From Paractinoplanes lichenicola (lineage in GTDB: Bacteria; Actinomycetota; Actinomycetes; Mycobacteriales; Micromonosporaceae), in assembly GCF_016785085.1 (NCBI RefSeq), contig NZ_JAENHO010000005.1:186001-250000 (forward strand): 64,000 nt of DNA. Direction: 5' to 3'. Positions 1-64,000 of this stretch are shown here, in pieces. A program made the translations under genes and the position numbers. Within the stretch, counting starts at the first letter, position 1; every line of letters starts with the position of its first letter. The notes under the pieces are model-generated. The model made no database searches. It was not told the origin of the DNA and worked only from the letters and a program-made list of their open reading frames with translations.

Positions 1-498
1 GCCGCCGGCGGCGCGGTCGCCGTGGAGGCCGGAGTCGACTCCATCGAACACGGCATGTGCCTGGACCCGGAGCTGCTGCCCCGCATGGCCGCCCAGGGCA
101 CCGCGCTGACCCCCACCCTCTCCGTGATCACCTCTTCGCTGGCCCGTAAACGGCAGTCCCCCGACGGCCCGGCCAAGGACTGGTACGTCTCCGGCGCGAC
201 CGCCCACCCCAACCTGACCGCGGCCGCTGTCGAGGCCGGAGTCACCGTCCTGGCCGGCACCGACTCCCGTCCGCACGGCCGCATCACCGACGAGATCAGA
301 GCCCTGGTCGCCGCCGGCGTCCCACCCCACGAGGCCCTGGCCGCGGCATCGTGGATGGCCCGCTCCTACCTGGGCTTCGCAGGCCTGGCCGACGGCGCCC
401 CAGCCGACGCACTCGTCCTCGACACCGACCCCCGCCTCGACCTCAGCACACTCGCCCGCCCCCGCGCAGTAATCGCCCGCGGCCGCCGCGTCGCGTAA
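1..498 (+). CDS. Amidohydrolase family protein, C-terminal part
   Basis: The reading frame is open from the first base, so the N-terminus lies outside the window. The visible 165 residues look like the C-terminal half of a metal-dependent amidohydrolase (imidazolonepropionase/prolidase-like TIM barrel). SIEHGM supplies a metal-ligand His and AGTDSRPHG carries the conserved Asp after the last barrel strand. The tail, with a PADALVLDTDP stretch and a final beta strand, is the usual small beta-sandwich cap of this superfamily. The substrate cannot be told from this fragment. The family is clear from the motifs; the specific reaction is unknown. Confidence 0.8.
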   Translation, partial: AAGGAVAVEAGVDSIEHGMCLDPELLPRMAAQGTALTPTLSVITSSLARKRQSPDGPAKDWYVSGATAHPNLTAAAVEAGVTVLAGTDSRPHGRITDEIRALVAAGVPPHEALAAASWMARSYLGFAGLADGAPADALVLDTDPRLDLSTLARPRAVIARGRRVA

Positions 499-551
499 AT
501 CCCGGATTCGGCCTTGCTTTGCCGGCGCCCGCGACGGCGGATACTGGACAG

Positions 552-737
552 GTGAGTGGATGGCAGGGCTGGTTCTATTCGGACGCGCGCGACCCACGCC
601 TGTTCGTGCCGCGCCGCTCGGGCCTGGGCCTGACCCTCAACTTCGCCCACCCCGCGGCCCGCTGGGTCCTGACCGCCCTGTTCGCGACGATGGCCCTGCT
701 CGCGATCCTGGCCACCCTGCTCGAGGCCCGCTCCTGA
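552..737 (+). CDS. Small membrane protein, DUF5808-like
   Basis: This encodes a 61-residue protein from a GTG start, just after GGACAG, which can serve as a close ribosome binding site. The N-terminal half contains DPRLFVPRRSG and LTLNFAHP, which resemble DUF5808 domains of small actinobacterial and firmicute membrane proteins. The last 25 residues form one transmembrane helix (WVLTALFATMALLAILATLL) and a short tail. A longer open frame exists upstream but overlaps the amidohydrolase in another frame, so the GTG is preferred. The function of this family is not known. Confidence 0.65.
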   Translation: MSGWQGWFYSDARDPRLFVPRRSGLGLTLNFAHPAARWVLTALFATMALLAILATLLEARS

Positions 738-771
738 GTTTCCCGCGCCCCACACCGGGAAGATCTAATGC

Positions 772-948
772 ATGTCTATCTGGAGCTGGTTCAAGAAGAG
801 GCGCCAAGACAGGATCGAACTGCAGCGCAACGAGGCCGTAGCCAAAGCCATGGCCCGCGGCGCCACCCCGGCGCAGATCAAAGCCGCCGGCGACCGCGCC
901 GCAAACGGCACCACCAACGCCGCAGTAATCGGCTCGATCAACGTCTGA
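772..948 (+). CDS. Small hypothetical protein, 58 aa
   Basis: This short gene runs from an ATG preceded by GGGAAGA at good spacing to a TGA. It encodes a basic N-terminus (MSIWSWFKKRRQDR) followed by a soluble, Ala-rich segment (AVAKAMARGATPAQIKAAGDRAANG). Support comes from the RBS, from location after the DUF5808-like gene in the same direction, and from the terminator-like hairpin right behind it. I recognise no domain. TPAQIKAA looks like a short helix-capping segment, and the protein is probably cytoplasmic. Confidence 0.5.
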   Translation: MSIWSWFKKRRQDRIELQRNEAVAKAMARGATPAQIKAAGDRAANGTTNAAVIGSINV

Positions 949-953
949 CCAGC

Positions 954-981
954 ACGGCCGGGGCGATCTCGTCCCGGCCGT
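954..981 (+). terminator. Hairpin terminator between convergent genes
   Basis: The arms ACGGCCGGG (954-962) and CCCGGCCGT (973-981) are perfectly complementary around a 10-nt loop, and a pyrimidine/T-rich stretch follows (CTTTCTTCG). The hairpin lies six bases after the stop of the 58-residue ORF and just before the end of gpsA on the other strand, so it could serve both. Confidence 0.6.
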
Positions 982-990
982 CTTTCTTCG

Positions 991-1992
991 TCAGCCGGGT
1001 TCGGATTCGTGGCCGGCTGGGTGGGAGCGCAGCAGGCCGTCGTAGGCGTATTCGGCCGTGATGTCGCCGGTGATGACGCGGTGGATCGTGCGGGTGATGG
1101 GCATCGGCAGGCCGTGCTGGTCGGCCAGCTGAACCGCGGCGTGCACGGTCTTCACGCCCTCGGCGACCTGGCCCATCTCGGCCAAAATGTCGTCCAGGCT
1201 GCGCCCGCGGCCGAGCTGCTCACCGACGTACCGGTTGCGGCTGTGCGGGCTGATGCACGTCGCCACCAGGTCACCCATGCCGGCCAGCCCGGCCAGCGTC
1301 GTCGGCTCGCCACCCATCGCGACGGCCAGTGTGGTCAGCTCGGCCAGCCCCCGCGAGATCACGCCGGCCCGGGTGTTGTCGCCGACGCCCAGACCCTGAG
1401 CGATGCCCGTAGCGATGGCCACGACGTTCTTCAGCGCCCCACCGACCTCGCAGCCGATCACATCGTGGTTCGTGTAGACCCGCAGCAGCCCCCGGCGGAA
1501 CACCCGCTGGATCTCCGTGGCCACAGTGAGATCCTCGGTCGCGATCACGGTCGCGGCCGCCATCCCAGCCATGATCTCCTTGGCCAGGTTGGGCCCGGTG
1601 AGCGCGGCGGCCGGATGCCCTGGCAGCACTTCCTTGATCACCTCGGTCATCCGCAGCAGGGAGTCGCGTTCCAGCCCCTTGCTCAGGCTCACCACCGGGA
1701 TCCAGGGGTGCAGATCAGGCCGTACGCGTTCCAGCGTCTCGCGAAATGCGCCCGTGGGCACGCCGACGACAAGCAACTCCGCGTGGCCCGCCGCCTCGGC
1801 CAGGTCCGCGGTCGCGCGCAGCCGCTCCGGCAGCGTGAACCCCTGGAGGTAACGCTCATTGGTGTGCTTGGCGTTGATCTCGTCCGCCGCGGCCGGATCC
1901 CGCGCCCAGATCAGCGACTCATGATCCCGCCGAGTCAACACCGACGCGACCGTGGTCCCCCAGGAGCCCGCCCCCAGCACGGTGATCCGCAT
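991..1992 (-). CDS. gpsA: NAD(P)H-dependent glycerol-3-phosphate dehydrogenase
   Basis: GpsA reduces dihydroxyacetone phosphate to sn-glycerol 3-phosphate, the backbone of membrane phospholipids, in the cytosol. The 333-residue product has the family length. It opens with the Rossmann motif LGAGSWGTTVA, has LTGPNLAKEI in the middle, and carries the catalytic-lysine region GCEVGGALKNVVAIATG. The C-terminal helical domain contains NTRAGVISRGLAE and GLAGMGDLVATC, both typical. It is transcribed alone: a small ORF converges on its 3' end, and the gene upstream on the same strand is 64 bases away and unrelated. Identity is firm. Confidence 0.95.
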   Translation of the reverse strand: MRITVLGAGSWGTTVASVLTRRDHESLIWARDPAAADEINAKHTNERYLQGFTLPERLRATADLAEAAGHAELLVVGVPTGAFRETLERVRPDLHPWIPVVSLSKGLERDSLLRMTEVIKEVLPGHPAAALTGPNLAKEIMAGMAAATVIATEDLTVATEIQRVFRRGLLRVYTNHDVIGCEVGGALKNVVAIATGIAQGLGVGDNTRAGVISRGLAELTTLAVAMGGEPTTLAGLAGMGDLVATCISPHSRNRYVGEQLGRGRSLDDILAEMGQVAEGVKTVHAAVQLADQHGLPMPITRTIHRVITGDITAEYAYDGLLRSHPAGHESEPG

Positions 1993-2056
1993 ACTTCCCC
2001 TTTCACCAGCGCAAACGTGCGTACGGAGAATCTAGAACAGCGCCGGGTCAGCTGCC

Positions 2057-2845
2057 CTACGGTTTGCGGGCCAGGCCGATGAGGTTGTCCAGCCGCTGGG
2101 CCGGCTGCGCGTCGCCGGTGTCGGGGCGCCATTCGGTCACGTCGATCAGGCCCGGTTCGACGAATTCGAGGCCGTCGAAGTAGCTCGCGATCTCCTCCGG
2201 GCTGCGCATCGCGTACGGGGGATTGGCCGTGGCATTCCAGATCTCCATGACCTGGTTGAGCACAGGGTTGGTGTTGGCGCCGTCGACAACGAGCAGGTAA
2301 CTGCCCGCAGCCAGGCCCGCCATGGTTCGCTGGACGATCGCCCGGGCCTCCTCGGCGGTCGGCATGTGGGCCAGAATCCCGGACAGCATCAGCGCCACCG
2401 GTTTGCTCAGGTCCAGGGTCCGGCTCGCTTCGCGCAGGATCGTTTCCGTGTCGCGCAGATCGGCGTCGACGTAGTCGGTGGCGCCGTGGGGACCGCTGGA
2501 AAGCAGCGCCCGCGCGTGCACCAAAACGAGCGGGTCGTAATCGACGTAGACGATTCGCGACTCCGGGGCCACCGACTGCGCCACCTCGTGCGTGTTGTTG
2601 GTCGTCGGCAGCCCGGTGCCGATGTCGAGGAACTGGGTCACACCGGCCTCGCCCGCCAGATACCGTACGGCCCGGTTGAGCACGGCCCGGTCGGCGCGAG
2701 CGATCTCCACGATGATCGGGTATTCCGCCGCGATCTGGTCGCCGAGGTCACGGTCGACGGCGTAGTTGTCCTTGCCGCCCAGCCAGTAGTTCCAGACCCG
2801 CGCCGTCTGCGGAACAGAGGAGTCGATTTTCGGGGCATCAGTCAT
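2057..2845 (-). CDS. SAM-dependent methyltransferase, DUF574 type
   Basis: This 262-residue protein belongs to the actinobacterial DUF574 (Methyltransf_19) family. The N-terminal signature is VWNYWLGGKDNYAVDR. The SAM-binding motif I follows as FLDIGTGLPTTNNTHEVAQ, and the acidic end of strand 2 is YVDYDPLVL. The methyl acceptor is unknown for the family. It follows the DUF5753-type regulator at 2894-3769 by 48 bases on the same strand, an arrangement very common in actinomycetes, so the two are probably co-transcribed. Confidence 0.88.
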   Translation of the reverse strand: MTDAPKIDSSVPQTARVWNYWLGGKDNYAVDRDLGDQIAAEYPIIVEIARADRAVLNRAVRYLAGEAGVTQFLDIGTGLPTTNNTHEVAQSVAPESRIVYVDYDPLVLVHARALLSSGPHGATDYVDADLRDTETILREASRTLDLSKPVALMLSGILAHMPTAEEARAIVQRTMAGLAAGSYLLVVDGANTNPVLNQVMEIWNATANPPYAMRSPEEIASYFDGLEFVEPGLIDVTEWRPDTGDAQPAQRLDNLIGLARKP

Positions 2846-2893
2846 GAGAGCTCCCTTGAGGTTTCAACTGCCGGTCGGCCGCTGAGACTACCG

Positions 2894-3769
2894 TCACGCC
2901 GCCCGGCCGAGGTCGGCCAGAATCCGGTCCAGAATCTCGGGTGTCTGTTGTGGAGTCGCCGCCTCTTCGGAGAGCCGGTTCATGACGTCGAAATAGCAGT
3001 CGATGTCGGCCGGCTTGTCCAAATAGAGCGCGCTGGTCAGCTGCTCCACATAGACGAGGTCGCGCATCTCCTTCTGCGGGAAGCGCAAGATGGTGAACGA
3101 GGTGCCGGCCCCCGCATGCCCGCCCGCCGCCAGCGGCATCACCTGGATCATCACCTTGGAGTTCTTGCTCTCCCGCACGGCCAGCGCCTCGATCTGATCC
3201 CGCATCACTCGCGGACCACCGACCGGCCGCCGCAGGGCCGCCTCGTCGATCACCGCCCACAGCGTCGGCGGATCCGGCTGACTGAGCACCTGCTGACGTT
3301 CCAACCGCAGTCGCACCCGCCGCGCGACCTCATCATCGCGCTGGCTGTAGGTGCCCAGCCGGATCAGCGCCTCGGCGTACGCCTCGGTCTGCAACAACCC
3401 CGGCAACCACTGCGCCTCGTACGTACGAATGACGGAAGCCGTAGCCTCCAGCCCCAGGTACCGCTGCAACCAGTTCGGCGTGACATCACTGTACGGATGC
3501 CACCAGCACTGCGTATTGGTCTCCCGCACCCGCGCGAGAAAGGCGGCGCGTTCTTCCTCGTCGTCCACCCCGTAGAGCGTGAGCAGAACCGCCACGTTAG
3601 TTTCCTTCAACGCGACCCGGCCCAGCTCCATCCGGCTGACAGTCGAGTCCGCAGTACCGAGCGCCTCGGCCGCCTCCGCCCGAGCCACCCCGTGCTCCTC
3701 CCGCAGGCGACGCAGCTGCGACCCGAGCAGAATCCGCGCAACGGTCGGGCCTTCGCCCTCCCCGCTCAC
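2894..3769 (-). CDS. Helix-turn-helix regulator with DUF5753 domain
   Basis: The product is 291 residues. An N-terminal XRE-type helix-turn-helix (LGSQLRRLREEHGVARAEAAEALG, ending in STVSRMELGR) is followed by the long DUF5753 domain found in hundreds of paralogues per actinomycete genome. Typical segments are YEAQWLPGLLQTEAYAEALI and VMRDQIEAL. The chosen GTG has a GGGGGG run about six bases upstream; a 22-residue longer frame exists but has no RBS. No DUF397 partner is adjacent. Instead the DUF574 methyltransferase follows. Members of this family have been linked to development and secondary metabolism, but the target here is unknown. Confidence 0.85.
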   Translation of the reverse strand: MSGEGEGPTVARILLGSQLRRLREEHGVARAEAAEALGTADSTVSRMELGRVALKETNVAVLLTLYGVDDEEERAAFLARVRETNTQCWWHPYSDVTPNWLQRYLGLEATASVIRTYEAQWLPGLLQTEAYAEALIRLGTYSQRDDEVARRVRLRLERQQVLSQPDPPTLWAVIDEAALRRPVGGPRVMRDQIEALAVRESKNSKVMIQVMPLAAGGHAGAGTSFTILRFPQKEMRDLVYVEQLTSALYLDKPADIDCYFDVMNRLSEEAATPQQTPEILDRILADLGRAA

Positions 3770-3835
3770 CGCTCGCCCCCCTGTCCATCCACGGAAGCAG
3801 CATGACACCGTGTGACCCCGGCCACTACCCCGCAC

Positions 3836-4356
3836 TCACTCGAGATGGTCGCTGGGACTGGTCTGCAACAGCCACGCCAACGGCATCTTCGCGCGCTCGG
3901 TGTAGCCGGCGTCCGAGGAGAGCTGGTAGAGAGTCACTGAGGAATGCCCGCCGAGGCGTATTCGCGCCTCTTGGTCACCTCGTCCATCGCCTCCGATCCC
4001 GGCGACACAATCTCAACGGCGAGCAGGAGCTCAGTGACATCAAGCCAGACCGCGCGCGGCGGCGATTCACTCCAAACGCTGATATCGGGGATCCGGCCCC
4101 CGTCGCGCTCACTCCCCGGAACGCGAATGCCGGCAACCTGAAGGATTTGCTCGGCTGGCCACCCCGTCATGAGCAGCCAAGCAAAGAGCCGGCTAGCGAT
4201 CTGCGCGTGCTCAAAGTCCGCGACCGGCCAGACAGACAGCACACCCTCGGGGCTCGTCTCGTAACGATGGCCATTCGGATCCGCCGCGTTCATGGCCGCC
4301 AGATCGTCGAGCGTCACCACGGCGGGCATGTGCCTGCCAACGCTCGCCGCGCTCAT
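3836..4356 (-). pseudogene. Uma2-family (DUF820) endonuclease-like gene, internally deleted
   Basis: Reading from the ATG at 4356, the N-terminal ~140 residues match Uma2/DUF820 restriction-fold proteins (PDISVWSE, LLLAVEIVSPGSEAMDEVTKRREYASAGIPQ). The frame then stops at 3934. The expected continuation, roughly 30-50 residues after AGIP, is absent. In the next frame, directly at the stop, a recognisable family C-terminus resumes: VTLYQLSSDAGYTERAKMPL, ending at a TGA at 3836-3838. The simplest reading is a deletion that removed the end of the catalytic core and shifted the frame. A shortened protein may still be made but should lack activity. Confidence 0.65.
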
Positions 4357-5097
4357 GAGCCCGTCGTACGAGCCCGCGTTATCCCCTCGCGAATCCGCTG
4401 ACCGGCCTGACCCTGTTCACCCGAGAGCACCCCTGTGCTGCTGGTGCGCGCTGAGGCTGAGTCCGACGACGTGGGAGAAGGCCACCGAGTCGGCTCGCCC
4501 TGTCTTGGGTGCCTTGGGTGACCTCAAAAGCGCGAGTCGGACGGCTGTAGAATGTCCGGAAAAGCAGCCGGGCGTATTCGGCGCGACCAAGATTAATTTA
4601 CGCGACACTGACTTCGTTTTTTGTCTGGATCTCGACCACTCAGCTCCGCCAAGCGAGCGCGCACTTCCGCTTTTTCATCTTGCAAGTCTTGTCGCTCCTT
4701 TCCGATTTGCTCTTCCAGCTTTGCGGCCCGTTCGTTGTCGAGTGCCGCGGCCTCGAACCCGCGGTGGCTGCCAGCCACTCGTCCCCCTTGCTTGCCGGCT
4801 CCCGGCTTCCGCTCGCCTATCCGCAACTGCTGGGGGTCTTCGCGGCCCTTTGGCTTCGCCCGTGATGAGGGCTGTCGCTGTCCAGGAGTGGGGTTGGTGT
4901 CGCGCTGTAGCTCAGCTCGCCCGAATCCCCTGACGTCATCAGCTCGATTCTCGGGACCACATCACGAAATCGGCCTCCCGCTGACGCGGTTCGCGCAGGC
5001 GGTCAGGTCCAGCTCAGTCGAGGTGGTCCGGCGGGCTCAGAGGCTCTGCACAACCCGAGACGCAAGCGTACGGTTCGGCGGCAACGGTGTGGCGAGA
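4357..5097. other. Gene-poor 740-bp stretch
   Basis: No confident gene, RNA or repeat is visible between the broken Uma2 gene and the toxin-antitoxin pair. Open frames exist on both strands but none has a good start with an RBS and normal codon use. The local base composition is less GC-rich than the rest (for example the AT-rich run around 4592-4622). Together with the broken gene on one side and the mobile-type toxin-antitoxin pair on the other, this looks like a scar of past insertion and loss. Confidence 0.5.
4593..4826 (-). CDS. Doubtful coiled-coil ORF in a gene-poor patch
   Basis: The ORF encodes about 77 residues from a TTG, with an open frame extending upstream to about 4968. It has a basic Gly/Lys-rich part (GERKPGAGKQGG) followed by a heptad-like helix (ERAAKLEEQIGKERQDLQDE) with hydrophobic residues at a/d spacing. 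Third-position GC is only about half, unlike its neighbours. That suggests either imported DNA or a non-coding frame. No family is recognised and there is no convincing start site. I keep it only as a possible remnant. Confidence 0.25.
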   Translation of the reverse strand: MRIGERKPGAGKQGGRVAGSHRGFEAAALDNERAAKLEEQIGKERQDLQDEKAEVRARLAELSGRDPDKKRSQCRVN

Positions 5098-5430
5098 CTA
5101 GGCCACGTTGAGTTGGATGTTTCCGATCCGCGCGACGATGTCGAGGTGGCCACCCAGCCCGACGACGTAGGCGCGCAGCGAGTCGAGCCCAACGGCGTCG
5201 CCGTTCTCGATCTGGCTGATGCGTGCCTGCGACAGTCCGGCTGCCTCGGCCAGTTGCGCCTGGGTCAGTCCGAGCTGTTGGCGGATCTCGGCCAGCTGGG
5301 CGCCGCTCACGGAAGCGAGCATCTGTTCCCGCATCTGCTGCCGCCGGGCCACGCGATCGCTGTTGTCCCAGGTCGGGTCAAGGGCACGAGCCTTGGCCTT
5401 CACATCGCGCCAGTTGGATGCCTCGGTCAT
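5098..5430 (-). CDS. XRE-family antitoxin of a HigBA-type module
   Basis: The 110-residue protein has a C-terminal XRE helix-turn-helix (IRQQLGLTQAQLAEAAGLSQ, then ARISQIENG) preceded by a helical N-terminal region. Its start overlaps the end of the upstream toxin gene by four bases, so translation is probably coupled. Toxin-first order, size and domain are those of HigBA/RelE-XRE modules. By analogy it should neutralise the RelE-fold partner and repress the shared promoter through the palindrome at 5807-5823. Confidence 0.85.
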   Translation of the reverse strand: MTEASNWRDVKAKARALDPTWDNSDRVARRQQMREQMLASVSGAQLAEIRQQLGLTQAQLAEAAGLSQARISQIENGDAVGLDSLRAYVVGLGGHLDIVARIGNIQLNVA

Positions 5431-5798
5431 GATTCATCCTCTGCTTTCAGGCTGGTCAGGTGCTCGGCGAAGCGACTGTCAGCCAGCGGGATAGCCGCGC
5501 GATACCAGGTTTGCCATCGCCCCGACTTGTCGCCGGCCACCAGGAATAACGCCTCCCGGACCGGGTCGAACGCGAAGATCATCCTGACCTCAGTCGTTCC
5601 TGACGAACCGGGACGAAGCTCCTTCATGTTGTGGTACGCACTGCCCTTAAGGCGATCCACCAATGGCCGGCCGAGCGCCGGTCCCTGCTCGGCCAGGACG
5701 TCGATCGCCTCCGAAACCAGGTCCGCAGTGATCGGATCGGTCTCACAGAGGTCGAGGAACCATGCCTCAACCTCGGGGTGCAACCGCACTTCCCACAT
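5427..5798 (-). CDS. RelE/HigB-fold toxin (phage-derived Gp49-like family)
   Basis: The 123-residue product matches the Gp49-like/HigB branch of the RelE superfamily. Characteristic segments are EVEAWFLDL at the start, LGRPLVDRLKGSAYHNMKELRP in the middle and VRMIFAFDPVREALFLVAGDKSG at the core beta sheet. Relatives are ribosome-dependent mRNA interferases, so that activity is inferred. It is the first gene of a two-gene unit with the XRE antitoxin. The ATG lies only seven bases after a TATACT -10 box, so the transcript may be leaderless. Confidence 0.85.
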   Translation of the reverse strand: MWEVRLHPEVEAWFLDLCETDPITADLVSEAIDVLAEQGPALGRPLVDRLKGSAYHNMKELRPGSSGTTEVRMIFAFDPVREALFLVAGDKSGRWQTWYRAAIPLADSRFAEHLTSLKAEDES

Positions 5799-5804
5799 GA
5801 GCCC

Positions 5805-5823
5805 AGTATAAGCTCAACTTATA
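5805..5823 (-). promoter_or_regulatory. Toxin-antitoxin promoter with overlapping palindromic operator
   Basis: On the minus strand a TATACT -10 box occupies 5810-5805, and GGGCTC then separates it from the toxin ATG at 5798. A perfect inverted repeat, TATAAG-N5-CTTATA (5807-5823), overlaps that -10 box, as expected for an autoregulatory operator. No clear -35 hexamer is visible. Confidence 0.6.
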
Positions 5824-6000
5824 TCCCATAACCGCCGCGCGTCAGCAGTTTGCCGTCAGGATCGAGATCATGGGCCGTTTCCATCGTCGGTCAGCCCGCT
5901 GCTGCAGCAGGGAAACCGGAACGGCGTTGAACCGGCCGGAGGACGCAAGCCGACGAGGGCGCGACCGGCCCGGTCGACCGCGCCCACCGTAACGTGGGGT

Positions 6001-6017
6001 CTGGGGGTCGCCCCCAG
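6001..6017 (-). terminator. Perfect 7-bp hairpin after the CAT tRNA
   Basis: CTGGGGG-TCG-CCCCCAG forms a perfect stem with a three-base loop, starting 11 bases past the 3' end of the tRNA gene on its strand. There is no U-tract, as is common for actinobacterial terminators. A very similar element sits near tRNA-Asn at 11668-11688. The rest of 5824-6000 shows nothing else. Confidence 0.55.
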
Positions 6018-6027
6018 GCTAGTTGAG

Positions 6028-6101
6028 TGGGGCGGGCGGGACTCGAACCCGCGACCGAGGGATTATGAGTCCCCTGCTCTAACCCACTGAGCTACCGCCC
6101 C
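6028..6101 (-). tRNA. tRNA with CAT anticodon (Met, or Ile2 after lysidine modification)
   Basis: A full cloverleaf of 74 nt can be folded. The acceptor arms are GGGGCGG/CCGCCCC, the D stem is GCTC/GAGC, the anticodon stem is GGGGA/TCCCT with loop CTCATAA, and the T arm is GCGGG-TTCGAGT-CCCGC. The discriminator base is A and CCA is not encoded. The loop gives anticodon CAT. The stem and its surroundings (AGCAGGGGACTCATAATCCCT) look more like bacterial tRNA-Ile2 than elongator tRNA-Met, so the amino acid remains open. Confidence 0.9.
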
Positions 6102-6180
6102 TTACCGGCGGCGATCCTAACCCGTGCCGCACAGTCGCAGCCAGCGATCTCCTGCGCCGAGAGCAGGGAGCGCCGACGAA

Positions 6181-7443
6181 TCAGGCGTGGACGTGGGTTC
6201 CCAGCCAGGAAAGCACAGCCCCCGCCGTGCGCCATCCGCCTGCCAGGGCGCCCTGGATGGAGGGGCTGTCGCGGTGGTCGCCGGCCACGAACAGGCCTTC
6301 GCCGAGGTCTACCGGTTTGCGCAGGTTGAGCTGCGGCACCCGGGCCGACGGTAGGGCGTTGGGGATGCTGACGGTTTCGAGCAGCTCCCAGTCGTCGGTC
6401 GGCACCCCGTACAAGCGGGACAATTCCACCCGGATCACCGTCTCGGAGGCCGCGGAGGGGGCTGACACGCCGACCACCGAGGCCGCGATCAGGGACTTGC
6501 CGGTGGGTGCGTACTCGGGCGCGGCATTGGACAGGACGATCGTGTTGGCGATGATCTCGCGCCGGTCGCCGTCGAGCAGCAGGGTGGGCTCGTCGATGGG
6601 GGCGCGGTCGGCCCCGAAGTAGAAGGTGGTCAGGCCGTGCATGTCGGGGCGGGGCAGCTGGGGCAGCAGCTCCGACGCGGAGACCGGGTCGGTCGCGACG
6701 ATCACGGCCCGGCAGCGCAGCTCGCCGCCCTCGGTGACGACCACGCCGGGGCCGACCGAGAGCGTGCTGGCCCCGATGAGCAGCTGGGGATAGGGCAGGG
6801 GACCGGCGATCGCCGCGGGCAGGGCCGCCATGCCGGCCGCGGGCACGCCCATCCGCCCGCGCGCGAACGACCGCAGGATCATCGCGAACACGTGACTCGA
6901 CGTGTCGAGCGAGCGGTCGCCGAAGACGCCGGAGAGGAACGGCCGCATCACTTCTTCGATCATGCGGTGCGACAGGCCGGCCTTGCGCAGCATCTCCTGC
7001 GTCGTCGTCTCGCGGGCCTCGAGCAGCCGGGACGCGGGCAGGGTGGCGCACTTGGTGGCGAGCGTGGCGAACTTCAGCCGGTCACTGAGCGTGCCGACGC
7101 CCGACGTGAGGGTCTGCGCGACCGCGAGCGGCTCGCGGATCGGGTGCTCGAGCCGGTGCAGCTCGCCGCCCCGCCGCACGAGCACGCCGGGCGTGAAGTA
7201 GCGCAGGTCGAGCGCGTCGATGTCGACCAGCGCGGGCAGCCGCGGATACGCCGTGTTGATGATCTGGAAGCCCCGGTCGAAGTGCCAGCCGTCGACGACG
7301 TCGGTGGTCACCCGGCCGCCGATCCGGTCGGAGCCCTCGACGAGCAGCCATTCCACGCCCGCGCGGTCGAGCCGGCGGGCAGCCGACAGTCCGGCGAGTC
7401 CGCCGCCGACGATGACGACGTCCACCTCAACGGGCTGCGACAC
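6181..7443 (-). CDS. FAD-dependent amine-oxidase-like oxidoreductase
   Basis: The product is about 420 residues. An N-terminal dinucleotide-binding motif (VDVVIVGGGLAGLSAARRLDRAG) leads into LLVEGSDRIGGRVTT, the GG doublet of the amine oxidase/protoporphyrinogen oxidase/phytoene desaturase superfamily. The C-terminal FAD contact is GLFVAGDHRDSPSIQGALAGG. No signal peptide is present, so it is cytosolic. GTG at 7443 is preferred over GTG at 7449 because GAGG lies five bases upstream. The substrate is unknown: the adjacent genes do not point to carotenoid or haem synthesis. It stands alone on the minus strand. Confidence 0.85.
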   Translation of the reverse strand: MSQPVEVDVVIVGGGLAGLSAARRLDRAGVEWLLVEGSDRIGGRVTTDVVDGWHFDRGFQIINTAYPRLPALVDIDALDLRYFTPGVLVRRGGELHRLEHPIREPLAVAQTLTSGVGTLSDRLKFATLATKCATLPASRLLEARETTTQEMLRKAGLSHRMIEEVMRPFLSGVFGDRSLDTSSHVFAMILRSFARGRMGVPAAGMAALPAAIAGPLPYPQLLIGASTLSVGPGVVVTEGGELRCRAVIVATDPVSASELLPQLPRPDMHGLTTFYFGADRAPIDEPTLLLDGDRREIIANTIVLSNAAPEYAPTGKSLIAASVVGVSAPSAASETVIRVELSRLYGVPTDDWELLETVSIPNALPSARVPQLNLRKPVDLGEGLFVAGDHRDSPSIQGALAGGWRTAGAVLSWLGTHVHA

Positions 7444-7537
7444 GGGCACCTCACAAGGGGACGAACAAGGCAGACTCAGCGTAACGGCGGTGGGTGGTCA
7501 CGGCAGGAGAAAGACGAAGACGTACGCCTCGTCGCCC

Positions 7538-7573
7538 GGCCCTGGTTCCCCGAGGGGTTGCTGCCCCAGGGCC
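7538..7573 (-). terminator. Hairpin downstream of the esterase gene
   Basis: GGCCCTGG (7538-7545) and CCAGGGCC (7566-7573) pair around a GC-rich loop, 14 bases past the stop of the minus-strand esterase. No T-run follows. This is a plausible actinobacterial terminator. Confidence 0.4.
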
Positions 7574-7586
7574 CGGCTGACGAAAC

Positions 7587-8735
7587 TCACGGGAGGTATC
7601 TCACCTCCGGGAAAGCGCGGTTCGGCCCGTCGAGCAGGCGCTGCTCACGCCCCCGCAGGTGCTCGTCGAAGAACGCCAGGGGATAGGCCTGGTCGATCCG
7701 CACCGCGCGGCCCGGGTCGAGCGTCCCGATCCAGCCCCGCAGCTCGTCGTCGCCCATGCCGACCACCTTCGCGAGCTGCGGCATCAACACCTGCAGATCC
7801 CCGTACGAGGAATGCACTGCGCCTTGGGCCTGGATGTCGAGGCGCCAGCCGTGCAACTGGGTCCAGAACTGAGCGACGGCCGGGTCGGTGGCTTTGGGGA
7901 ACTCGGCCGTCATCAGCATGAACGGCGTCTCGATGCGCCCGCTCATCGCCGGCAGCATGGGCCCGTCGATGGCCAGTCCCGCCTTGACGCGGGGGTCGGT
8001 CAGCAGCACCCGGGCCGTCGCCGTGCCGCCCTTGGACCAGCCGAACATCCCGATCCGGCCGGTGTCGATCGCCCCGGCCAGCCCGTCCGGCAGCCGCCGC
8101 CCGTCGACGTCCGGGTTGCGCCCCGCCGCCAGCTGCTCGATGCGGCCGATGACGAACCGGGCGTCCTGCGCGTAGTCCTCCGGCGCGGCCGATTGCTCGG
8201 TGGGCGCCACGATTCGCCCGTCGGGCAGCCGGCTGTAGGCGTCGCCCAGGTGATCGATCGCGACGACCGCATAGCCGTGGCTCGCGAGCTGCTGCACCAT
8301 CGTCGAGTGCTCGTTGCGGTGCCCGCCCGCGCCGTGCGAGAAGATCAAGACCGGCAACCTTCCCCCCGTACGGCGGACCGGCGCGCCCTCGTGCCCGAAG
8401 GTGAGCGGCGTCAGCACCGTGTCGGCCGCGTACCCGGCGTCGACCAGGTATTTGCGCAGCAGGTCGGGCTGCATCCAGGGCGCCCGCGGGTGCCGGCCGG
8501 TGTCGCGGGCCGGATACCAGACCCCGGCCATCAGTTCCCGGTGCCCGGCCTGCCCGGTGAAGGGGTCGGGCCGCGACCGGTCGATCAGGTGCAGCGCGAC
8601 CGTGCCCACCCCGTACGGGCCGGTGGGTCTGGGCAAAGTGAGGCGCGGCGGAGCAGCGGTGGCCGGGACGGCGGTGCTCCCGATCGCGGCGACGGCGAGC
8701 GTGCCGGTGAGCAGGGTGCGACGGCTGATCAACAT
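7587..8735 (-). CDS. Secreted alpha/beta-hydrolase, PAF-acetylhydrolase/lipase-like
   Basis: The 382-residue protein begins with a Tat-type signal (SRRTLLTGTLAVAAIGS, with AVPATAA as cleavage region), so it should be exported folded. The hydrolase core shows the oxyanion strand LPVLIFSHGAGGHRNEH and the nucleophile elbow GMFGWSKGGT with Ser in G-W-S-K-G. A candidate catalytic His lies in GAVHSSYGD. The fold and segment order resemble PAF-acetylhydrolase-like and cutinase/lipase-like actinobacterial esterases; the substrate is not known. A palindrome 17 bases upstream of the ATG suggests repressor control. Confidence 0.8.
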   Translation of the reverse strand: MLISRRTLLTGTLAVAAIGSTAVPATAAPPRLTLPRPTGPYGVGTVALHLIDRSRPDPFTGQAGHRELMAGVWYPARDTGRHPRAPWMQPDLLRKYLVDAGYAADTVLTPLTFGHEGAPVRRTGGRLPVLIFSHGAGGHRNEHSTMVQQLASHGYAVVAIDHLGDAYSRLPDGRIVAPTEQSAAPEDYAQDARFVIGRIEQLAAGRNPDVDGRRLPDGLAGAIDTGRIGMFGWSKGGTATARVLLTDPRVKAGLAIDGPMLPAMSGRIETPFMLMTAEFPKATDPAVAQFWTQLHGWRLDIQAQGAVHSSYGDLQVLMPQLAKVVGMGDDELRGWIGTLDPGRAVRIDQAYPLAFFDEHLRGREQRLLDGPNRAFPEVRYLP

Positions 8736-8751
8736 GAGTCCTCCCCGTGTC

Positions 8752-8772
8752 TGTATACGCTGAGGGTATACA
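8752..8772 (-). promoter_or_regulatory. Palindromic operator upstream of the esterase
   Basis: TGTATAC-N7-GTATACA is a perfect inverted repeat. It lies 17 bases upstream of the esterase ATG and contains TATACA and TATACC, usable as -10 sequences on that strand. Position and symmetry suggest a repressor site, but no regulator gene is adjacent. Confidence 0.5.
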
Positions 8773-8797
8773 CCGAGAGGATAGATGTCGACAGCAA

Positions 8798-8827
8798 AAG
8801 GGGCCGCCCGGCGACGGACGGCCCCTT
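8798..8827 (-). terminator. Terminator of the GH64-AA10-GH19 operon
   Basis: The arms AAGGGGCCG (8798-8806) and CGGCCCCTT (8819-8827) pair perfectly. On the minus strand the stem is followed by TTTTGCT, close to a classical intrinsic terminator. It begins 13 bases past the chitinase stop. Confidence 0.75.
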
Positions 8828-8839
8828 CTCAAGCCATGG

Positions 8840-9556
8840 TCAGCAGGAGAGGTTGCTGCCCGGGTCCACCCCGAGGATCTGGGCGAACCGCTGGTAGGCG
8901 TCGATCCGGCTCTGCACCTGGGCCGGGTTGCCGCCGTTGCACTCGAGGGCGCCGTTGATGCTGCGGATCGTCTCGCCGAACCCGGCGCCGTTGACGATCG
9001 CGGCGTGCGGGGTCATCGAGCCCGGTCCGGTCTGCGTCATCCAATACCAGAGGCCGGTCTGCCAGGCCACCGACGCGTCGTTCTTGACCAGGTCGGGGCT
9101 GTTCAGCAGGTCGATGCCGAGCGCGTCACCGGCCGCCTTGTAGTTGAAGTTCCAGCTCAACTGGATCGGGCCGCGCCCGTGATAGGCGTCCTGCCCGGCC
9201 GGGCACCCGTACGGCTGGGCCGCGTCGCAATAGAGCGGCCAGTTGGCCTGGTTCAGCTCCTCGACGTAGACCAGCCCGCCCGACTCGTGGTTGATGTTGG
9301 CCAGGAACGCCGCGGCCTCCCGCTTCTGCACGTCCTCGCCGCCGGCGCCGGTGAACTCGGGGAACTTGTTCATGGCGTCGACCAGGCCCGCGTACGAGTA
9401 GAACGGGATCCGGTTCGGGAACATCTGCTGGAACTGGGCCTCGGACACCGGCAGGGTCGCGGCCGAGGCGCCGGTGCTCGGCAGCAGGGCGGCCAGGCCG
9501 GCGGTGACGGCGACGGCCAGGGCGCCGGCCGCGGCCAGAAGACGATTACGCTTCAT
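8840..9556 (-). CDS. Secreted GH19 chitinase
   Basis: The 238-residue enzyme hydrolyses chitin by the inverting GH19 mechanism. A Sec signal (AAAGALAVAVTAGLAALLP, then TGASAA) is followed directly by the catalytic domain with no chitin-binding module. Catalytic landmarks are AAFLANINHESGG (general-acid Glu), YHGRGPIQLSWNFNY (the GH19 signature) and AIVNGAGFGET near the C-terminus. It starts two bases after the LPMO stop, so translation is probably coupled, and it is the last gene of a three-gene operon. The target is likely fungal cell-wall chitin. Confidence 0.93.
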   Translation of the reverse strand: MKRNRLLAAAGALAVAVTAGLAALLPSTGASAATLPVSEAQFQQMFPNRIPFYSYAGLVDAMNKFPEFTGAGGEDVQKREAAAFLANINHESGGLVYVEELNQANWPLYCDAAQPYGCPAGQDAYHGRGPIQLSWNFNYKAAGDALGIDLLNSPDLVKNDASVAWQTGLWYWMTQTGPGSMTPHAAIVNGAGFGETIRSINGALECNGGNPAQVQSRIDAYQRFAQILGVDPGSNLSC

Positions 9557-9558
9557 GT

Positions 9559-10071
9559 TCACGCTCCGATGTTCAGGTCGACGCAGGCGTAGAACGCCAT
9601 GGCGGTGTCGGCGACGTTCCAGCGGGCCAGCACGGTCTGCGGTCCGGTGAAGCCCTGCATGTTCACGGTGTGGGTCTTGACGCCTTCGGGCTGGGCGCCG
9701 CCGTCGTCGAACGACGCGAGCAGCGTGTCGCCGATGAAGTACTCCCACGTGGTGGTCGAGTGCCGGGCGGTGAGCACCCAGTCGAAGGTCACCGACTGCC
9801 CGGCCGTAGCCCGCGGCCAGGCCTTGCTGGTGTCGTTGAGCTCGGCGAACCGGCCGCCGCCGCCGTTGCACTCCTTCGAGCCCTTGGCGGCCTCGACGCT
9901 CTGCGGCTCGTACTGGACGTCGCCGCAGCCGGCGACCGCGCCGGCGGCGCAGTTGGCCTGGCGGCTGGGCGGGGAGGAGATGTAGCCGTGGGCCGAGGCG
10001 GGGGAGACGCCGACGGTCAGGGCGGCCACGGTGGCGCCGACGGTCAGCGCCGGCAGTGCGAATTTACGCAT
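9559..10071 (-). CDS. AA10 lytic polysaccharide monooxygenase (chitin-binding protein)
   Basis: After a signal peptide ending ASA, the mature protein starts HGYISSPPSRQANC. The N-terminal His is the first copper ligand of the LPMO histidine brace. The second His is expected in LTARHSTTTWEYF. The C-terminal AMAFYACVDLNIGA carries the usual disulphide Cys. At 170 residues it is a single AA10 domain that oxidatively cleaves crystalline chitin. It sits between the GH64 and GH19 genes on the same strand (44-base and 2-base gaps), consistent with joint attack on fungal walls. Confidence 0.93.
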   Translation of the reverse strand: MRKFALPALTVGATVAALTVGVSPASAHGYISSPPSRQANCAAGAVAGCGDVQYEPQSVEAAKGSKECNGGGGRFAELNDTSKAWPRATAGQSVTFDWVLTARHSTTTWEYFIGDTLLASFDDGGAQPEGVKTHTVNMQGFTGPQTVLARWNVADTAMAFYACVDLNIGA

Positions 10072-10115
10072 GGAAGAGACTCCTTCGTTCTGAAGGGCGT
10101 GCGGGACGCCGGGGC

Positions 10116-11303
10116 TCAGTTGAAGGGCGAGAGGGTGATCCCGATCGACGCCGGGTCGCCGCTGTGCACCAGCGACTCCTGGTTGGCCACGTCGTCGAAC
10201 GCGAACGCGTAGGCCTTGCCGTCGGCCATGTTTTCGTGGATCAACTTGCCGTACAGGTTGGCCGGGCTGTTCTGATAGAAGGTGCCCGGGTCGGTGCTGG
10301 GCTCGACGTCCTGCGTGCCGAGGGTGCCGCGGAACAGCGCCGCGCACAGGCTGCGGGCGATCGGCCCGACGACCAGGTCGTTCGGCGCGCCCAGGTTGCC
10401 GTCGCAGCCCCACACGTTCGACGACGTCGGCTTGGTGAAGCTGGCGACCTGCGCGCCGGTCGCGTCGGTGAAGTTCATGACGTCGCCGCTCGTGCGGCCG
10501 GTGAAGACCTTGTCGGGTTGCTCGGCGAACGGCTTGACCGTGAGGTCCTTGCTCGCGTACGCGGCCCAGGCCTGATCGATGTAGCCGCCCAGGTAGTCCG
10601 GGTCGAAGCCGCCGGCGTCGGCCCCCTTGCCCGGGGCCAGCACCCGCAGCACGGTGCCGTCGGCCCGGGTCTGCACCAGCTTGGCGAACTCGGGGTCGGC
10701 CTTGATCCCGTCGACGACGGCGTTGTGCCCGCCCGGCTTGAGCTCGCCGGTCTTGAGGGTCTGCCCGTCCGAGCCGGTCACGCTGACCGCGTGCGGCACG
10801 GCGAACATGTCCACCTGCGAGCTGTTCAGCCACACGCCGGAGTCGTTGTAGGTGAACTCGCTCCAGTCGAAGAGCACGTCGCGGCTGGAGTCGCCGCCGG
10901 CCCAGGGTGCCGGCTGCACGAGACCGCCGTCCTGCGAGAGCCGGAAGTCGAGTTTGTCGCCGAACGCCATGTACATGCGCCCGGACAGGCCCTTGGGGAC
11001 CTGGATGGTCTTGCTGGCGCCGTTCGCCGGGCCGGCGATCGACACGTCGGGCGCCGGTACGGGCGGGCTGCCGCCGGCCGGCCACGCGGTGAACGTGCCG
11101 CCCTCGTTGACGTAGCCGAGCTTGCCGCCCGACTCGCCGAGCACATACAGGTTCACGGCCTCACCACGGCCGGAGTCGTTCGTGACGGTCAGGGGGAGCA
11201 GGTCGGGCCCGGCCGCGCTGGCGGACGGCACAACCGCGGCGACTCCGGCGACGGCCACGGCCGCCACTCCAAGTCCGAGCAGGGATTTGCGGTTCAGACG
11301 CAT
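10116..11303 (-). CDS. Secreted GH64 beta-1,3-glucanase
   Basis: The product is 395 residues. The signal peptide is LLGLGVAAVAVAGVAAVVP with SASA before the cleavage site. The mature part resembles GH64 laminaripentaose-producing endo-beta-1,3-glucanases. Recognisable segments are LPLTVTNDSGRGEAVNLYV at the start, GRMYMAFGDKLDFRL, VLFDWSEFTYND (acidic catalytic region) and VWGCDGNLGAPNDLVVGPI. ATG at 11303 is chosen because GGAG precedes it and the signal peptide then has the right shape; longer upstream frames lack both. First gene of the fungal-wall operon. Confidence 0.9.
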   Translation of the reverse strand: MRLNRKSLLGLGVAAVAVAGVAAVVPSASAAGPDLLPLTVTNDSGRGEAVNLYVLGESGGKLGYVNEGGTFTAWPAGGSPPVPAPDVSIAGPANGASKTIQVPKGLSGRMYMAFGDKLDFRLSQDGGLVQPAPWAGGDSSRDVLFDWSEFTYNDSGVWLNSSQVDMFAVPHAVSVTGSDGQTLKTGELKPGGHNAVVDGIKADPEFAKLVQTRADGTVLRVLAPGKGADAGGFDPDYLGGYIDQAWAAYASKDLTVKPFAEQPDKVFTGRTSGDVMNFTDATGAQVASFTKPTSSNVWGCDGNLGAPNDLVVGPIARSLCAALFRGTLGTQDVEPSTDPGTFYQNSPANLYGKLIHENMADGKAYAFAFDDVANQESLVHSGDPASIGITLSPFN

Positions 11304-11433
11304 AGGCACTCCACGGTCCGGCCCCCGGATGGCACAGGCCCGGCGCTGCCGGAAGGGATCCCGCACCGGCCGGAACGCTTCGGGGGCGGACACAGAAGGG
11401 GGACGCATCCCGGCCGTCACGCTCCGTGCAAGT

Positions 11434-11443
11434 AGAGCGCTCT
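11434..11443 (-). promoter_or_regulatory. GAGCGCTC palindrome upstream of the fungal-wall operon
   Basis: AGAGCGCTCT is a perfect palindrome about 130 bases upstream of the GH64 start. GAGCGCTC is the core of LacI-family sugar-regulator sites in actinomycetes such as the CebR box. That suggests carbohydrate-responsive repression of the glucanase/LPMO/chitinase operon. Confidence 0.45.
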
Positions 11444-11667
11444 CGAAACACCATTCCCCGCCCGTACGGTCATGTCAATCGACCTTGGTCGCTCCGTAGC
11501 ACACTTCCCCAGGGCCGCAATTCGGGGTCGTCTTCGCAGCTCAACGGGGTGCGATGAACGATCGGGAAAGAATGTTGACGAAAGGGCAACGGGCTTAAAT
11601 CCGGCGGAGCCGGACACCGAACGCACCGTTACCAAGGCGCCGCGCGAAACCATCGCACCGTGGGGTG

Positions 11668-11688
11668 TCCGGGGGCTCGGCCCCCGGA
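11668..11688. repeat. Nine-bp perfect hairpin, tRNA-linked repeat type
   Basis: TCCGGGGGC-TCG-GCCCCCGGA is a perfect stem with a TCG loop, preceded by GTGGGGTG. The copy at 6001-6017 has the same design (TGGGGTCTGGGGG, TCG, CCCCCAG) and also lies beyond the 3' end of a minus-strand tRNA. Either a terminator family or a dispersed palindromic repeat. Apart from this, the next hairpin and the LacI-type site, 11304-11747 (444 bp) holds nothing I can identify. Confidence 0.5.
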
Positions 11689-11702
11689 GCAGAAATGGCG
11701 AA

Positions 11703-11737
11703 AGGCCCCGGTTCGCGCTCTCCGCGAACAAGGGCCT
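11703..11737 (-). terminator. Long hairpin 10 bases past tRNA-Asn
   Basis: The outer arms AGGCCC/GGGCCT and inner arms GTTCGCG/CGCGAAC stack into a 13-bp stem with a two-base internal loop on each side. It starts 10 bases from the tRNA 3' end on the same strand, so it is probably the tRNA terminator. Confidence 0.65.
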
Positions 11738-11747
11738 CCGCCAAACG

Positions 11748-11820
11748 CTCCCCCGATTGGACTCGAACCAATAACCTGCCGGTTAACAGCCGGCTGCTCT
11801 GCCAATTGAGCTACAGGGGA
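11748..11820 (-). tRNA. tRNA-Asn (GTT)
   Basis: The cloverleaf has 73 nt: acceptor arms TCCCCTG/CGGGGGA with one G-T pair, D stem GCTC/GAGC, anticodon stem GCCGG/CCGGC with loop CTGTTAA, and T arm TTGG-TTCGAGT-CCAA. The anticodon is GTT. The discriminator base is G and CCA is not encoded. No attachment-site duplication or integrase is visible nearby. Confidence 0.95.
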
Positions 11821-12009
11821 TCGTGCTGACACCGTGGCTTCCCTCGGTGCCGGAGAACAGAGTACATGACCGGTGGGCCCCGGCGCGAAGGGGTTCCCCG
11901 GCACGCCGCCGCGGGGTGGAAAGGCGAACGGCAGGTATACGAAACCGGCAGCATGGGTATGCACGGTTGAGCGACGCACGCGCGTCATCGAACGGAAGGA
12001 GCCGCCATC

Positions 12010-12297
12010 ATGCGCGGAAAGCTGATGTTCATCACCGGTCTCGCGGCGGGCTTCGTCCTGGGCAGCCGTGCCGGCCGGGAGAAGTACGAGGAGATCCGGT
12101 CGAACGCCAAGAAGGTGTGGGAGCACCCTTCGGTGCAGGAAGCCGCCGGTGTCGCCCAGGCGCAGGCCAACAAGCTCTACTCCGAGAGCAAGGACAAGCT
12201 GCAGTCGTCCAAGCTCGGCGAGAAGCTGCACGTCACCGGCGACGACTCCACCACGGAGCCGCTGGCCTCGACGAACAAGACCAGCACCACGTACTGA
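12010..12297 (+). CDS. YtxH-like small membrane-associated protein
   Basis: The product has 95 residues. The N-terminus LMFITGLAAGFVLGSRAGREKYEEIR is a short transmembrane segment with the Gly-rich GFVLGSRAGREKY pattern of YtxH-domain and related actinobacterial proteins. The rest is a charged helix (QAQANKLYSESKDKLQSSKL) and a polar tail. GGAAGGAG lies eight bases before the ATG. Function is unknown; YtxH proteins are often stress-linked. The gene stands alone and converges on a sugar isomerase gene, with a strong hairpin between them. Confidence 0.7.
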   Translation: MRGKLMFITGLAAGFVLGSRAGREKYEEIRSNAKKVWEHPSVQEAAGVAQAQANKLYSESKDKLQSSKLGEKLHVTGDDSTTEPLASTNKTSTTY

Positions 12298-12318
12298 TAG
12301 CAGCGCACCACGCAGGCT

Positions 12319-12352
12319 CTGGGGCCGCCCTCAACGTCGAGGGCGGCCCCAG
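12319..12352. terminator. Bidirectional 14-bp hairpin
   Basis: CTGGGGCCGCCCTC (12319-12332) and GAGGGCGGCCCCAG (12339-12352) are perfectly complementary around AACGTC. The hairpin sits between the convergent YtxH-like and isomerase genes and can terminate both. Confidence 0.8.
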
Positions 12353-12369
12353 CCTTGTGTCAAAGACGA

Positions 12370-13374
12370 TCAGGCGTTCGAGGAGAACGCCGCGTCGAAG
12401 GCCGCCGTCGGGGCGTCGAAGGCCAGCCGGCGGACGAATTGCAGGGCCTCGGGCGCGCCGACCAGGCGGTCCATGCCGGCGTCCTCCCACTCGATCGAGA
12501 GCGGCCCGTCGTAGCCGATCGCGTTGAGCGCCCGGAAGCAGTCCTCCCACGGCACGTCGCCGTGCCCGGTCGAGACGAAATCCCAGCCGCGGCGCAGGTC
12601 GGCCCACGGCAGGTGCGAGCTGAGCCGGCCGCGCCGCCCGTCGCCCGTACGCACCTTGGCGTCCTTGCAGTCGACGTGATAGATCCGGTCCTTGAACTCG
12701 AGGATGAAGTTGACCGGGTCGAGGTCCTGCCAGACGAAGTGCGACGGGTCCCAGTTGAGCCCGAACGCGGGCCGGTCGCCGATCGCCTCCAGCGTGCGGC
12801 GGGTGGTCCAGTAGTCGTACGCAATCTCGCTGGGGTGCACCTCGTGGGCGAACCGCACGCCGACCTCGTCGAACACGTCGAGGATGGGGTTCCACCGGTC
12901 GGCGAAGTCCTGGTAGCCGCGGTCGATCATCGCGGCGGGGGTGGGCGGGAACATCGCGACCGTGTGCCAGATCGACGAGCCGGTGAAGCCGACGACCGTC
13001 TTGACCCCCAGGCGCGCGGCGGCCCGGGCGGTGTCCTTCATGCGCTCGGCGGCCCGCTGCCGTACGCCCTCGGGGTCGCCGTCGCCCCAGATGTCGGCGG
13101 GCAGGATGTCTTGGTGCCGCTCGTCGATGAGGTCGCACACGGCCTGGCCGACCAGGTGGTTGCTGATCGCGTAGACCTTCAGGTTGTATTTGGCGAGCTG
13201 CTCGCGCTTGCGGTCGATGTAGTCGGGTTCAGCGAGGGCCCGGTCGACCTCGAAGTGATCACCCCAGCAGGCGATCTCGAGCCCGTCGTAGCCCCACTCG
13301 GAGGTGAGCCGGCAGACCTCGTCGAAGGGTAGGTCGGCCCACTGGCCGGTGAAGAGCGTGATGGGTCGCGCCAT
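12370..13374 (-). CDS. Sugar phosphate isomerase/epimerase-like TIM barrel
   Basis: The 334-residue protein belongs to the xylose-isomerase-like/AP-endonuclease-2 TIM-barrel superfamily. Metal-binding positions are visible at strand ends: [11 protein letters not shown] (Glu and His), [12 protein letters not shown] (Asp and His), [10 protein letters not shown] (His and Asp) and [10 protein letters not shown] (Glu). These are typical divalent-metal ligands of inosose/hydroxypyruvate isomerase-type enzymes. The substrate cannot be named. It is followed upstream on the same strand, after 158 bases, by an EboE-like TIM barrel. Confidence 0.85.
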
Positions 13375-13532
13375 GATTTCTCCCTCAAGAACGGAACAGC
13401 ACTGGGCGGGCGGCGAGGGAAGGCCGCCCTGTCGGCACGGCCGGGGCCGGGTCGTTGCGCCCGGTGGGGGTTGCGCCTCCCACGTTCCGGTCCGACCCGC
13501 ACGGCAGTGCCAGCACCGACACTAGACGAGTT

Positions 13533-14450
13533 TCAGCGCGCGGGGCAGGGCTCATTTTCCGGCGCGAGGCCGAGGGCGGCCAGCTCGGCCAGCAGGTATG
13601 CCACGTCGCCGGCGATCTGCTCCACCGTGGCGGCGTGGCTGATCAGCGTCAGGTTCTCGGTGAGCGGGCCCTGGTGGCCGAACAGCTGCTGCAGCCCGTC
13701 GCGCCAGGCCACGGTCGTCGAGCCGGCCACGGCGGTCAGGCGGACCTCGACGATCGACAGGCCGGCGTCGGTGACGGTCTCGATGCCCGCGGCCGGGTCG
13801 GGCCAGTTGCGCGCGGCGTGCCCCAGGTCGAGGCAGACGCCCAGCCTGTCCTTGTCGATGCGGCTGAGCCCGGCCACCGTCTGCTCCGGGTCGTCGAGCA
13901 CGAGGCCGGGCGCGGGCTGGAAGCCGACCCGCACGGCCCGCCCGTTCTGCCAGGCCAGGTCGGCCAGCCCGTGGGAGAGCCGGCGCAGGATGCCGAGGGC
14001 GGCCTTCTCCTCCGCCTCGGCCCAGCCCTCGCGCCGGCCGATGCCGATCGTGCTCACCGTGCCCCGCACCGCGTCGTCGTCGAGCAGGTCGAGCAGGATG
14101 CGTGCGAGGTCGAGCGTGTATTCGCGGCGGGCCGGCTCCGTCCAGCCGGGGGTCTCGCCGCCGCCCTCGTCGAAGGGCGCGCCGCTCAACGTGACGACCT
14201 CGAGCCTGCGGGCGTCGAGCTCGGCACGAAGCCGGGTGCGGGCGCGGCTCTCAACGGCGAGGGCGGCGGCGAGCGAGGGGGGAAGCCAGAGGCTCACGCC
14301 GAGCCGGTCGGCGCCGAGCCGGGCGCGAACCGCGCCGTACATGTCGAGCTGCGAGACGATCTTCGGTAGATTCACGGGCGTCTCTGCTGAGGGGGTGCCG
14401 AGCTCGCAGGACAGGTGCACGATCCGGCCGGAAGGGTGCCTCAGCCGCAT
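13533..14450 (-). CDS. EboE-like TIM-barrel protein
   Basis: From the ATG at 14450, with GGAGGAC just upstream, the product has 305 residues. The order of segments matches the EboE branch of xylose-isomerase-like TIM barrels: MRLRHPSGRIVHLSCELG, LPKIVSQLD, VRARLGADRLGVSLWL, LEVVTLSGAPF, then EYTLDLARILLDLL and GTVSTIG. EboE belongs to the eustigmatophyte/bacterial ebo cluster implicated in transport of metabolite precursors. No other ebo gene is visible here. The conserved LGVCLDLGHAA carries a metal-ligand Asp/His. The longer upstream frame has no RBS. The name is a family-level inference. Confidence 0.65.
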   Translation of the reverse strand: MRLRHPSGRIVHLSCELGTPSAETPVNLPKIVSQLDMYGAVRARLGADRLGVSLWLPPSLAAALAVESRARTRLRAELDARRLEVVTLSGAPFDEGGGETPGWTEPARREYTLDLARILLDLLDDDAVRGTVSTIGIGRREGWAEAEEKAALGILRRLSHGLADLAWQNGRAVRVGFQPAPGLVLDDPEQTVAGLSRIDKDRLGVCLDLGHAARNWPDPAAGIETVTDAGLSIVEVRLTAVAGSTTVAWRDGLQQLFGHQGPLTENLTLISHAATVEQIAGDVAYLLAELAALGLAPENEPCPAR

Positions 14451-14484
14451 CGTTGTCCTCCCCGAGCAAGAGAGCCGGCGCATC

Positions 14485-14505
14485 TGCACGTGCATCGGCA
14501 CGTGC
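14485..14505. promoter_or_regulatory. Two GCACGTGC palindromes upstream of the EboE-like gene
   Basis: GCACGTGC occurs at 14486-14493 and again at 14498-14505, 12 bases centre to centre, about one helical turn. The first is extended to TGCACGTGCA. The pair lies 35 bases upstream of the EboE-like ATG. This looks like a double operator for a dimeric regulator. Confidence 0.4.
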
Positions 14506-14836
14506 TTACTGATCCAGTATGGACCATGCGGCGGCCTGTGCTCGACGCGCGCGTGGCGGGCTTGCGCGTTGCCATGTCGCCTCCATCCTCGGAAACACCT
14601 GCCCTCGGATACGAGAGTCATGCGTCCACGGGATCAGTGGCGTACGCGCCGTGCGACGCGATGACCGGGGCAGACATGATCGAGAGAGCCCGAATCAATT
14701 GGCCGATCTCGATCGACGCGGGCATGGTGACCAGCCAGTAGGGCCGTCAAGACAGCAGCCGCGACGGTTCCCCCGGACCTCGCAGATGTGCGCCATGTGA
14801 AAATTCGGGCGTGCACGAGGCGATCGCACTGGATCT
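14506..14836. other. Intergenic stretch without a gene
   Basis: About 330 bases between the EboE-like promoter region and the end of the response regulator gene. Short open frames occur but lack start signals or recognisable products. I see no RNA gene or clear terminator. Confidence 0.5.
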
Positions 14837-15481
14837 TTATCCGTGCGGATGCTCGCCGAGCAGCCGGGTGGCCAGCACGGCCGCCTGGGTCCGCCGCTCG
14901 AGGCCCAGCTTCGCGAGCATGCTCGACACGTAGTTCTTGACTGTCTTCTCGGCCAGGAACATGCGACCGGCGATCTCGCGGTTGGTCAGCCCCTCAGCCA
15001 CGAACTCGAGGATCCGGCGCTCCTGGTCGGTCAGCGCGGCCAGCTCGCGCGGCTGCTCCACCCCGTTGCGGATGCGCTCGAGCACCCGCTGGGTGACCGC
15101 CGGGTCGAGCAGCGACTGCCCCTGGGCGACCCGCCTGACCGCGTCGACCAGGTCGGTGCCGCGGATCTGCTTGAGCACGTAGCCCGACGCGCCGGCCATG
15201 ATCGCGGCGAACAGGGCCTCGTCGTCCTCGTACGAGGTGAGGATCAGGCCCCGGATCGACGAGTCGACCGCCCGGACGTCGCGGCACACGTCGATGCCGT
15301 TGCCGTCGGGCAGGCGGGCGTCGAGGATCGCCACGTCGGGCTTGAGGGCCGGGATCCGCCGGGCCGCCTCCTGGGCCGATCCGGACTCGCCGACGACCTC
15401 GATGTCACCACCGGACTGGAGCAGGTCGACAAGGCCGCGGCGCACCACTTCGTGGTCGTCGAGGAGGAAAACTCGGATCAT
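14837..15481 (-). CDS. NarL/FixJ-family response regulator, DevR/DosR-like
   Basis: The 214-residue regulator has an N-terminal receiver domain with acidic pocket LLDDHEV, phospho-acceptor Asp in DVAILDARLPDGNG, Thr in LILTSYEDD and Lys in GYVLKQIRG. Its C-terminal LuxR helix-turn-helix is LTDQERRILEFVAEGLTNRE with KTVKNYVSSMLAKLG. Layout, the SGYVLKQIRG stretch and pairing with a GAF-type kinase point to the DevR/DosR group that controls hypoxia genes in actinobacteria. It diverges from the kinase gene across 69 bases that contain a Dos-box-like site, so it is probably autoregulated. Confidence 0.88.
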   Translation of the reverse strand: MIRVFLLDDHEVVRRGLVDLLQSGGDIEVVGESGSAQEAARRIPALKPDVAILDARLPDGNGIDVCRDVRAVDSSIRGLILTSYEDDEALFAAIMAGASGYVLKQIRGTDLVDAVRRVAQGQSLLDPAVTQRVLERIRNGVEQPRELAALTDQERRILEFVAEGLTNREIAGRMFLAEKTVKNYVSSMLAKLGLERRTQAAVLATRLLGEHPHG

Positions 15482-15514
15482 GCGACCTTCCTATCGCGTA
15501 CGGAAGGCCTGGTC

Positions 15515-15534
15515 CAAGGGTCTAAAGTCCCGCC
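15515..15534. promoter_or_regulatory. DevR/DosR-box-like site between regulator and kinase genes
   Basis: CAAGGGTCTAAAGTCCCGCC agrees with 14 of 20 positions of the mycobacterial DosR consensus (TTSGGGACTWWAGTCCCSAA). It is centred between the divergent starts, about 33 bases from devR and 16 from the kinase gene. It shares the AAAGTCCCG core with three other sites in the window. Confidence 0.6.
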
Positions 15535-15541
15535 ACCGTAA

Positions 15542-17236
<1,695 letters not shown>

Positions 17237-17269
17237 ACGGGCACGGGGCCGTGGCCGCACGCTTGACTC

Positions 17270-18217
17270 ATGACACCGCTCGAGCAAGCCGCCCAGGCCG
17301 CGCTGCACGCGCCGTCCGTCTTCAACACCCAGCCGTGGCGCTGGCGGATCGACGGCGACACGATGGAGCTGTACGCCGACGAGTCCCGCCGGCTCGAGAC
17401 CACCGACCGCGACGGCCGGCTGCTGATCCTGAGCCTCGGCGCCGCCCTGCACCACGCCCTGACCGCGCTGGCCGCGGCCGGCTGGTCCTACTTCGTCGAG
17501 CGGCTGTCCGGCCCCGGCCCGGTGGCCCGGATCGAGCTCGGCCCGCCGGCGCCGCCCACCCCGGCGGTGCAGCGGCTGGCCGAGGCGATCCCGCGACGCC
17601 GTACGGACCGGCGGGCCTTCGGCCGCCGCACCGTCACCGACGCCGAGCTGACCAAGCTGCGGCTGCTCGTCGAGGCGAACGGCGCCTACCTGCACGTGGT
17701 GCCGTCCGACCAGATTCCCGCGCTGGCGATCTCGGCCGAGCTGGCCGGCGACGCCGAGCTCGGCGACCCCGACTACCGCGACGAGCTGCGCGAGTGGACC
17801 CACCGGCCGGCGGGCGCGGGGGACGGCGTGCCGGCCGACACCGCCGTGGAGCCCGGGCTGCGCCGGGTTCCCGTACGGGATTTCGCGCCGGAGGACACGC
17901 CTGGGCTCACCGTCGGCGCCGAGCACGACCAGGGCGCGGCGTACGTGATCGTCTTCGGCCGGGGCGACGAGCGGCTCGACCTGCTGCGCGGTGGTGAGGC
18001 GCTCTCGGCCCTGCTGCTCTCGGCGACCGCCGACGGCCTGGCCACCGCCCCGCTCAGCGACGCCGTCGAGGTCGCCTGGCCGCGGCTGCTGGTGCGTGGC
18101 CTGCTGGCCGGCCTGGGGGAGCCGTACCTGGTGGTGCGCCTGGGCTACGCCGCCGCGGGCACGCCGCTGCCGCCCCGCCCGCGGCGCGTCGCCGCCGACG
18201 TGATCGTCACCGGCTGA
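17270..18217 (+). CDS. Acg-family FMN-binding nitroreductase-like protein
   Basis: The 315-residue protein carries the N-terminal LHAPSVFNTQPWRWRI signature of the Acg/Rv2032-Rv3131 branch of the nitroreductase superfamily. A second signature, IPRRRTDRRAFGRRTV, follows, and the C-terminal part is LLLSATADGLATAPLSDAVEV. These are large, double-domain relatives that bind or sequester FMN. In Mycobacterium tuberculosis, acg-type genes are strongly DosR-regulated. Here the gene follows the DevS-like kinase and a Dos-box-like site, which supports the same control. The physiological substrate is unknown. Confidence 0.85.
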   Translation: MTPLEQAAQAALHAPSVFNTQPWRWRIDGDTMELYADESRRLETTDRDGRLLILSLGAALHHALTALAAAGWSYFVERLSGPGPVARIELGPPAPPTPAVQRLAEAIPRRRTDRRAFGRRTVTDAELTKLRLLVEANGAYLHVVPSDQIPALAISAELAGDAELGDPDYRDELREWTHRPAGAGDGVPADTAVEPGLRRVPVRDFAPEDTPGLTVGAEHDQGAAYVIVFGRGDERLDLLRGGEALSALLLSATADGLATAPLSDAVEVAWPRLLVRGLLAGLGEPYLVVRLGYAAAGTPLPPRPRRVAADVIVTG

Positions 18218-18220
18218 GTC

Positions 18221-19177
18221 ATGGCCGGCTACGGCGTTCAGGATCTGCTGCGCGCGGCCGCGGCCGGCATCCGCGCGCCCTCCCTGCACAACACGCAGCC
18301 GTGGCAGTTCCGGCTGCGGGACGGCGCCGTCGAGATCCTCGCCGACCCGGCCCGCCGGCTCGCCGTGGCCGACCACACGGGCTGGGCGGTGCGGATCGCG
18401 GTCGGGGCGGCCACCTGCAACGCCCGGCTGGCTTTAGCCGTTCTCGGAAAGCCGGCCACGGTCACTTTCCGGCCCGACCGCACCGACCCCGATCTGATGG
18501 CCCGGCTGACCCCGGCGCCGCCCCGCCCGGCCACCTACGGTGAGAGCGCCCTGTTCGACGCGATCCCGCGCCGGCACAGCCACCGCGCCCCGTTCTGGCC
18601 CGACCCGGTGCCGGCCGAGACCCGCCGCCGCCTCATCGACGCCGCCCGGGCCGAGAACGCCTGGCTCGACCTGCTCGTCGGCATGGTCCCGCTGGCCGGC
18701 TTCGCCGAGATCGCCCGCAGCGCCGACCGCGTCCTGCACCGCGACACCCGCTACCAGACCGAGCTGGCCGGCTGGGCCCACGCCGACACCGCCCCCGACG
18801 GCGTGCCGGTCGCGGCCGGCGCCCCCGCCCCCGAGCCCCAGGACCTGCTGCCCCAGCGGGCCTTCGCCGACCGCCGCCGGGCCCCCGGCCGCGACTACGA
18901 GCCGGAGCCCCTGGTCGCGGTGCTGGGCTCGGCGGGCGACCGCCCGGCCGACCAGCTGCTGGCCGGCCAGGCCCTGCAACGGGTGCTGCTGACCGTCACC
19001 GACGCCGGGCTGGCCGCCTCCCTGATCAGCCAGCCCATCGAGGTCCCGGCCGCCCGCGAGCAGCTGCGCCGGTCGTTGCGCCGCTCCGGCTTCCCCCAGC
19101 TGGCCCTGCGCATCGGCTACGGCCACCCGGGCCCGTCGGCCCCGCGCCGCGACGTCACCGACGTCATCGTCGGCTAG
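18221..19177 (+). CDS. Second Acg-family nitroreductase-like protein
   Basis: A 318-residue paralogue of the preceding gene, only three bases downstream and so co-transcribed. It keeps the family landmarks GIRAPSLHNTQPWQFRLRDG, FDAIPRRHSHRAPFW and QRVLLTVTDAGLAASLISQPIEV. The two are clearly diverged, so the tandem duplication is old. The stop codon TAG is completed by the first base of a MITE-like element: target TA followed by element G. Confidence 0.85.
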   Translation: MAGYGVQDLLRAAAAGIRAPSLHNTQPWQFRLRDGAVEILADPARRLAVADHTGWAVRIAVGAATCNARLALAVLGKPATVTFRPDRTDPDLMARLTPAPPRPATYGESALFDAIPRRHSHRAPFWPDPVPAETRRRLIDAARAENAWLDLLVGMVPLAGFAEIARSADRVLHRDTRYQTELAGWAHADTAPDGVPVAAGAPAPEPQDLLPQRAFADRRRAPGRDYEPEPLVAVLGSAGDRPADQLLAGQALQRVLLTVTDAGLAASLISQPIEVPAAREQLRRSLRRSGFPQLALRIGYGHPGPSAPRRDVTDVIVG

Positions 19178-19339
19178 GCCCTGTTTCGCAGTGGGGGCGG
19201 GGCTGCGGCAGGGCCCAGATCCCGCCTGGCGGCGTCCCGTGAAAGCCAGGTTCCAACACCGGGAGCCAGGCTTCCCCGGGCCACCACCAGACGAAATCTG
19301 GACCCGGCCTCGCTCCCACCCCCACTACGAAACAGGACC
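19177..19339. mobile_element. 163-bp MITE-like element with terminal inverted repeats
   Basis: The left end GGCCCTGTTTCGCAGTGGG and the inverted right end GGTCCTGTTTCGTAGTGGG match over about 26 bases with three mismatches. Both ends are flanked by TA (19175-19176 and 19340-19341), as expected for a TA target duplication. The CCTGTTTCG ends resemble IS5/IS630-type insertion sequences of actinomycetes. No transposase frame fits inside, so it would be mobilised in trans. It lies exactly between two convergent stop codons and can fold into one long hairpin, which may also terminate transcription. Confidence 0.65.
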
Positions 19340-21639
19340 TAAGCGTGTTCCTCCAGGAAGGACAGCAGGCCGGCGCCGTCGAGGCCGGTGGCCCGCTCGT
19401 GGGTCCGGCCGTCCACCACCTCGTAGGCCAGGGACTCGTCGTCGCCCGGCACGGCGACCACCGCGAACGTGCGGCCGCCGCCCAGGGTCAGCTTGCGGGC
19501 CTGCCCCGGCCAGTCCTCGGCCCGTACGGTCTCGACCGGGACGCCCGTCACCGAGGCCAGCCGTTCCGGCGTGCTGCCGGCCAGGCCGCTCAGCGTGACG
19601 ATGCCCTTGCGGCCCAGCCGCTCCGTGATCACCGGGTTGAGGCCGGCGATGCCGCCGAAGTCGTCCCCGGTCCGCACCGACACGTCCGCCGACGTCGTCC
19701 ACCCGGCCGCGGTCACCGCGACCGAACCACGGGCGACGGCCCCGGCCGGCAGGTCGAACGTGTGCGTCGTCGCGGAGCCGGCGGCGAGACTGCGGCCGTC
19801 GGCAGTCAGGACGGCCGTGGTCGCGATGTCCGTCCGGACCGTCAGGCGGCCCGCGTCGGCCTGCAGCGAGACGATGACCGGGAACACCGCGGTGCGGGCG
19901 AGCTCGACGGCCCGTACGGCGTCGAGCTTGGCGCCGGGGCGCAGCGAACGACGCAGCACCTGGCTCACCTGCTCGGCGGTCAGCAACGGCACCGCCTGCA
20001 GGACGAGCGCCGTCGCGCCGGTCACGTGGGGCGCCGCCATCGACGTGCCCATCAGGCTCCGGTGGCTGTCGCCGCCGTCGCGCCAGCCCGCCCGGGCCGA
20101 CGTGACGAACTCGCCCGGCGCCGTCAGCTCCGGCTTGTCCCGCCCGTCGCGGGTGGGGCCGAGCGAACTGAACTCGGAGAGCTGCCCGATCGCCGCCGGC
20201 ACCTGCGACTTGGTCACGTACGACCCCACGGTGACAACGCGGCGGGCCGAGCCGGGCACGGTGATCGTCCGGGACGGGTCACGCTCGCCCGGCGCGAACC
20301 GGCTCTGCTCCGGGGCCCCCGCGGCGTCGCGCGGCGCCCGTTCGATCCACGCGTCGAACCGGCCGTTCCGCACGGTTCCGGCCCGCAGCACCACGTTCCA
20401 CCGGCCGGGCTGGATCTGCTCGGCCGCGCCGCGCCGCACGATCACCGACGCGCGCCGGTCCCCGGTGTCGTCCGCGTCCTCGTCCACATCGATGCGAACC
20501 TGATTGCCGGTGCCCGTCTCGAAGGACAACGACGACCCCGGCCGTACGCGGGACGACGGCGCCCCCGCCGGTGGCGTGACACCGACCTCGATGTCGTCGT
20601 GCCCGCTGAACCACACCTCGACGACGTCGTCGAAGCGGTTGCCCGCGGCCACGTCGAACTCCAGGAACCGGTCCCCGCCGGGTGACAGCGACCCGCCCGC
20701 GTGCACGCCCCACTGCCGCTCGTTGCCGGCCGACTTGACCACCACGAACCCGGGCTGCCGGCTCAGCTCGTCGATCCGCCGTTCGAGCAGCGACTCCCCG
20801 CCATGACCCCCGATATTGGTGCCCTGGCTCAGATTCACCACCACCGGACGGCCGGCCGCCCGCTGCCGCACGTAGTCCAGCCCGGCCACGACCCGGGTCG
20901 AGGTGCCCAGCGACGCCCCGTCCTCGCCGAGCGCGACCACGATCAGGTCGGCGCCGGGCGCGATCCCGGTGAACAGCCCCCGGTCGCGCTCGTCGCCGGC
21001 CGCGATGCCGGCTACGTGCGTACCGTGGCCGCTCCTGTCCTCGTGGGGCACCACCGCGAGCGGGTCGGGAGCGGCGAGCGCCCGGTCGATGTCCGCCCGC
21101 TGATATTCGCGCCCGAACGGCACCGTCGACCCGGCGGCCGGGTCCGCGCCCTGATCCCAGAGCGCGACGATCCGCGTGCCTCCGTCGGGGCGGCGGAAAC
21201 ACGGGTGGGTGTAGTCGATCCCGGAGTCGAGCACCGCCACCACCACGCCCGACCCGGTCACCCCGGGCGTCGCGGTGTGCAGCGTCTCGGCCCCGCATTC
21301 CGTACGGGACCAGTTGAGCTCGGGAAACAGCGGCCGGGACGCCTCGACCCGCGCCACCGCGTCGTGCCCGGCCAGCGCCGGCAACTCGGTCACCGGCAGC
21401 CGGACCCGGCGCACCGAGCCGGCCGCACCGACCGTCGCGCCGGGCAGGGCCGGGCCGAGCTCGTCCAGATCGGCCTCGGCCACCCCTTCGACCAGGACCT
21501 CGATGGTGGCGCCGTCCGCGCGGGCGTCCCAGGCGATGCGCCCGCCCAGGGGCACGTCGCCGGCTGCCGCGAATTCCGTCCCGGACCGGCCGCTCATCTC
21601 GTCGATCAGCAGGCGCAGTCGCGGATCCACCTTCGCCAT
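19339..21639 (-). CDS. Large S8 (subtilisin-family) serine peptidase
   Basis: The product has 766 residues from the ATG with GGAGAT upstream. The catalytic triad is complete: Asp in VVVAVLDSGIDYTHP, His in RSGHGTHVAGIAAG and Ser in LMGTSMAAPHVTGA, with the oxyanion Asn in VVVKSAGNERQWG. No signal peptide or membrane segment is visible, unusual for this family, so it may act in the cytosol. An insert of about 150 residues rich in beta strands lies between the Asn and Ser segments. The C-terminus contains an HhH-like module (ITERLGRKGIVTLSGLAG) resembling DUF4332. It follows an unknown gene by 79 bases. Confidence 0.88.
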   Translation of the reverse strand: MAKVDPRLRLLIDEMSGRSGTEFAAAGDVPLGGRIAWDARADGATIEVLVEGVAEADLDELGPALPGATVGAAGSVRRVRLPVTELPALAGHDAVARVEASRPLFPELNWSRTECGAETLHTATPGVTGSGVVVAVLDSGIDYTHPCFRRPDGGTRIVALWDQGADPAAGSTVPFGREYQRADIDRALAAPDPLAVVPHEDRSGHGTHVAGIAAGDERDRGLFTGIAPGADLIVVALGEDGASLGTSTRVVAGLDYVRQRAAGRPVVVNLSQGTNIGGHGGESLLERRIDELSRQPGFVVVKSAGNERQWGVHAGGSLSPGGDRFLEFDVAAGNRFDDVVEVWFSGHDDIEVGVTPPAGAPSSRVRPGSSLSFETGTGNQVRIDVDEDADDTGDRRASVIVRRGAAEQIQPGRWNVVLRAGTVRNGRFDAWIERAPRDAAGAPEQSRFAPGERDPSRTITVPGSARRVVTVGSYVTKSQVPAAIGQLSEFSSLGPTRDGRDKPELTAPGEFVTSARAGWRDGGDSHRSLMGTSMAAPHVTGATALVLQAVPLLTAEQVSQVLRRSLRPGAKLDAVRAVELARTAVFPVIVSLQADAGRLTVRTDIATTAVLTADGRSLAAGSATTHTFDLPAGAVARGSVAVTAAGWTTSADVSVRTGDDFGGIAGLNPVITERLGRKGIVTLSGLAGSTPERLASVTGVPVETVRAEDWPGQARKLTLGGGRTFAVVAVPGDDESLAYEVVDGRTHERATGLDGAGLLSFLEEHA

Positions 21640-21718
21640 GTCGGATCTCCTTCGCACCGGCCGCCGTGCGACCGGCCGACGGACCGCCGGCGTCCCCCGC
21701 GCCGGCGATCGGGGTCGG

Positions 21719-22516
21719 TCATCGGTAGATCAGCACCCGGACGGGGGTGTCCCGGACGAAGCTCGGGGTCAGACCCGGCACCACGACCGGGCCGCCGCCC
21801 GCGCCGGGCAGGAACGGGAACACGAAGGGCGGCTCGGAGTCGAGCTGCAGCCACGTCGAGGCGTAGCCGGCGAAGGGCGCCACACCGTTGACATCGATGG
21901 TCAGCGTGATGTCCAGCACCCGCGGCGACAGGTCGGGCGGGGCCGGCAGCGACGGGATCGGCAGCACGAACAGGTTGATGTTGCCGGCGCCGAAGACGCT
22001 GGTGATCGGTCCGAGCACGGGGCCGGGCGTGACGCTGTTGACGTTGACCGTGAGGCCCTGGACGGCGAAGCTCTGGCCGGTCATGATCTGGGCCGCGGAC
22101 GGGTTGCCCGGCGTGAAGCCGAGCGGCAGCGGGTTGCGCCAGATCGCCGCGATCAGGAACGCCGGCTCGCCGGTCTGGATGATGCGGCTGGGCTGGAACG
22201 GGCCCACCGGGCCGATCGGCTGGAACGGGCCGACGGCGATGAGGTCGAAGAACTGATAGGGCACGCCGCCGAACGTGGCCTGCGCGTCCGCCGCCTCGGC
22301 GGCCGGGCCGCCGTTGCCGGACCGGCCGTTGTGGCCGTTCTGTGTCGCGAGCGCCGACGGCTTGCCCATCTGCTGGACCTGGCTGCGGTAGAGCGTCGTG
22401 CCGCTCTCCAGCCTGTCGTGGATCTGTTGCGCGGTCTGCTTGATCTGTTCGCTCTTGCTCTTGAGGCTGTCGGGTATCTCCATGTCCTCGACCGGCCTCG
22501 TCAACGTATCGGTCAT
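21719..22516 (-). CDS. Unknown protein encoded upstream of the S8 peptidase
   Basis: The 265-residue protein starts at ATG 22516 with GGAG five bases upstream. The first 70 residues are helical and polar (SLKSKSEQIKQTAQQIHDRL). The rest is a Pro/Val/Leu-rich beta-type domain with a near-repeat, VGPFQPIGPVGPFQPS, and hydrophobic strands such as LDITLTIDVNGVAPFAGY. No signal peptide or membrane helix is evident. I do not recognise a family. It lies 79 bases upstream of the peptidase on the same strand, so it may be its substrate, inhibitor or targeting partner. Confidence 0.7.
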   Translation of the reverse strand: MTDTLTRPVEDMEIPDSLKSKSEQIKQTAQQIHDRLESGTTLYRSQVQQMGKPSALATQNGHNGRSGNGGPAAEAADAQATFGGVPYQFFDLIAVGPFQPIGPVGPFQPSRIIQTGEPAFLIAAIWRNPLPLGFTPGNPSAAQIMTGQSFAVQGLTVNVNSVTPGPVLGPITSVFGAGNINLFVLPIPSLPAPPDLSPRVLDITLTIDVNGVAPFAGYASTWLQLDSEPPFVFPFLPGAGGGPVVVPGLTPSFVRDTPVRVLIYR

Positions 22517-22728
22517 CCTGTGCTCCAAACCGCTTGTTGAAGTCGGAGACCCACTGCAGTGTGTCCGGCCCAGACTGCGCGCCCGCCGACACAGATCGCC
22601 ACGGGAATGCGCTGTCCGCTCTCCGACACCGAGGTTTAAACCGGCGCGCGGCGGATTGTCATCGCGGATTCCCGGAATGGTAGGACTGATCTATTTCTGC
22701 CCCGCGTTCCCGCGAATATCATGACCGC

Positions 22729-23451
22729 GTGCGCGAACCAGGCCAGGCCGATCTGCATATGCACACCAACCTCGGCGACGGCTGGATCAGTCCGGCCGCT
22801 GTCGTGAACGAGGCCGAGCGGGCCGGATTGTCGGTGATCGCGGTGACCGATCACGACCATCTCGAGGGCGCCAAGCGGGTCGAAGAGTTGCTGGTGGCGC
22901 GAAATTCCCGCGTACGTCTGATCAAAGGGGTCGAGGTGACGACCCGCAGCGGGCATCTGCTCGGGCTTTTCGTCACCAAGGCGCCCCGCCCGATGCGCCC
23001 GGTGCCCGAGGTCATCGACTTCATCAAGGAACAGGGCGGGCTGGTTGTCGTGCCGCATCCGATGGGCCGGCTCGTGCCCAGCCTGAGCCGCCGGAGAATC
23101 GACGAACTGCTCGGCGCCGGCTATTCGATCGACGGCCTCGAGATCTATAACCCGAGCCCGGCCAACGCCTCCCGGCGGGCCGAGGTGCGCGCGGCCAACC
23201 GGGAATGGGGGCTGGCCGAGATCGGGTCCAGCGACGCGCATTTCCGGCAGCACATCGGCGCCGGCTACACCATTTTCGACGGCCGCACGCCCGACGAGCT
23301 GAGCCGGGCGATCGCCGAGCGGACGGTGCGGGCCGGCGGTCAGGAACGCCCGCCGGTCCGGCTCAATCCGGCCTCCTATGTGGCCCAGTGCGCGTGGAGC
23401 TGGTTCGTCGATCCGCCGCGCCGCGCGATCCGCCGGATGCGAGCCTCCTAA
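22729..23451 (+). CDS. PHP-domain phosphoesterase
   Basis: The 240-residue protein has the metal-binding PHP pattern: ADLHMHTNLGDGWISP (first His pair), AVTDHDHLEGAKR (Asp/His), KGVEVTT (Glu), VVVPHP (His) and GSSDAHF (Asp/His). It is a free-standing PHP hydrolase like those cleaving phosphate esters or histidinol phosphate; the substrate is unknown. The GTG start at 22729 has no obvious RBS, but the PHP motif begins nine residues later, so no later start fits. Its stop overlaps the end of the acyltransferase gene by four bases in convergent orientation. Confidence 0.82.
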   Translation: MREPGQADLHMHTNLGDGWISPAAVVNEAERAGLSVIAVTDHDHLEGAKRVEELLVARNSRVRLIKGVEVTTRSGHLLGLFVTKAPRPMRPVPEVIDFIKEQGGLVVVPHPMGRLVPSLSRRRIDELLGAGYSIDGLEIYNPSPANASRRAEVRAANREWGLAEIGSSDAHFRQHIGAGYTIFDGRTPDELSRAIAERTVRAGGQERPPVRLNPASYVAQCAWSWFVDPPRRAIRRMRAS

Positions 23452-24365
23452 GCCGCTTGCAGCGCGGCCGGGGCCGGGAAGGCGGCGGGCCAGAAACGGC
23501 GGAACATGAACCACTGCGCGGGCGAGTGCCGCACGACCTCCTCCTGGCAGTCGAGCATGTATTGGGTGAGCCGCTGAATTTCCGCGGCACGCTCGGCGCT
23601 GCTGCCGACCGTACGGGGAAAAAGCGCCGGAAACGTGCGGATGTAATAGCCGCCGCCCGGCGCGAACCACATGTAGCCGGGCATGATCGCCGCCCCGGTC
23701 TTCACCGCCAGCGCCGCCGACCCGGCCGGCACAAAGGTGCGGCGCCCGAAGAACGTCACCTCGACGCCCTGCCGCTCGGACACCGGCCGGTCGACGACGA
23801 TCGCCACCGCCCGGCCGTCGTTCAGCGCCCGCAGAATACGGCGCGGCGCGGTCACCGGAATGACGTCGACGCTCTTCTCCCGCCGATGCCCCTGCAACAG
23901 CGCGTTGAGCCGCTCGTCCTTGAACGTGTCGGCCACCGCCGACAGGGGAACGTGCTGCGCGGCGATCGCACCGGCCAGATCCCAGCTGCCGAAATGGCCG
24001 GTCGTGATGACCGTTCCCTTGCCGGGTGCCATCGCCGCCCGCAGATATTCGTGCCATTGCGCACCGACAGTCAGATCCGTCATTCGCGCATCGACATCGG
24101 TCAGGTCGACATACGGCAGGCACACCAGAGAAGCCGCCGTACGCCCGTATTTGCTCCACGAGCTCAGCGCCGTCCGCCGCACAAGCTGATGCCCGTACGG
24201 GAGCCCGAGCACCACGGCCATGTTCTCCTGCGTGATGAGCCGCTTGGACCGCCACCCCAGATAGCTGGCGGACGTGACGGTCGACGCGACCATGTGCCGC
24301 ACCCGCGGCGGGGTGCGCCCCACCACGGCGATTCCGGAATGGGCGAGCCAGTACGCCGAGGACAT
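23448..24365 (-). CDS. LpxL/PatA-like lysophospholipid acyltransferase
   Basis: The 305-residue enzyme belongs to the LpxL/HtrB/PatA family. The catalytic H-X4-D motif is TTGHFGSWDLAGA. Other family features are VDRPVSERQGVEVTFFGR and MFRRFWP near the C-terminus. In actinobacteria the family includes PatA, which acylates phosphatidylinositol mannosides at the cytoplasmic face, so a PIM or glycolipid acyl acceptor is likely. The gene follows a fatty acid desaturase by 15 bases on the same strand, consistent with a lipid-modifying operon. Confidence 0.85.
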   Translation of the reverse strand: MSSAYWLAHSGIAVVGRTPPRVRHMVASTVTSASYLGWRSKRLITQENMAVVLGLPYGHQLVRRTALSSWSKYGRTAASLVCLPYVDLTDVDARMTDLTVGAQWHEYLRAAMAPGKGTVITTGHFGSWDLAGAIAAQHVPLSAVADTFKDERLNALLQGHRREKSVDVIPVTAPRRILRALNDGRAVAIVVDRPVSERQGVEVTFFGRRTFVPAGSAALAVKTGAAIMPGYMWFAPGGGYYIRTFPALFPRTVGSSAERAAEIQRLTQYMLDCQEEVVRHSPAQWFMFRRFWPAAFPAPAALQAA

Positions 24366-24380
24366 CGCGCCACCCCCGGC

Positions 24381-25316
24381 TTAGCGAGCGATCCGGACGA
24401 GGCGTTCGGGGTCGGGCCACCGCACGTCGTAGGCCCAGCCGAGCTTCTCGAACAGCCAGATCGTGCGGGCCGACACGTCGAGCTCGCCCCGGCGCACGCC
24501 GTGCCGGGCCTGGGTCGGGTCGGCGTGGTGCAGGTTGTGCCAGGCCTCACCCATGCTGAGCAGGGCCAGCGGCCAGAAGTTGGCCGACTTGTCGCGCGTC
24601 GCGAACGGCCGCTCGCCGATCATGTGGCAGACCGAGTTGACCGACCAGGTCACGTGGTGCAGCAGCGTGATCCGCACCAGCCCGGCCCAGAAGAACGCGG
24701 TCAGCGCCCCCGCCCACGACCAGCTGATCAACCCGCCCATGACGGCCGGCGCGACCAGCGTGACGATCGTCAGCGGCCCGAACAGCCGGTGCATGACGCG
24801 CATGTCGCGGTCGGCCAGCAGATCCGGCGCGAACCGTTCCTGGTTGGTCAGGTCACGGTCGAGGATCCAGCCGAGGTGGGCGTGCCAGAACCCGCGGACG
24901 AGCGCGGCCGGCGACGTGCCGAACGCCCACGGCGAATGCGGGTCGCCCTCCTTGTCGGCGAACGCGTGATGCCGCCGGTGATCGGCCACCCAGTGCAGGA
25001 TCGGCCCCTGCACGGCCATGCTGCCGACCACCGCGAGCGCGATCCGCAGCGGGCGGTGGGCCTTGAACGACCCGTGCGTGAAGTAGCGGTGGTAGCCGAC
25101 GGTGGCACCGAGGCAGGTCACGACATACCAGCCGACGGCCAGCGCGACGTCGAGCCACGTCAGGCCCCAGCCCCAGGCCACCGGCACGGCGGCCAGCAGC
25201 GCGACGAACGGCACGGTGACGAACAGATAGACGGTGACGTGAGCGGGCAACGGGCGGCGGCCGCTCAGCAGGCTCTTGGGCCTGCGGGTCTGGTTGGGCA
25301 GGGCGGACTCGGTCAC
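24381..25316 (-). CDS. Membrane acyl-CoA/acyl-lipid desaturase
   Basis: The product is about 311 residues, with four hydrophobic segments and the three histidine clusters of di-iron delta-9-type desaturases: GYHRYFTHGSF, DHRRHHAFAD and EAWHNLHHADP. It introduces a double bond into fatty acyl chains at the membrane. GTG at 25316 is preferred to the longer frame because the upstream codons overlap the DinB fragment and the protein then starts VTESALPNQ. It shares a transcript with the acyltransferase gene 15 bases downstream. Confidence 0.88.
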   Translation of the reverse strand: MTESALPNQTRRPKSLLSGRRPLPAHVTVYLFVTVPFVALLAAVPVAWGWGLTWLDVALAVGWYVVTCLGATVGYHRYFTHGSFKAHRPLRIALAVVGSMAVQGPILHWVADHRRHHAFADKEGDPHSPWAFGTSPAALVRGFWHAHLGWILDRDLTNQERFAPDLLADRDMRVMHRLFGPLTIVTLVAPAVMGGLISWSWAGALTAFFWAGLVRITLLHHVTWSVNSVCHMIGERPFATRDKSANFWPLALLSMGEAWHNLHHADPTQARHGVRRGELDVSARTIWLFEKLGWAYDVRWPDPERLVRIAR

Positions 25317-25350
25317 TCTGATCACCCCAGGGCTCCGGTTGCGCGTCACG

Positions 25351-25587
25351 CTAAGCCGCGCCGGCAGCCGCCCGGCCAACCCCGCCCGGCGGAGAAGTGA
25401 ACCCCGGAGATCCCGCCCATTGCCCCGTACGCCCGTCGATGGCCGTCCAGAAGATGCGCACCACGTCGCCGTGGCCCTGCAAGCAGCGGTAGAACCAGTT
25501 GTGCTCGACCCGGCCCATGTGCCGCACCAGGCCCAGCAGGCTCATCGTCGACGGCGGCACCGAGCGCCGAGACCACCGGTCGCGCGA
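25351..25587 (-). pseudogene. DinB/DUF664 family fragment
   Basis: In one minus-strand frame the text SRRSVPPSTMSLLGLVRHMG followed by RVEHNWFYRCLQG is the conserved core of DUF664/DinB-like proteins (typically VPPS-MSLLGLVRHLA-VE--WF). The preceding ~40 residues and the whole C-terminal half of that family (about 165 residues) are missing. After the Gln-Gly the sequence becomes unrelated. The fragment lies between a terminator and the desaturase promoter, so it is a gene relic. Confidence 0.6.
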
Positions 25588-25588
25588 A

Positions 25589-25612
25589 AGGCCCGGCCGG
25601 GCGGCCGGGCCT
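25589..25612 (-). terminator. Terminator after the DoxX-family gene
   Basis: AGGCCCGGCC (25589-25598) pairs perfectly with GGCCGGGCCT (25603-25612) around a four-base loop, 12 bases past the DoxX-family stop on its strand. Confidence 0.65.
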
Positions 25613-25624
25613 CAGGGGGAGCGC

Positions 25625-26182
25625 TCAGATGAGCCAGCGGTTCTTCTGCACAAGTGGGAGCTTGGCCCACCAACGGCCGAGGCCCCAGGTGTGTCCGGCG
25701 TAGGTGAGGGCGAGAGCGATCGCAGCGACCGCGTAGACGAAGTGGTAGTCGACCACCGGGTTGCTCGAACCGCTGGCCAGGGGCCATTCGGCCAGCCACA
25801 TCAGGAGCATCATGGCGGTGGCGCCGACGGCGGCCAGGCGCAGGCCGATCCCGGCGATGAGGGCGACGCCGATCGCGAGCATGCCGAGCATGAAGCTCCA
25901 GTCGGCCCAGCCGGCCCCGGCGATCGAGTGGAAGAAGCCCTGGAACGGGCCGACCTCGACGCTCGCGAGGAAGCCCTTGGTCGGCGAGCCGCCGTTGATC
26001 CAGGCCCGCTCCCACGGGGTCGACCAGCCGAGCCCGAAGGTCTTGTCGAGGAAAGCCCACAGGAAGACGAAGCCGGTCGAGACCCGCAGCACGGCGAGGG
26101 CCCTCGCGGCGGTCCTGGTGAGCATGGCGCCCGGCGCCTCAACAGTCTCGAGGTCTGCCGCGGCCCGGCGGATGGTGGTCAT
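25625..26182 (-). CDS. DoxX-family integral membrane protein
   Basis: The 185-residue protein has four to five hydrophobic helices with the DoxX pattern: LRVSTGFVFLWAFLDKTFGLG at the start, MLGMLAIGVALIAGIGLRLAA and a C-terminal WWAKLPLVQKN. The start at 26182 has GGAGG six bases upstream; an ATG seven codons earlier has none. DoxX proteins have been linked to sulphur/quinone redox chemistry and, in mycobacteria, to oxidant defence complexes. A Dos-box-like site lies about 82 bases upstream, suggesting redox or low-oxygen control. Confidence 0.82.
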   Translation of the reverse strand: MTTIRRAAADLETVEAPGAMLTRTAARALAVLRVSTGFVFLWAFLDKTFGLGWSTPWERAWINGGSPTKGFLASVEVGPFQGFFHSIAGAGWADWSFMLGMLAIGVALIAGIGLRLAAVGATAMMLLMWLAEWPLASGSSNPVVDYHFVYAVAAIALALTYAGHTWGLGRWWAKLPLVQKNRWLI

Positions 26183-26263
26183 CTCTGCCTCCTTCATCGT
26201 CATCTCTCACCACTGAGATTCCTCTTGCCGGAGGCGCCGCACCCGGGCCGTCGCTCCCGACCC

Positions 26264-26283
26264 GGCAGGACCAAAGTCCCGTC
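26264..26283. promoter_or_regulatory. Dos-box-like site upstream of the DoxX gene
   Basis: GGCAGGACCAAAGTCCCGTC agrees with 14 of 20 positions of the DosR consensus and shares the AAAGTCCCG core with the other three sites in the window. It lies between the DoxX gene and the solute-binding protein operon, about 82 bases from the DoxX start. Confidence 0.5.
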
Positions 26284-26292
26284 CGCCAGGGA

Positions 26293-26306
26293 GTGACCGG
26301 GGTCAC
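26293..26306. promoter_or_regulatory. GTGACC-GG-GGTCAC palindrome
   Basis: A perfect six-base inverted repeat with a two-base spacer lies 50 bases upstream of the solute-binding protein start and 10 bases from the Dos-box-like site. It looks like an operator or an activator site for one of the divergent units. Confidence 0.45.
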
Positions 26307-26355
26307 GTAAAGGCGATCAAGCGAGTACCGTACGTAGGCGCGGACGGAGGTGCGG

Positions 26356-27543
26356 ATGACGGAGCTCTACTCTCGACGGTCGTTCCTCGCGGGCGTGCTC
26401 ACGTCCGGCACGCTCTCGGCCGGCGCGGGCTATGTGCTGACCCGGCGCGAGCCGGTCGATCTGGTGCTGGCGACCGGGAACGACCCCACTGGGGGCCGCC
26501 AGCTCCTGGTGACCATGTGGAATCAGCTCAACCCGGACGTGCAGATCCACACGGAGACGGTCAACAGCTCGACCCGTGACCAGTACGAGTTGTTCCTCCG
26601 CACCAAGGCCGACATCTTCAACCTCGACGTCATCCACATCCCCCGCTTCGCCGACGACGAGCGGATCGTGCCGATCACCCCGCTCGACGGGAACCCGCCG
26701 CTGGCCGCGGTGAGCCGGCTCTCCCAGCGGGCCGGCCGCGACGACTTCTGGGCCATCCCGTTCAACACCGACGTCGGCATGCTCTACCGCCGGATCGCCG
26801 ACAAGCGGGTGGCCGATCCCGAGCCCAAGCTGGCGGATCTGCTGACCACGGCCCCCGGCCAGTTTGCGGGGCAGCTCGACACGGTCGGCCCGCAGACCGA
26901 GGAGGCGTTCGTCGTCAACGTCCTCGAGCAGGCGCTGGCCCAGGACGACGCGATCCTGACCGAGGACGGGGTGCTCTCGTTCAGCCTCGGGCAGTGGCGC
27001 CAGGCGCTCGGCCCGGTGGCCGCCGCGATCAAGGCGGGCCGCGTGCTCGACCAGGCCGGCGAGGGATCCACCACCCGGGTCTTCCAGCAGTCGGGGCTGC
27101 GCTACATGCGCAACTGGCCGGTCAGCTTCCCGGCCGTCGAGCGGGCCGAGCGCACCAAGGTGTCCACCGCCGAGATCCGCCTGGGCGGGCTGCCCACCGG
27201 CATCATCGGCGGGCAGAGCCTGGCCGTCTCGGCCGACAGCCCCCACCGGGAGGAGGCCGAGGCGGCTATCCGCTTCCTGACCGGCAAGTCCGCGCAGCTG
27301 CTGCTGACCAAGTACGGCTTCGCCCCGACCGGCCTCGACGCCTACATCAACCAGCGGCTGGCCGAGTCGCTGCCGCACCTGCAGGACATCCGGGTCGCCG
27401 TCGAGTCGTCCCGGCCGCGACCGATGCACAAGAACTACGCCGCCTTCGCGCGGGTCTTCGCCGAGCACACGCGCGCCCTGCTGCAGGACGGCGAGCAGCT
27501 GACCCAGCGGTTCATCTCCGACATCCAGCAGGAGCTCGGATGA
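26356..27543 (+). CDS. Extracellular solute-binding protein (ABC type), Tat-exported
   Basis: The product has 395 residues. The start has GGAGG five bases upstream. A twin-arginine signal (SRRSFLAGVLTSGT) is followed by a family 1 solute-binding fold: VDLVLATGNDPTGGRQLL, IFNLDVIHIPRFADDERI, DFWAIPFNTDVGMLYRR and the C-terminal AIRFLTGKSAQLLLTKYGFAPTG. There is no lipobox Cys. No ABC permease or ATPase gene is adjacent. Instead it overlaps a 3-TM protein by four bases and heads an operon with a flavoprotein and a GH3 enzyme. Sugar or oligosaccharide binding is likely but unproven. Confidence 0.82.
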   Translation: MTELYSRRSFLAGVLTSGTLSAGAGYVLTRREPVDLVLATGNDPTGGRQLLVTMWNQLNPDVQIHTETVNSSTRDQYELFLRTKADIFNLDVIHIPRFADDERIVPITPLDGNPPLAAVSRLSQRAGRDDFWAIPFNTDVGMLYRRIADKRVADPEPKLADLLTTAPGQFAGQLDTVGPQTEEAFVVNVLEQALAQDDAILTEDGVLSFSLGQWRQALGPVAAAIKAGRVLDQAGEGSTTRVFQQSGLRYMRNWPVSFPAVERAERTKVSTAEIRLGGLPTGIIGGQSLAVSADSPHREEAEAAIRFLTGKSAQLLLTKYGFAPTGLDAYINQRLAESLPHLQDIRVAVESSRPRPMHKNYAAFARVFAEHTRALLQDGEQLTQRFISDIQQELG

Positions 27544-27881
27544 GCGGGGTGGAGCTCGACGCCTGGCAGATCCCGATTCTGGTGACCGCGGCCGTGGTGC
27601 TGGTCGAGGCGGCGTTCAACCTGGTGCTGCGCTATCGGGGCATCGGGCCGCCCTCGCAGCGGGTCCGCACGGTCGGCTTCGGCCTGCTCGTCGTGCTGAC
27701 CGTGGTGGTCTTCGTGGCCGCGCTCGGGCCGACCCGGGCCGACCAGTTGTCCAGTGTGGCGGCCGCGGTCGCCGCGGTGGTGGCCTTGTGGCTCACCTAC
27801 CGCTCCTACAACACCGTCACCAAGCAGACCGAGGAAGCCGGTAAACCAGCGCCGGAACCCGACGATCCAGGAGAATCTTGA
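27540..27881 (+). CDS. Small three-helix membrane protein
   Basis: The 113-residue protein starts on an ATGA overlap with the upstream stop. Three hydrophobic segments are visible: IPILVTAAVVLVEAAFNLVL, TVGFGLLVVLTVVVFVAALG and VAAAVAAVVALWLTY. A charged cytosolic tail of about 30 residues follows (QTEEAGKPAPEPDDPGES). No family is recognised. Tight coupling to the solute-binding protein gene suggests a membrane anchor or partner for it, in place of an ABC permease. Confidence 0.72.
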   Translation: MSGVELDAWQIPILVTAAVVLVEAAFNLVLRYRGIGPPSQRVRTVGFGLLVVLTVVVFVAALGPTRADQLSSVAAAVAAVVALWLTYRSYNTVTKQTEEAGKPAPEPDDPGES

Positions 27882-27884
27882 GCT

Positions 27885-28439
27885 ATGGGTGATTTGCGAG
27901 TGGTCGTGTGCGGCGGAGGCGCCGCCGGGGGTGTCCTCGAGCTGATCAAGGTCGCCTGCGAGCGCGGCTGGACGGTCGACGTCACGGCGACCAAGAACGC
28001 GTTCGACTTCATGGACCCCTCCGAGGTCACCCGGGTCTGCGGCCGGCCGATCCGCACCACGTACAAGTTCGCCGCCGACGGCACCCGCATCTCCCCGCCG
28101 GCCGACGCCATGATCGTGGCCCCGGCGACGTTCAACACGATCAACAAGCTGGCCAACGGCATCGCCGACACGTACGCCCTGAGCTCGATGGCCGACGTGA
28201 TCGGCCGGGGCGTGCCCACCGTCGTGGTGCCCGCGGTCAACGAGCCGCTGGCCGCCCGCCGCCCGTTCCGCCGCTCCCTCGACGAGCTGCGCGCCGAGGG
28301 CGTCCGGGTGCTGTTCGGCCCGGTCGACGGCTGGGTGCCCGGCAGCACCGAGCCCTTCCCGTGGATCAAGGCGCTCGACCTGGTCGAAGACGTCTTCGGT
28401 TTGACAAGAATCGATAGCCGCGCTCACATGAGAGCGTGA
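27885..28439 (+). CDS. Flavoprotein of the Dfp/CoaC-like (HFCD) family
   Basis: The 184-residue protein has the HFCD flavodoxin-like fold: LRVVVCGGGAAGGVLELIK, VTATKNAFDFM and the FMN-binding signature ADAMIVAPATFNTINKLANG, ending FGPVDGWVPGS. In phosphopantothenoylcysteine decarboxylases a catalytic His precedes the APAT motif. Here the equivalent position reads GTRISPPAD, with Arg instead of His. Decarboxylase activity is therefore doubtful, and it may be an oxidoreductase or prenyl-FMN-type enzyme. It lies three bases after the membrane protein gene and overlaps the GH3 gene by four bases (GTGA). Confidence 0.8.
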   Translation: MGDLRVVVCGGGAAGGVLELIKVACERGWTVDVTATKNAFDFMDPSEVTRVCGRPIRTTYKFAADGTRISPPADAMIVAPATFNTINKLANGIADTYALSSMADVIGRGVPTVVVPAVNEPLAARRPFRRSLDELRAEGVRVLFGPVDGWVPGSTEPFPWIKALDLVEDVFGLTRIDSRAHMRA

Positions 28440-30091
28440 AGCGACGCCTGATTCCGGTTATCGTCCTGGCCATGGCCGCGTTCCCCGTCACCGCCGCGGC
28501 CCGCGACCGGCTCGCCGGCATGACCCTGGCCGAGAAGGTCGGCCAGATGGTCGTCTCGTACGTCTACGGCGAGTCGGCGACCAGCGTCTCGGCCGCCGAC
28601 GCCACGGCCAACGAGGCCATGTTCGGCGCGGGCGTCACCACCGGCGCCCAGGCCGTCGAGAAATACCACCTGGGCGGCGTCATCTACTTCACGTGGAGCC
28701 GCAACCTGGCCAATCCGCCGCAGATCGCGGCCCTCTCCAACGGGCTGCAGCGCGCCGCGATGGGTGACACCGGCATCCCGCTGCAGATCAGCACCGACCA
28801 GGAGGGCGGCACGGTCAACCGGATCGGGGCGCCGCTGGCGATCTCGCCCGGCAACATGGCCATCGGCGCCACGTTCGACCCCCGTACGGCGTATGACGCG
28901 GCCAAAGTGAGCGGCACCGAACTGCGCGCGCTCGGCATCACCGTCACGCACGCCCCGGTCGTCGACGTCAACACCAACCCGCGCAACGCCGCCGACGGGG
29001 TGCGAGCCTTCAGCGACCGTACGGCTCATGTCGCCACCTTCGGCGTCGCGGCCGAGCGGGGTTATCGCGCGGCCGGCATCGGCACCACGGCCAAGCACTT
29101 CCCGGGCCTGGGCGACACCACGGTCAACACCGACAACGGGGTCGCCGTCACCGACGAGAGCCGGGCCCAGATCCTGCGCACCCACGTGCCGCCGTTCCGG
29201 GCGATCATCGCGGCCGGCGCCGAGAGCATCATGGCCGCCCACATCGTCGCCCCGTCGCTCGACCCGACCGGCGTCCCGGCCAGCCTGTCCCGCCCCATCA
29301 TCACCGGCCTGCTGCGCGACCAGCTCGGCTTCGACGGCGTCGTGGTGACCGACGCGCTCGAGGCCGCGGCGCTCGAGGACTACACCGACGAACAGGTCAT
29401 CATCGGGGCCGTGCGGGCCGGCGTCGACCAGCTGCTGATGCCCCGCAGCGTCCCCGGCGCGATCCGGATCCTGCTCGACGCCGTCGAATCCGGCCAGCTC
29501 AGCGAGCGCCGCATCGACCAGTCCGTCCGCCGCATCCTCAAGACCAAGACCGGTTCCCCGTACGTCCCCGAGCCCCCCGTCGTAGGCACCCCCGCCGCCG
29601 TGGACACGATGAACCGCATCGCGGCCCGCTCGATCACCACGCTCCGCTCCGCCGCCCTGCCGCTCCGCCCCGGCCAAACAGTGCTGGTCACCGGCTGGGG
29701 CGCAGGCACCACGACCAACCTGGCGGCCGCGCTCGGCGCCACCCGCCTCTACACCGGTTCCCCCACCGACGCGCTGATCGCCCAGGCCGTCACAGCCGCC
29801 CAGCAACACGACGTCACAGTGGTCACGACCTCCAACGCGTGGTCCGACCCGACCCAGGTCAAACTGGTCCAGGCCCTCCTGGCCACCGGCAAACCCATCG
29901 TGGTCGTCGTCGCCGGCACCCCGTACGACCTAGCTTCCTTCCCAACGGCGAAGACCTTCGTGGCCGCGTACGGGTATCAGCCCCCGACGATCGCCGCCCT
30001 GGCCGCAGTCCTCCAGGGCCGGGCCAAGTCGACCGGCCGCCTCCCCGTCACGATCGAAGGCCTCTACCCGTACGGCTACCGCGCCCCCTGA
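28436..30091 (+). CDS. Secreted GH3 glycosidase, beta-N-acetylhexosaminidase-like
   Basis: The 551-residue enzyme starts GTG with a signal peptide (RRLIPVIVLAMAAFPVTAAA). The GH3 barrel shows ISTDQEGGTVNRIG, THAPVVDVNTNPRN, TTAKHFPGLGDTTVNTDNG (KHFPG-GDT, the NagZ-type general acid/base loop) and the nucleophile in GVVVTDALEAAAL. The C-terminal GH3 alpha/beta domain follows. Its likely substrates are peptidoglycan or chitin N-acetylhexosaminides. It is the last gene of a four-gene overlapping operon with a solute-binding protein, a 3-TM protein and a flavoprotein. A second GH3 gene lies at 59188-60906. Confidence 0.88.
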   Translation: MKRRLIPVIVLAMAAFPVTAAARDRLAGMTLAEKVGQMVVSYVYGESATSVSAADATANEAMFGAGVTTGAQAVEKYHLGGVIYFTWSRNLANPPQIAALSNGLQRAAMGDTGIPLQISTDQEGGTVNRIGAPLAISPGNMAIGATFDPRTAYDAAKVSGTELRALGITVTHAPVVDVNTNPRNAADGVRAFSDRTAHVATFGVAAERGYRAAGIGTTAKHFPGLGDTTVNTDNGVAVTDESRAQILRTHVPPFRAIIAAGAESIMAAHIVAPSLDPTGVPASLSRPIITGLLRDQLGFDGVVVTDALEAAALEDYTDEQVIIGAVRAGVDQLLMPRSVPGAIRILLDAVESGQLSERRIDQSVRRILKTKTGSPYVPEPPVVGTPAAVDTMNRIAARSITTLRSAALPLRPGQTVLVTGWGAGTTTNLAAALGATRLYTGSPTDALIAQAVTAAQQHDVTVVTTSNAWSDPTQVKLVQALLATGKPIVVVVAGTPYDLASFPTAKTFVAAYGYQPPTIAALAAVLQGRAKSTGRLPVTIEGLYPYGYRAP

Positions 30092-30317
30092 TCCACTGCC
30101 CCTCGTCACGATCGCGGGCCTCTACCCGTACGGATTCCGCGCCTCCCGAGCCATCCATAGCCCGAATCCCGGTCGTGCCTGCGCCGCCCTGCGCGAAGCG
30201 GTGCGGCGCACCGGCGATACGGCTTGCTGACGCGAAACGCCCCAAGCCGTCCCTTTACGAGCGACGGCCTCTATCCGTACGGCTGCCGCGCCCGCCGAGT
30301 TATCCACAGCCCCCATC
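30045..30317 (+). repeat. Decayed copies of the GH3 3' end
   Basis: The end of the GH3 gene (around 30061: CCTCTACCCGTACGGCTACC) recurs degenerately at 30119 (CCTCTACCCGTACGGATTCC) and 30268 (CCTCTATCCGTACGGCTGCC). Each copy is preceded by similar text (CACGATCG, CACGATCG, TACGAGCG) and followed by GATCCACTGCCC, CATCCATAGCCC or TTATCCACAGCCC. The copies after the stop are non-coding. The rest of 30092-30418 (about 325 bases) holds nothing else I can identify. Confidence 0.6.
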
Positions 30318-30418
30318 CGCGCCCGCTTGACAAGGCGTAATGTCCCCAGCCGTCTCCCCGTGGTGGGCGGGGGTTCGGGATGGCCGACTCTGGAGATCAT
30401 CTACGACCCTACTCGCGG

Positions 30419-30434
30419 GCGTATACTCGTACGC
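30419..30434 (+). promoter_or_regulatory. PadR-gene promoter with dyad
   Basis: A TATACT -10 box (30422-30427) lies 23 bases before the PadR-family GTG. It is covered by the inverted repeat GCGTA-N6-TACGC. A dyad over the -10 fits autorepression by the regulator. No good -35 hexamer is seen. Confidence 0.45.
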
Positions 30435-30450
30435 GAATAAGGGGTTGGTC

Positions 30451-31026
30451 GTGAAGAAACGTAGGGTGGGCAATCTGTTAGCGCTGGGAGTGCTCTCGGT
30501 GCTGGCCTACCAGCCCATGCACCCCTACGAGATGGCCGGCACCCTGCGCGGCTGGGGCAAGGATCGCGACCTAGGCATCAAGTGGGGCTCCCTCTACACG
30601 GTCGTCCGCAACCTGGCCCGCCACCAGCTGATCGCCGAGGTCGAGACCGTGCGCGAGGGCGCCCGCCCCGAACGCACCGTCTATCGCCTGACCGACGAGG
30701 GTCGGGCCGAGCTGCTCGACTGGACGCGGGAGCTGCTCACCGACGGCGAGCCTTTCCGTGCCGGGCTGTCCCTGCTCTCGGTCGTGCCGCCGGGGGACGC
30801 CGTCGTGCTGCTGCAACAGCACGTCGACGCGTTGGCGGCCCGCATCGGTGAGCTTCGCGACCAGTTGGAGCGCGAGACCGTGCCCCGGCTCTTCCTCGTG
30901 GAGCTCGAATACGACATCGCCATGGCCACGGCCGAGGCGGCCTGGACCGGCGCGCTGCGCGACGAGATCGCGAGCGGCGCCTTTCCCGGACTGGAGGTGT
31001 GGAAGAGCCATCACGAGCCCCGGTGA
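30451..31026 (+). CDS. PadR-family transcriptional regulator
   Basis: The 191-residue protein has an N-terminal PadR winged helix (LALGVLSVLAYQPMHPYEMA, with KWGSLYTVVRNLARHQLI and RPERTVYRLTDEGRAELLDW) and a C-terminal dimerisation helix pair (LQQHVDALAARIGELRDQLE). AAGGGG precedes the GTG. PadR proteins usually repress neighbouring detoxification or phenolic-metabolism genes. The monooxygenase gene 132 bases downstream on the same strand is the obvious target. Confidence 0.87.
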   Translation: MKKRRVGNLLALGVLSVLAYQPMHPYEMAGTLRGWGKDRDLGIKWGSLYTVVRNLARHQLIAEVETVREGARPERTVYRLTDEGRAELLDWTRELLTDGEPFRAGLSLLSVVPPGDAVVLLQQHVDALAARIGELRDQLERETVPRLFLVELEYDIAMATAEAAWTGALRDEIASGAFPGLEVWKSHHEPR

Positions 31027-31158
31027 CCTGCTGCAACAGGCCACCGGGGCGGAACCCCTCGAGCACGACCGCGGAACGGCCCGGCCCGAAAGGCGGCAAC
31101 CACAGGATATCCGGGTCCTTCCGCGGTGAACCGTTCACCGACGCAGGAAGGAACCACC

Positions 31159-32280
31159 ATGTCCGCAATCCGCACCGCCGTCGTCATCGGCGGTGGCATC
31201 GCCGGGCCCGTCGCCGCGCTCGCGCTGCGTAAGGCCGGTCTCGAGGCGACCGTCTTCGAGGCCTACGACTCCTCGGCCGACGACGTCGGCGGCACCCTCG
31301 CCGTCGCGGCCAACGGCCTGGCCGCCCTCGAGCTCGTCGGGGCCGCCGACGCTGTCCGCGCCGTGGCCCAGCCCGCCGACCGCCAGGTGATGAGCGTCGG
31401 CGGCCGCACGATCACCCTGCCCGGGGTGGCGGCGCCGCACGTGATCCGGCGCGGCGATCTGCACCGCATCCTGCGGGACCGGGCCGGCGTGATCGCGGGC
31501 AAGCGGCTGGTCTCCGCGACCGAGCACGATGGACAGGTCACGGCCGCCTTCGCCGACGGCACCACGGCCACCGGCGACATCCTGATCGGCGCCGACGGGG
31601 TCCGCTCCACCGTGCGCCGCCTGATCGACCCGCACGCGCCCGGCCCGCGTTACACCGGGATGATCGCGGTCGAGGGCCACTCGACGGCCGAGGTCGACGT
31701 GGCGCCGGGCACGATCACGTTCGCCTTCGGCCGGCGCGCCTATTACCTGTATTGGCCCGCGCCCGGCGGCGGCACCACGTTCGGGCTCAACGTGCCCCGC
31801 CCGGCCGGCTTCACCACCGACGACTGGCCGGGCCTGCTGCGCGAGGTCTACGGCGACGACTCGCCCGGCGCCGAGCTGATCGCGCACGCCGACCAGCTGC
31901 AGGTCACCGGGCCGCTGCACATCATGCCGCCGGTGCCGCGCTGGCATCGCGGCCGCCTGGTGCTGACCGGCGACGCCGTGCACGCCCCGTCCAACTCGTC
32001 GGGTCAGGGCGCCAGCCTGGCCATCGAGAGCGCGATCGTGCTGGCCCGCTGCCTGCGCGACGAGGCCGATGTCGAAAAAGCCTTCCGCACGTACGAGTCC
32101 CTGCGCCGGCCGCGCGTGGAGGCGATCGCCGCGCAGGCCGCGAAGGTCAACCACGCCAAGGTGCCCGGCCCGGTCGCGCGCGCCCTGCTCCCGTACGTGA
32201 TGCCGGTGTTCTTCCGGCTCTTCGGCGGGCCCGACAAGGTTCTGCGCTACCGGATCGACTGGGCCGAACCTGTCCGATAG
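31159..32280 (+). CDS. FAD-dependent aromatic-type monooxygenase
   Basis: The 373-residue protein belongs to the FAD_binding_3/PHBH-like class A monooxygenases. The Rossmann motif is TAVVIGGGIAGPVAALALRK, the mid motif is DILIGADGVRSTVRRLI (the DG motif) and the C-terminal FAD motif is RLVLTGDAVHAPSNSSGQGA. Such enzymes hydroxylate aromatic or polyketide substrates using NAD(P)H and oxygen. ATG at 31159 is chosen for its GGAAGGA RBS and because the Rossmann strand starts right after it. Probably controlled by the PadR gene upstream. Confidence 0.87.
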   Translation: MSAIRTAVVIGGGIAGPVAALALRKAGLEATVFEAYDSSADDVGGTLAVAANGLAALELVGAADAVRAVAQPADRQVMSVGGRTITLPGVAAPHVIRRGDLHRILRDRAGVIAGKRLVSATEHDGQVTAAFADGTTATGDILIGADGVRSTVRRLIDPHAPGPRYTGMIAVEGHSTAEVDVAPGTITFAFGRRAYYLYWPAPGGGTTFGLNVPRPAGFTTDDWPGLLREVYGDDSPGAELIAHADQLQVTGPLHIMPPVPRWHRGRLVLTGDAVHAPSNSSGQGASLAIESAIVLARCLRDEADVEKAFRTYESLRRPRVEAIAAQAAKVNHAKVPGPVARALLPYVMPVFFRLFGGPDKVLRYRIDWAEPVR

Positions 32281-32319
32281 GCGCTAGGCGGGGCCGATCG
32301 CGGCTGCTTAGCTGGGCGC

Positions 32320-34920
32320 GTGACTCCGCTTCTGGAGCGCTCGGCCGAGCTGCGTGCCCTCGACGCCCTGCTCGCCGGCTGCGCCGCCGGTGGGCGGGTC
32401 GCCGTGGTCAGCGGGGAGGCCGGGGCGGGCAAGTCCACGCTGGCGGCCGCGTTCGCCGAGGCGGTGGGGCCGCGCGCGCAGATGTTGTGGGGCGCCTGCG
32501 ATCCGTTGCTGACTCCGCGCGCGCTCGGGCCGCTGCACGACATCGCGCGGCGGCTCGGCGGGCGGCTGCGCGAGCGGATCGCCGACGGGCCCCGCGGTGA
32601 GGTCTTCGACCTGTTGCTGGAGGCGCTCGACCGGCCGCCGCAGGCCGCGCGGCCGGTGGTCGTCCTGGAGGATCTGCACTGGGCCGACGAGGCGACGCTC
32701 GACATGGTGGCGTTCCTGGGGCGGCGGCTGGCGTTGTGCCGGGCCCTGCTGCTGATCACCTTTCGCGACGACGAGATCGGCCCCGACCACCGGCTGCGCA
32801 CCGTCCTGGCCGGGCTGCCGCCGGGTCTGGTGCGGCGGATCAGCCTGCCCCCGCTCAGCGCGGACGCGGTGGCCGAGCTGGCCCGTGACGCCGGCCGGGC
32901 GGCGCCGGGTGTGCACGCGATGACCGGCGGCAACCCGCTTTTGGTGACGGAGGTGCTGGCCGCGCCGGCCGAGGGCGTTCCCCCGACCGTACGGGATCTG
33001 GTGCTGAGCCGTCTGGCCACGCTGACCGGGAACGCTCGCGAGGTCGCCCAGCTGGTGTCGGTGGTGCCGTCGCGCGCGGGCCTGGAGCTGCTCGGCGACC
33101 GGCTGGCCGAGGTCGACGAGTGCCTGGCCCGGGGCGTGCTCACCGCGCGCGGCGGCGGCGTCGCGTTCCGCCACGAGCTGCTGCGGCGCGCCGTCGAGCA
33201 AAACCTTTCCCCCGTACGGCGTCAGGCCCTGCACGCCGAGATCCTGAGCGTCTATGAGGGACGGCCCGGCGTCGACCCGGCCGCGCTCGTGCACCACGCC
33301 CATCACGCCGGCGACCCCGGGGCCGTGCTGCGCTGGGCGCCGATCGCCGCGCGCCGGGCCGCGTCGCTGGGGGCGTACAAGCAGGCCGCCGCCCATTACG
33401 AGCTGGCCCTGCCGCTGGCCGCGGAGCATCCCGTACGGGATCGGGCGGCGCTTCTCGAGGAGTATTCGGTCGCGGCCTATCACGGCGGGCTGACCGAGGC
33501 CCTCGACGCCAGCCGGGCCGCGCTGGCCCTGCGCACCGAGCTCGGCGAACCCGTGCCGACCGGGGTCGCGCTGCGCTGGGTGTCCCGGCTGAGCTGGTGG
33601 AACGGCCGCCCCGACGAGGCCCGCGGGATCGGCTTCCGGGCGGTCGAGGTGCTCGAGCGGCAGCCGCCCGGGCCCGAGCTGGCCGCCGCCTACAGCAACC
33701 TGTCCCAGCTTTTCATGCTGCGCGACGAGAACGGCGCGGCGATCGAGTGGGGCATGCGCGCGACCGAGCTGGCCCGGCGGCTGGGCGACTTCGACACCGA
33801 GGTGCACGCGCTGATCAACATCGGCTCGGCCCGGCTGCACCTGGGCGACCCGGCCGGCGTCGGCGACCTGCGCCGGGCCCACGAGCGGGCGGTCGCGGCC
33901 GGGCTCGACGACCACGCCGGGCGCGCCCTGACCAACCTGGCCAGCAGCGCCGTCGACTGGTTCGACCTCGACCTGGCCGAACGGACCCTCGACCGGATCA
34001 TCCCGTTCCTGATCGCCCGCGACCTCGACGGCTACACCCGCCACCTGCTCGGCCACCGCGCCCGCGTGCAGCTGGCCCGCGGCGACTGGGCGGCGGCCGC
34101 CGACGACGCCGAGCAGGCCCTGACCGGCCCGGCCATGCACGGCGGGGGCCTGGTGCCGGCCCTGGTCGCGCGGGCGTCGCTGCGGGTGCGGCGCGACGAG
34201 CCGGGCGCCCTCGACGACGCGCGGCGGGCCACCGAGCGCGGCTACCCCACGGGCGAGTCCCAGTTCTTCTGCCCGCCCGCGGCCGTGCTGGCCGAGGCGT
34301 ACTGGCTGGCCGGCGATCACGCGGCGGCCGCCGCCGAGGCCCGCCGGGGGCTGACGGTCGCGCTGCGGGCCGAGCAACCGTGGTTCATCGGCGAGCTGGC
34401 GTTCTGGCAGTGGCGCGCGGGTGCCGGCCCCGGCCCGGCCGCGCACCGCGGCGGCGACCCGTCCCTCGCCCCGCCGGGCACGGCCGAGCCGTTCCGCCTG
34501 CTGATCACCGGCGACTGGGCCGGCGCGGCGGCCCGCTTCACCGAACTGGGCAGCCATTACATGGCCGCGTGCGCCCTCGCCCACGGCGACGGGTCCGCGG
34601 CGGCCGAGGCCCTGCGCGTCTTCGACCGCCTGGGCGCGACCGCCCCGGCCCGGCAGCTGCGCGCCTCGCTGCGCGAACGCGGCCTGCCGGTGCCCCGCGG
34701 CCCGCGCGCCACCACGGCCGCCGACCCGACCGGTTTGACCGGCCGCCAGCGCGAGGTGCTGAAGCTGCTGGCCGAGGGTCAGAGCAACGCCGACATCGCG
34801 ACCCGCCTCACCCTGTCGGCCAAGACGGTCGACCACCACGTCTCGGCCGTGCTGGCCAAGCTGGGCGTCTCCTCCCGCGGCAAGGCCGCCGCCGAGGCCC
34901 GCGCCCGCGGTTTGCTTTAG
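32320..34920 (+). CDS. LAL-type LuxR regulator with AAA ATPase domain
   Basis: The 866-residue protein begins with an AAA/ORC-like ATPase: Walker A SGEAGAGKSTLAAAF and a Walker B-like VVVLEDLHWADEATLDM. The middle is TPR-like helical repeats (residues about 340-700), and a LuxR helix-turn-helix ends the protein (LTGRQREVLKLLAEGQSNAD, then AKTVDHHVSAVLAKLGVSSR). It is a large ATP-binding LuxR (LAL) regulator, a group that often activates secondary metabolism or sugar use. Its inducer is unknown. The stop overlaps that of the convergent TetR gene by four bases. Confidence 0.9.
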   Translation: MTPLLERSAELRALDALLAGCAAGGRVAVVSGEAGAGKSTLAAAFAEAVGPRAQMLWGACDPLLTPRALGPLHDIARRLGGRLRERIADGPRGEVFDLLLEALDRPPQAARPVVVLEDLHWADEATLDMVAFLGRRLALCRALLLITFRDDEIGPDHRLRTVLAGLPPGLVRRISLPPLSADAVAELARDAGRAAPGVHAMTGGNPLLVTEVLAAPAEGVPPTVRDLVLSRLATLTGNAREVAQLVSVVPSRAGLELLGDRLAEVDECLARGVLTARGGGVAFRHELLRRAVEQNLSPVRRQALHAEILSVYEGRPGVDPAALVHHAHHAGDPGAVLRWAPIAARRAASLGAYKQAAAHYELALPLAAEHPVRDRAALLEEYSVAAYHGGLTEALDASRAALALRTELGEPVPTGVALRWVSRLSWWNGRPDEARGIGFRAVEVLERQPPGPELAAAYSNLSQLFMLRDENGAAIEWGMRATELARRLGDFDTEVHALINIGSARLHLGDPAGVGDLRRAHERAVAAGLDDHAGRALTNLASSAVDWFDLDLAERTLDRIIPFLIARDLDGYTRHLLGHRARVQLARGDWAAAADDAEQALTGPAMHGGGLVPALVARASLRVRRDEPGALDDARRATERGYPTGESQFFCPPAAVLAEAYWLAGDHAAAAAEARRGLTVALRAEQPWFIGELAFWQWRAGAGPGPAAHRGGDPSLAPPGTAEPFRLLITGDWAGAAARFTELGSHYMAACALAHGDGSAAAEALRVFDRLGATAPARQLRASLRERGLPVPRGPRATTAADPTGLTGRQREVLKLLAEGQSNADIATRLTLSAKTVDHHVSAVLAKLGVSSRGKAAAEARARGLL

Positions 34921-35474
34921 GTGCGGGCGCGGATGCTGTCGAGCACCGCTTCGGCCGCCCACGCGGCGGCGTCGGCGATGTCGCGCCGATCCATGCCGAA
35001 CTCGCGGCGGAACGTCACCCACGTCCCGGCGGAGTCGAGGTGCGACAGCGCCGCGATGACCGCCGTGCGCCGCGCCGGGTCAAGCGCAGGAACCTCGGCG
35101 TCCAGCAGCCGCTCGAGGTGTGCCCGGCCGGGCGAGGGCGCCGCGCCGCTCACGCCGCGCATGGCCGTCTCGGCGACGACGTGCGCGAGCTCCGGCCGCT
35201 CGTCGTACCGCTGCATCGCGTCGCGGATCGCGAGGGGGATGTCAAAGATCGAATGCGACTCCTCGCGGGTGAACAGCGTCGCCTCGATCCACGCCGCGGT
35301 CGCCAGCAGCAGGTCGACGCGGGTGGGATAGTTGCGGAACACCGTGCGCTCGGCGATGCCGGCGCGGCGCGCGATGACCCGGTACGACACGTCGTCGCTG
35401 CCGACCTCCTCGATCAGCTCGGCGTAGGCGGCGAGGATGGCCGTCTGCGTGCCGCTCAGCTCCGGGACGGTCAC
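34917..35474 (-). CDS. TetR-family regulator (second of a coupled pair)
   Basis: The 185-residue protein has a TetR helix-turn-helix (ILAAYAELIEEVGSDDVSYR, then VIARRAGIAERTVFRNYPTR) and a helical ligand domain. Its GTG overlaps the stop of the upstream TetR gene by four bases (GTGA), so the two are translationally coupled. The two proteins share layout and several positions (ISERTIYRQYPTR in the other), so they probably arose by duplication and may form heterodimers. They sit at the end of the permease/urea-transporter block. Confidence 0.85.
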   Translation of the reverse strand: MTVPELSGTQTAILAAYAELIEEVGSDDVSYRVIARRAGIAERTVFRNYPTRVDLLLATAAWIEATLFTREESHSIFDIPLAIRDAMQRYDERPELAHVVAETAMRGVSGAAPSPGRAHLERLLDAEVPALDPARRTAVIAALSHLDSAGTWVTFRREFGMDRRDIADAAAWAAEAVLDSIRART

Positions 35475-36037
35475 GCTTCCGCCCACGCCGGGTCGGGGAT
35501 CTTGGCCAGCACGGTGTCGACGGCGCGGTCGAACGCGTCGCAGATGTCGCCGGCGTCCAGGTCGAAGCCCGTGCGCAGGCGCGCCCAGAACATCGCCGAC
35601 GAGAAGTAGCGCAGGGACGCCGCGACCCGCCGCCGGTCCCGCCGGTTGAGCGCCGGCGCCGCCACGTCGAGCATCGCCTCGATCGCCCGGGTGATGTAGG
35701 CCGGCTCGGTGTCGATCGTCGGCGAGATCGCGGACGCCCGGGCGCCGACGTACGCGTACGCGGGCAACGTGTCGAACGCCCGGAAGCGCTCGTGCACGGC
35801 GGCGCGGAAGTCGGCCACGGTCACGAACGGCGGCAGCGGGAAACGGGTCTGCTCGATCCAGTTCGAGAGCGCGGCGAGCAGGTGCGCGCGCGTGGGGTAC
35901 TGGCGGTAGATCGTGCGCTCCGAGATGCCGACCTCGTCGGCGAGGGCACGATAGGAGATGTCGTCGAACATGCGCTCGCGCAGCAGCACCGCGGCGCTCG
36001 CGAGAATGGCGGTCGCGGTGTCGACCGGCTCGTCCAT
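35471..36037 (-). CDS. TetR-family regulator (first of a coupled pair)
   Basis: The 188-residue protein has the helix-turn-helix ILASAAVLLRERMFDDISYR followed by ALADEVGISERTIYRQYPTR, and a C-terminal ligand domain with aromatic residues (YAYVGARASAI, SLRYFSSAMFWARL). ATG at 36037 overlaps the permease stop as TGATG; a GTG one codon earlier is also possible. Coupling to the permease and the second TetR suggests it senses the permease substrate, perhaps a nucleobase, hydantoin or urea-related compound. Confidence 0.85.
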   Translation of the reverse strand: MDEPVDTATAILASAAVLLRERMFDDISYRALADEVGISERTIYRQYPTRAHLLAALSNWIEQTRFPLPPFVTVADFRAAVHERFRAFDTLPAYAYVGARASAISPTIDTEPAYITRAIEAMLDVAAPALNRRDRRRVAASLRYFSSAMFWARLRTGFDLDAGDICDAFDRAVDTVLAKIPDPAWAEA

Positions 36038-37713
36038 CACGTTCCCCTCTTCCGGGCGGTCGCCCAGCGCGGGGGCCCGGTGACTTCCGGCGGGAGCACG
36101 TAGCGGTCGGAATCGTCGAGTGTGAGTGCCAGCGACGAGACGTACTGCACCTGGCCGTGCGGCCCTCTCTCAGCCGAGGCCAGCATATCCGGCCGCTCGA
36201 ACGTGTAGCCGGTGACATGACAGCGGAGTCGCTCGCCCGAGGGGTTGCCGTCCTCGTCGAACCGGGGGGAGTCGATGCCGTCGGAGCGGCGGCGCAGGTA
36301 GTAGCGCCCCCGCGTGGCGACGGCCATGACCGGCGTGGCCACGACGGCGACGCCGATCGCGATGAGCACCGAGAACGGCTTGACGGCGGCGCCGAGCAGC
36401 CCGGCGAACGCGAGCAGCGACAGCACCGAGGCGAGCCCGACCGACACGGGCCCCACCGGGTTCCAGTCGTGCAGCATGCCGCGCCGGAACTCGGGGTAGC
36501 GCGGCGAGATGCGCAGCACCCACTTGTTGATGGCGATGTCGGTGGCGATCGTCACGAGCCACGCCATGACGACGTTCGCGTACAGGCTCAGCACGAAGGT
36601 GATCAGGGTGAAGACGTCCAGCATCATCAACACGTACGCGATCACGAGGTTGAACAGCACGAAGATCGTACGGCCGGGGTAGTGCTTGGCCACCCGGGTG
36701 AAGACGTTCGACCACGCCAGCGAGCCCGAATAGGCGTTCGTGACGTTGATCTTCACCTGCGCGACCACGATGAGCACGACGGCGAGGATGATCGCGAGCC
36801 AGTCGGGGATCAGGGTCTGATACATCCCGACGAACTGCTTCACCGGTTCGGCCGCGCGGTCCCCGAGCGCGGGTTCGACTCTCACCAGCAGGTAGACGGC
36901 GAGGAACACCCCGATCACCTGCTTGGTGCCGCTGAAGACGACCCAGCCCGGGCCGGAGAACACGAACGACGTCCACCACGAGCGGGCGTTCGACCGCGTA
37001 CGCGGCGGCATGGCGCGGAGGTAGTCGATCTGCTCCGCCAGCTGCGGCGTGAGGGCGAAGCACACGGCCGCGCTCGAGACCACGGCGCCGAAGCTGACCG
37101 AGCCGTCGGAGTCGCCGGTGAACGACGTGAAGGCGCGCACCGACTCGGGGTCGGAGACGAGGATCCACAGCAGCGGCAGCAGGGCCAGGGCGAGCCACAG
37201 GGGTGTGGTCCAGAACTGCAGGCGCTCCAGCGCACGCATGCCGTAGATGACGATCGGGATCACGACGACGGTCGAGATGAGGTAGCCGAGCCACAGCGGC
37301 AGCTCCGTCGCCACCTGCAGCCCCTGCGCCATGATGGCGCCCTCCAGGGCGAAGAAGATGCAGGTGAAGCCGGCGAAGATCACGGTCGTGATCACCGAGC
37401 CGTAGTAGCCGAATCCCGAGCCGCGGGCGATGAGGTCGAGGTCGAGGTTGTAGCGGGCGGCGTAGTAGGCGACGGGCACGCCCACGACGAGGATGATGAC
37501 CGACGCGAACAGGATGCCGAGCACGGCGTTGCCGGTGCCGTGGTCGATGCCGATGCTCGCGCCGATCGAGAAGTCGGCGAGGAAGGCGATGGACCCGAGG
37601 GCGGTCGCCCCGACGGACGCCGCACTCCAGCGCCGGAAGGTGCGCGGCACATAGCGGAAGGCGTAGTCCTCGAGACTGTCCTCCGCGGCCGCGCGTGCGT
37701 TGTCCGTCGACAT
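36037..37713 (-). CDS. NCS1-family cytosine/purine/hydantoin-type permease
   Basis: The 558-residue transporter has about 12 transmembrane helices and the NCS1 pattern. The N-terminal part is YVPRTFRRWSAASVGATALG and GTGNAVLGILFASVIILVVGVPVAYYAARY; helix 3 is LIARGSGFGYYGS, and KINVTNAYSGSLAWSN lies further on. Relatives carry cytosine, allantoin, hydantoins or uracil. A hydrophilic C-terminal tail of about 90 residues is longer than usual. It lies 56 bases downstream of urtE on the same strand, so it probably belongs to the urea-transporter operon and would supply nitrogen-rich compounds. Confidence 0.85.
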   Translation of the reverse strand: MSTDNARAAAEDSLEDYAFRYVPRTFRRWSAASVGATALGSIAFLADFSIGASIGIDHGTGNAVLGILFASVIILVVGVPVAYYAARYNLDLDLIARGSGFGYYGSVITTVIFAGFTCIFFALEGAIMAQGLQVATELPLWLGYLISTVVVIPIVIYGMRALERLQFWTTPLWLALALLPLLWILVSDPESVRAFTSFTGDSDGSVSFGAVVSSAAVCFALTPQLAEQIDYLRAMPPRTRSNARSWWTSFVFSGPGWVVFSGTKQVIGVFLAVYLLVRVEPALGDRAAEPVKQFVGMYQTLIPDWLAIILAVVLIVVAQVKINVTNAYSGSLAWSNVFTRVAKHYPGRTIFVLFNLVIAYVLMMLDVFTLITFVLSLYANVVMAWLVTIATDIAINKWVLRISPRYPEFRRGMLHDWNPVGPVSVGLASVLSLLAFAGLLGAAVKPFSVLIAIGVAVVATPVMAVATRGRYYLRRRSDGIDSPRFDEDGNPSGERLRCHVTGYTFERPDMLASAERGPHGQVQYVSSLALTLDDSDRYVLPPEVTGPPRWATARKRGT

Positions 37714-37769
37714 AGGGCATCGTCGCCGTCCGGTGTTACGACGGCATTGCGGGCGTGGGTCACGGCGGC

Positions 37770-38453
37770 TCAGATCGCCATGGCGGCTCGCACGCTGGGG
37801 GTGGCGGCCGAACCGCCCTCGCCGGTCTGCGCGACGAAGCCCGAGGCGAGCACGACGTAGTGCTCGGCGGCCTCGAGGGCGAAGCCGATGTGCTGCTCGA
37901 CGAGCAGCACGTGGATGCCCTCGCCGGCCAGCTGCATGATGGTGTGCTCGATCTCGGCGACGATCGTGGGCTGGATGCCCTCGGTCGGCTCGTCGAGGAT
38001 GAGCAGCTTGGGCTCGGTGATGAGGGCGCGGGCGATCGCGAGCTGCTGGCGCTGCCCGCCCGAGAGCAGGCCCGCCTTGCGGGTGGCGAACTTCTCCAGG
38101 GCGGGGAAGCGGGCCAGCTGCGCGTCGATCAGGGCCTTGCCGCGCCGGCGCCCGTCGGCCACGAGCTGCAGATTCTCCATGGTCGTGAGCTGGCCGAACG
38201 CCTGCTGACCCTGCGGCACGTAGGCCATGCCGCGGGCGACGCGCTGGTGGGGAGCGAGCGACGCGATGTTCTCGCCGTCGAACACCACGCGGCCCCTCGA
38301 CGGCTTGATGAGGCCGATCGCGAGACGCAGCAGGGTCGTCTTGCCGGCGCCGTTGTGGCCCAGCACGGCCACCACCTTGCCGGTCGGCACCGTCACGCCG
38401 TGCAGCACCTGCGTGCGTCCGTAGCCCGCCTCGATATCGGTGAGCTCGAGCAT
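37770..38453 (-). CDS. urtE: Urea ABC transporter ATP-binding protein UrtE
   Basis: The 227-residue ATPase has Walker A LGHNGAGKTTLLRLA, Q-loop YVPQGQQAFGQL, ABC signature GLLSGGQRQQLAIARAL, Walker B LLILDEPTEGIQP and H-loop LLVEQHI. The EGIQP stretch after Walker B is characteristic of UrtE/LivF proteins, and the QAFGQLTTMENL region fits UrtE. It is one of two ATPases of the transporter, two bases apart from urtD. Specificity for urea is inferred from the full five-gene order. Confidence 0.88.
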   Translation of the reverse strand: MLELTDIEAGYGRTQVLHGVTVPTGKVVAVLGHNGAGKTTLLRLAIGLIKPSRGRVVFDGENIASLAPHQRVARGMAYVPQGQQAFGQLTTMENLQLVADGRRRGKALIDAQLARFPALEKFATRKAGLLSGGQRQQLAIARALITEPKLLILDEPTEGIQPTIVAEIEHTIMQLAGEGIHVLLVEQHIGFALEAAEHYVVLASGFVAQTGEGGSAATPSVRAAMAI

Positions 38454-38454
38454 G

Positions 38455-39231
38455 TCAGTCCTCCCTTTCGAGCACGACTGCCATGGCGGCAGTGGTGGCG
38501 GCGCCCGCGGTGCCGAGGTAGACCTCCTGCACCTTCGGATCGGCCTGCACCTCGGCCACCGTGCCCTGCGAGAGCACCTGGCCCTGGTGCAGCACCGTCA
38601 CCCGCGTGGCGAAGCGGCGCATGAAGTCCATGTCGTGCTCGACCACGAGCACGATGCGCTTGGCCGCGATGCGTTGGAGCAGCTCGCCGGTCGCGGTGCG
38701 CTCGTCCTGGCTCATGCCGGCGACGGGCTCGTCGAGCAGCAGCACCCGCGCGTCCTGCACGAGCAGCATCGCGATCTCCAGCCACTGCTTCTGGCCGTGC
38801 GACAGGATGCCGGCGGGCGTGGCGAGCTCGCCGGTGAGGCCGGTCTCCGCCAGCGCGTGCTCGATCGACGCCCCGACGCCACGCCGGGCCCGCAGCAGCG
38901 AGGCCGAACGGCGGTGGCGTCCGGCGGCGATGTCGAGGTTCTGCAGCACGGTGAGCTCGTCGAAGACGCTCGCGGTCTGGAACGTGCGGCCGACCCCGAG
39001 CCGGACGATCTTGTGGACCGGGCGGCCGAGCAACTCCTGGTCGCCGAGCCGCGCCGAGCCGGTGCCCCTGGTCAGCCCCGTGATGGCGTCGATGCAGGTC
39101 GTCTTGCCGGCGCCGTTCGGGCCGATGAGGAACCGGACCTCGCCGGGGTGCGCGTCGAAGGAGACGCCCCCGACCGCGACGAAGCCCGAGAACTCGACAT
39201 GCAGATCCGTGACAACGAGTGCGTCGGTCAC
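38455..39231 (-). CDS. urtD: Urea ABC transporter ATP-binding protein UrtD
   Basis: The 258-residue ATPase has Walker A LIGPNGAGKTTCIDAITG, signature GILSHGQKQWLEIAMLLVQD and Walker B VLLLDEPVAGMSQDE. The SHGQKQWLEI form of the signature, with GRTFQTASVFDELTVLQN, is typical of UrtD rather than LivG. The start overlaps urtC's end by four bases. It works with UrtE to energise urea import. Confidence 0.9.
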   Translation of the reverse strand: MTDALVVTDLHVEFSGFVAVGGVSFDAHPGEVRFLIGPNGAGKTTCIDAITGLTRGTGSARLGDQELLGRPVHKIVRLGVGRTFQTASVFDELTVLQNLDIAAGRHRRSASLLRARRGVGASIEHALAETGLTGELATPAGILSHGQKQWLEIAMLLVQDARVLLLDEPVAGMSQDERTATGELLQRIAAKRIVLVVEHDMDFMRRFATRVTVLHQGQVLSQGTVAEVQADPKVQEVYLGTAGAATTAAMAVVLERED

Positions 39232-40340
39232 GATCGCACCTCTTCCAGCTGTGCGGGGGCGATCGCCGGGGCGGGCCGCTCGGCCGGGCTCCGGCGCGCC
39301 CGCCTCATCAACTTGGCCGGCAGCGACGACAGCCCGTTCGGCAGGAAGAGGATGACGACGACGAACAGCAGACCGAGCAGGTAGGTCCAGCCGTCGGGCC
39401 AGGTCGAGCCGAGGCTCGACTGTCCCCAGCCGACCGCCATCGCGCCGAGTGCGGGGCCGAAGAGCGACGCGCGGCCACCCAGGGCGACGCCCGCGATCAT
39501 GAGGATCGAGGCGGCGGCGCCGATCTCGGCCGGGGTGATGATGCCGACGATGGGCACGAACATCGCTCCGCCGATGCTGGCCATCAGCGCCGAGACGACG
39601 AAGGCGACGAGCTTGACGTTGGCCGGGTCGTAGCCGAGGAAGCGCACCCGTTCCTCGGCGTCCCGGGTGGCGACCAGCAGCTCACCGAAGCGGCTGCGAT
39701 AGAGCTGCCACACCGCGAGCAGGCACACGATGAGCAGCGCGGCCGCGATGAGGTAGACCATCAGCCGGTTCGCCGGGTCGTTGAGCACGAAACCGAAGAA
39801 GTACTTGAAGTCGCTGAGCCCGGTGTCGCCGCCGGTCTCGCGGATCGTGGAGCTGATCAGCGTGGCCAGCGCGACGGCGAGCGCCTGCGTCAGGATCGCG
39901 AAGTACGCACCCTTCACCCGGCGCTTGAACAGCGCGTAGCCGAGGGCGCCGGCCACGACCACCGGCAGCAGCACGATCGCCAGCAGGGTGAACCCCGCAC
40001 TGCGGAACGGCTCCCAGAACACCGGCAGCGGCGCGAGCGGATCGTAGAGCACCATGAACCCGGGGACCCGGTCACCGGCGGTCTCCAGGGTGAGGTGCAT
40101 GGCCATCGCGTAGGCGCCGAGGGCGAAGAACACCCCCTGCCCCATGGCCAGCATCCCGCCCCGGCCCCAGGCCAGGCCGATGCCGACGGCGGCGATGGCC
40201 CAGCAGCAGTATTTGCCGAGGTTGTTGAGCCAGTGATCGGTGAGCACGAGGGGAGCGATCGCGAGGAGCAGGACGGCGAACACCGCGATGCCGCCGAGGG
40301 AGAACCATGGCTTCAGCCCGGTCGTACGAGGTTTGGTCAT
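39228..40340 (-). CDS. urtC: Urea ABC transporter permease UrtC
   Basis: The 370-residue permease has about nine hydrophobic helices. Typical UrtC segments are YCCWAIAAVGIGLAWGRGGM followed by LAMGQGVFFALGAYAMAMHL, and later LSDFKYFFGFVLNDP. LivM-family homology is evident in RFLGYDPANVKLVAFVVSA. It overlaps both neighbours by four bases, giving tight coupling in the urtABCDE transcript. Confidence 0.9.
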   Translation of the reverse strand: MTKPRTTGLKPWFSLGGIAVFAVLLLAIAPLVLTDHWLNNLGKYCCWAIAAVGIGLAWGRGGMLAMGQGVFFALGAYAMAMHLTLETAGDRVPGFMVLYDPLAPLPVFWEPFRSAGFTLLAIVLLPVVVAGALGYALFKRRVKGAYFAILTQALAVALATLISSTIRETGGDTGLSDFKYFFGFVLNDPANRLMVYLIAAALLIVCLLAVWQLYRSRFGELLVATRDAEERVRFLGYDPANVKLVAFVVSALMASIGGAMFVPIVGIITPAEIGAAASILMIAGVALGGRASLFGPALGAMAVGWGQSSLGSTWPDGWTYLLGLLFVVVILFLPNGLSSLPAKLMRRARRSPAERPAPAIAPAQLEEVRS

Positions 40341-41221
40341 GCCAGACTCCTGGTTCGCACCGTGAACAGGCCCTGCGGGCGCAGTTGCAGGAAGACGATC
40401 ACGAGGATGAAGGCGAGCACCTGCGCCAGGCTGCCGGTCGTCCAGTAGGCGAAGAACGCGAGGGCGACGCCCACCGCCCAGGCGGCGACGATGGTGCCCT
40501 TGAGCTGGCCGATGCCACCGGCGGCGACGACGAGGAAGGCCGGGATGATGTATTGCGCGCCCATCTGCGAGTTCGTGCCGCCGATGAGCGACGCGGCCAC
40601 GCCGGCCACCCCGGCCAGGCCCGACCCGACGAAGAAGGTGAGGCGGTCGATGCCGCGGGTGGAAATGCCCGTGGTCTCGGCGAGGTCCCGGTTGGCGACG
40701 GTCGCCCGGATGCGGCGGCCGAACGGGGTGTACTTGAGCCAGGCCGACAGCGCGGCGACGCAGACGGTCGCGAGCAGGATGGTGAACAGCTGCCGCAGCG
40801 GCCAGCCGTAGCCGAGGACGGTCAGCTGCCCGTCGAGCCAGCCGGGCTTCTCCACCGGCACGCCCTGGGACGGGAAGATCTGCAATGCCGCCTGCTGCAG
40901 GATCAGGCCGACGCCGACCGTGACGAGCAGGGTGTCGAGGGGCCGGCGGTACATCCAGCGGATGATGGTGACCTCCAGCAGGAGGCCGAACAGGCCGGCG
41001 ACGACGAAGGCGACCGGCAGCGCGACCGGGATCGACAGGTTGCTGGCCGTGATGACCTGCTGGACGAGGTAGGCGGCGAAGGCGCCGATCATGAGGAACT
41101 CGCCGTGGGCCATGTTGATCACGCCCATCTGGCCGAAGGTGAGCGAGAGGCCCAGCGCGGCGAGCAGGAGCAGCGCGCCTTGGGCGCTGCCGTTCAGCAG
41201 TGGTGCGATCAGTGCGTCCAC
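40337..41221 (-). CDS. urtB: Urea ABC transporter permease UrtB
   Basis: The 294-residue permease of the LivH/UrtB family has eight or so helices. Recognisable are ALGLSLTFGQMGVINMAHGE, RRPLDTLLVTVGVGLILQQ, RDLAETTGISTRGIDRLTFFVGSG and GGIGQLKGTIVAAWAVG. UrtB usually also has a long N-terminal extension in proteobacteria, absent here as in many actinobacteria. Six bases separate it from urtA and it overlaps urtC. Confidence 0.9.
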   Translation of the reverse strand: MDALIAPLLNGSAQGALLLLAALGLSLTFGQMGVINMAHGEFLMIGAFAAYLVQQVITASNLSIPVALPVAFVVAGLFGLLLEVTIIRWMYRRPLDTLLVTVGVGLILQQAALQIFPSQGVPVEKPGWLDGQLTVLGYGWPLRQLFTILLATVCVAALSAWLKYTPFGRRIRATVANRDLAETTGISTRGIDRLTFFVGSGLAGVAGVAASLIGGTNSQMGAQYIIPAFLVVAAGGIGQLKGTIVAAWAVGVALAFFAYWTTGSLAQVLAFILVIVFLQLRPQGLFTVRTRSLA

Positions 41222-41227
41222 GTGCGA

Positions 41228-42523
41228 TCAGCCCGCCGCGTCAGTGAGCTGCTTGCGGATGTCGGCCGGGAACCAGTCGTAGCCCTCGAGGTAGGGGTCG
41301 GGCTCGATGAACGCGTCGGAGGCCCAGACGATGTCGAACTGGTTGCTGGAGTTGATTTTGCCGATGTGCCCCGGCTTGGCGATGTGGTGGTTGTCGCCGT
41401 CGAGCGTGACCTTGCCCTCCGGCGCGTCGAACGTGATGGGCTTCGCCTTCGCCGCGGCGTTGACCGCGTCCACATCGAACGAGCCGGCCGCCTCGACGAG
41501 CGCCTTGTACAGGTACATCGAGATGTAGGCGGCCTCCATCGGGTCGGAGGTGACACCGCTGCTGTTGGGGTAGGCCTTCCAGCTCTCGATGAACTTCGGG
41601 TTGGTGCCGGTCTTCAGTGACTGGAAGTAGTTCCAGGACGCGTACTGCCCGGTGACCTCGTGGCCCATCGCCGGCGCCTCCTCCTCGGCGATCGACACCG
41701 AGATGATCGGCGTCGTCGCGGCCTTGAGGCCGGCGTCGTAGTACGCCTTGATGAAGCCGACGTTCGACGAGCCGTTGATGGTGTTGAAGATGAAGTCGGG
41801 CTTGGCCGCCACGATCTTCGCCACCTGGCTGGTCCAGTCGTCCTTGTCGAGGGGCACGTACTCCTCGCCGACGATCTGGATGCCGAGCTTGGCCGCGTAC
41901 AGCTTGATGATCGCGTTCGCGGTGCGCGGGAAGACGTAGTCGCTGCCCGCGAGGAACAGCCGCTTCACCCCCTGGGCGGCGAGGAAGTCCATCGCCGGGA
42001 TGATCTGCTGGTTGGTGGTCGCGCCGGTGTAGTAGATGTTCGGCGACGACTCGAGACCCTCGTACTGCACCGGGTAGAAGAAGAGGCCGTTGTTCTTCTC
42101 GACGACCGGCTTCACGGCCTTGCGCGAGGATGAGGTCCAGCCCCCGAAGATCGCGGCGACGCAGTCCTGGGTGAGCAGCTTCTCGGTCTTCTCCGCGAAG
42201 GTCGGCCAGTCGGTGGCGCCGTCCTCCTGGACGTACTCGATCTTCTTGCCGAGGATGCCGCCACCGGCGTTGATCTCGTCGGCGGCCATGTGCAGCACGT
42301 TGGAGACGGTCTTCTCGGAGATCGCCATGCCGCCGGTAAGGGAGTTGAGGAAGCCGAGCTTGACGCTGTCGCCGGACGTGTCGACGCAGCTGGCCGCCGC
42401 GGACGACCCGGCACCGGCCGCTTCGTCACCGGCCCGGGCACCACAACCGGCGAGCAGGGCCATGGTCGTCGCGATGGCACCCGTGGCTACGAGCGCGCGC
42501 TTCCGCTTACTGGTGGAGGACAT
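41228..42523 (-). CDS. urtA: Urea ABC transporter substrate-binding lipoprotein UrtA
   Basis: The 431-residue protein has a lipoprotein signal with lipobox MALLAGC. The mature part is a type I periplasmic-binding fold of the UrtA/FmdD group: VKLGFLNSLTGGMAISEKTV, DWPTFAEKTEKLLTQDCVAA, FGGWTSSSRKAVKPVVEKNN, LFFYPVQYEGLE and NIYYTGATTNQQ. These stretches, including FYPVQYEG, are diagnostic for the urea/short-amide group. The ATG at 42523 is preferred to a longer frame because the lipoprotein signal begins there. First gene of the urt operon; no urease genes are visible in the window. Confidence 0.92.
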   Translation of the reverse strand: MSSTSKRKRALVATGAIATTMALLAGCGARAGDEAAGAGSSAAASCVDTSGDSVKLGFLNSLTGGMAISEKTVSNVLHMAADEINAGGGILGKKIEYVQEDGATDWPTFAEKTEKLLTQDCVAAIFGGWTSSSRKAVKPVVEKNNGLFFYPVQYEGLESSPNIYYTGATTNQQIIPAMDFLAAQGVKRLFLAGSDYVFPRTANAIIKLYAAKLGIQIVGEEYVPLDKDDWTSQVAKIVAAKPDFIFNTINGSSNVGFIKAYYDAGLKAATTPIISVSIAEEEAPAMGHEVTGQYASWNYFQSLKTGTNPKFIESWKAYPNSSGVTSDPMEAAYISMYLYKALVEAAGSFDVDAVNAAAKAKPITFDAPEGKVTLDGDNHHIAKPGHIGKINSSNQFDIVWASDAFIEPDPYLEGYDWFPADIRKQLTDAAG

Positions 42524-42934
42524 AGAGGAGACTCCGTTCCGGCTGCCGCTAGTGAGAGCAGACTGGCCCGGAGTCATTACTTTGACATTTCTCGACTGTT
42601 CCAACTCTGTAGCCGACGAGCCGCCCCGGCGCAGAACTCCTGCATTTACGCGGAGATCAACGGAGCGGCGATGTCAAAGTTCTGCCACCTCCACGAGGAG
42701 TCGCGACGCTCATGGCACGGTTCTGACATGCCGGCAGGCCGGTGAAGTCCCCGGCGAAGCTCGCCGGCAGCGTCGGGGCCAGGGCCGCGCCGAAGAGGGC
42801 GAGCTGGAGGTGGGCCGGGTCTCGGCCGTGCCGCCGATGCGCCGGCGATTCGCGCGCGCTCTGGGGAACTGATCCGCCCAACATAGGGAGCCTTCCCCAT
42901 GTGCCGGGGGCCGCCGATTTCTAGCGTCGATGGC
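42524..42934. other. 410-bp regulatory region upstream of urtA and a methyltransferase gene
   Basis: This divergent intergenic region contains no convincing gene. It holds two exact copies of ACTTTGACAT in opposite orientation at 42579-42588 and 42671-42680. GC content is lower than in the coding regions. Small open frames here have no start signals. Confidence 0.55.
42579..42680. promoter_or_regulatory. Inverted pair of ACTTTGACAT
   Basis: Identical 10-mers face each other with 82 bases between, about 60-150 bases upstream of urtA. TTGACA within each is also a -35-like hexamer. Likely regulator half-sites or divergent promoters, possibly for the TetR pair encoded at the end of the operon. 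Confidence 0.4.
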
Positions 42935-43744
42935 ATGACAGAGCTGATTCTCGAAGGACTCAAGGCCAAGCAGCAGAAGACCTGGGCCAGTGGCGATTAC
43001 GGCGCGGTGGCCACCCTGATCCACCCGATGGCCGAGGAGACGGTGCAGGCGGCCGATCTCACGCCGGGGGCGGAGGTGCTGGACGTGGCGGCCGGCACCG
43101 GCAACGCCGCCCTGGCCGCGGCCCGGTGCGGCTGCCGGGTGACCGCTTCCGACTACGTGCCGGGGCTGCTGGCCCGGGCCCGGGAGCGCGCCGACGCCGA
43201 GCGCCTGCCGCTGACGACCGAGATCGCCGACGCCGAGCATCTGCCGTACGCGGCGGGCCGTTTCGACGCCGTGCTCTCGGTGGTCGGTGCGATGTTCGCC
43301 CCCGACCAGGAGCGCACCGCGGCCGAGCTGACCCGGGTGTGCCGCCGCGGGGGCACGATCGCGATGGCCAACTGGACGCCTGACGGCTTCATCGGCGAGA
43401 TGTTCCGCACCGTGGGCCGCCGGGTCCCGCCGCCGCCCGGCATCCGCGGGCCGGTCGAGTGGGGCAGCGAGGCCCGCGTCCGCGAGCTGTTCGGTGACCG
43501 GGTCACCGACCTGCGCACGGTCCGCCGCGAGTTCGTGTTCCGGTTCACCTCACCCGAGCACTTCGCCGACTATTTCCGCGAGTATTACGGCCCGACGCTC
43601 AAGGCGTTCGAGGCGCTGGGCCCCGACGGCGGCAAGCCGCTCTACGACGACCTGGTCGCCCTGGCCGGCCGTTACAACACGGCGACCGACGGCACGGCCC
43701 GCATCCCGTCGGCCTACCTGCGGATCGTGGCGACCCGGGCCTAA
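42935..43744 (+). CDS. Class I SAM-dependent methyltransferase
   Basis: The 269-residue protein has SAM motif I EVLDVAAGTGNAALAAAR, motif II SDYVPGLLARARERA, ADAEHLPYAAGRFDAVLSV (the post-I Asp) and LTRVCRRGGTIAMANWTPDG. It is a UbiE/Coq5-like small-molecule methyltransferase. The C-terminal third, with FRFTSPEHFADYFREYYGP, probably forms the acceptor lid. The substrate is unknown. Its stop overlaps the SRPBCC gene's stop by four bases in convergent orientation. Confidence 0.85.
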   Translation: MTELILEGLKAKQQKTWASGDYGAVATLIHPMAEETVQAADLTPGAEVLDVAAGTGNAALAAARCGCRVTASDYVPGLLARARERADAERLPLTTEIADAEHLPYAAGRFDAVLSVVGAMFAPDQERTAAELTRVCRRGGTIAMANWTPDGFIGEMFRTVGRRVPPPPGIRGPVEWGSEARVRELFGDRVTDLRTVRREFVFRFTSPEHFADYFREYYGPTLKAFEALGPDGGKPLYDDLVALAGRYNTATDGTARIPSAYLRIVATRA

Positions 43745-44187
43745 GGCGCGGCGGGGGTCAGGCTGTTCAGCGCCTGGGTCAGCGCGGCCGCGCCCAGGTT
43801 GCCGACCTTCTCGAACTCCATCTTGATCAGTCGCGAGGCCAGCTTGGCCAGCCCATGCATCTCGAGCTCGACCCGATAGGTGACCTCGCAGCCCGACGGG
43901 GCCGCCCGCACGACCACCGTGTCGACGCAGGTGGCCCCCTCGTTGCGCCCGTGGAACAGCAGCCGCCCGGGCTCGGAGGCGACCAGCGTGTAGGTCAGCT
44001 CGGTGGTGATGCCGAGCAGCCGGCACACCTGCCGCCAGCTGACACCCGGCACGATCGGCCCGGCGCCGTGCCGGATCGACTGGCGGACCACCGGATCCCA
44101 CACCGCGGTGTTGCCGAAGTCGGTCAGGTAGCCGAGCGCCAGCGGCGGGGCGGCGTTCACGGCCAGGCTGCGCTCCACGACGATCAT
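43741..44187 (-). CDS. SRPBCC-fold (polyketide cyclase/START-like) protein
   Basis: The 148-residue protein fits the SRPBCC helix-grip fold: an opening strand VVERSLAVNAAPPLALGYLTD, central beta strands ITTELTYTLVASEPGRLLFHG and SGCEVTYRVELEMHGLAKLA, and a long C-terminal helix EFEKVGNLGAAALTQAL. Such proteins bind hydrophobic ligands; no catalytic residues can be assigned. It converges on the methyltransferase gene, which is not proof of a shared function. Confidence 0.72.
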   Translation of the reverse strand: MIVVERSLAVNAAPPLALGYLTDFGNTAVWDPVVRQSIRHGAGPIVPGVSWRQVCRLLGITTELTYTLVASEPGRLLFHGRNEGATCVDTVVVRAAPSGCEVTYRVELEMHGLAKLASRLIKMEFEKVGNLGAAALTQALNSLTPAAP

Positions 44188-44254
44188 GAGTCCCCCCAGG
44201 CGTCGACATGCCGCTCCAAGACTAATGGCCGTTTCTGATCATGGGGCGGGTTTC

Positions 44255-44689
44255 CTAACGGGTGAAGGAACGCACGAATTTTCGCTGCCAGGGCGTCTCG
44301 ACGGCCCGCGGATGGTAGTGCTCCCGCACATAGGCCACCGCCTCGTCTGCCGGGACCCCGTCGATGACGGCCACGCAGGCCAGCGCGGTTCCCGTGCGTC
44401 CCCGTCCACCCCCGCACGCCACTTCCACCCGCTCCCCGGCCGCCCGCTCCCACACTTCCCGCAAGACCTTTCCCGCGTACGCCGGGTCGGCGGGAAGCCG
44501 GAAGTCGGGCCACCGGATCCACCGGCTAGCCCAGCCGAACTCGGGCGGCGCCGAGCCCAGCAGGTAGGCCCCGAAGACCGGCGGGTGCCCCGACGGCATC
44601 GGCTCCCGCAGTCCCCGTCCCCGCACGAGCCGCCCCGACGGCAGTCGCATCACTCCGGTCTCGCCGGCCACCCAACTCACGGGACACAT
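44255..44689 (-). CDS. Cys-based protein-tyrosine-phosphatase-like protein
   Basis: The 144-residue protein has the CX5R phosphatase loop as VEVACGGGRGRTGTALACV, with Cys and Arg correctly spaced and the following Thr/Gly. A possible general-acid Asp lies in WIRWPDFRLP. The loop has Gly in place of the usual His before Cys-x-x-G, so it is a variant. The gene diverges from the argS leader with only 41 bases between. A cytosolic phosphatase is likely, but its substrate is not known. Confidence 0.72.
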   Translation of the reverse strand: MCPVSWVAGETGVMRLPSGRLVRGRGLREPMPSGHPPVFGAYLLGSAPPEFGWASRWIRWPDFRLPADPAYAGKVLREVWERAAGERVEVACGGGRGRTGTALACVAVIDGVPADEAVAYVREHYHPRAVETPWQRKFVRSFTR

Positions 44690-44730
44690 CTTGCTACGGC
44701 AACCGGTCCCGGATGAGCTACGGTGTGCCC

Positions 44731-44778
44731 ATGCAGACCTTCAGCGAGCGACGCCGGCGTTCCGACGACCGCCGCTGA
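44731..44778 (+). CDS. Putative Arg-rich leader peptide of argS
   Basis: A 15-codon ORF encodes MQTFSERRRRSDDRR, with six Arg (codons CGA, CGC, CGG, CGT, CGC, CGC), followed by hairpins and then argS. There is no Shine-Dalgarno sequence. A TACGGT -10 box at 44719-44724 puts the predicted transcript start at or next to the ATG, so it would be a leaderless ORF. By analogy with trp-type leaders, slow translation of the Arg codons when charged tRNA-Arg is scarce could switch the RNA fold and raise argS expression. Not demonstrated. Confidence 0.55.
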   Translation: MQTFSERRRRSDDRR

Positions 44779-44791
44779 GTCTTTGCTGTCC

Positions 44792-44842
44792 CCGGCGGGT
44801 CGATCCCGCCGGTGCTCCCCTCGCGTGACCCGGTCGACCCGC
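44792..44842 (+). promoter_or_regulatory. Candidate attenuator hairpins before argS
   Basis: CCGGCGGG (44792-44799) pairs with CCCGCCGG (44805-44812) around TCGAT. Alternatively GCGGGTCGA (44795-44803, counted with its leading G) pairs with TCGACCCGC (44834-44842). The two folds exclude each other because they share the GCGGG segment. The leader codons also contain CGCCGG, complementary to CCGGCG. There is no U-tract after the first hairpin, so its terminator role is uncertain. Confidence 0.45.
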
Positions 44843-44867
44843 TTTCGCGTACGTCGATGGGTGCGTC

Positions 44868-46469
44868 ATGAATCTCGAAGCTCTTCTCGCCGCTCGGCTG
44901 GCGGTCGCGTTCGAGGCGGTCGCCGGTGAGCCGGTCGATCCCCTCGTCCGGGTCTCCCAGCACGCCGATTTCCAGTCCGGGGCCGCCCTCGCCCTGGCCC
45001 GCCGGCTGGGCCGGGCCCCGCGCGAGGTCGCGGCCGAGGTGCTGGCCCGCTCCGACCTGGCCGGGCTGGCCACGGCCGAGATCTCCGGCCCCGGCTTCCT
45101 CAACCTGACCGTCGACGACGCGGTGCTCGCGGCGCCGCACCCGCTCGACCCGCCGCCGGGCGCCAAGGAACGGATCGTCCTCGACTACTCGGGTCCCAAC
45201 GTGGCCAAGGAGCTGCACGTCGGCCACCTGCGGTCGACGATCATCGGGGACGCGCTGGCCCGGCTGTTCACGTGGGCCGGGCACGACGTCGTACGGGTCA
45301 ACCACCTCGGCGACTGGGGCACGCAGTTCGGCATGCTGATCGAGCAGATGTCCGACCTCGACGGCAGCTACTCGCTGAGCGACCTGACCGCCTTCTATCG
45401 GCGGGCGCGGGTCAGGTTCGACAGCGACCCCGACTTCCGGACCCGGGCCCGGCTGCGGGTGGTGTCGCTGCAGAACGGCGACGCGACAACCCGGGCGATG
45501 TGGCACAAACTGGTCGAGCAGTCGGAGCGGTCGTTCGTGGCCGACTACGAGCGGCTCGGCATCACGCTGACGATGGCCGACTTCAGCGGCGAGAGCTCCT
45601 ATCAGGATCAGCTGGCCTCGGTGGTCGACGAGCTGACGGCCAAGGGGCTGCTGGTCGAGAGCGAGGGCGCGCTCTGCGCGTTCCCCGCCGGGTTCACCGG
45701 CCGCGACGGGGAGCCGCTCCCGCTCATCGTCCGCAAGAGCGACGGCGGTTTCGGGTACGCGGCCACGGACCTCGCCGCCCTGCGGCACCGCACCCGGGAC
45801 CTGGCCGCGACCCGCCTGCTCTACGTGGTCGGCACCCCGCAGAGCAACCACTTCGCGATGGTCTTCGCGGTCGGGCGGGACGCCGGCTGGCTGCCCGGCG
45901 GGGTCACCGCCGAGCACGTCAACTTCGGCTCGGTGCTGGGGCCGGACGGCAAGATGCTCAAGACCCGGTCCGGCGACACGATCAAACTGGCCGACCTGCT
46001 GGACGAGGCGGACGAGCGGGCCACGTCGCCGGCCGTCGGGATCGGGGCCGTCAAGTACGCCGACCTGGCCAACGACCGGCGCAGCGACTACGTCTTCGAC
46101 TGGGACCGGATGCTGGCCGCGACCGGCAACACCGGGCCCTACCTGCAGTACGCCCTGGCCCGGATCCGCTCGCTGCTGGCCAAGGCCGCGCACGAGCCGG
46201 GACCGGTCGTGCTGGCCGACCCGGCCGAGCGGCGGCTGGCCCTGACCCTGCTCGCCTTCGAGCCGGCCGCGGCCGCCGCGATCGAGCACCGCGAGCCGCA
46301 CCGGCTGGCCGTCCACCTGCACGAGCTGGCGGTCGCCTTCACCACGTTCTACGAGAAGTGCCGCCCGATCCTCGGCTCGCCGAGCCGCCTGGCTCTCACC
46401 GCCCGCACGGGCGAGACCCTGCGGCTCGGCCTCGACCTGCTCGGCCTGCCCGTCCCCGACGAGATGTGA
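44868..46469 (+). CDS. argS: Arginyl-tRNA synthetase
   Basis: The 533-residue class I synthetase charges tRNA-Arg. The N-terminal additional domain is followed by the HIGH region as LDYSGPNVAKELHVGHLRST. The KMSK-equivalent loop reads VLGPDGKMLKTRSGDTI, the usual non-canonical form in ArgRS. The C-terminal anticodon-binding domain shows YLQYALARIRSLLAKA and ends HELAVAFTTFYEKCRPI with LLGLPVPDEM. It stands alone on the plus strand behind the leader ORF; a membrane protein gene converges on its end with one base between stops. Confidence 0.95.
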   Translation: MNLEALLAARLAVAFEAVAGEPVDPLVRVSQHADFQSGAALALARRLGRAPREVAAEVLARSDLAGLATAEISGPGFLNLTVDDAVLAAPHPLDPPPGAKERIVLDYSGPNVAKELHVGHLRSTIIGDALARLFTWAGHDVVRVNHLGDWGTQFGMLIEQMSDLDGSYSLSDLTAFYRRARVRFDSDPDFRTRARLRVVSLQNGDATTRAMWHKLVEQSERSFVADYERLGITLTMADFSGESSYQDQLASVVDELTAKGLLVESEGALCAFPAGFTGRDGEPLPLIVRKSDGGFGYAATDLAALRHRTRDLAATRLLYVVGTPQSNHFAMVFAVGRDAGWLPGGVTAEHVNFGSVLGPDGKMLKTRSGDTIKLADLLDEADERATSPAVGIGAVKYADLANDRRSDYVFDWDRMLAATGNTGPYLQYALARIRSLLAKAAHEPGPVVLADPAERRLALTLLAFEPAAAAAIEHREPHRLAVHLHELAVAFTTFYEKCRPILGSPSRLALTARTGETLRLGLDLLGLPVPDEM

Positions 46470-46470
46470 G

Positions 46471-46812
46471 CTAGGCCAGGAACGTCGACGTCGCGGCGGC
46501 CACCGCGAGCACCGTGCCGAAGGCCAGCCAGTACGGATACCGCTCGTGCCCACCCTGCCGGGCGGCGGAACCGCGGCGGACCGCCGAGACCGCCCCCGGC
46601 ACCCCGAGCAGCAGCGTCCAGAACACCACCGGCAGCCACGACGGCGCCTGCGGCCGGGCGGCGCGAGCCATCTCCTCCGGGAACCGGACGAACAGCCGGG
46701 GCCGGGCCGCGGGCGGCGGGGGAGCGGGCGGGGCCTCCGGGGCGGCCGGCGTCGCCGCGGCGGCCCAGGGCGGCGTCGTCGGATACTCGGCGTACGGGAG
46801 CGGGGTTGTCAT
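46471..46812 (-). CDS. Small Pro-rich membrane protein
   Basis: The 113-residue protein has a Pro/Ala-rich cytosolic N-terminus (APEAPPAPPPPAARP), then two hydrophobic segments (WLPVVFWTLLLGVPGAVSAV and YWLAFGTVLAVAAATS). A basic stretch (RRGSAARQGGHERYP) lies between them. No family is recognised. This layout, a Pro-rich tail plus two helices, is common in actinobacterial membrane proteins of unknown role. Convergent with argS. Confidence 0.6.
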   Translation of the reverse strand: MTTPLPYAEYPTTPPWAAAATPAAPEAPPAPPPPAARPRLFVRFPEEMARAARPQAPSWLPVVFWTLLLGVPGAVSAVRRGSAARQGGHERYPYWLAFGTVLAVAAATSTFLA

Positions 46813-46892
46813 GGTTCGGGGCCTTTCGGTAGCGGCCCGGTTGCTATTCCGTGCCGCCCGGCCCCATCGGCGGGCCCCCAGAAAACCTGAGG

Positions 46893-47747
46893 TTAGTTTT
46901 CGGGTGCGGTTCTGATCGGCACCTGCATCTCGGTGACCCACTTGTCGAACTCGCCGGGCGGGCAGTCGAGATAGACCTCGACGGCGAAGCCCGGCTCGAT
47001 CGCGCGGTAGCCGTTGTCGTCGATCCAGTTGGCGATCTTCTGCCCCGTGCGGAACGCCTCGGACATCGAGCCGTGGTGCAGCGCGGTCGCCGCCTCCTCG
47101 ATCTCGGGCAGGGTCACCACCTCGAAGCCGGCGCCGGGCGGGACCTCGGCGTCGCCGATCGGGAACGCCGCGTGCACCGTGATCGTCTCGTCGCCGGGCT
47201 CGGCCGGCGCCGGCCGGTAGTAGGCGATCGGCGCCGCGGACATCGGGACCTTGTGCTGCTCCATGAGCTCCATCAGCCGCGGATAGAGCGGCGTCAGGTT
47301 CTCGCTGATCGACGTCGGGTGGTCGTAGCTGGTCGCGGTGCCCCACAGCATCGCGTACCGGGTGGCCGGGATCTTCTTGAGAACGACGTCTCCGGTGTCC
47401 ATGTGCCCCTCACTCTCGATCATGCGGAGGCGGGCGTCGACCTGGGCGAGGCGTGCGGTGTCGTGGGCCATCTGGGCCGCGAGCTCGGCCCGCCGCAGGC
47501 GCAGCATGCCCCAGAGCTCGCCGGTGTCGACCTTCTCGTCGATCAGGGTCTGCACCTGATGCAGGCTGAACCCGAGATCTTTGAGGGCGGTCACCCTGTT
47601 GAGCAGGCGCAACTGCGCGGCGGTGTAGAAGCGATAGCCGCTGTGCGGATCGACGTGGGCGGGCCTGAGCAGCCCGATCGCGTCGTAGTGCCGCAGCATG
47701 CGCACGGACACGCGTCCCAGACCGGCGAACTCTCCGATGCTGAACAT
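46893..47747 (-). CDS. MerR-family regulator with GyrI-like effector domain
   Basis: The 284-residue protein has an N-terminal MerR winged helix (MFSIGEFAGLGRVSVRMLRH, then YDAIGLLRPAHVDPHSGYR), a linking coiled coil, and a C-terminal GyrI/BmrR-type multidrug-binding domain (residues about 120-284, with YAMLWGTATSY and CPPGEFDKWVTEMQVPIR). It resembles BmrR, which activates drug-efflux genes on binding lipophilic cations. No efflux gene is next to it here. Encoded 43 bases downstream of the kinase gene's end, same strand. Confidence 0.87.
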   Translation of the reverse strand: MFSIGEFAGLGRVSVRMLRHYDAIGLLRPAHVDPHSGYRFYTAAQLRLLNRVTALKDLGFSLHQVQTLIDEKVDTGELWGMLRLRRAELAAQMAHDTARLAQVDARLRMIESEGHMDTGDVVLKKIPATRYAMLWGTATSYDHPTSISENLTPLYPRLMELMEQHKVPMSAAPIAYYRPAPAEPGDETITVHAAFPIGDAEVPPGAGFEVVTLPEIEEAATALHHGSMSEAFRTGQKIANWIDDNGYRAIEPGFAVEVYLDCPPGEFDKWVTEMQVPIRTAPEN

Positions 47748-47790
47748 GGGATCACCTTCCGCCCTGACACGGTGTGAGAGTCAAGCGGCG

Positions 47791-49224
47791 CTACGGGTTG
47801 GCTCCCGCAGCCGCTCCGCCGTCGCCCGGATCGGTGGTCGTGGGCGGGGTGGTGGCCGGTGGTGGCGTGGTGGCCGGTGGCGGGGTCGTCGTCGTCGGGG
47901 TGGTGGGCGGCGGGGTGGTCGGCCGGCTGGTTGACGGCCGCGAGGTCGGCGTGGCCGTCGGGGTCGGGGTGGGCGTCGGCGTCGGGGTCTGCGTGCGCTG
48001 CGGCGAGTTGCCCCGCGTCGTCGTCGGGCGGTTGGTCGGCTCCTGGCTCGCCGGATCGGTGGCGTCGGTGGTCCGGTCGTCGGCCTGCTGGGACGACACG
48101 CCGCCGGGCACCGTGTTGTCGACCGGCTGCTTCTGCGCACCCTTGTCGGGCCGCAATGCGATCGCGAAGGCGAGGCCGCCGGCCAGCACGAGCAGGGCGA
48201 TCACGCCCACGAGCAGGGCCGTCTGGCTGCGCGGCGGGCGCCGGGGGGTCATGCCCGTCGAGGTCAGGGACGGTCCGGCCGGCGGGGGCGGCGGCGTCGA
48301 CGGGGGCAGGTCGCGGGGCAGCGGCACGGCCCGGGTCGGCGCGGCCGGGCTGAGCGGGGCCACCATCGACGTGCCGGTCAGGCGCTTCCAGTCGAGCGGG
48401 CCGGCCGCGGCGAAGGCGGCCTCGGCGAACTCGGCCGCGGTCTGGAACCGGTCGGCGGGCTGCTTGGCCATCGCCCTCTGGATGAGCTCGCGCACCTCGA
48501 CCGGCACGTGCTCGGGCAGCGGCTCGGGCTCGTCCTCCAGGTGGCGCAGGGCCACCTGCAGCGCGTTGTCGCCGTCGAAGGGCGGCTCGCCGGCGATGCA
48601 GTGATAGGCCACGGCGCCGAGCGCGTAGATGTCGGTGGCGGCCGAGACGTTGCCCTTGGCGACCTGCTCGGGCGCCATGTAGAGAGCCGTGCCGACGATC
48701 GCGTTGACCGCCGTCACGCTGGTCACCGCGGCCGAGCGGGCCACCCCGAAGTCGACCAGGACGACCGTGCCGTTGGGCTTGACGATCAGGTTGCCCGGCT
48801 TGACGTCGCGATGCACCGTGCCGTTCTCGTGGGCGGCGTGCAGCGCGTCGGCCGCCTGCGCCACGATCGACATGACCTCGGTCACCGGCATCGGGCCCTG
48901 CTTGACCCGGGTCGAGAGCGGCTCGCCCTCGACGTAGGCCATGACCAGGTAGGCCATGCCCTCCTCGCCGCCGGACTCGGTGGCGCTCGCGTAGTCGTAG
49001 ACCTCGACCACCCCGGGGTGGCGGAAGGCCGCCATCATCCGGGCCTCGCCGTAGAACCGGGCGGCGAACTCGGGGTCGGCCATCATGTTCGAACGCAGCA
49101 CCTTGACGGCGATGACCCGGCCCAGCACGACATCGGTGCCGCGCCAGACGTCACCCATCCCGCCTGTGGCGATGCGCTCGTCCAACCGGTATCGGTTGCC
49201 GAGGAGGTGGCCGGCAGTGAGCAC
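47791..49224 (-). CDS. Membrane Ser/Thr protein kinase, PknB-like without PASTA domains
   Basis: The 477-residue protein has a complete Hanks-type kinase domain: Gly loop IATGGMGDVWRG, Lys in RVIAVKVLRS, catalytic GTVHRDVKPGNLIVKPNG, DFG in VVLVDFGVARSAAV and MAPEQVAKGNVS. A transmembrane helix (LLVGVIALLVLAGGLAFAIAL, near residue 340) is followed by an extracellular tail very rich in Thr/Pro repeats (TPTPTPTPTATPT). No PASTA or other sensor domain. The GTG at 49224 is as likely as the TTG one codon upstream. Probably a surface-sensing kinase of unknown signal. Confidence 0.9.
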   Translation of the reverse strand: MLTAGHLLGNRYRLDERIATGGMGDVWRGTDVVLGRVIAVKVLRSNMMADPEFAARFYGEARMMAAFRHPGVVEVYDYASATESGGEEGMAYLVMAYVEGEPLSTRVKQGPMPVTEVMSIVAQAADALHAAHENGTVHRDVKPGNLIVKPNGTVVLVDFGVARSAAVTSVTAVNAIVGTALYMAPEQVAKGNVSAATDIYALGAVAYHCIAGEPPFDGDNALQVALRHLEDEPEPLPEHVPVEVRELIQRAMAKQPADRFQTAAEFAEAAFAAAGPLDWKRLTGTSMVAPLSPAAPTRAVPLPRDLPPSTPPPPPAGPSLTSTGMTPRRPPRSQTALLVGVIALLVLAGGLAFAIALRPDKGAQKQPVDNTVPGGVSSQQADDRTTDATDPASQEPTNRPTTTRGNSPQRTQTPTPTPTPTPTATPTSRPSTSRPTTPPPTTPTTTTPPPATTPPPATTPPTTTDPGDGGAAAGANP

Positions 49225-49345
49225 CAACGGACCTTATCTAATCGGGTGGCGGAGCCACAGCGGAGAGACGGCGAAACTGTAACCGGCTCACGGTCTCAGC
49301 GGGGGGTCAGAGGGGGCACCTTTCGGCCGCTCGGGTACGACGATG

Positions 49346-49375
49346 CCCCGGGCGGCGAAGGTGCGCCGCCCGGGG
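49346..49375 (-). terminator. 12-bp hairpin after the LAGK-repeat gene
   Basis: CCCCGGGCGGCG (49346-49357) pairs perfectly with CGCCGCCCGGGG (49364-49375) around AAGGTG, 15 bases past the stop of the minus-strand gene at 49391. Confidence 0.7.
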
Positions 49376-49390
49376 GAGATGTCGCCGGGT

Positions 49391-49819
49391 TCAGTTGTCG
49401 TACGTCGGGGTGACCACGACCGCCGTCTCGGCCAGCTCGAGCTCTTCCTGCTCGGCCTGGCGCTCGAGGGCGGCCCGGGCCGACTGCGCGACCGCGTAAC
49501 CCACCGCCGCGCCGAGCAGGCCGACGCCGATGATCAAGCCCCACGGCCGGGCCGGCTTGCGGCCGGCCAGGGCGCCCGCCGCCGCGTTGGCACGATGCCA
49601 GGCGATGTCCGCCTTGCCGCTGGCCTTGCCGGCCAGCTTCTGGCTCTTCCGGTAGCCCTTGCCGGCGAGCTTGTGACCCTGGTCACTGGCCTTGCCGGCC
49701 AGCTTGGTCGCCTTGTCGCCGGTGTCCTTGGCCGTATCGCCCGCGGCCGCCATGGCCGCCGACAGATACTCCCAGGCCTGCGCGGCCGTCCGTTCGGTCT
49801 TGCTCTTGCTGGAGAACAT
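49391..49819 (-). CDS. LAGK-repeat single-pass membrane protein
   Basis: The 142-residue protein is preceded by a good RBS (GGAGGTAACAACG before ATG). The N-terminal half is basic and repetitive: KLAGKASDQGHKLAGKGYRK, then SQKLAGKASGKADIAWHRAN, a run of LAGK-type units like those of YtxH/DUF-type or lectin-like stress proteins. A single transmembrane helix follows (WGLIIGVGLLGAAVGYAVAQ), then an acidic tail (EQEELELAETAV). Function unknown. Resembles small envelope-associated proteins; lies between a kinase and a STAS gene. Confidence 0.6.
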   Translation of the reverse strand: MFSSKSKTERTAAQAWEYLSAAMAAAGDTAKDTGDKATKLAGKASDQGHKLAGKGYRKSQKLAGKASGKADIAWHRANAAAGALAGRKPARPWGLIIGVGLLGAAVGYAVAQSARAALERQAEQEELELAETAVVVTPTYDN

Positions 49820-49952
49820 CGTTGTTACCTCCCGCTCGCCGTTCGCCCTTAACCCTGCCCATGGCCGCCGTTCAGCAAACGTGTCCGGTGTGGACGCCGT
49901 CACGTTTCGGAAACGACTTGCCGTCGGCCGGTACTCTTGACCCGGTTCACAC

Positions 49953-50023
49953 CAGGCACTCAGGTGCCTGACAGGTTCGGGTCCTAACCTTTCGGTCAGT
50001 TTCACCGAACCTTGTGGGGGTAG
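49953..50023 (+). promoter_or_regulatory. SigB-type promoter and hairpins upstream of the STAS gene
   Basis: GTTT (49999-50002) and GGGTAG (50018-50023) with a 15-base spacer resemble the stress sigma (SigB/SigF-type) consensus of actinomycetes. Upstream, CAGGCAC/GTGCCTG (49953-49970) and AGGTTCGG/CCGAACCT (49973-50012) form inverted repeats around the -35 region. The promoter is 112 bases before the STAS start. Confidence 0.4.
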
Positions 50024-50134
50024 TCTCGACCGCCCCCGATGCGTGGGACGCACCGGGCGGACTGGGACCGCTCGGAAGTGGCTCAAGCAGGAGGAACGAC
50101 GCTCGGAAGTCCCGGGCGGGTGGAGGGAATTGGC

Positions 50135-50497
50135 GTGACGCTGTCGATAATGACGTCGACGCTTGCCGACGACGTGGTGGAGGTCTCGCCCAGCGGCGAG
50201 ATCGACGTCGAGAACGCGTACGAGATCCGCGAGGCGGTGGCGGGGCAGTTGGCCGCCGGGCATCTCGCTCGCATCGAGCTCAATCTTCAAAATGTGACCT
50301 TCATCGACTCCGTGGGCATCAGCGCGCTCGTCGCCGCTTTCCAGCTCGCGCAGGTCAGTGAGGTCAAGCTGATCGTCACGCGGCCCAGCCGCTTCGCTCA
50401 TCGCCAGCTGTGGGTGACGGGGTTGCTCGGTCTCTTCGGCAATCCGCAGCCGTTCGGGGAGGCCGACGCGGCGCAGCCGGCGGTGTCCGGCATCTGA
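50135..50497 (+). CDS. STAS-domain anti-sigma factor antagonist
   Basis: The 120-residue protein is a single STAS domain of the SpoIIAA/RsbV/BldG type. The phospho-acceptor region is NVTFIDSVGISALVAAFQLA (Ser in DSVGIS). The start GTG has GGAGGG seven bases upstream; longer upstream frames lack one. It should bind an anti-sigma kinase when unphosphorylated and release a sigma factor. No kinase or sigma gene is adjacent. The possible SigB-type promoter upstream would make a feedback loop plausible. Confidence 0.87.
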   Translation: MTLSIMTSTLADDVVEVSPSGEIDVENAYEIREAVAGQLAAGHLARIELNLQNVTFIDSVGISALVAAFQLAQVSEVKLIVTRPSRFAHRQLWVTGLLGLFGNPQPFGEADAAQPAVSGI

Positions 50498-50505
50498 GCT
50501 CACCG

Positions 50506-50541
50506 AAAAGGCCGGCTCCCCACGCGGGGAGCCGGCCTTTT
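50506..50541. terminator. Strong bidirectional intrinsic terminator
   Basis: AAAAGGCCGGCTCCCC pairs with GGGGAGCCGGCCTTTT around ACGC, followed by T residues on the plus strand. It lies between the STAS gene and surE, which converge, and can terminate both. Confidence 0.85.
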
Positions 50542-50554
50542 TGTGTGTCTGCTC

Positions 50555-51394
50555 TCACAGAGCCGGCGCGTGCACCGGAACCGCCTCGAGGTTGATCTTG
50601 ACCTCGGTCATCTCGTGCGGCGGCCGGATCGGCGTGACCACGGCGAAGTGCTCGGCCAGGGCGGCCAGGTCGGTGTGCGGCTCCAGGGTGTCGTCCGCGG
50701 CCTGCACCGCCGTGCGCACAAAGCCCTCACCGGCCTCGGCGATGCTCACCTGCACCTGCCCGAACTGGGCCAGCGACGCCCGCCGGAGCCCGCGGATCCC
50801 GTCCAGGTGCAGGTCGGGCACGTTCAGGTTGAAGATCGTGCCGGGCGGCGTGTGCGTCAGCGTCGGCAGCAGGCGCACGGCGAGCTCGGCCGCGCTGTCC
50901 CAGTGCCGCTTCTCGTCCTCCTCGTGGTCGAGGGCGGCCAGGGCCGCGCCCCCGCTGCGCGCGGAGGAGGCCCGGGGCGAGAGCACGTCGAGCGAGACGG
51001 CGAGGCCGTGCAGACCCGCGTACGAGCCGGTCAGGGTGGCCCCGACCGTGCCCGAGTGCACGACCGCGGCGCCCGCGTTGGCGCCCCGGTTGATGCCCGA
51101 CAGGATCATCTCGGGCACCTCGCCGAAGGCCTCCCGCAGGGCGAGCAGCACGATGTACGCCGGCGAGGCGGCCACCGCGTACGCGGGAATGTGCTTGGCG
51201 TGGGGCAGCTCACGCTTGTGCAGAATGATCTTGCCGTGCTCCTCGACGGCCGTCATCGCCGCGCTGCTGCCGCTGGCCTCGGTGACCGGCGCCGCGACAG
51301 TGACGTCGTGCCCCTCCCGGGCCGCCGCCCGCGCCAGCCAGCGCAGCCCGGGCGCGTCGATGCCGTCGTCGTTGGTGACCAGGATTCTCGTCAT
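50555..51394 (-). CDS. surE: 5'/3'-nucleotidase SurE
   Basis: The 279-residue protein has the SurE N-terminal metal site MTRILVTNDDGIDAPG, with the next conserved segment VAAPVTEASGSSAAM and SGINRGANAGAAVVHSGTVGA. SurE hydrolyses nucleoside monophosphates and short polyphosphates with a divalent cation. It overlaps the PfkB-family gene by four bases, so the two are translated as a unit. The C-terminal extension beyond 250 residues is modest. Confidence 0.92.
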   Translation of the reverse strand: MTRILVTNDDGIDAPGLRWLARAAAREGHDVTVAAPVTEASGSSAAMTAVEEHGKIILHKRELPHAKHIPAYAVAASPAYIVLLALREAFGEVPEMILSGINRGANAGAAVVHSGTVGATLTGSYAGLHGLAVSLDVLSPRASSARSGGAALAALDHEEDEKRHWDSAAELAVRLLPTLTHTPPGTIFNLNVPDLHLDGIRGLRRASLAQFGQVQVSIAEAGEGFVRTAVQAADDTLEPHTDLAALAEHFAVVTPIRPPHEMTEVKINLEAVPVHAPAL

Positions 51395-52323
51395 GTCGCC
51401 TTCTTGAGAGGGGTGATCTTGACTCGTTCGGTGAGCACCTGGACGGCGTCCAGATGCCCGGTGCCGAGCCCGTGCCGGGTGACGTTGAGGGCGCCGGCGG
51501 CCGCCCCGGTGCGGACGGCCTGGGTCATCTCGCCGCCCTTGGCCAGCACGGCGGCGACCCCGGCGGTCATCGAGTCGCCGGCGCCGCGGTGGTCGGCGAT
51601 CGACAGCTTGGGGATGCCGACCTTGTAGATCTGCTCGTTGAACAGGGCCAGCGCGCCCGCGTCGGCCCGCGACAGCAGGGCCGCCTCGGCGCCGTCCTCG
51701 TGCAGCTTGACCAGCGCATCGGTGAGCGACTTCTCGGTCGCGTCCTTGATCATGCCGTCCCGGAGCAACTCCTCGTGGCTGACCTTGACCACGTGCAGGC
51801 CCGCCTCGAGCACGGCCTTGAGGTGGTCGCCGGACAGGTCGGCGATCACCCGGCAGCCGTGGGCCTTGAGGTCGTGGGCGAGGCGGCCGTAGACGTCGGG
51901 CCGGATCACCGAGGGGTGGGCCGGCCCGCTCAGGATCGCGTTGCCGGCCCGCAGGCCCTCGGCCAGCGCGAGGTTGTAGAGCTCGTCCAGCTCGTGCCGG
52001 GTGAACGGCGCGCCGGGCTGCTCGGCGAGCTCCTGGCGCTTGCCGTTGCGGCGGTCGTGCACGTACCAGCCGCTGCCGCTCTCGCGCGGAACCGTGCGCA
52101 GCTGCACGCCCTTGAAGTCGAGCAGCGGCTTGAGCACGCGGCCCACCTCGCCGCCGACCGCCGTGCAGAGCGTCACCTCGGCGCCGAGCGAGGTGATCAT
52201 GCGGGCCTGCCAGATGCCCTGACCACCCGGATGGACGTGCAGCTCCGGCTGGTTGTGTTGCTGTTCGATGGTCACCGTCAACTGCGGTGCCGGCGCGAAG
52301 ACCATCACCCGAGCGTCACCCAT
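51391..52323 (-). CDS. PfkB-family carbohydrate kinase
   Basis: The 310-residue kinase resembles 1-phosphofructokinase-type PfkB proteins. The first substrate-binding motif reads HPGGQGIWQARMITSLG, with Gln/Trp where the family usually has a GGKG-N pattern. The catalytic motif 2 is DHRGAGDSMTAGVAA with the Asp base. SGPAHPSVIRPDVY and DLSGDHLKAVLEAG fit the nucleotide-binding half. The altered motif 1 suggests a subfamily with a different sugar substrate. It precedes surE on one transcript with a four-base overlap. Confidence 0.83.
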   Translation of the reverse strand: MGDARVMVFAPAPQLTVTIEQQHNQPELHVHPGGQGIWQARMITSLGAEVTLCTAVGGEVGRVLKPLLDFKGVQLRTVPRESGSGWYVHDRRNGKRQELAEQPGAPFTRHELDELYNLALAEGLRAGNAILSGPAHPSVIRPDVYGRLAHDLKAHGCRVIADLSGDHLKAVLEAGLHVVKVSHEELLRDGMIKDATEKSLTDALVKLHEDGAEAALLSRADAGALALFNEQIYKVGIPKLSIADHRGAGDSMTAGVAAVLAKGGEMTQAVRTGAAAGALNVTRHGLGTGHLDAVQVLTERVKITPLKKAT

Positions 52324-52376
52324 ACGGGCATTCTTGCCCCTAGTTGGGGCGCTTCGGGCGGATTACGGCAAAAGCG

Positions 52377-52685
52377 TCAGAGCTCGAATCCCGCACCGGT
52401 CAGCTCGAGCACGGAATCGGTCAGCTCGGGACGCTCGCGGAGCAGGTCCTCCAGCCGTACGCGCCACTTGCCGGCCTCGACGTCGGCCGCGAACCGGTCG
52501 CCGCCGGTCTCGACCAGCGCCGTGAGCAGCCGCTGCCGGGTGTCGGCGAAGTGGCCGTACATCTCGCTGCCGAGCCGGCTCAGCACGCGCGCGGCGAACC
52601 CCTCGGATTGCGGGCTGCCCGCCGCCTGGACGAACGCGCGGGCGCCGTCCCACGCGACCCGGGGCTGGTGAATGACCGTGGCCAT
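52377..52685 (-). CDS. Hypothetical 102-residue protein
   Basis: The product reads MATVIHQPRVAWDGARAFVQ at the start and has a helical middle (RVLSRLGSEMYGHFADTRQR) and an acidic C-terminus (LRERPELTDSVLELTGAGFE). GGAGG lies eight bases before the ATG, which decides this start over the longer frame. No domain is recognised. It is probably cytosolic and helical. It precedes pfkB/surE on the same strand, 53 bases upstream of pfkB. Confidence 0.6.
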   Translation of the reverse strand: MATVIHQPRVAWDGARAFVQAAGSPQSEGFAARVLSRLGSEMYGHFADTRQRLLTALVETGGDRFAADVEAGKWRVRLEDLLRERPELTDSVLELTGAGFEL

Positions 52686-52885
52686 GATGCTGTCCTCCCG
52701 TGATGACATGGTCACCAAGCGTAGAGAGGATGCCGGGGGTGGGTCCGAAGGTCGGCACATCGCGGTGACCGGTACGAAGATCGTGCACCCTGGGATGTGA
52801 TGATCGCCATAGGGCTGTCGAACCATCGGGCGGCGGCCGGGGTATGTACGCGATGACAGCAAGTTCCGCCTGGAAAGGGATATCC

Positions 52886-53821
52886 GTGTCCAGACGTACC
52901 CTCGCGATTGTCATCTCCACGGTGCTCGCCGTGGTGGCCGGCGCGACACCGGCCGCAGCGCACTCCTCATCGCCCTCGTCGAAGTGGCCCAGCACGCTGG
53001 CGCTGCCCGCCGGGTTCCAGCCCGAGGGCGTCGCGATAGGCGACAAGCCGTACGCGTACTTCGGCTCGCGGGTCGACGGCGACATTTACCGGGTCAGCCT
53101 GCGTACGGGGAAGGGGTCGGTTTTCAGTGAGGGCCCCGGGGCGGGCAACCCGTCGCTCGGCCTCAAGATCGGCGACCGGAACCGGCTCTTCGTGGCCGGG
53201 GGCAGCGCCGGCAGCGCCCGCGTAGTCGACCTGCGCAGCGGGCAGGTGCTCAAGTCCTACACGCTCAAGACCCCGGGCAGCACTGCCTGGTTCATCAACG
53301 ACGTCGTGCTCACCCGCGACGCCGCCTGGTTCACCGACTCGGCCAACCCGGTGCTGTGGAAGGTGCCGCTCAACCTCAAGTCGGCGCCCGTGGCCGTCCC
53401 GCTCACCGGCGACATCCAGTACACGACGGGCAACAACGCGAACGGCATCTCCCGTACGCCGGACGGCCGCGCCCTGATCGTCGTCCAGTCCAACGTCGGC
53501 AAGCTTTTCAAGGTCGGCTACGACGGCCGCAGCACCGAGATCAAGCTGAACGGCACCGAGACGGTTGTCAACGGCGACGGCCTGTGGCTGCGCGGCCACC
53601 ACCTCTACGTCGTGCAGAACCGGCTCAACGTGATCGCCAAGGTCTCGCTGGACAAGCGGGCCACCAAGGGCCAGGTCGTCTCCCGTACGGGCAGCGCCTC
53701 GTTCGACGTGCCGACCACGATCGCCGAGTACGGCAAGCGGTTCTACCTGCCCAACGCCCGCTTCACGACCCCGGCCGAGCCGACCACGACGTACGACGCC
53801 GTGGCCGTGCCCGTTCCGTAG
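52886..53821 (+). CDS. Secreted SMP-30-like beta-propeller protein
   Basis: The 311-residue protein starts GTG with AAAGGG upstream and has a Sec-type signal (RTLAIVISTVLAVVAGATPA, cut near AAAHS). The mature part is a six-bladed beta propeller of the SMP-30/gluconolactonase or YncE-like type, with repeated blade motifs such as GAGNPSLGLKIGDRNRLFVA, AWFINDVVLTRDAAWFTDS and NGISRTPDGRALIVVQSN. Typical metal-ligand residues cannot be assigned. Extracellular binding or hydrolase function is possible. The stop is three bases from the convergent HelD gene. Confidence 0.75.
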   Translation: MSRRTLAIVISTVLAVVAGATPAAAHSSSPSSKWPSTLALPAGFQPEGVAIGDKPYAYFGSRVDGDIYRVSLRTGKGSVFSEGPGAGNPSLGLKIGDRNRLFVAGGSAGSARVVDLRSGQVLKSYTLKTPGSTAWFINDVVLTRDAAWFTDSANPVLWKVPLNLKSAPVAVPLTGDIQYTTGNNANGISRTPDGRALIVVQSNVGKLFKVGYDGRSTEIKLNGTETVVNGDGLWLRGHHLYVVQNRLNVIAKVSLDKRATKGQVVSRTGSASFDVPTTIAEYGKRFYLPNARFTTPAEPTTTYDAVAVPVP

Positions 53822-53824
53822 GTC

Positions 53825-55963
53825 CTAGCCGCGCCAGCCGGGGTCGGTCCCGATCGTGGTCAGGCGCTGGGTGGCCCGGGACAGGGCGACGTAGAGGGTG
53901 CGCAGGCCGGCCGGATCCTTCGTGAGGGAGCCCGGCTCGACCAGCACCACCGCGTCGTACTCCATGCCCTTGGCCTCCAGCGCCGTGACCACCTGGACCC
54001 GCTCCGGCAGGCCGGCGACCCAGGCCGCCATCTCGTCGCGGCGCGGCACCGGGGTGATCACGCCGATCGTCCCGTCGACGTCGGCCAGCTGCTTCTCGGT
54101 CACCTCGCGGACCCGCTCGGCCAGCCGCGCGGCGTCGGTCACCACGTCGACCGGGTCGACCCCCGTGCTGCGGACCGCGGTCGGCAGCGGCAGGTCGGGC
54201 ATGATCCGGCGGATCACCGAGGCGGCCACCGCGAAGATCTCCGACGAGTTCCGGTAGTTCGTGGTCAGCGCGTAGCTGTTGCGCTTGCGCGAGCCCAGCG
54301 CCTTGTCGCGGGAGCGGTCGAGCTCGTCCACGTCGCCCGACCACGCCGTCTGGGCCGGGTCGCCCACGATGGTCCACGACGCGAACGACCCGCGGCGGCC
54401 GATCATGCGCCACTGCATCGGCGAGACGTCCTGCGACTCGTCGACCACCACGTGGGCGTACTCCCGGTAGTCCTCGTCGCGCTGCACCTGCTGGGCGCGG
54501 GCCGCCGCCTGCCGCTCGTTGGCCGTGCTCAGCTCCTGGATGCCGTCACGCACGTGGAACGGGTTCTTCGTCTTGCGCTGGGGCTTGCGCGGGCGGCCCA
54601 TCAGCTCGTCCAGCTCGTCGAGCAGCGCCACGTCGGCGATCGTCGGGCCCTCGGCGTCGAGCGCGTCGAACGAGCCCTGCAGGCGGCCGATCTCCTCCCG
54701 CGAGAGCAGACCGTGCGCGTACGACCGGAGGCGGCCCGGATCGGCCAGCCAGCGCAGCACACGCATCGGCGTGAACCGCGGCCACCACGCCTTGAGGAAC
54801 TCGCGGAAGTCGGGCCGGTCGGCCAGCTCGGCCTCGAAATCCGGCTTCTCGGGCAGGCCGGACACCTTCTGCTGGCGGGCCTGCGCCCACAGCGCGTCGA
54901 AGACCCGGTCGAAGCCCGTGCCGCGCACCTCGTTGCGCCGGGCCCCGCGGGGCAGCGCCGAGCGGCGGATGCGGTCGAGCTCCCGCGCGTCGAGCCGCAG
55001 CAGCGTGCCCCGATAGAGCAGGCGCAGCTCGGCCGGGCCGCCGGGCACGGCGTCGTGCGAGGCCCGCTCGAGCACCCGGCGCATGCGCAGCGAGCCCTTG
55101 ATCGCGGCGACGTCGCTGGGGTCGACCCGCGACGCGTCATAACCCGGCACGAGCGTGCCCAGCGAGCGCAGGGTCGCCGTGTCCTCGCCCAGCGAGGGCA
55201 GCACTGTGGCGATGTAGTCGACGAAGACGCCGGACGGGCCGACGACCAGGATGCCGCCGCCGGCGAACCGGTTGCGGTCCGAATAGAGCAGGTAGGCCGC
55301 GCGGTGCAGGGCCACGGCGGTCTTGCCGGTGCCGGGGCCGCCGGTCACGATCGTCACGCCCGAGGCGGGGGAGCGGATCGCGTCGTCCTGCTCGCGCTGG
55401 ATGGTGGCGACGATGTCGCGCATGCCCCGGCCGGTGGCCTTGGACAGGCTGGCCAGCAGCGCGCCGTCGCCGACCACGCGCATGTCGGCCGGCGCGGCCT
55501 CGGGGTCGAGCAGGTCGTCCTCGATGCCGGTGACCCGCTCGCGGGTCGACTGGATCATGCGGCGGCGGACGACGCCCAGCGGCTCGGCCGGGGTGGCCCG
55601 ATAGAACGCGGCGGCGGCGGGCGCCCGCCAGTCGACCACCAGCGGCTGCGAGGTGTCGTCGCGGATGCCCATGCGGCCGACGTAGTGGGTGGCCCCGGTG
55701 CCGAGGTCGAGGCGGCCGAAGACCAGCCCCTCGTGCTCGGTGTCGAGCGCGTGCCGGCGGCGGGCGGCGTGAAAGACCATCGCGTCCCGCTCGACCAGCG
55801 CGCCGAACGTGCCCACCCCGGCGAGCTGATAGCCCTCCTTCTCGGCCCGTGAGGCGTCGCGGCGGAGCTCGGCGAGCCGGGCATAGACGCGGTCGACGTG
55901 CTTCTGCTCGACCGCGATCTCCTGTTGAAGAACGGTGGCGTCGCTCAAAACGGTGAATCTCAC
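53825..55963 (-). CDS. HelD-like UvrD-family helicase (RNA polymerase-associated)
   Basis: The 712-residue protein has the actinobacterial HelD layout. An N-terminal coiled coil (VEQKHVDRVYARLAELRRDA) and the GRLDLGTGATHYVGRMGIRD domain precede the helicase core. Walker A is VTIVTGGPGTGKTAVALHRA, motif II AHVVVDESQDVSPMQWRMIG, motif III WTIVGDPAQTAWSG and motif VI RTLYVALSRATQRL. HelD proteins remove stalled RNA polymerase and can give rifampicin tolerance. The GTG at 55963 is the most upstream good start. No rifamycin-associated element is visible upstream. Confidence 0.88.
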   Translation of the reverse strand: MRFTVLSDATVLQQEIAVEQKHVDRVYARLAELRRDASRAEKEGYQLAGVGTFGALVERDAMVFHAARRRHALDTEHEGLVFGRLDLGTGATHYVGRMGIRDDTSQPLVVDWRAPAAAAFYRATPAEPLGVVRRRMIQSTRERVTGIEDDLLDPEAAPADMRVVGDGALLASLSKATGRGMRDIVATIQREQDDAIRSPASGVTIVTGGPGTGKTAVALHRAAYLLYSDRNRFAGGGILVVGPSGVFVDYIATVLPSLGEDTATLRSLGTLVPGYDASRVDPSDVAAIKGSLRMRRVLERASHDAVPGGPAELRLLYRGTLLRLDARELDRIRRSALPRGARRNEVRGTGFDRVFDALWAQARQQKVSGLPEKPDFEAELADRPDFREFLKAWWPRFTPMRVLRWLADPGRLRSYAHGLLSREEIGRLQGSFDALDAEGPTIADVALLDELDELMGRPRKPQRKTKNPFHVRDGIQELSTANERQAAARAQQVQRDEDYREYAHVVVDESQDVSPMQWRMIGRRGSFASWTIVGDPAQTAWSGDVDELDRSRDKALGSRKRNSYALTTNYRNSSEIFAVAASVIRRIMPDLPLPTAVRSTGVDPVDVVTDAARLAERVREVTEKQLADVDGTIGVITPVPRRDEMAAWVAGLPERVQVVTALEAKGMEYDAVVLVEPGSLTKDPAGLRTLYVALSRATQRLTTIGTDPGWRG

Positions 55964-56097
55964 TTTCCGGCACCCCGATGCACGCGTCCGGGCAGCGTGC
56001 TCGCATAAGGGGGCGTTCGAACTTACTCCGTGGGGGCCCGCCGCGTCTCACCCGGCCCTCATCACCGCTGGCCGAACGTCCCGCGGCGTGGAGCCAC

Positions 56098-56182
56098 CCC
56101 AAGATCACGGCTCGAACAGGGGGCCCACCCCAACCGGGGGACCCCCACCCTCGCCCATTTTATCGAGTGGGGGCGATCTTGG
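56098..56182 (-). repeat. Large dyad between the hydrolase and HelD genes
   Basis: CCAAGATC (56098-56105) and GATCTTGG (56175-56182) pair around about 70 bases that contain a second stem (CCCCCACCCTCG with CGAGTGGGGG). The region lies between the end of the hydrolase and the start of the HelD gene, both minus strand. Terminator or leader structure is possible. The rest of 55964-56230 has no gene. Confidence 0.35.
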
Positions 56183-56230
56183 AGGGCGTCGCAATTCTCG
56201 GCTGTGGACAGCGCGGAATTGTGGAAAACC

Positions 56231-57181
56231 CTAAGCGGCCTTCTTCAGTGTGCTAGCCGACCGGCGAGCACGGCGCGGGCGGCGGGCCGGGGTGGCGCGC
56301 TCGACGATCGCGGTCAGGGCGGCCGACACCTCGTGCGGGCGCTCCAGCGGCAGCATGTGGCCGGCCCCGGGCACCACCCGCAGGTCGGCGAAGGGCAGCG
56401 CCTCGGCAATCGAGCGGGCGCAGGCGGGCGGGGTCAGCCGGTCGCGCTCGCCGACCAGCACCGCGGCCGGCACGTCGGCCAGGGCGGTCAGTGTGTCGAG
56501 GCGTTGCTGGGCGCCGATCGAGGGGCGGAAGGCGCCGATCGAGCGCAGCGAGGCCCGGCCGAAGCTGCGCATGGCCAGGTCGAGCGCGGCCTCATCGCAG
56601 TCGTCGCCGAACAGCAGCCAGCGCACGGCCGGGCGCAGCGCGGGCAGCAGGGCGCGGTGCGGGCGCCACGGGCCGGAGCGGGCCAGCACGCCGGCGCCGA
56701 TCGTCTCGCCCGCGCGCATCAGCGCCGCGATCCGGGCCGGCAGCCCGTACTGGGTGTGGGTGTGGCCCTCGGCGGTGGTCGAGACGAACAGCAGCCCGGC
56801 CACCCGCTCGGCGAACACGTCCGGGTGAGCGTGGGCGAACTCCATGATCGTCATGCCGCCCATGGAGTGGCCGCCGAGCACGACCGGGCCGGTCGGGGCG
56901 TAGCGGCGCAGCACCTCGGCGAGGTCGTCGCCCAGCTGGCCCAGCGTGGCCCCGCCGACCCCGGTGGCGCCGGAGCGGCCGTGGCCCCGGGTGTCGTAGG
57001 CGATCACGCGCGGGCGCCGGGCGCCGAGCACCCGCAGGGCGGCGATCTGGTGCTTCCACGTGCGTCTGTCCTGGCACCAGCCGTGCGCCAGCACCACGGT
57101 GAGCGGGGCGTCGGCCGGCCCGTACGCCTCGACGTGCAGCCGCACGCCGTCCGGGAGCGTCAGCTCCGAGCGCTCGGACAT
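56231..57181 (-). CDS. Alpha/beta hydrolase
   Basis: The 316-residue protein has the hydrolase core: oxyanion strand TVVLAHGWCQDRRTW, nucleophile elbow VVLGGHSMGGMTIME (Ser in G-H-S-M-G) and a C-terminal catalytic His in VPGAGHMLPLERPHEV, with Asp in VLVGERDRLTPP. It most resembles prolyl/epoxide-hydrolase-type single-domain enzymes with a cap (VRWLLFGDDCDE region). GGAGG five bases before ATG 57181 decides the start. The basic tail (RRPRRARRSAST) is unusual. Substrate unknown. Confidence 0.85.
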   Translation of the reverse strand: MSERSELTLPDGVRLHVEAYGPADAPLTVVLAHGWCQDRRTWKHQIAALRVLGARRPRVIAYDTRGHGRSGATGVGGATLGQLGDDLAEVLRRYAPTGPVVLGGHSMGGMTIMEFAHAHPDVFAERVAGLLFVSTTAEGHTHTQYGLPARIAALMRAGETIGAGVLARSGPWRPHRALLPALRPAVRWLLFGDDCDEAALDLAMRSFGRASLRSIGAFRPSIGAQQRLDTLTALADVPAAVLVGERDRLTPPACARSIAEALPFADLRVVPGAGHMLPLERPHEVSAALTAIVERATPARRPRRARRSASTLKKAA

Positions 57182-57273
57182 GGGCACCTCCGCGATCCGC
57201 ATGCCCCCGGCTATACCCGCGGGTAATAAGCATCACTCGCGATCACCCGAAATGCCACTGCCGATTCGGCGCA

Positions 57274-57293
57274 CCAGGGCCGAAAGTCCCGAG
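57274..57293. promoter_or_regulatory. Dos-box-like site upstream of carbonic anhydrase
   Basis: CCAGGGCCGAAAGTCCCGAG agrees with 14 of 20 DosR consensus positions. The 17-mer CAGGGCCGAAAGTCCCG within it is identical to the reverse complement of the site before the acg pair. It lies about 62 bases upstream of the carbonic anhydrase start. Confidence 0.6.
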
Positions 57294-57354
57294 CGGAACG
57301 TGAGTTCGCTCGCACTCCCTGTTCATGCGGCCGAACTGGGCCAGAATCACTCGT

Positions 57355-57975
57355 ATGACGACCGACCCGTCGGCGGGGCCCGCCGTTCCGATCACCAACG
57401 CCGCGGAAGCCCTGGCCGAGCTGGTCGCGGGCAACAAGCGGTTCGTCAGCGCCCGCCCCGAGCACGGGCACCGGGTCTCGGCGGCCGCCGCCTCCTCGGG
57501 CCGGCAGCAGCCGCACGCGGTGGTGCTGGGCTGCATCGACTCCCGGGTGCCGCTCGAGGCGATCTTCGACCAGACCTTCGGGTCGATCTGCGTGGTGCGC
57601 TCCGGCGGGCACGTGGTCGACCGCGCGGTGCTGGGCTCGGTCGGCTTCGCGGTGGCCGAGCTGGGCGTCCCGCTGATCATGGTGCTGGGCCACAAGCGGT
57701 GCGGCGCGGTGATGGCGTCGGTGGCCGCGCTGCGGGCCGGCGAGATCCCGGCGGGGGAGATCGGCTATCTGGTCGACGAGATCGCCCCGGCCGTGCGCGC
57801 GGTCGGCGTCGACGATCCCGACGCCGCCGAGAAGGCGATGCGGGCGCACGTGGGCCGCACGGTCCGGCGGATGGGCACGGTCGACGTGGTGGCCGACGCC
57901 GTGGCCTCGGGCCGGGTCGACGTGGTGGGCGCGGTCTACGACCTCGACACGGGCGTCGTCGAGCTGCTGCCCTGA
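57355..57975 (+). CDS. Beta-class carbonic anhydrase
   Basis: The 206-residue enzyme interconverts CO2 and bicarbonate with zinc. Ligands are Cys/Asp in VVLGCIDSRVPLEAIF and His/Cys in IMVLGHKRCGAVMASV, the beta-class pattern C-x-D-x-R ... H-x-x-C. No signal peptide, so cytosolic. ATG at 57355 gives the usual N-terminus; an in-frame ATG at 57325 is possible, and neither has a clear RBS. The Dos-box-like site upstream suggests hypoxia-linked expression. A converging gene and a shared hairpin follow. Confidence 0.92.
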   Translation: MTTDPSAGPAVPITNAAEALAELVAGNKRFVSARPEHGHRVSAAAASSGRQQPHAVVLGCIDSRVPLEAIFDQTFGSICVVRSGGHVVDRAVLGSVGFAVAELGVPLIMVLGHKRCGAVMASVAALRAGEIPAGEIGYLVDEIAPAVRAVGVDDPDAAEKAMRAHVGRTVRRMGTVDVVADAVASGRVDVVGAVYDLDTGVVELLP

Positions 57976-58037
57976 CGTCCCTTTTGTCGAGATCCTGCCC
58001 TCATGATCGCGGTGGGTTGATCTTCAAGGGGTGCGAA

Positions 58038-58071
58038 AAGGCGCCTGTCGGCCGTAGCCGTCAGGCGCCTT
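58038..58071. terminator. Bidirectional hairpin between convergent genes
   Basis: AAGGCGCCTG (58038-58047) pairs with CAGGCGCCTT (58062-58071); inner GGC/GCC extends the stem. It lies between the carbonic anhydrase and the 108-residue hypothetical gene. Confidence 0.75.
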
Positions 58072-58092
58072 CGCGCTTCAGCGGTGAGGGGC

Positions 58093-58419
58093 TCAGCCCT
58101 CGAACACACCCGCGTCGACCAGACGCTTCTCGGTGGCGCCCCAGCCGTGGCTCGGGTTCGCCTCCTCGAGCGCGCCGAGCTCGGCCCGGATCTTGGCGCC
58201 GTGACCGGCGGCCGAGAGCGCCCGGATCTCCTCGACGAAAGCGTCGGAGTCGGTCTTGAGGTGCGCGGTCTTGCCGTTGGTCAGGTTCCGCACATACGCG
58301 AAGCGGCCGTTGGCGAGCGGGATGACGTACTTGTACTCACCGAGCACGCTGAGGGCGCCACCGGCGCCCTGGCCGGCGCGGACTGATGCGCGGGCGGTCT
58401 TTGAGGTGTTGCTCGCCAC
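58093..58419 (-). CDS. Hypothetical 108-residue protein
   Basis: The GTG start has AAGGAG eight bases upstream. The protein begins with a basic, Ser/Thr/Ala-rich segment (NTSKTARASVRAGQGAGG) and continues with a compact mixed domain (LGEYKYVIPLANGRFAYVRN). It ends with an acidic helix (KIRAELGALEEANPSHGWGA). It resembles conserved short actinobacterial proteins of unknown function, but I cannot name a domain. Probably cytosolic. Confidence 0.6.
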   Translation of the reverse strand: MASNTSKTARASVRAGQGAGGALSVLGEYKYVIPLANGRFAYVRNLTNGKTAHLKTDSDAFVEEIRALSAAGHGAKIRAELGALEEANPSHGWGATEKRLVDAGVFEG

Positions 58420-58653
58420 GGCGGCACTCCTTGGAGAAAGCAGAAAAAAGGCCTTGCCAACTCTACACGATCCTCCGGGGACCGTGCCGTCCGAGCAGGT
58501 TGAGGCGTTGAGCAGGATGTGCCACTACGGCCGATCCGATGTCGATGTTGCCGATTCTCTGGCGCACCATCCGTACCAACCGGCATCATGGGACACGATC
58601 AACCGCGGTCGAGGTCGTAGGGGAAGACGCACCTCGGTCTTCGGGAGGTCACC

Positions 58654-59145
58654 GTGCCAACGTGTGGCGTCGTATACGTCCACTCGACCCCACTCGCCGT
58701 GTGCCAACACGTCGAGTGGGCGATCGCGCGCGTACTGACAGCGCCGGTCACGCTGCACTGGACGCCGCAGCCGGTCGATCCCGGCATGCGGCGCGCCGAG
58801 TGCAGCTGGACCGGTCGTGCCGGTACTGGCGCCGAGCTGGCTGCTGCCCTCCGGCAGTGGCCCATGATCCGTTTCGAGGTGACCGAGGAACCGAGCCCGG
58901 GTGTGGACGGCGAGCGTTTCATGCACGTCCCGGGTCGCGGCCTCTTTCACGGGATCATGGGCGCGTCGGGCGACATCCAGATCGGCGAGGACCGGCTGCG
59001 CGCAATCATGGCCTCCGCGCGAGCGCCGGAGGCCCTTTCGCATGCCCTGGAGAAGGCGCTCGGCTCCGCCTGGGACGCCGAGCTCGAGCCCTACCGGTAC
59101 GCCGGTGACGGCGCCCCCGTCACGCTGCTGACCCGGGTGGGCTGA
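58654..59145 (+). CDS. DUF3145 family protein
   Basis: The 163-residue protein matches DUF3145, found almost only in actinobacteria. It opens CGVVYVHSTPLAVCQHVEWA, continues with PVTLHWTPQPVDPGMRRAE and contains RFMHVPGRGLFHGIMGASGD and LSHALEKALGSAWDAELEPY. The GTG start has GGGAGG nearby. No function is known; its wide conservation in the phylum suggests a housekeeping role. It stands alone between intergenic stretches. The roughly 230 bases before it (58420-58653) hold nothing recognisable. Confidence 0.88.
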   Translation: MPTCGVVYVHSTPLAVCQHVEWAIARVLTAPVTLHWTPQPVDPGMRRAECSWTGRAGTGAELAAALRQWPMIRFEVTEEPSPGVDGERFMHVPGRGLFHGIMGASGDIQIGEDRLRAIMASARAPEALSHALEKALGSAWDAELEPYRYAGDGAPVTLLTRVG

Positions 59146-59187
59146 CCCGCGCGTTACGTCCGGATGGCTCCCTGATTCGATGCTGGT

Positions 59188-60906
59188 ATGAGGATCGTCC
59201 GCGCCGCCCTGCTCCTCCCGCTCGTGCTGGCCGCCACGGCGTGCGGCTCCGACGACGCCCCGGCGCCCCAGGCCACGGTCTCGGCGCCACCGGTCGCGCC
59301 CTCGGTGCTGCCCTCCACCCCGGCCTCGGCGCCGACCGGCGACCCGGCGACGCGGGCGGCCGCCGCCGTGGCCGCGATGAGCGACACCGACCTGGCCGGG
59401 CAGGTCCTCATGCCGTACGCCTACGGCAGTGACGCGACGACGGTGGATCAGGGCTCGGCCGCGGGCAATCAGCAATTGGCCGGGGTGAACACGCCCGCCG
59501 AGATGATCGCCAAGTTCCACCTGGGCGGCCTGATCCTGGTCGGCTTCACCGCGAAGGACCCGACCGGCGCCACAAACCCGACGACGAACGTCGAGAACCC
59601 GCAGCAGGTCCGCAAGCTGACCGACGGGCTGCAGGCGGCCGCGCGGCAGCTGCCCGGCGGGGCCCCGCTGATGATCGGCACCGACCAGGAGTACGGGATC
59701 GTCACCCGCGTCACCCAGGGCGTCACGATGCTGCCCTCGGCCATGGGCGCGGGCGCGGCCGGGCAGCCCAAGCTCACCGAGGGGGCCTGGCGCGCGGCCG
59801 GCGAGGAGCTGGCCGCCATGGGCATCACCGTCGACTTCGCCCCGGTCGCCGACACGCTCGGGCCCCCGGCCAACACGGTGATCGGCTCCCGTTCGTTCGG
59901 CGCCGACGCCAAGGCCAACGCCCTGCAGGTCGCCGCAGCCGTACGGGGTCTGGAAGGGGCCGGGGTGGCGGCCGGGCTCAAGCACTTCCCGGGGCACGGC
60001 CACACCAGCGGCGACAGTCACGAGGGCCTGCCCGTGGTGACCCAGAGCAAGGCCGCCTGGACGGCTCAGGACCTGCCGCCCTTCAAGTCGGGCGTGGACG
60101 CCGGCGCGGGCGTGGTCATGTCCGGCCACCTCGACCTGCAGGCGTTCGACAAGGGCGTGCCGGCCACGTTCTCCAAGAAGCTCATGACCGACGTGCTGCG
60201 CGGGCAGCTCAAGTTCACCGGGGTCGCGGTCACCGACGCCATGAACATGCCGCCCGCGATGAAGTGGCCGCCCGGCCAGGCCGCCGTACGGGCTCTCAAC
60301 GCCGGCAACGACATGTTGCTGATGCCGCCGAACATCGCGCAGGCCCGCGACGGCATCCTGGCCGGGCTCAAGGACGGCTCGCTCAAGAAGGAGCGCCTGA
60401 CCGAGGCGGTCACCCGCATCCTGACGCTCAAGTTCCGCACGGCGGAGAAGAAGCAGCCGGACCTGTCGGTCGTCGCCTCCCCGGCCCACGAGCAGGCGGT
60501 CGGCGCGCTCGACGCGGCCTCGATCACGGTGCTGCGCGGGCCCTGCGCCGGGGCCCTGATGAGCGGCCCGGTCACGGTCACGTCGACGAGCGACCGTGAG
60601 GTGGCGCGGGTCACCCTCGTACGGGCTCTGCAGGCTCAGGGCTTCAAGGTGCAGGCGGCGGGCGGCACGGTGATCCACCTCGTCGGCTACGGCGACAAGA
60701 CCACCGACCTCAGCCCGTCGGCGCGGGTCACGGTCATGATGGACACGCCGTATCTGCTGGCCGCGGCCAGGTCGCCGATCCTCGTGGCCACGTATTCGTC
60801 GAGCAAGCTGTCGCTGACCGCCCTGGCCGCCGTGGTGGCGGGCAAGGCCAAGGCCCCCGGCAAGTCACCCGTGGCGGTGCCCGGTTTGAAACGTACGGCC
60901 TGCTGA
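59188..60906 (+). CDS. Lipoprotein GH3 glycosidase, NagZ-like
   Basis: The 572-residue protein has a lipoprotein signal (LLLPLVLAATACGSD, Cys in LAATAC). The GH3 barrel shows LMIGTDQEYGIVTRV, VDFAPVADTLGPPANTV, AGLKHFPGHGHTSGDSHEG (KHFPG-H-GDSH, the NagZ-type His/Asp dyad) and the nucleophile in FTGVAVTDAMNM. A C-terminal domain follows. It should release N-acetylglucosamine from cell-wall or chitin fragments at the membrane surface. It shares family and layout with the GH3 enzyme at 28436-30091, but it is lipid-anchored and outside an operon. Confidence 0.88.
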   Translation: MRIVRAALLLPLVLAATACGSDDAPAPQATVSAPPVAPSVLPSTPASAPTGDPATRAAAAVAAMSDTDLAGQVLMPYAYGSDATTVDQGSAAGNQQLAGVNTPAEMIAKFHLGGLILVGFTAKDPTGATNPTTNVENPQQVRKLTDGLQAAARQLPGGAPLMIGTDQEYGIVTRVTQGVTMLPSAMGAGAAGQPKLTEGAWRAAGEELAAMGITVDFAPVADTLGPPANTVIGSRSFGADAKANALQVAAAVRGLEGAGVAAGLKHFPGHGHTSGDSHEGLPVVTQSKAAWTAQDLPPFKSGVDAGAGVVMSGHLDLQAFDKGVPATFSKKLMTDVLRGQLKFTGVAVTDAMNMPPAMKWPPGQAAVRALNAGNDMLLMPPNIAQARDGILAGLKDGSLKKERLTEAVTRILTLKFRTAEKKQPDLSVVASPAHEQAVGALDAASITVLRGPCAGALMSGPVTVTSTSDREVARVTLVRALQAQGFKVQAAGGTVIHLVGYGDKTTDLSPSARVTVMMDTPYLLAAARSPILVATYSSSKLSLTALAAVVAGKAKAPGKSPVAVPGLKRTAC

Positions 60907-60927
60907 AAAGGGCCCGGCCTGCTGAAA

Positions 60928-60952
60928 GGGCCCGGCCGCAGCGGCCGGGCCC
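60928..60952. terminator. Bidirectional 11-bp hairpin
   Basis: GGGCCCGGCCG (60928-60938) pairs with CGGCCGGGCCC (60942-60952) around CAG, between the GH3 gene and fabF. Just before it the text GGCCTGCTGAAA-GGGCCC is nearly duplicated, the first copy including the GH3 stop codon. Confidence 0.75.
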
Positions 60953-60964
60953 CTCGGGGAACGA

Positions 60965-62191
60965 TCAGGCGCGGGTGAAGACCAGCGCCACGTTGTGACC
61001 GCCGAAGCCGAACGAGTTGTTCATGGCGGCGGGGATGTCGAGCTGACGGGCCTTGTGCGCCGCCACGTCGAGGTCGAGCTTGTCGTCCGGGTCGTCCAGG
61101 TTGATCGTGGGGGGAACCACGCTGTCCCGGATGGCCAGGATGGTGGCGATCGACTCGAGCGCTCCCGCTGCGCCCAGCAGGTGGCCGGACATCGACTTGG
61201 TCGAGGTGATCACCGGGTGGGTGCCCACCGCGGCCTTGATGCCGAGGATCTCGCCCATGTCGCCGGCCGGGGTCGAGGTGGCGTGGGCGTTGACGTGCAC
61301 GATGTCGGCGCCGGTGAGGCCCGCGTCGAGCAGCGCCTTGCCCATCGCGCGGGCGCCGCCCTTGCACTCCGGGTCGGGCTGCACGATGTCGAAGCCGTCC
61401 GAGGTGATGCCCGCGCCGGCCAGCCGCGCGTAGATCTTCGCGCCGCGCGCCCGCGCGTGGTCGGCCCGCTCGAGCACCAGGGCGCCCGCGCCCTCGCCGA
61501 AGACGAACCCGTCGCGGCCCTTGTCCCACGGGCGGGAGGCCTTCTCCGGCTCGTCGTTGCGGGTCGACATGGCCCGCATGTTGGCGAACCCGGCGTACGG
61601 CAGCGGGTGGATGACCGCCTCGGTGCCGCCGGCCACGACCACGTCGGCCCGGCCCGACCGGATGATGTCGAGGCCCAGCGACATGGCCTCGGCGCCGGTC
61701 GCGCAGGCGCTGGCCATGGCGTGGACGCCGGCCCGGGCCTGCAACTCGATGCCGACCCAGGCGGCCGGGCCGTTCGGCATCAGCATCGGGACGGTGTGCG
61801 GGCTGACCTTGCGCTGCCCGGACTCCTCCAGGATGTCGTCCTGGTTGAGCAGGGTGAGGGCACCCCCTATCCCGCTGCCGAAGCTGACGGCCAGGCGCTC
61901 CTTGTCGAGGCCGGCCTCCTCGAGACCGGCGTCGGCCCAGGCCTGCTTGGCCGCGATCAGGGCGATCGCCTCGGAACGGTCGAGGCGGCGCATCCGGACC
62001 CGGTCGATGACCTCGGACGGGTCGACCTTGAGCTGGGCCCCGATCTTGACGGTGAGCTGATCGGCCCACTCCAGGGTGAGGCGACCCACCCCGGAGCGGC
62101 CGGCGAGCATGGCGTCCCAGGTGGACGCGACGTCCCCGCCCAACGGGGTGGTCGCGCCGAGCCCGGTGACGACGACGTCTACGTTGCTCAT
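60965..62191 (-). CDS. fabF: Beta-ketoacyl-ACP synthase II
   Basis: The 408-residue condensing enzyme of type II fatty-acid synthesis extends acyl-ACP with malonyl-ACP. It starts VDVVVTGLGATTPLGGDVAS. The active-site Cys lies in AMASACATGAEAMSLG, the two His in VNAHATSTPAGDMGE and SMSGHLLGAAGALES, and the C-terminal GFGGHNVAL fits. The ATG is one base past the acpP stop. Last gene of fabD-fabH-acpP-fabF. Confidence 0.95.
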   Translation of the reverse strand: MSNVDVVVTGLGATTPLGGDVASTWDAMLAGRSGVGRLTLEWADQLTVKIGAQLKVDPSEVIDRVRMRRLDRSEAIALIAAKQAWADAGLEEAGLDKERLAVSFGSGIGGALTLLNQDDILEESGQRKVSPHTVPMLMPNGPAAWVGIELQARAGVHAMASACATGAEAMSLGLDIIRSGRADVVVAGGTEAVIHPLPYAGFANMRAMSTRNDEPEKASRPWDKGRDGFVFGEGAGALVLERADHARARGAKIYARLAGAGITSDGFDIVQPDPECKGGARAMGKALLDAGLTGADIVHVNAHATSTPAGDMGEILGIKAAVGTHPVITSTKSMSGHLLGAAGALESIATILAIRDSVVPPTINLDDPDDKLDLDVAAHKARQLDIPAAMNNSFGFGGHNVALVFTRA

Positions 62192-62192
62192 G

Positions 62193-62435
62193 TCAGTGGT
62201 TCGCCTCGATGTAGCTCACGGCGTCACCGACGGTCTTGAGGTTCTGGACCTCGTTGTCGGGGATCTTGACGCCGAACTTCTCCTCGGCGGCCACCACGAC
62301 CTCGACCATGGACAGCGAGTCGACGTCCAGGTCGTCGGTGAAGGACTTGCCCTCGGCGACGTCGTCCGGGTTCACGCCGGCGACCTCCTCGAGGATCTCG
62401 GCGAGGCCCGAAGTGATCTCTTCGCGAGTAGCCAT
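62193..62435 (-). CDS. acpP: Acyl carrier protein
   Basis: The 80-residue carrier has the phosphopantetheine site DLDVDSLSMVEVVVAAEEKF, with Ser in DSL, and the four-helix pattern beginning EITSGLAEILEEVAGV and ending IPDNEVQNLKTVGDAVSYIE. It carries growing acyl chains for the adjacent synthases. It lies 50 bases after fabH and one base before fabF. Confidence 0.95.
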   Translation of the reverse strand: MATREEITSGLAEILEEVAGVNPDDVAEGKSFTDDLDVDSLSMVEVVVAAEEKFGVKIPDNEVQNLKTVGDAVSYIEANH

Positions 62436-62485
62436 TGTCAGGTGTTTCCTCTCAAATGGTGGGGACTGCTCCGGTTGATCAACGC

Positions 62486-63436
62486 TTACGGACAGCGAAT
62501 GACCTGGCCGGCGTAGGTGAGGCCGCCGCCGAAGCCGAAGAGCAGGACCGGGGCGCCCGAGGCGACCTCGCCGCTCTCGATCAGCTTCGACAGGGCCAGC
62601 GGCACACTGGCCGCGGAGGTGTTGCCCGAGTGCACGATGTCCTTGGCCACGACGACCTCGGGGCCCAGACCCAGCCGCTTGACGATGCCGTCGATGATGC
62701 GGGTGTTGGCCTGGTGCGGCACGAAGGCGGCCAGCTCGGACGGCTCGATGCCGGCCTTCTGGCAGGTCTCGAGCGCGAACGGGGCGAGCGCGGTGGTGGC
62801 CCAGCGGAACACCGTCTGGCCGTCCTGCTCGATGTAGGGCTGCCAGCCCTCGATCCGCAGCGCGTCGCCCTTGTCGGGGGCCGAGCCCCACAGCACCGGG
62901 CCGATGCCGGGCTGCTCGCCGTCGGCGACCCCGGTCACGATCGCGGCGCCCGCGCCGTCGCCGAAGAGCACGGCGGTTGTGCGGTTGGTCCAGTCGGTGA
63001 CGTCCGACAGCTTCTCGGCGCCGATCACCAGGGCGTTGCGCGACGCGCCGGCCCGGATCGCGTGGTCGGCGGTGCCCAGGGCGTACGAGAAGCCGGAGCA
63101 CGCGGTGTTGAGGTCGTACGCCGCCGGGGCGTTGATGCCGAGGCGCGCCGCGACCCGGGTCGCCACGTTGGGGCAGCGGTCGATCGAGGAGCAGGTGGCC
63201 ACGGTGACCAGGTCGATGTCGGCCGCGGTCAGGCCCGAGGCGGCCAGCGCCTTCTCGGCCGCGAAGGTGGCCATGTCGGCGACCGTCTCGCCGTCGGCGA
63301 TGCGCCGCTCGGAGATGCCGACCCGGCTCTTGATCCACTCGTCGTTGGTGTCGATCGTCGCCGCGAGGTCGTCGTTGGTGACGATGCGCGAGGGCTGATA
63401 GTGCCCCATCGCGAGGATGCGGGTGCCGGCGGTCAT
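62486..63436 (-). CDS. fabH: Beta-ketoacyl-ACP synthase III
   Basis: The 316-residue initiation synthase condenses acyl-CoA with malonyl-ACP. The Cys lies in LNTACSGFSYALGTAD, the His in VPHQANTRIIDGI and the Asn in VHSGNTSAASVPLALS. The N-terminal RILAMGHYQPSRIVTNDDL and DEWIKSRVGISERR are standard. Branched-chain primers are likely in actinomycetes. The start overlaps fabD's end by four bases. Confidence 0.95.
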   Translation of the reverse strand: MTAGTRILAMGHYQPSRIVTNDDLAATIDTNDEWIKSRVGISERRIADGETVADMATFAAEKALAASGLTAADIDLVTVATCSSIDRCPNVATRVAARLGINAPAAYDLNTACSGFSYALGTADHAIRAGASRNALVIGAEKLSDVTDWTNRTTAVLFGDGAGAAIVTGVADGEQPGIGPVLWGSAPDKGDALRIEGWQPYIEQDGQTVFRWATTALAPFALETCQKAGIEPSELAAFVPHQANTRIIDGIVKRLGLGPEVVVAKDIVHSGNTSAASVPLALSKLIESGEVASGAPVLLFGFGGGLTYAGQVIRCP

Positions 63437-64000
63437 CGTGTTGCTCCTTCGATCTGGTGCCCACTGTGCCGGGCGATCAGGTCGCGCGCGGCGGGCAGGT
63501 CGTCCGGCGTGTTCAGGGTGACGATCTCAGGGGCCCCTTCGCCCTTGAGCTCGCGCTTGACCAGCCCGGCCAGGGTGCCGGCGGGCGGCAGCTCGAGCAC
63601 GCCGGTGACACCGAGATCGGCCAGCGTGCGCATCACCAGATCCCAGCGGACGGGCGCGGTGACCTGGCGGACCAGGCGCTCGACCATCTCGCGGCCCCCG
63701 GTCACGGCCGTGCCGTCGAGGTCGGAGAGCAGCGTGCGGGCCGGGTCGGCGACGGTCACGCCACCGGCGACGGCGGCCAGCGCGGCCTCGGCCGGGGCCA
63801 TGTAGGGCGTGTGGAAGGCGCCGGCGACCTCGAGCGCACGGACGCGGGCCTTCTCGGGCGGCTCGGCGGCCAACTGGGCCAGCCCTTCGAGCGAGCCCGC
63901 GGCGACGACCTGGCCGGTGGCGTTGCGGTTGGCCGGGTGCAGCCCGTGCTTCTCGAGCGCGGTCAGCACCTCGTCGGGGTCACCACCGAGCACGGCGCTC
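63433..64000 (-). CDS. fabD: Malonyl-CoA:ACP transacylase, C-terminal part
   Basis: The reading frame is open at the window end, so the N-terminus with the Ser nucleophile is outside. Visible are the NANRNATGQVVAAG-like stretch, the catalytic His in LEVAGAFHTPYMAPAE and PVRWDLVMRTLADLGVTGVLELPPAGTLAGLVKR, the usual C-terminal end. It transfers malonyl from CoA to ACP. First visible gene of the fatty-acid cluster, translationally coupled to fabH. Confidence 0.93.
   Translation of the reverse strand, partial: SAVLGGDPDEVLTALEKHGLHPANRNATGQVVAAGSLEGLAQLAAEPPEKARVRALEVAGAFHTPYMAPAEAALAAVAGGVTVADPARTLLSDLDGTAVTGGREMVERLVRQVTAPVRWDLVMRTLADLGVTGVLELPPAGTLAGLVKRELKGEGAPEIVTLNTPDDLPAARDLIARHSGHQIEGATR

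Follow-up and report, generated by a model that had tools for sequence, protein, structure and literature searches.

The window (the whole stretch of Paractinoplanes lichenicola DNA that was analysed, 64,000 nucleotides) contains an arginyl-tRNA synthetase (ArgRS) gene, argS, which is preceded by a short open reading frame rich in arginine codons and by segments able to form hairpins (Table 1). This leader ORF carried six Arg codons and ended 89 nt upstream of the argS start; the spacer between the TACGGT hexamer and the leader ATG at 44731 was the 6 nt GTGCCC. No other ORF of 10–40 codons with the shape TANNNT-N6/7-(A/G)TG, whether or not it has an RRR motif, occurred on the two strands of the 64-kb window; among shuffled 200-nt upstream regions, 4/3100 gave an RRR-containing ORF of that shape. 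A sequence-only reading of the window had described the ORF as apparently leaderless behind TACGGT, and re-extraction by coordinate confirmed the positions of box and ORF. As a -10 box lying 6–7 nt before the start codon is the sequence criterion for a leaderless mRNA, the transcript is predicted to be leaderless, starting from this box at the leader ATG or immediately beside it. The same reading had missed the hairpin D:E, which holds the SD-like GGG of argS and whose 5′ arm offers the first stem an alternative pairing partner; the complementarity within the ORF had likewise been missed.

Table 1. Features of the argS leader region in the window.
Feature	Position	Strand	Details
-10 promoter element TACGGT	44719..44724	+	Lies 6 nt upstream of the leader ATG; direct reading and re-extraction by coordinate
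Leader ORF, 15 codons	44731..44778	+	MQTFSERRRRSDDRR, then stop; direct reading and re-extraction by coordinate
Possible hairpin inside the ORF	44740..44779	+	44740-44750 with 44770-44779, A44747 bulged, Arg run in the loop; duplex -14.1 kcal/mol
Arg run of four consecutive codons, CGA CGC CGG CGT	44749..44760	+	Re-extraction by coordinate
Second Arg pair, CGC CGC	44770..44775	+	Directly before the stop; re-extraction by coordinate
First hairpin B:C	44792..44812	+	Stem CCGGCGGG/CCCGCCGG; arms B 44792-44799 and C 44805-44812; read directly
Alternative stem B:D	44795..44842	+	GCGGGTCGA 44795-44803 with TCGACCCGC 44834-44842; direct reading
Hairpin D:E over the argS ribosome-binding site	44823..44866	+	-20.7 kcal/mol; ends 1 nt before the argS ATG
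SD-like GGG of argS	44859..44861	+	Inside the D:E stem; read directly; GGGG, GAGG or GGAG in relatives
argS, predicted auxiliary arginyl-tRNA synthetase	44868..46469	+	533 aa; TIGR00456 389 bits (cut-off 261.65)

The TIGR00456 match bore out the earlier assignment of the downstream gene to an arginyl-tRNA synthetase, with the correction that, judged by sequence, it is the second ArgRS of its genome. The other copy, on C29, shared 39% identity with the window argS over the best piece and lies elsewhere in the genome, apparently with lysA. A copy of the C29 type was present in 20/20 genomes checked, and the window argS is predicted to be an auxiliary synthetase and the C29 copy presumably the housekeeping one. 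A search of the same genome for the leader gave 93 bits at argS and 27.6, 22.1 and 21.1 bits at three other sites, which were taken for chance matches on inspection of their sequences.

The Arg-codon leader was present in 65/66 genus genomes that carry the window-type argS, and Arg-rich leaderless ORFs were found upstream of argS in 46/68 further Micromonosporaceae loci. Four of the five Micromonosporaceae loci in a separate scan of 80 argS loci, for which the upstream windows were estimated from the match start, also had the leader; among the 75 loci from outside the family the -10 rule picked out a single ORF, starting with TTG, in L074, which was judged to be chance. No plasmid relatives were found at E 1e-5. 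Both the ORF and the first stem were conserved in close relatives across the genus, the lack of which the sequence-only reading had named as grounds for dropping its proposal. Conservation of the leader together with its hairpins suggests that the spare ArgRS is made according to the charging of tRNA-Arg.

Each of 65 leaders, irrespective of Arg content, had exactly one ATG or GTG located 6–7 nt behind a TANNNT box and no more than 60 nt before the Arg run, and in 65/65 this start was in frame with the Arg run, where one third would be expected. The ORF is thus probably translated, as judged from conservation. Among the 62 aligned genus leaders the T, the A and the final T of the -10 hexamer were invariant, these leaders having been picked with a -10 rule. 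The distance from the start codon to the Arg run took nine lengths in this set, and ATG and GTG were exchanged at the leader start. These in-frame starts, variable distances and exchanged start codons argue against a structured RNA whose ORF is untranslated, a reading that would fit the strong nucleotide conservation of the Arg run and hairpins and to which we give very little credence. The first codons of the run were nearly fixed in the aligned leaders with RRR (CGA 60/60, CGC 58/60 and CGG 57/60; L132 has three CGACG matches, of which the second was taken). This fixation at the nucleotide level, and the ability of the ORF ends to pair, would also be accommodated if the translated leader sensed no arginine and simply occupied the mRNA 5′ end or fed ribosomes to argS, the Arg codons being a by-product of GC-rich pairing. 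Arg clusters, however, were kept before argS even where the leaders differ considerably in sequence and length, and the shuffle controls make it unlikely that a single amino acid is matched to its synthetase by chance; we regard a leader without arginine sensing as very unlikely.

The first hairpin, B:C, begins 13 nt past the leader stop codon. In the window, B:C, B:D and D:E have segments in common, and the alternative stem B:D is exclusive with both neighbouring hairpins. That two mutually exclusive stems follow the ORF had been noticed from the letters; both were present in the window, and the exclusive alternative stem was found in both clades examined. The spacing was regular, with 41–47 nt between the Arg run and B in 57/62 leaders and 13–15 nt between the stop codon and B in 55/62. 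B:C was paired in 99.4% of cells in 62 sequences, and five of its eight pairs never varied. A hairpin paired at least half of the SD region in 61/62 genus leaders and in 47/47 leaders of the second clade, in which the mean z was -2.67. Complementarity between B and D exceeded that of shuffles in both clades (mean z -2.2 to -2.7; control pairs, z -0.50 to 0.62) and gave z -3.0 in a swap test.

When native pairs were compared with pairs swapped between leaders, D:E and the ORF hairpin were better in the native combination, with 0/5000 permutations as good; in this test L132 and L135 came without the arm on the 5′ side of the ORF, and the means for that arm are distorted by placeholder energies. 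A second swap test on 35 representatives, in which overlapping windows were included but disregarded, gave z -2.75 and -4.7, and -3.4, for D:E and the ORF hairpin, respectively (background sd 1.64). The strongest signal there (z -5.7) came from the Arg run paired with the ORF tail, two windows that are adjacent. Low values also arose for the control pair a5:D in the permutation test (6/5000), and a-6 with S-1, a pair without a proposed role, reached z -3.2 in the second test; relatedness therefore inflates the swap tests. D:E stood out modestly from shuffles of its last 18 nt, with z -1.8 for the genus and z -0.6 for the second clade. Column-wise covariation, counted for D:E in 44 of the 62 leaders, came out negative there, and for the ORF hairpin and B:C it was no better than in shuffles except for the share of paired cells (1/500); bulges, together with a register shift in one subgroup, may be the reason. 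RNAalifold returned only three pairs in alignment A3 and only B:C in alignment A2. A further pairing claimed earlier, of CGCCGG in the leader RNA (44752–44757) with CCGGCG in the shared segment (44792–44797), held as complementarity, but the native combination was no better than swapped ones (3164/5000 permutations as good).

Folding of the window leader without a ribosome depended on how much of argS was included. With 45 nt of argS, the minimum-energy fold paired the Arg run with 44805–44812 and the ORF tail with 44792–44799, so that the hairpin 44792–44812 was absent, as was the ORF hairpin; with 20 nt of argS the hairpin 44792–44812 formed. The SD hairpin was predicted with either length. 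Across the genus the ORF hairpin was part of the ribosome-free minimum-energy fold in 54/62 leaders with 20 nt of argS and in 46/62 with 45 nt. Among 11 leaders folded, B:C was missing in L001 without a ribosome and in L031 with a ribosome at the stop. Equilibrium folding paired the SD in 59–60 of the 62 leaders in each of three assumed states (ribosome-free, ribosome at the first Arg codon, ribosome at the stop codon), and in these states B:D was in the minimum-energy fold of 1–2/62. As the SD is paired in nearly all leaders whatever the position of the ribosome, equilibrium folding predicts no ON state. From the size of its footprint, a ribosome terminating at the stop codon would reach to about 3 nt before B, so masking of B by it is not obvious. 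Pairing of the ORF tail with B was rejected as the ON pairing; forcing it opened the SD in 23/62 leaders and hardly so (mean 0.20 vs 0.19), and the pairing was weak against shuffles. Hungry-codon frameshifting through the hairpins was also rejected, as the shifted frames stayed open beyond the start of argS in 29 and 37 of 62 leaders (0.47 and 0.60), no more often than in shuffles (0.63).

In the reading that we favour, with a probability of about 60%, the argS mRNA begins with a ribosome-mediated attenuator, which would raise translation of this spare arginyl-tRNA synthetase gene when charged tRNA-Arg is short. Transcription would begin at the leader ATG or close beside it, and a ribosome would translate the Arg-rich ORF, its progress through the Arg codons reporting the charging of tRNA-Arg. 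Segment B (44792–44803) could pair either with C, as the hairpin 44792–44812, or with D (44834–44842), and D could alternatively pair with E, the argS ribosome-binding site (44823–44866). The closed form would consist of B:C and D:E, and B:D would free the SD. Delay of the ribosome on the Arg run, at a time when RNA polymerase has yet to finish D and E, would alter the partner of B and thereby raise argS translation. We infer the sensing, the kinetic switching, the translational level of control and its sign, induction on shortage; the sign could be the reverse if Salmonella speF is taken as the analogue. That the leader is a family-wide sensor, in which the leaderless Arg ORF and a kinetic three-way switch (B:C, B:D, D:E) open the ribosome-binding site of a backup ArgRS, as a translational, terminator-free arginine counterpart of trpRS1 in Micromonosporaceae, is put forward more tentatively, at slightly less than even odds.

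No T-run followed 44812 and no terminator-like site was found at 44500–45000 in the window, in agreement with the earlier remark that the first hairpin lacks a U-tract; action on translation is accordingly possible. Control could instead be exerted on transcription, if a delayed ribosome let the ORF tail pair with B (a 2:3 antiterminator) and so block B:C (3:4), termination occurring at a terminator without a U-tract or through Rho entry in the C-rich stretch before argS. With its ORF hairpin, ORF tail:B and B:C, the leader has a layout similar to the classical scheme of three hairpins, with window energies of -15.7 kcal/mol for ORF tail:B and -17.3 kcal/mol for B:C; S. coelicolor trpRS1 is reported to be under transcriptional attenuation in the title of a 2010 paper by Vecchione and Sello, and S. 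lividans trpL2 likewise has no U-stretch according to the available part of PMC8079986. Besides the lack of a terminator-like site at 44500–45000, this scheme has to contend with an ORF tail:B pairing only weakly above shuffles (mean z about -1), for which native combinations were no better than swapped ones (579/5000 permutations as good) and which, with a ribosome on the Arg run, entered the minimum-energy fold of 0–2/62 leaders. It also leaves the conserved hairpin over the ribosome-binding site unexplained, and we consider it unlikely.

E. coli ThrRS binds its own leader RNA and represses its own synthesis. ArgRS or another protein might similarly bind the argS leader, its hairpins mimicking tRNA-Arg, as the regulated gene encodes a synthetase and UCG, an Arg anticodon, lies in most B:C loops. 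The loop UCG is missing, however, from some leaders (e.g., L126 and L130), conservation of the loop is accounted for by its complementarity to D, and repression by a bound protein gives no reason for a conserved Arg-rich frame; we hold it to be most improbable. Searches of 43500–46000 with Rfam models gave only one chance-level match (43598–43691, E 4.9) and neither a T-box nor any other known family.

If translational attenuation by an Arg-reading ribosome is correct, the leader ORFs of actinomycetes would read the tRNA charging of one more amino acid, arginine. The second ArgRS would be a reserve, called upon once the first enzyme fails or arginine becomes scarce, which would give a testable answer to why it is kept. 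Two clades that share a layout and differ in sequence would then be a good model for attenuation at the ribosome-binding site on leaderless GC-rich mRNA. The S. coelicolor auxiliary tryptophanyl-tRNA synthetase gene trpRS1 is reportedly under ribosome-mediated transcriptional attenuation. Like argS of the window on the reading favoured above, it is a second, non-housekeeping actinomycete synthetase gene with ribosome-mediated attenuation; it differs in responding to tryptophan at the level of transcription, whereas the argS leader has arginine codons, no terminator found and a hairpin over the ribosome-binding site.

The sequence-only reading had known of no described case for an arginyl-tRNA synthetase in an actinomycete. 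Our literature search found no leader-peptide attenuator for argS, although such attenuators before trpS, leuS, alaS and thrS are in print in actinomycetes (PMC1262725, PMC8079986, as far as their available text goes). In S. lividans the leader peptides leuL2, trpL2, alaL and thrL precede leuS, trpS, alaS and thrS; leuL2, trpL2 and thrL are leaderless, and thrL, like trpL2, is without a U-rich stretch (PMC8079986, available part). Attenuators have been predicted before actinomycete trpS and leuS, and no conserved structures were observed for arginine operons in Actinobacteria (PMC1262725, available part). These leaders share with argS an actinomycete synthetase gene, a short ORF of cognate codons and hairpins, but the available portions of both papers describe no arginine example and no switch at the ribosome-binding site. 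By layout, the leader also resembles Salmonella orf34-speF, in which consecutive Arg codons of an upstream ORF sense arginine and a hairpin after the stop helps to decide whether the ribosome-binding site opens; that system differs in serving a gamma-proteobacterial ornithine decarboxylase gene, in an ORF with a Shine-Dalgarno sequence and in the involvement of RNase G and Rho (PMC6386406, available part). By its ORF, it resembles the mycobacterial poly-cysteine ORFs, which sense cysteine, not arginine, and are likewise leaderless actinobacterial short ORFs with consecutive codons for the sensed amino acid and attenuation downstream (Canestrari et al. 2020, as described in the available part of PMC9031893).

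The region upstream of the window argS points to ribosome-mediated attenuation of this gene, since Arg codons precede a gene for arginyl-tRNA synthetase (ArgRS), lie in a leaderless ORF that is probably translated and are accompanied by mutually exclusive RNA structures. When the coordinates were re-read, the leader ORF, its Arg codons, the −10 box and the two exclusive stems were as the sequence-only reading had described them; its attenuation reading holds for the layout, conservation is strong and the mechanism is plausible in outline. The leader region had no Rfam match above chance level. A small protein encoded on the minus strand (43741–44187 of the window) scored below threshold against the Rv0910 toxin family model (28.8 bits, cut-off 100); we take it to be probably an SRPBCC-fold protein and made no toxin call.

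Features of the argS leader and of the second argS of the genome (RNA segments: B, 44792–44803; C, 44805–44812; D, 44834–44842; E, the arm of the D:E hairpin with the argS ribosome-binding site; SD, Shine-Dalgarno-like)
Feature	Position	Remarks
−10 box TACGGT	44719–44724	6 nt before leader ATG; sequence read
Leader ORF, 15 codons, MQTFSERRRRSDDRR	ATG at 44731, stop 44776–44778	sequence read
ORF hairpin (ORF-internal complementarity)	44740–44750 with 44770–44779	Arg run between the arms
Arg codons CGA CGC CGG CGT (Arg run)	44749–44760	sequence read
Arg codons CGC CGC	44770–44775	sequence read
Perfect 8-pair hairpin (B:C)	44792–44812	begins 13 bases after leader stop
Alternative B:D pairing, 9 pairs	44795–44803 with 44834–44842	
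D:E hairpin	44823–44866	−20.7 kcal/mol in the window; contains SD-like GGG; ends one base before argS ATG
argS	44868–46469	match to curated arginine--tRNA ligase model TIGR00456
Other argS	contig C29, 696577–698238 (L003:718–2379)	GTG start 6 nt after TAGCAT

A window-type argS (E 1e-100 or better) was found in 225 of the 300 family genomes searched; 66 genomes of the genus, P. lichenicola itself counted, carried it and genome G234 did not. The region before the best argS match of each of the 66 was considered, a second copy in G202 standing outside this count, and a short Arg-rich ORF lay 6 or 7 nt behind a TANNNT box in 65 of them, so the ORF is indeed kept in relatives. The sole exception (G222, locus L154) had an ArgRS that was 59% identical and had a different beginning. 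Sixty-two leaders were aligned and three more, from G130, G155 and G218 (L214–L216), were read by eye; the named species carrying the leader were Paractinoplanes ferrugineus, P. deccanensis, P. polyasparticus and Actinoplanes palleronii. A scan of the P. lichenicola genome with the leader model gave 93 bits for the argS leader and 27.6 for the next place. As the ORFs were selected by the −10 rule and had to contain four or more Arg codons, their spacing and Arg content both depend on selection. In a test free of Arg content, exactly one ATG or GTG was located 6–7 nt after a TANNNT and at most 60 nt before the conserved CGACG in 65/65 leaders, and this single start was in frame with the Arg run in all 65 (expected, one third). 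In the 62 aligned leaders nine different start-to-run distances occurred (12–36 nt), and the keeping of frame over these distances is the strongest sign that the ORF is probably translated.

The distance from leader stop to first hairpin was 26 nt in L141 and L143 and 18 nt in L126, compared to 13–15 nt mostly. A GCTGA or GCTGG element was still found at the usual stop position in these three leaders; its retention although the stop had moved suggests conservation as RNA, beyond a stop-codon role alone. Frameshifting past the leader stop was tested and was unsupported.

The most conserved part was B:C, with 99.4% of cells paired and five of its eight pairs invariant. In 61 of the 62 genus leaders the minimum-energy fold paired at least half of the SD region; the mean z of the D:E stretch there was only −0.97 (below −1 in 29/62). 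In a second large clade (g4, which we take to be Micromonospora; typical leader peptide MTSSHAFPTASPDVLLGALRRRRSNDRLR), the SD region was at least half paired in 47/47 leaders, those of 68 that passed the motif filter, with a mean of −37.5 kcal/mol and a z of −2.67. Because the genus and this clade share little sequence there, the hairpin over the argS SD seems to be conserved as structure. In either clade B and D were more complementary than shuffled sequences, with mean z between −2.2 and −2.7 (62 and 38 leaders) against −0.50 to 0.62 for control pairs. The same test gave z of −1.5 and −1.3 for the ORF arms, −1.1 and −0.9 for B with the ORF tail (the 3′-end of the leader ORF), and −1.8 and −0.6 for D:E when E was shortened to 18 nt.

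Covariation of the leader stems was moderate only. Column counts in 44 of the 62 leaders revealed no compensatory change in D:E, and covariation measures of the ORF hairpin and B:C were no higher than in shuffles; their share of paired cells was above nearly all shuffles (1/500), at 92.5% versus 29–52% in slid versions. Of the conserved ORF with covarying stems that the sequence-only reading had proposed to look for, the conservation was seen; the column counts gave no covariation excess over shuffles. When segments were swapped between leaders, native partners were better for the ORF hairpin and D:E (0/5000 permutations as good); one control pair was likewise low (6/5000), so relatedness matters. 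In a second swap test, with 35 representatives and a background of 171 window pairs (sd 1.64), the ORF hairpin had a z of −3.4, B:D one of −3.0, and two D:E windows reached −2.75 and −4.7. The strongest signal (−5.7) came from the Arg run and the ORF tail next to it, and a pair without a proposed role also reached −3.2. Pairing of the ORF tail with B was weak in swap and shuffle tests, and swapping lent no support to the earlier proposal that the Arg-codon RNA pairs with B.

Folding with 20 nt of argS predicted B:C in 58, 60 and 60 of 62 leaders (no ribosome, ribosome at the first Arg codon and ribosome at the stop codon, respectively) and a paired SD in 60, 60 and 59; with 45 nt of argS the counts were 53, 59 and 58 for B:C and 60 in each state for the SD. 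As B:C forms and the SD stays paired in nearly all leaders in all ribosome states, the modelled default state is closed. Ribosome-free and with 45 nt of argS, a few leaders including that of the window folded as Arg run with C plus ORF tail with B, the SD still being paired; a ribosome on the Arg run would break this form. Forcing the ORF tail onto B did not open the SD site. The Arg run was 41–47 nt before B in 57/62 leaders and the stop codon 13–15 nt before B in 55/62, so that the ribosome position relative to B would be nearly constant.

In the proposed mechanism D would pair with either B or E, and B:D would keep the ribosome-binding site open; an ON form made of B:D would have to arise during RNA synthesis, before E exists. 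Because more synthetase would help when charged tRNA runs low, a delayed ribosome would be expected to raise argS translation. The main rival is control at transcription instead of translation; no terminator-like site was found in 44500–45000 of the window. For translational control, Salmonella speF offers a comparison: there, a hairpin just past the stop forms upon ribosome pausing at Arg codons, and in that state the RBS is open (PMC6386406). Both leaders have a hairpin soon after the stop, but a speF-like geometry here would close the argS site.

Further family loci (67 of other genera and L154) were scanned, a non-random sample from the best-scoring matches; a leaderless ORF of 10–45 codons with at least three Arg codons under a strict −10 rule was present in 46 of these 68, weak cases such as L159 and L166 included. 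The leader peptide of genus g39 was MFAYSAARSLSRAALRPARRRFTAC. The 22 misses include loci with a differently starting ArgRS and a subgroup with scattered Arg codons. In this subgroup (L149, L161, L170, L171, L179, L185 and L206) the region upstream of argS was built differently, with Arg codons dispersed in a GRERTLARLRAALDRLS-like frame; a similar hairpin was present, and no start codon was found by the −10 rule. L163, L165, L167 and L154 encoded a window-related ArgRS type without an Arg leader and had TAGATT shortly before the start codon, as if argS itself were leaderless. A covariance model built from the genus leaders, run with filters under which weak matches are lost, matched 10 of 200 order genomes at E 1e-4 (P. 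lichenicola and nine of g4), and in the four g4 genomes compared (G127, G131, G138 and G144) the match was directly before argS. Among the 75 argS loci scanned outside the family, none showed a convincing leader.

By its title, a 2010 study of Vecchione and Sello reportedly places S. coelicolor trpRS1, an auxiliary TrpRS gene, under ribosome-mediated transcriptional attenuation. Leader-peptide attenuators before actinomycete synthetase genes are a known kind of system; the expression platform of the argS leader is possibly new. A comparative study of Actinobacteria predicted attenuators for Streptomyces trpS and leuS and reported that arginine operons showed no conserved RNA structures (PMC1262725). 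An S. lividans RNA-seq study lists leader peptides before alaS, thrS, trpS and leuS, with trpL2, thrL and leuL2 called leaderless and trpL2 and thrL without a U-rich stretch (PMC8079986). Mycobacterial leaderless poly-cysteine ORFs are described as attenuators in a review (PMC9031893). An arginine-sensing leader before an ArgRS gene was not found in the literature searched, which covered few subscription papers.

Searched against its whole genome, the window argS matched in full only itself; beyond that came two weaker, partial matches to a different ArgRS on C29. The C29 argS also looks leaderless; no Arg-rich leader was visible in the 380 nt upstream, and a lysA-like frame, judged from its translation by eye, followed it. 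As the C29-type ArgRS was present in 20/20 genomes checked, even in G234, which is without the window-type argS, the enzyme behind the leader is probably an auxiliary ArgRS. Two window-type argS matches were found in some genomes (G202, G062 and G297), and G202 had three ArgRS matches altogether.
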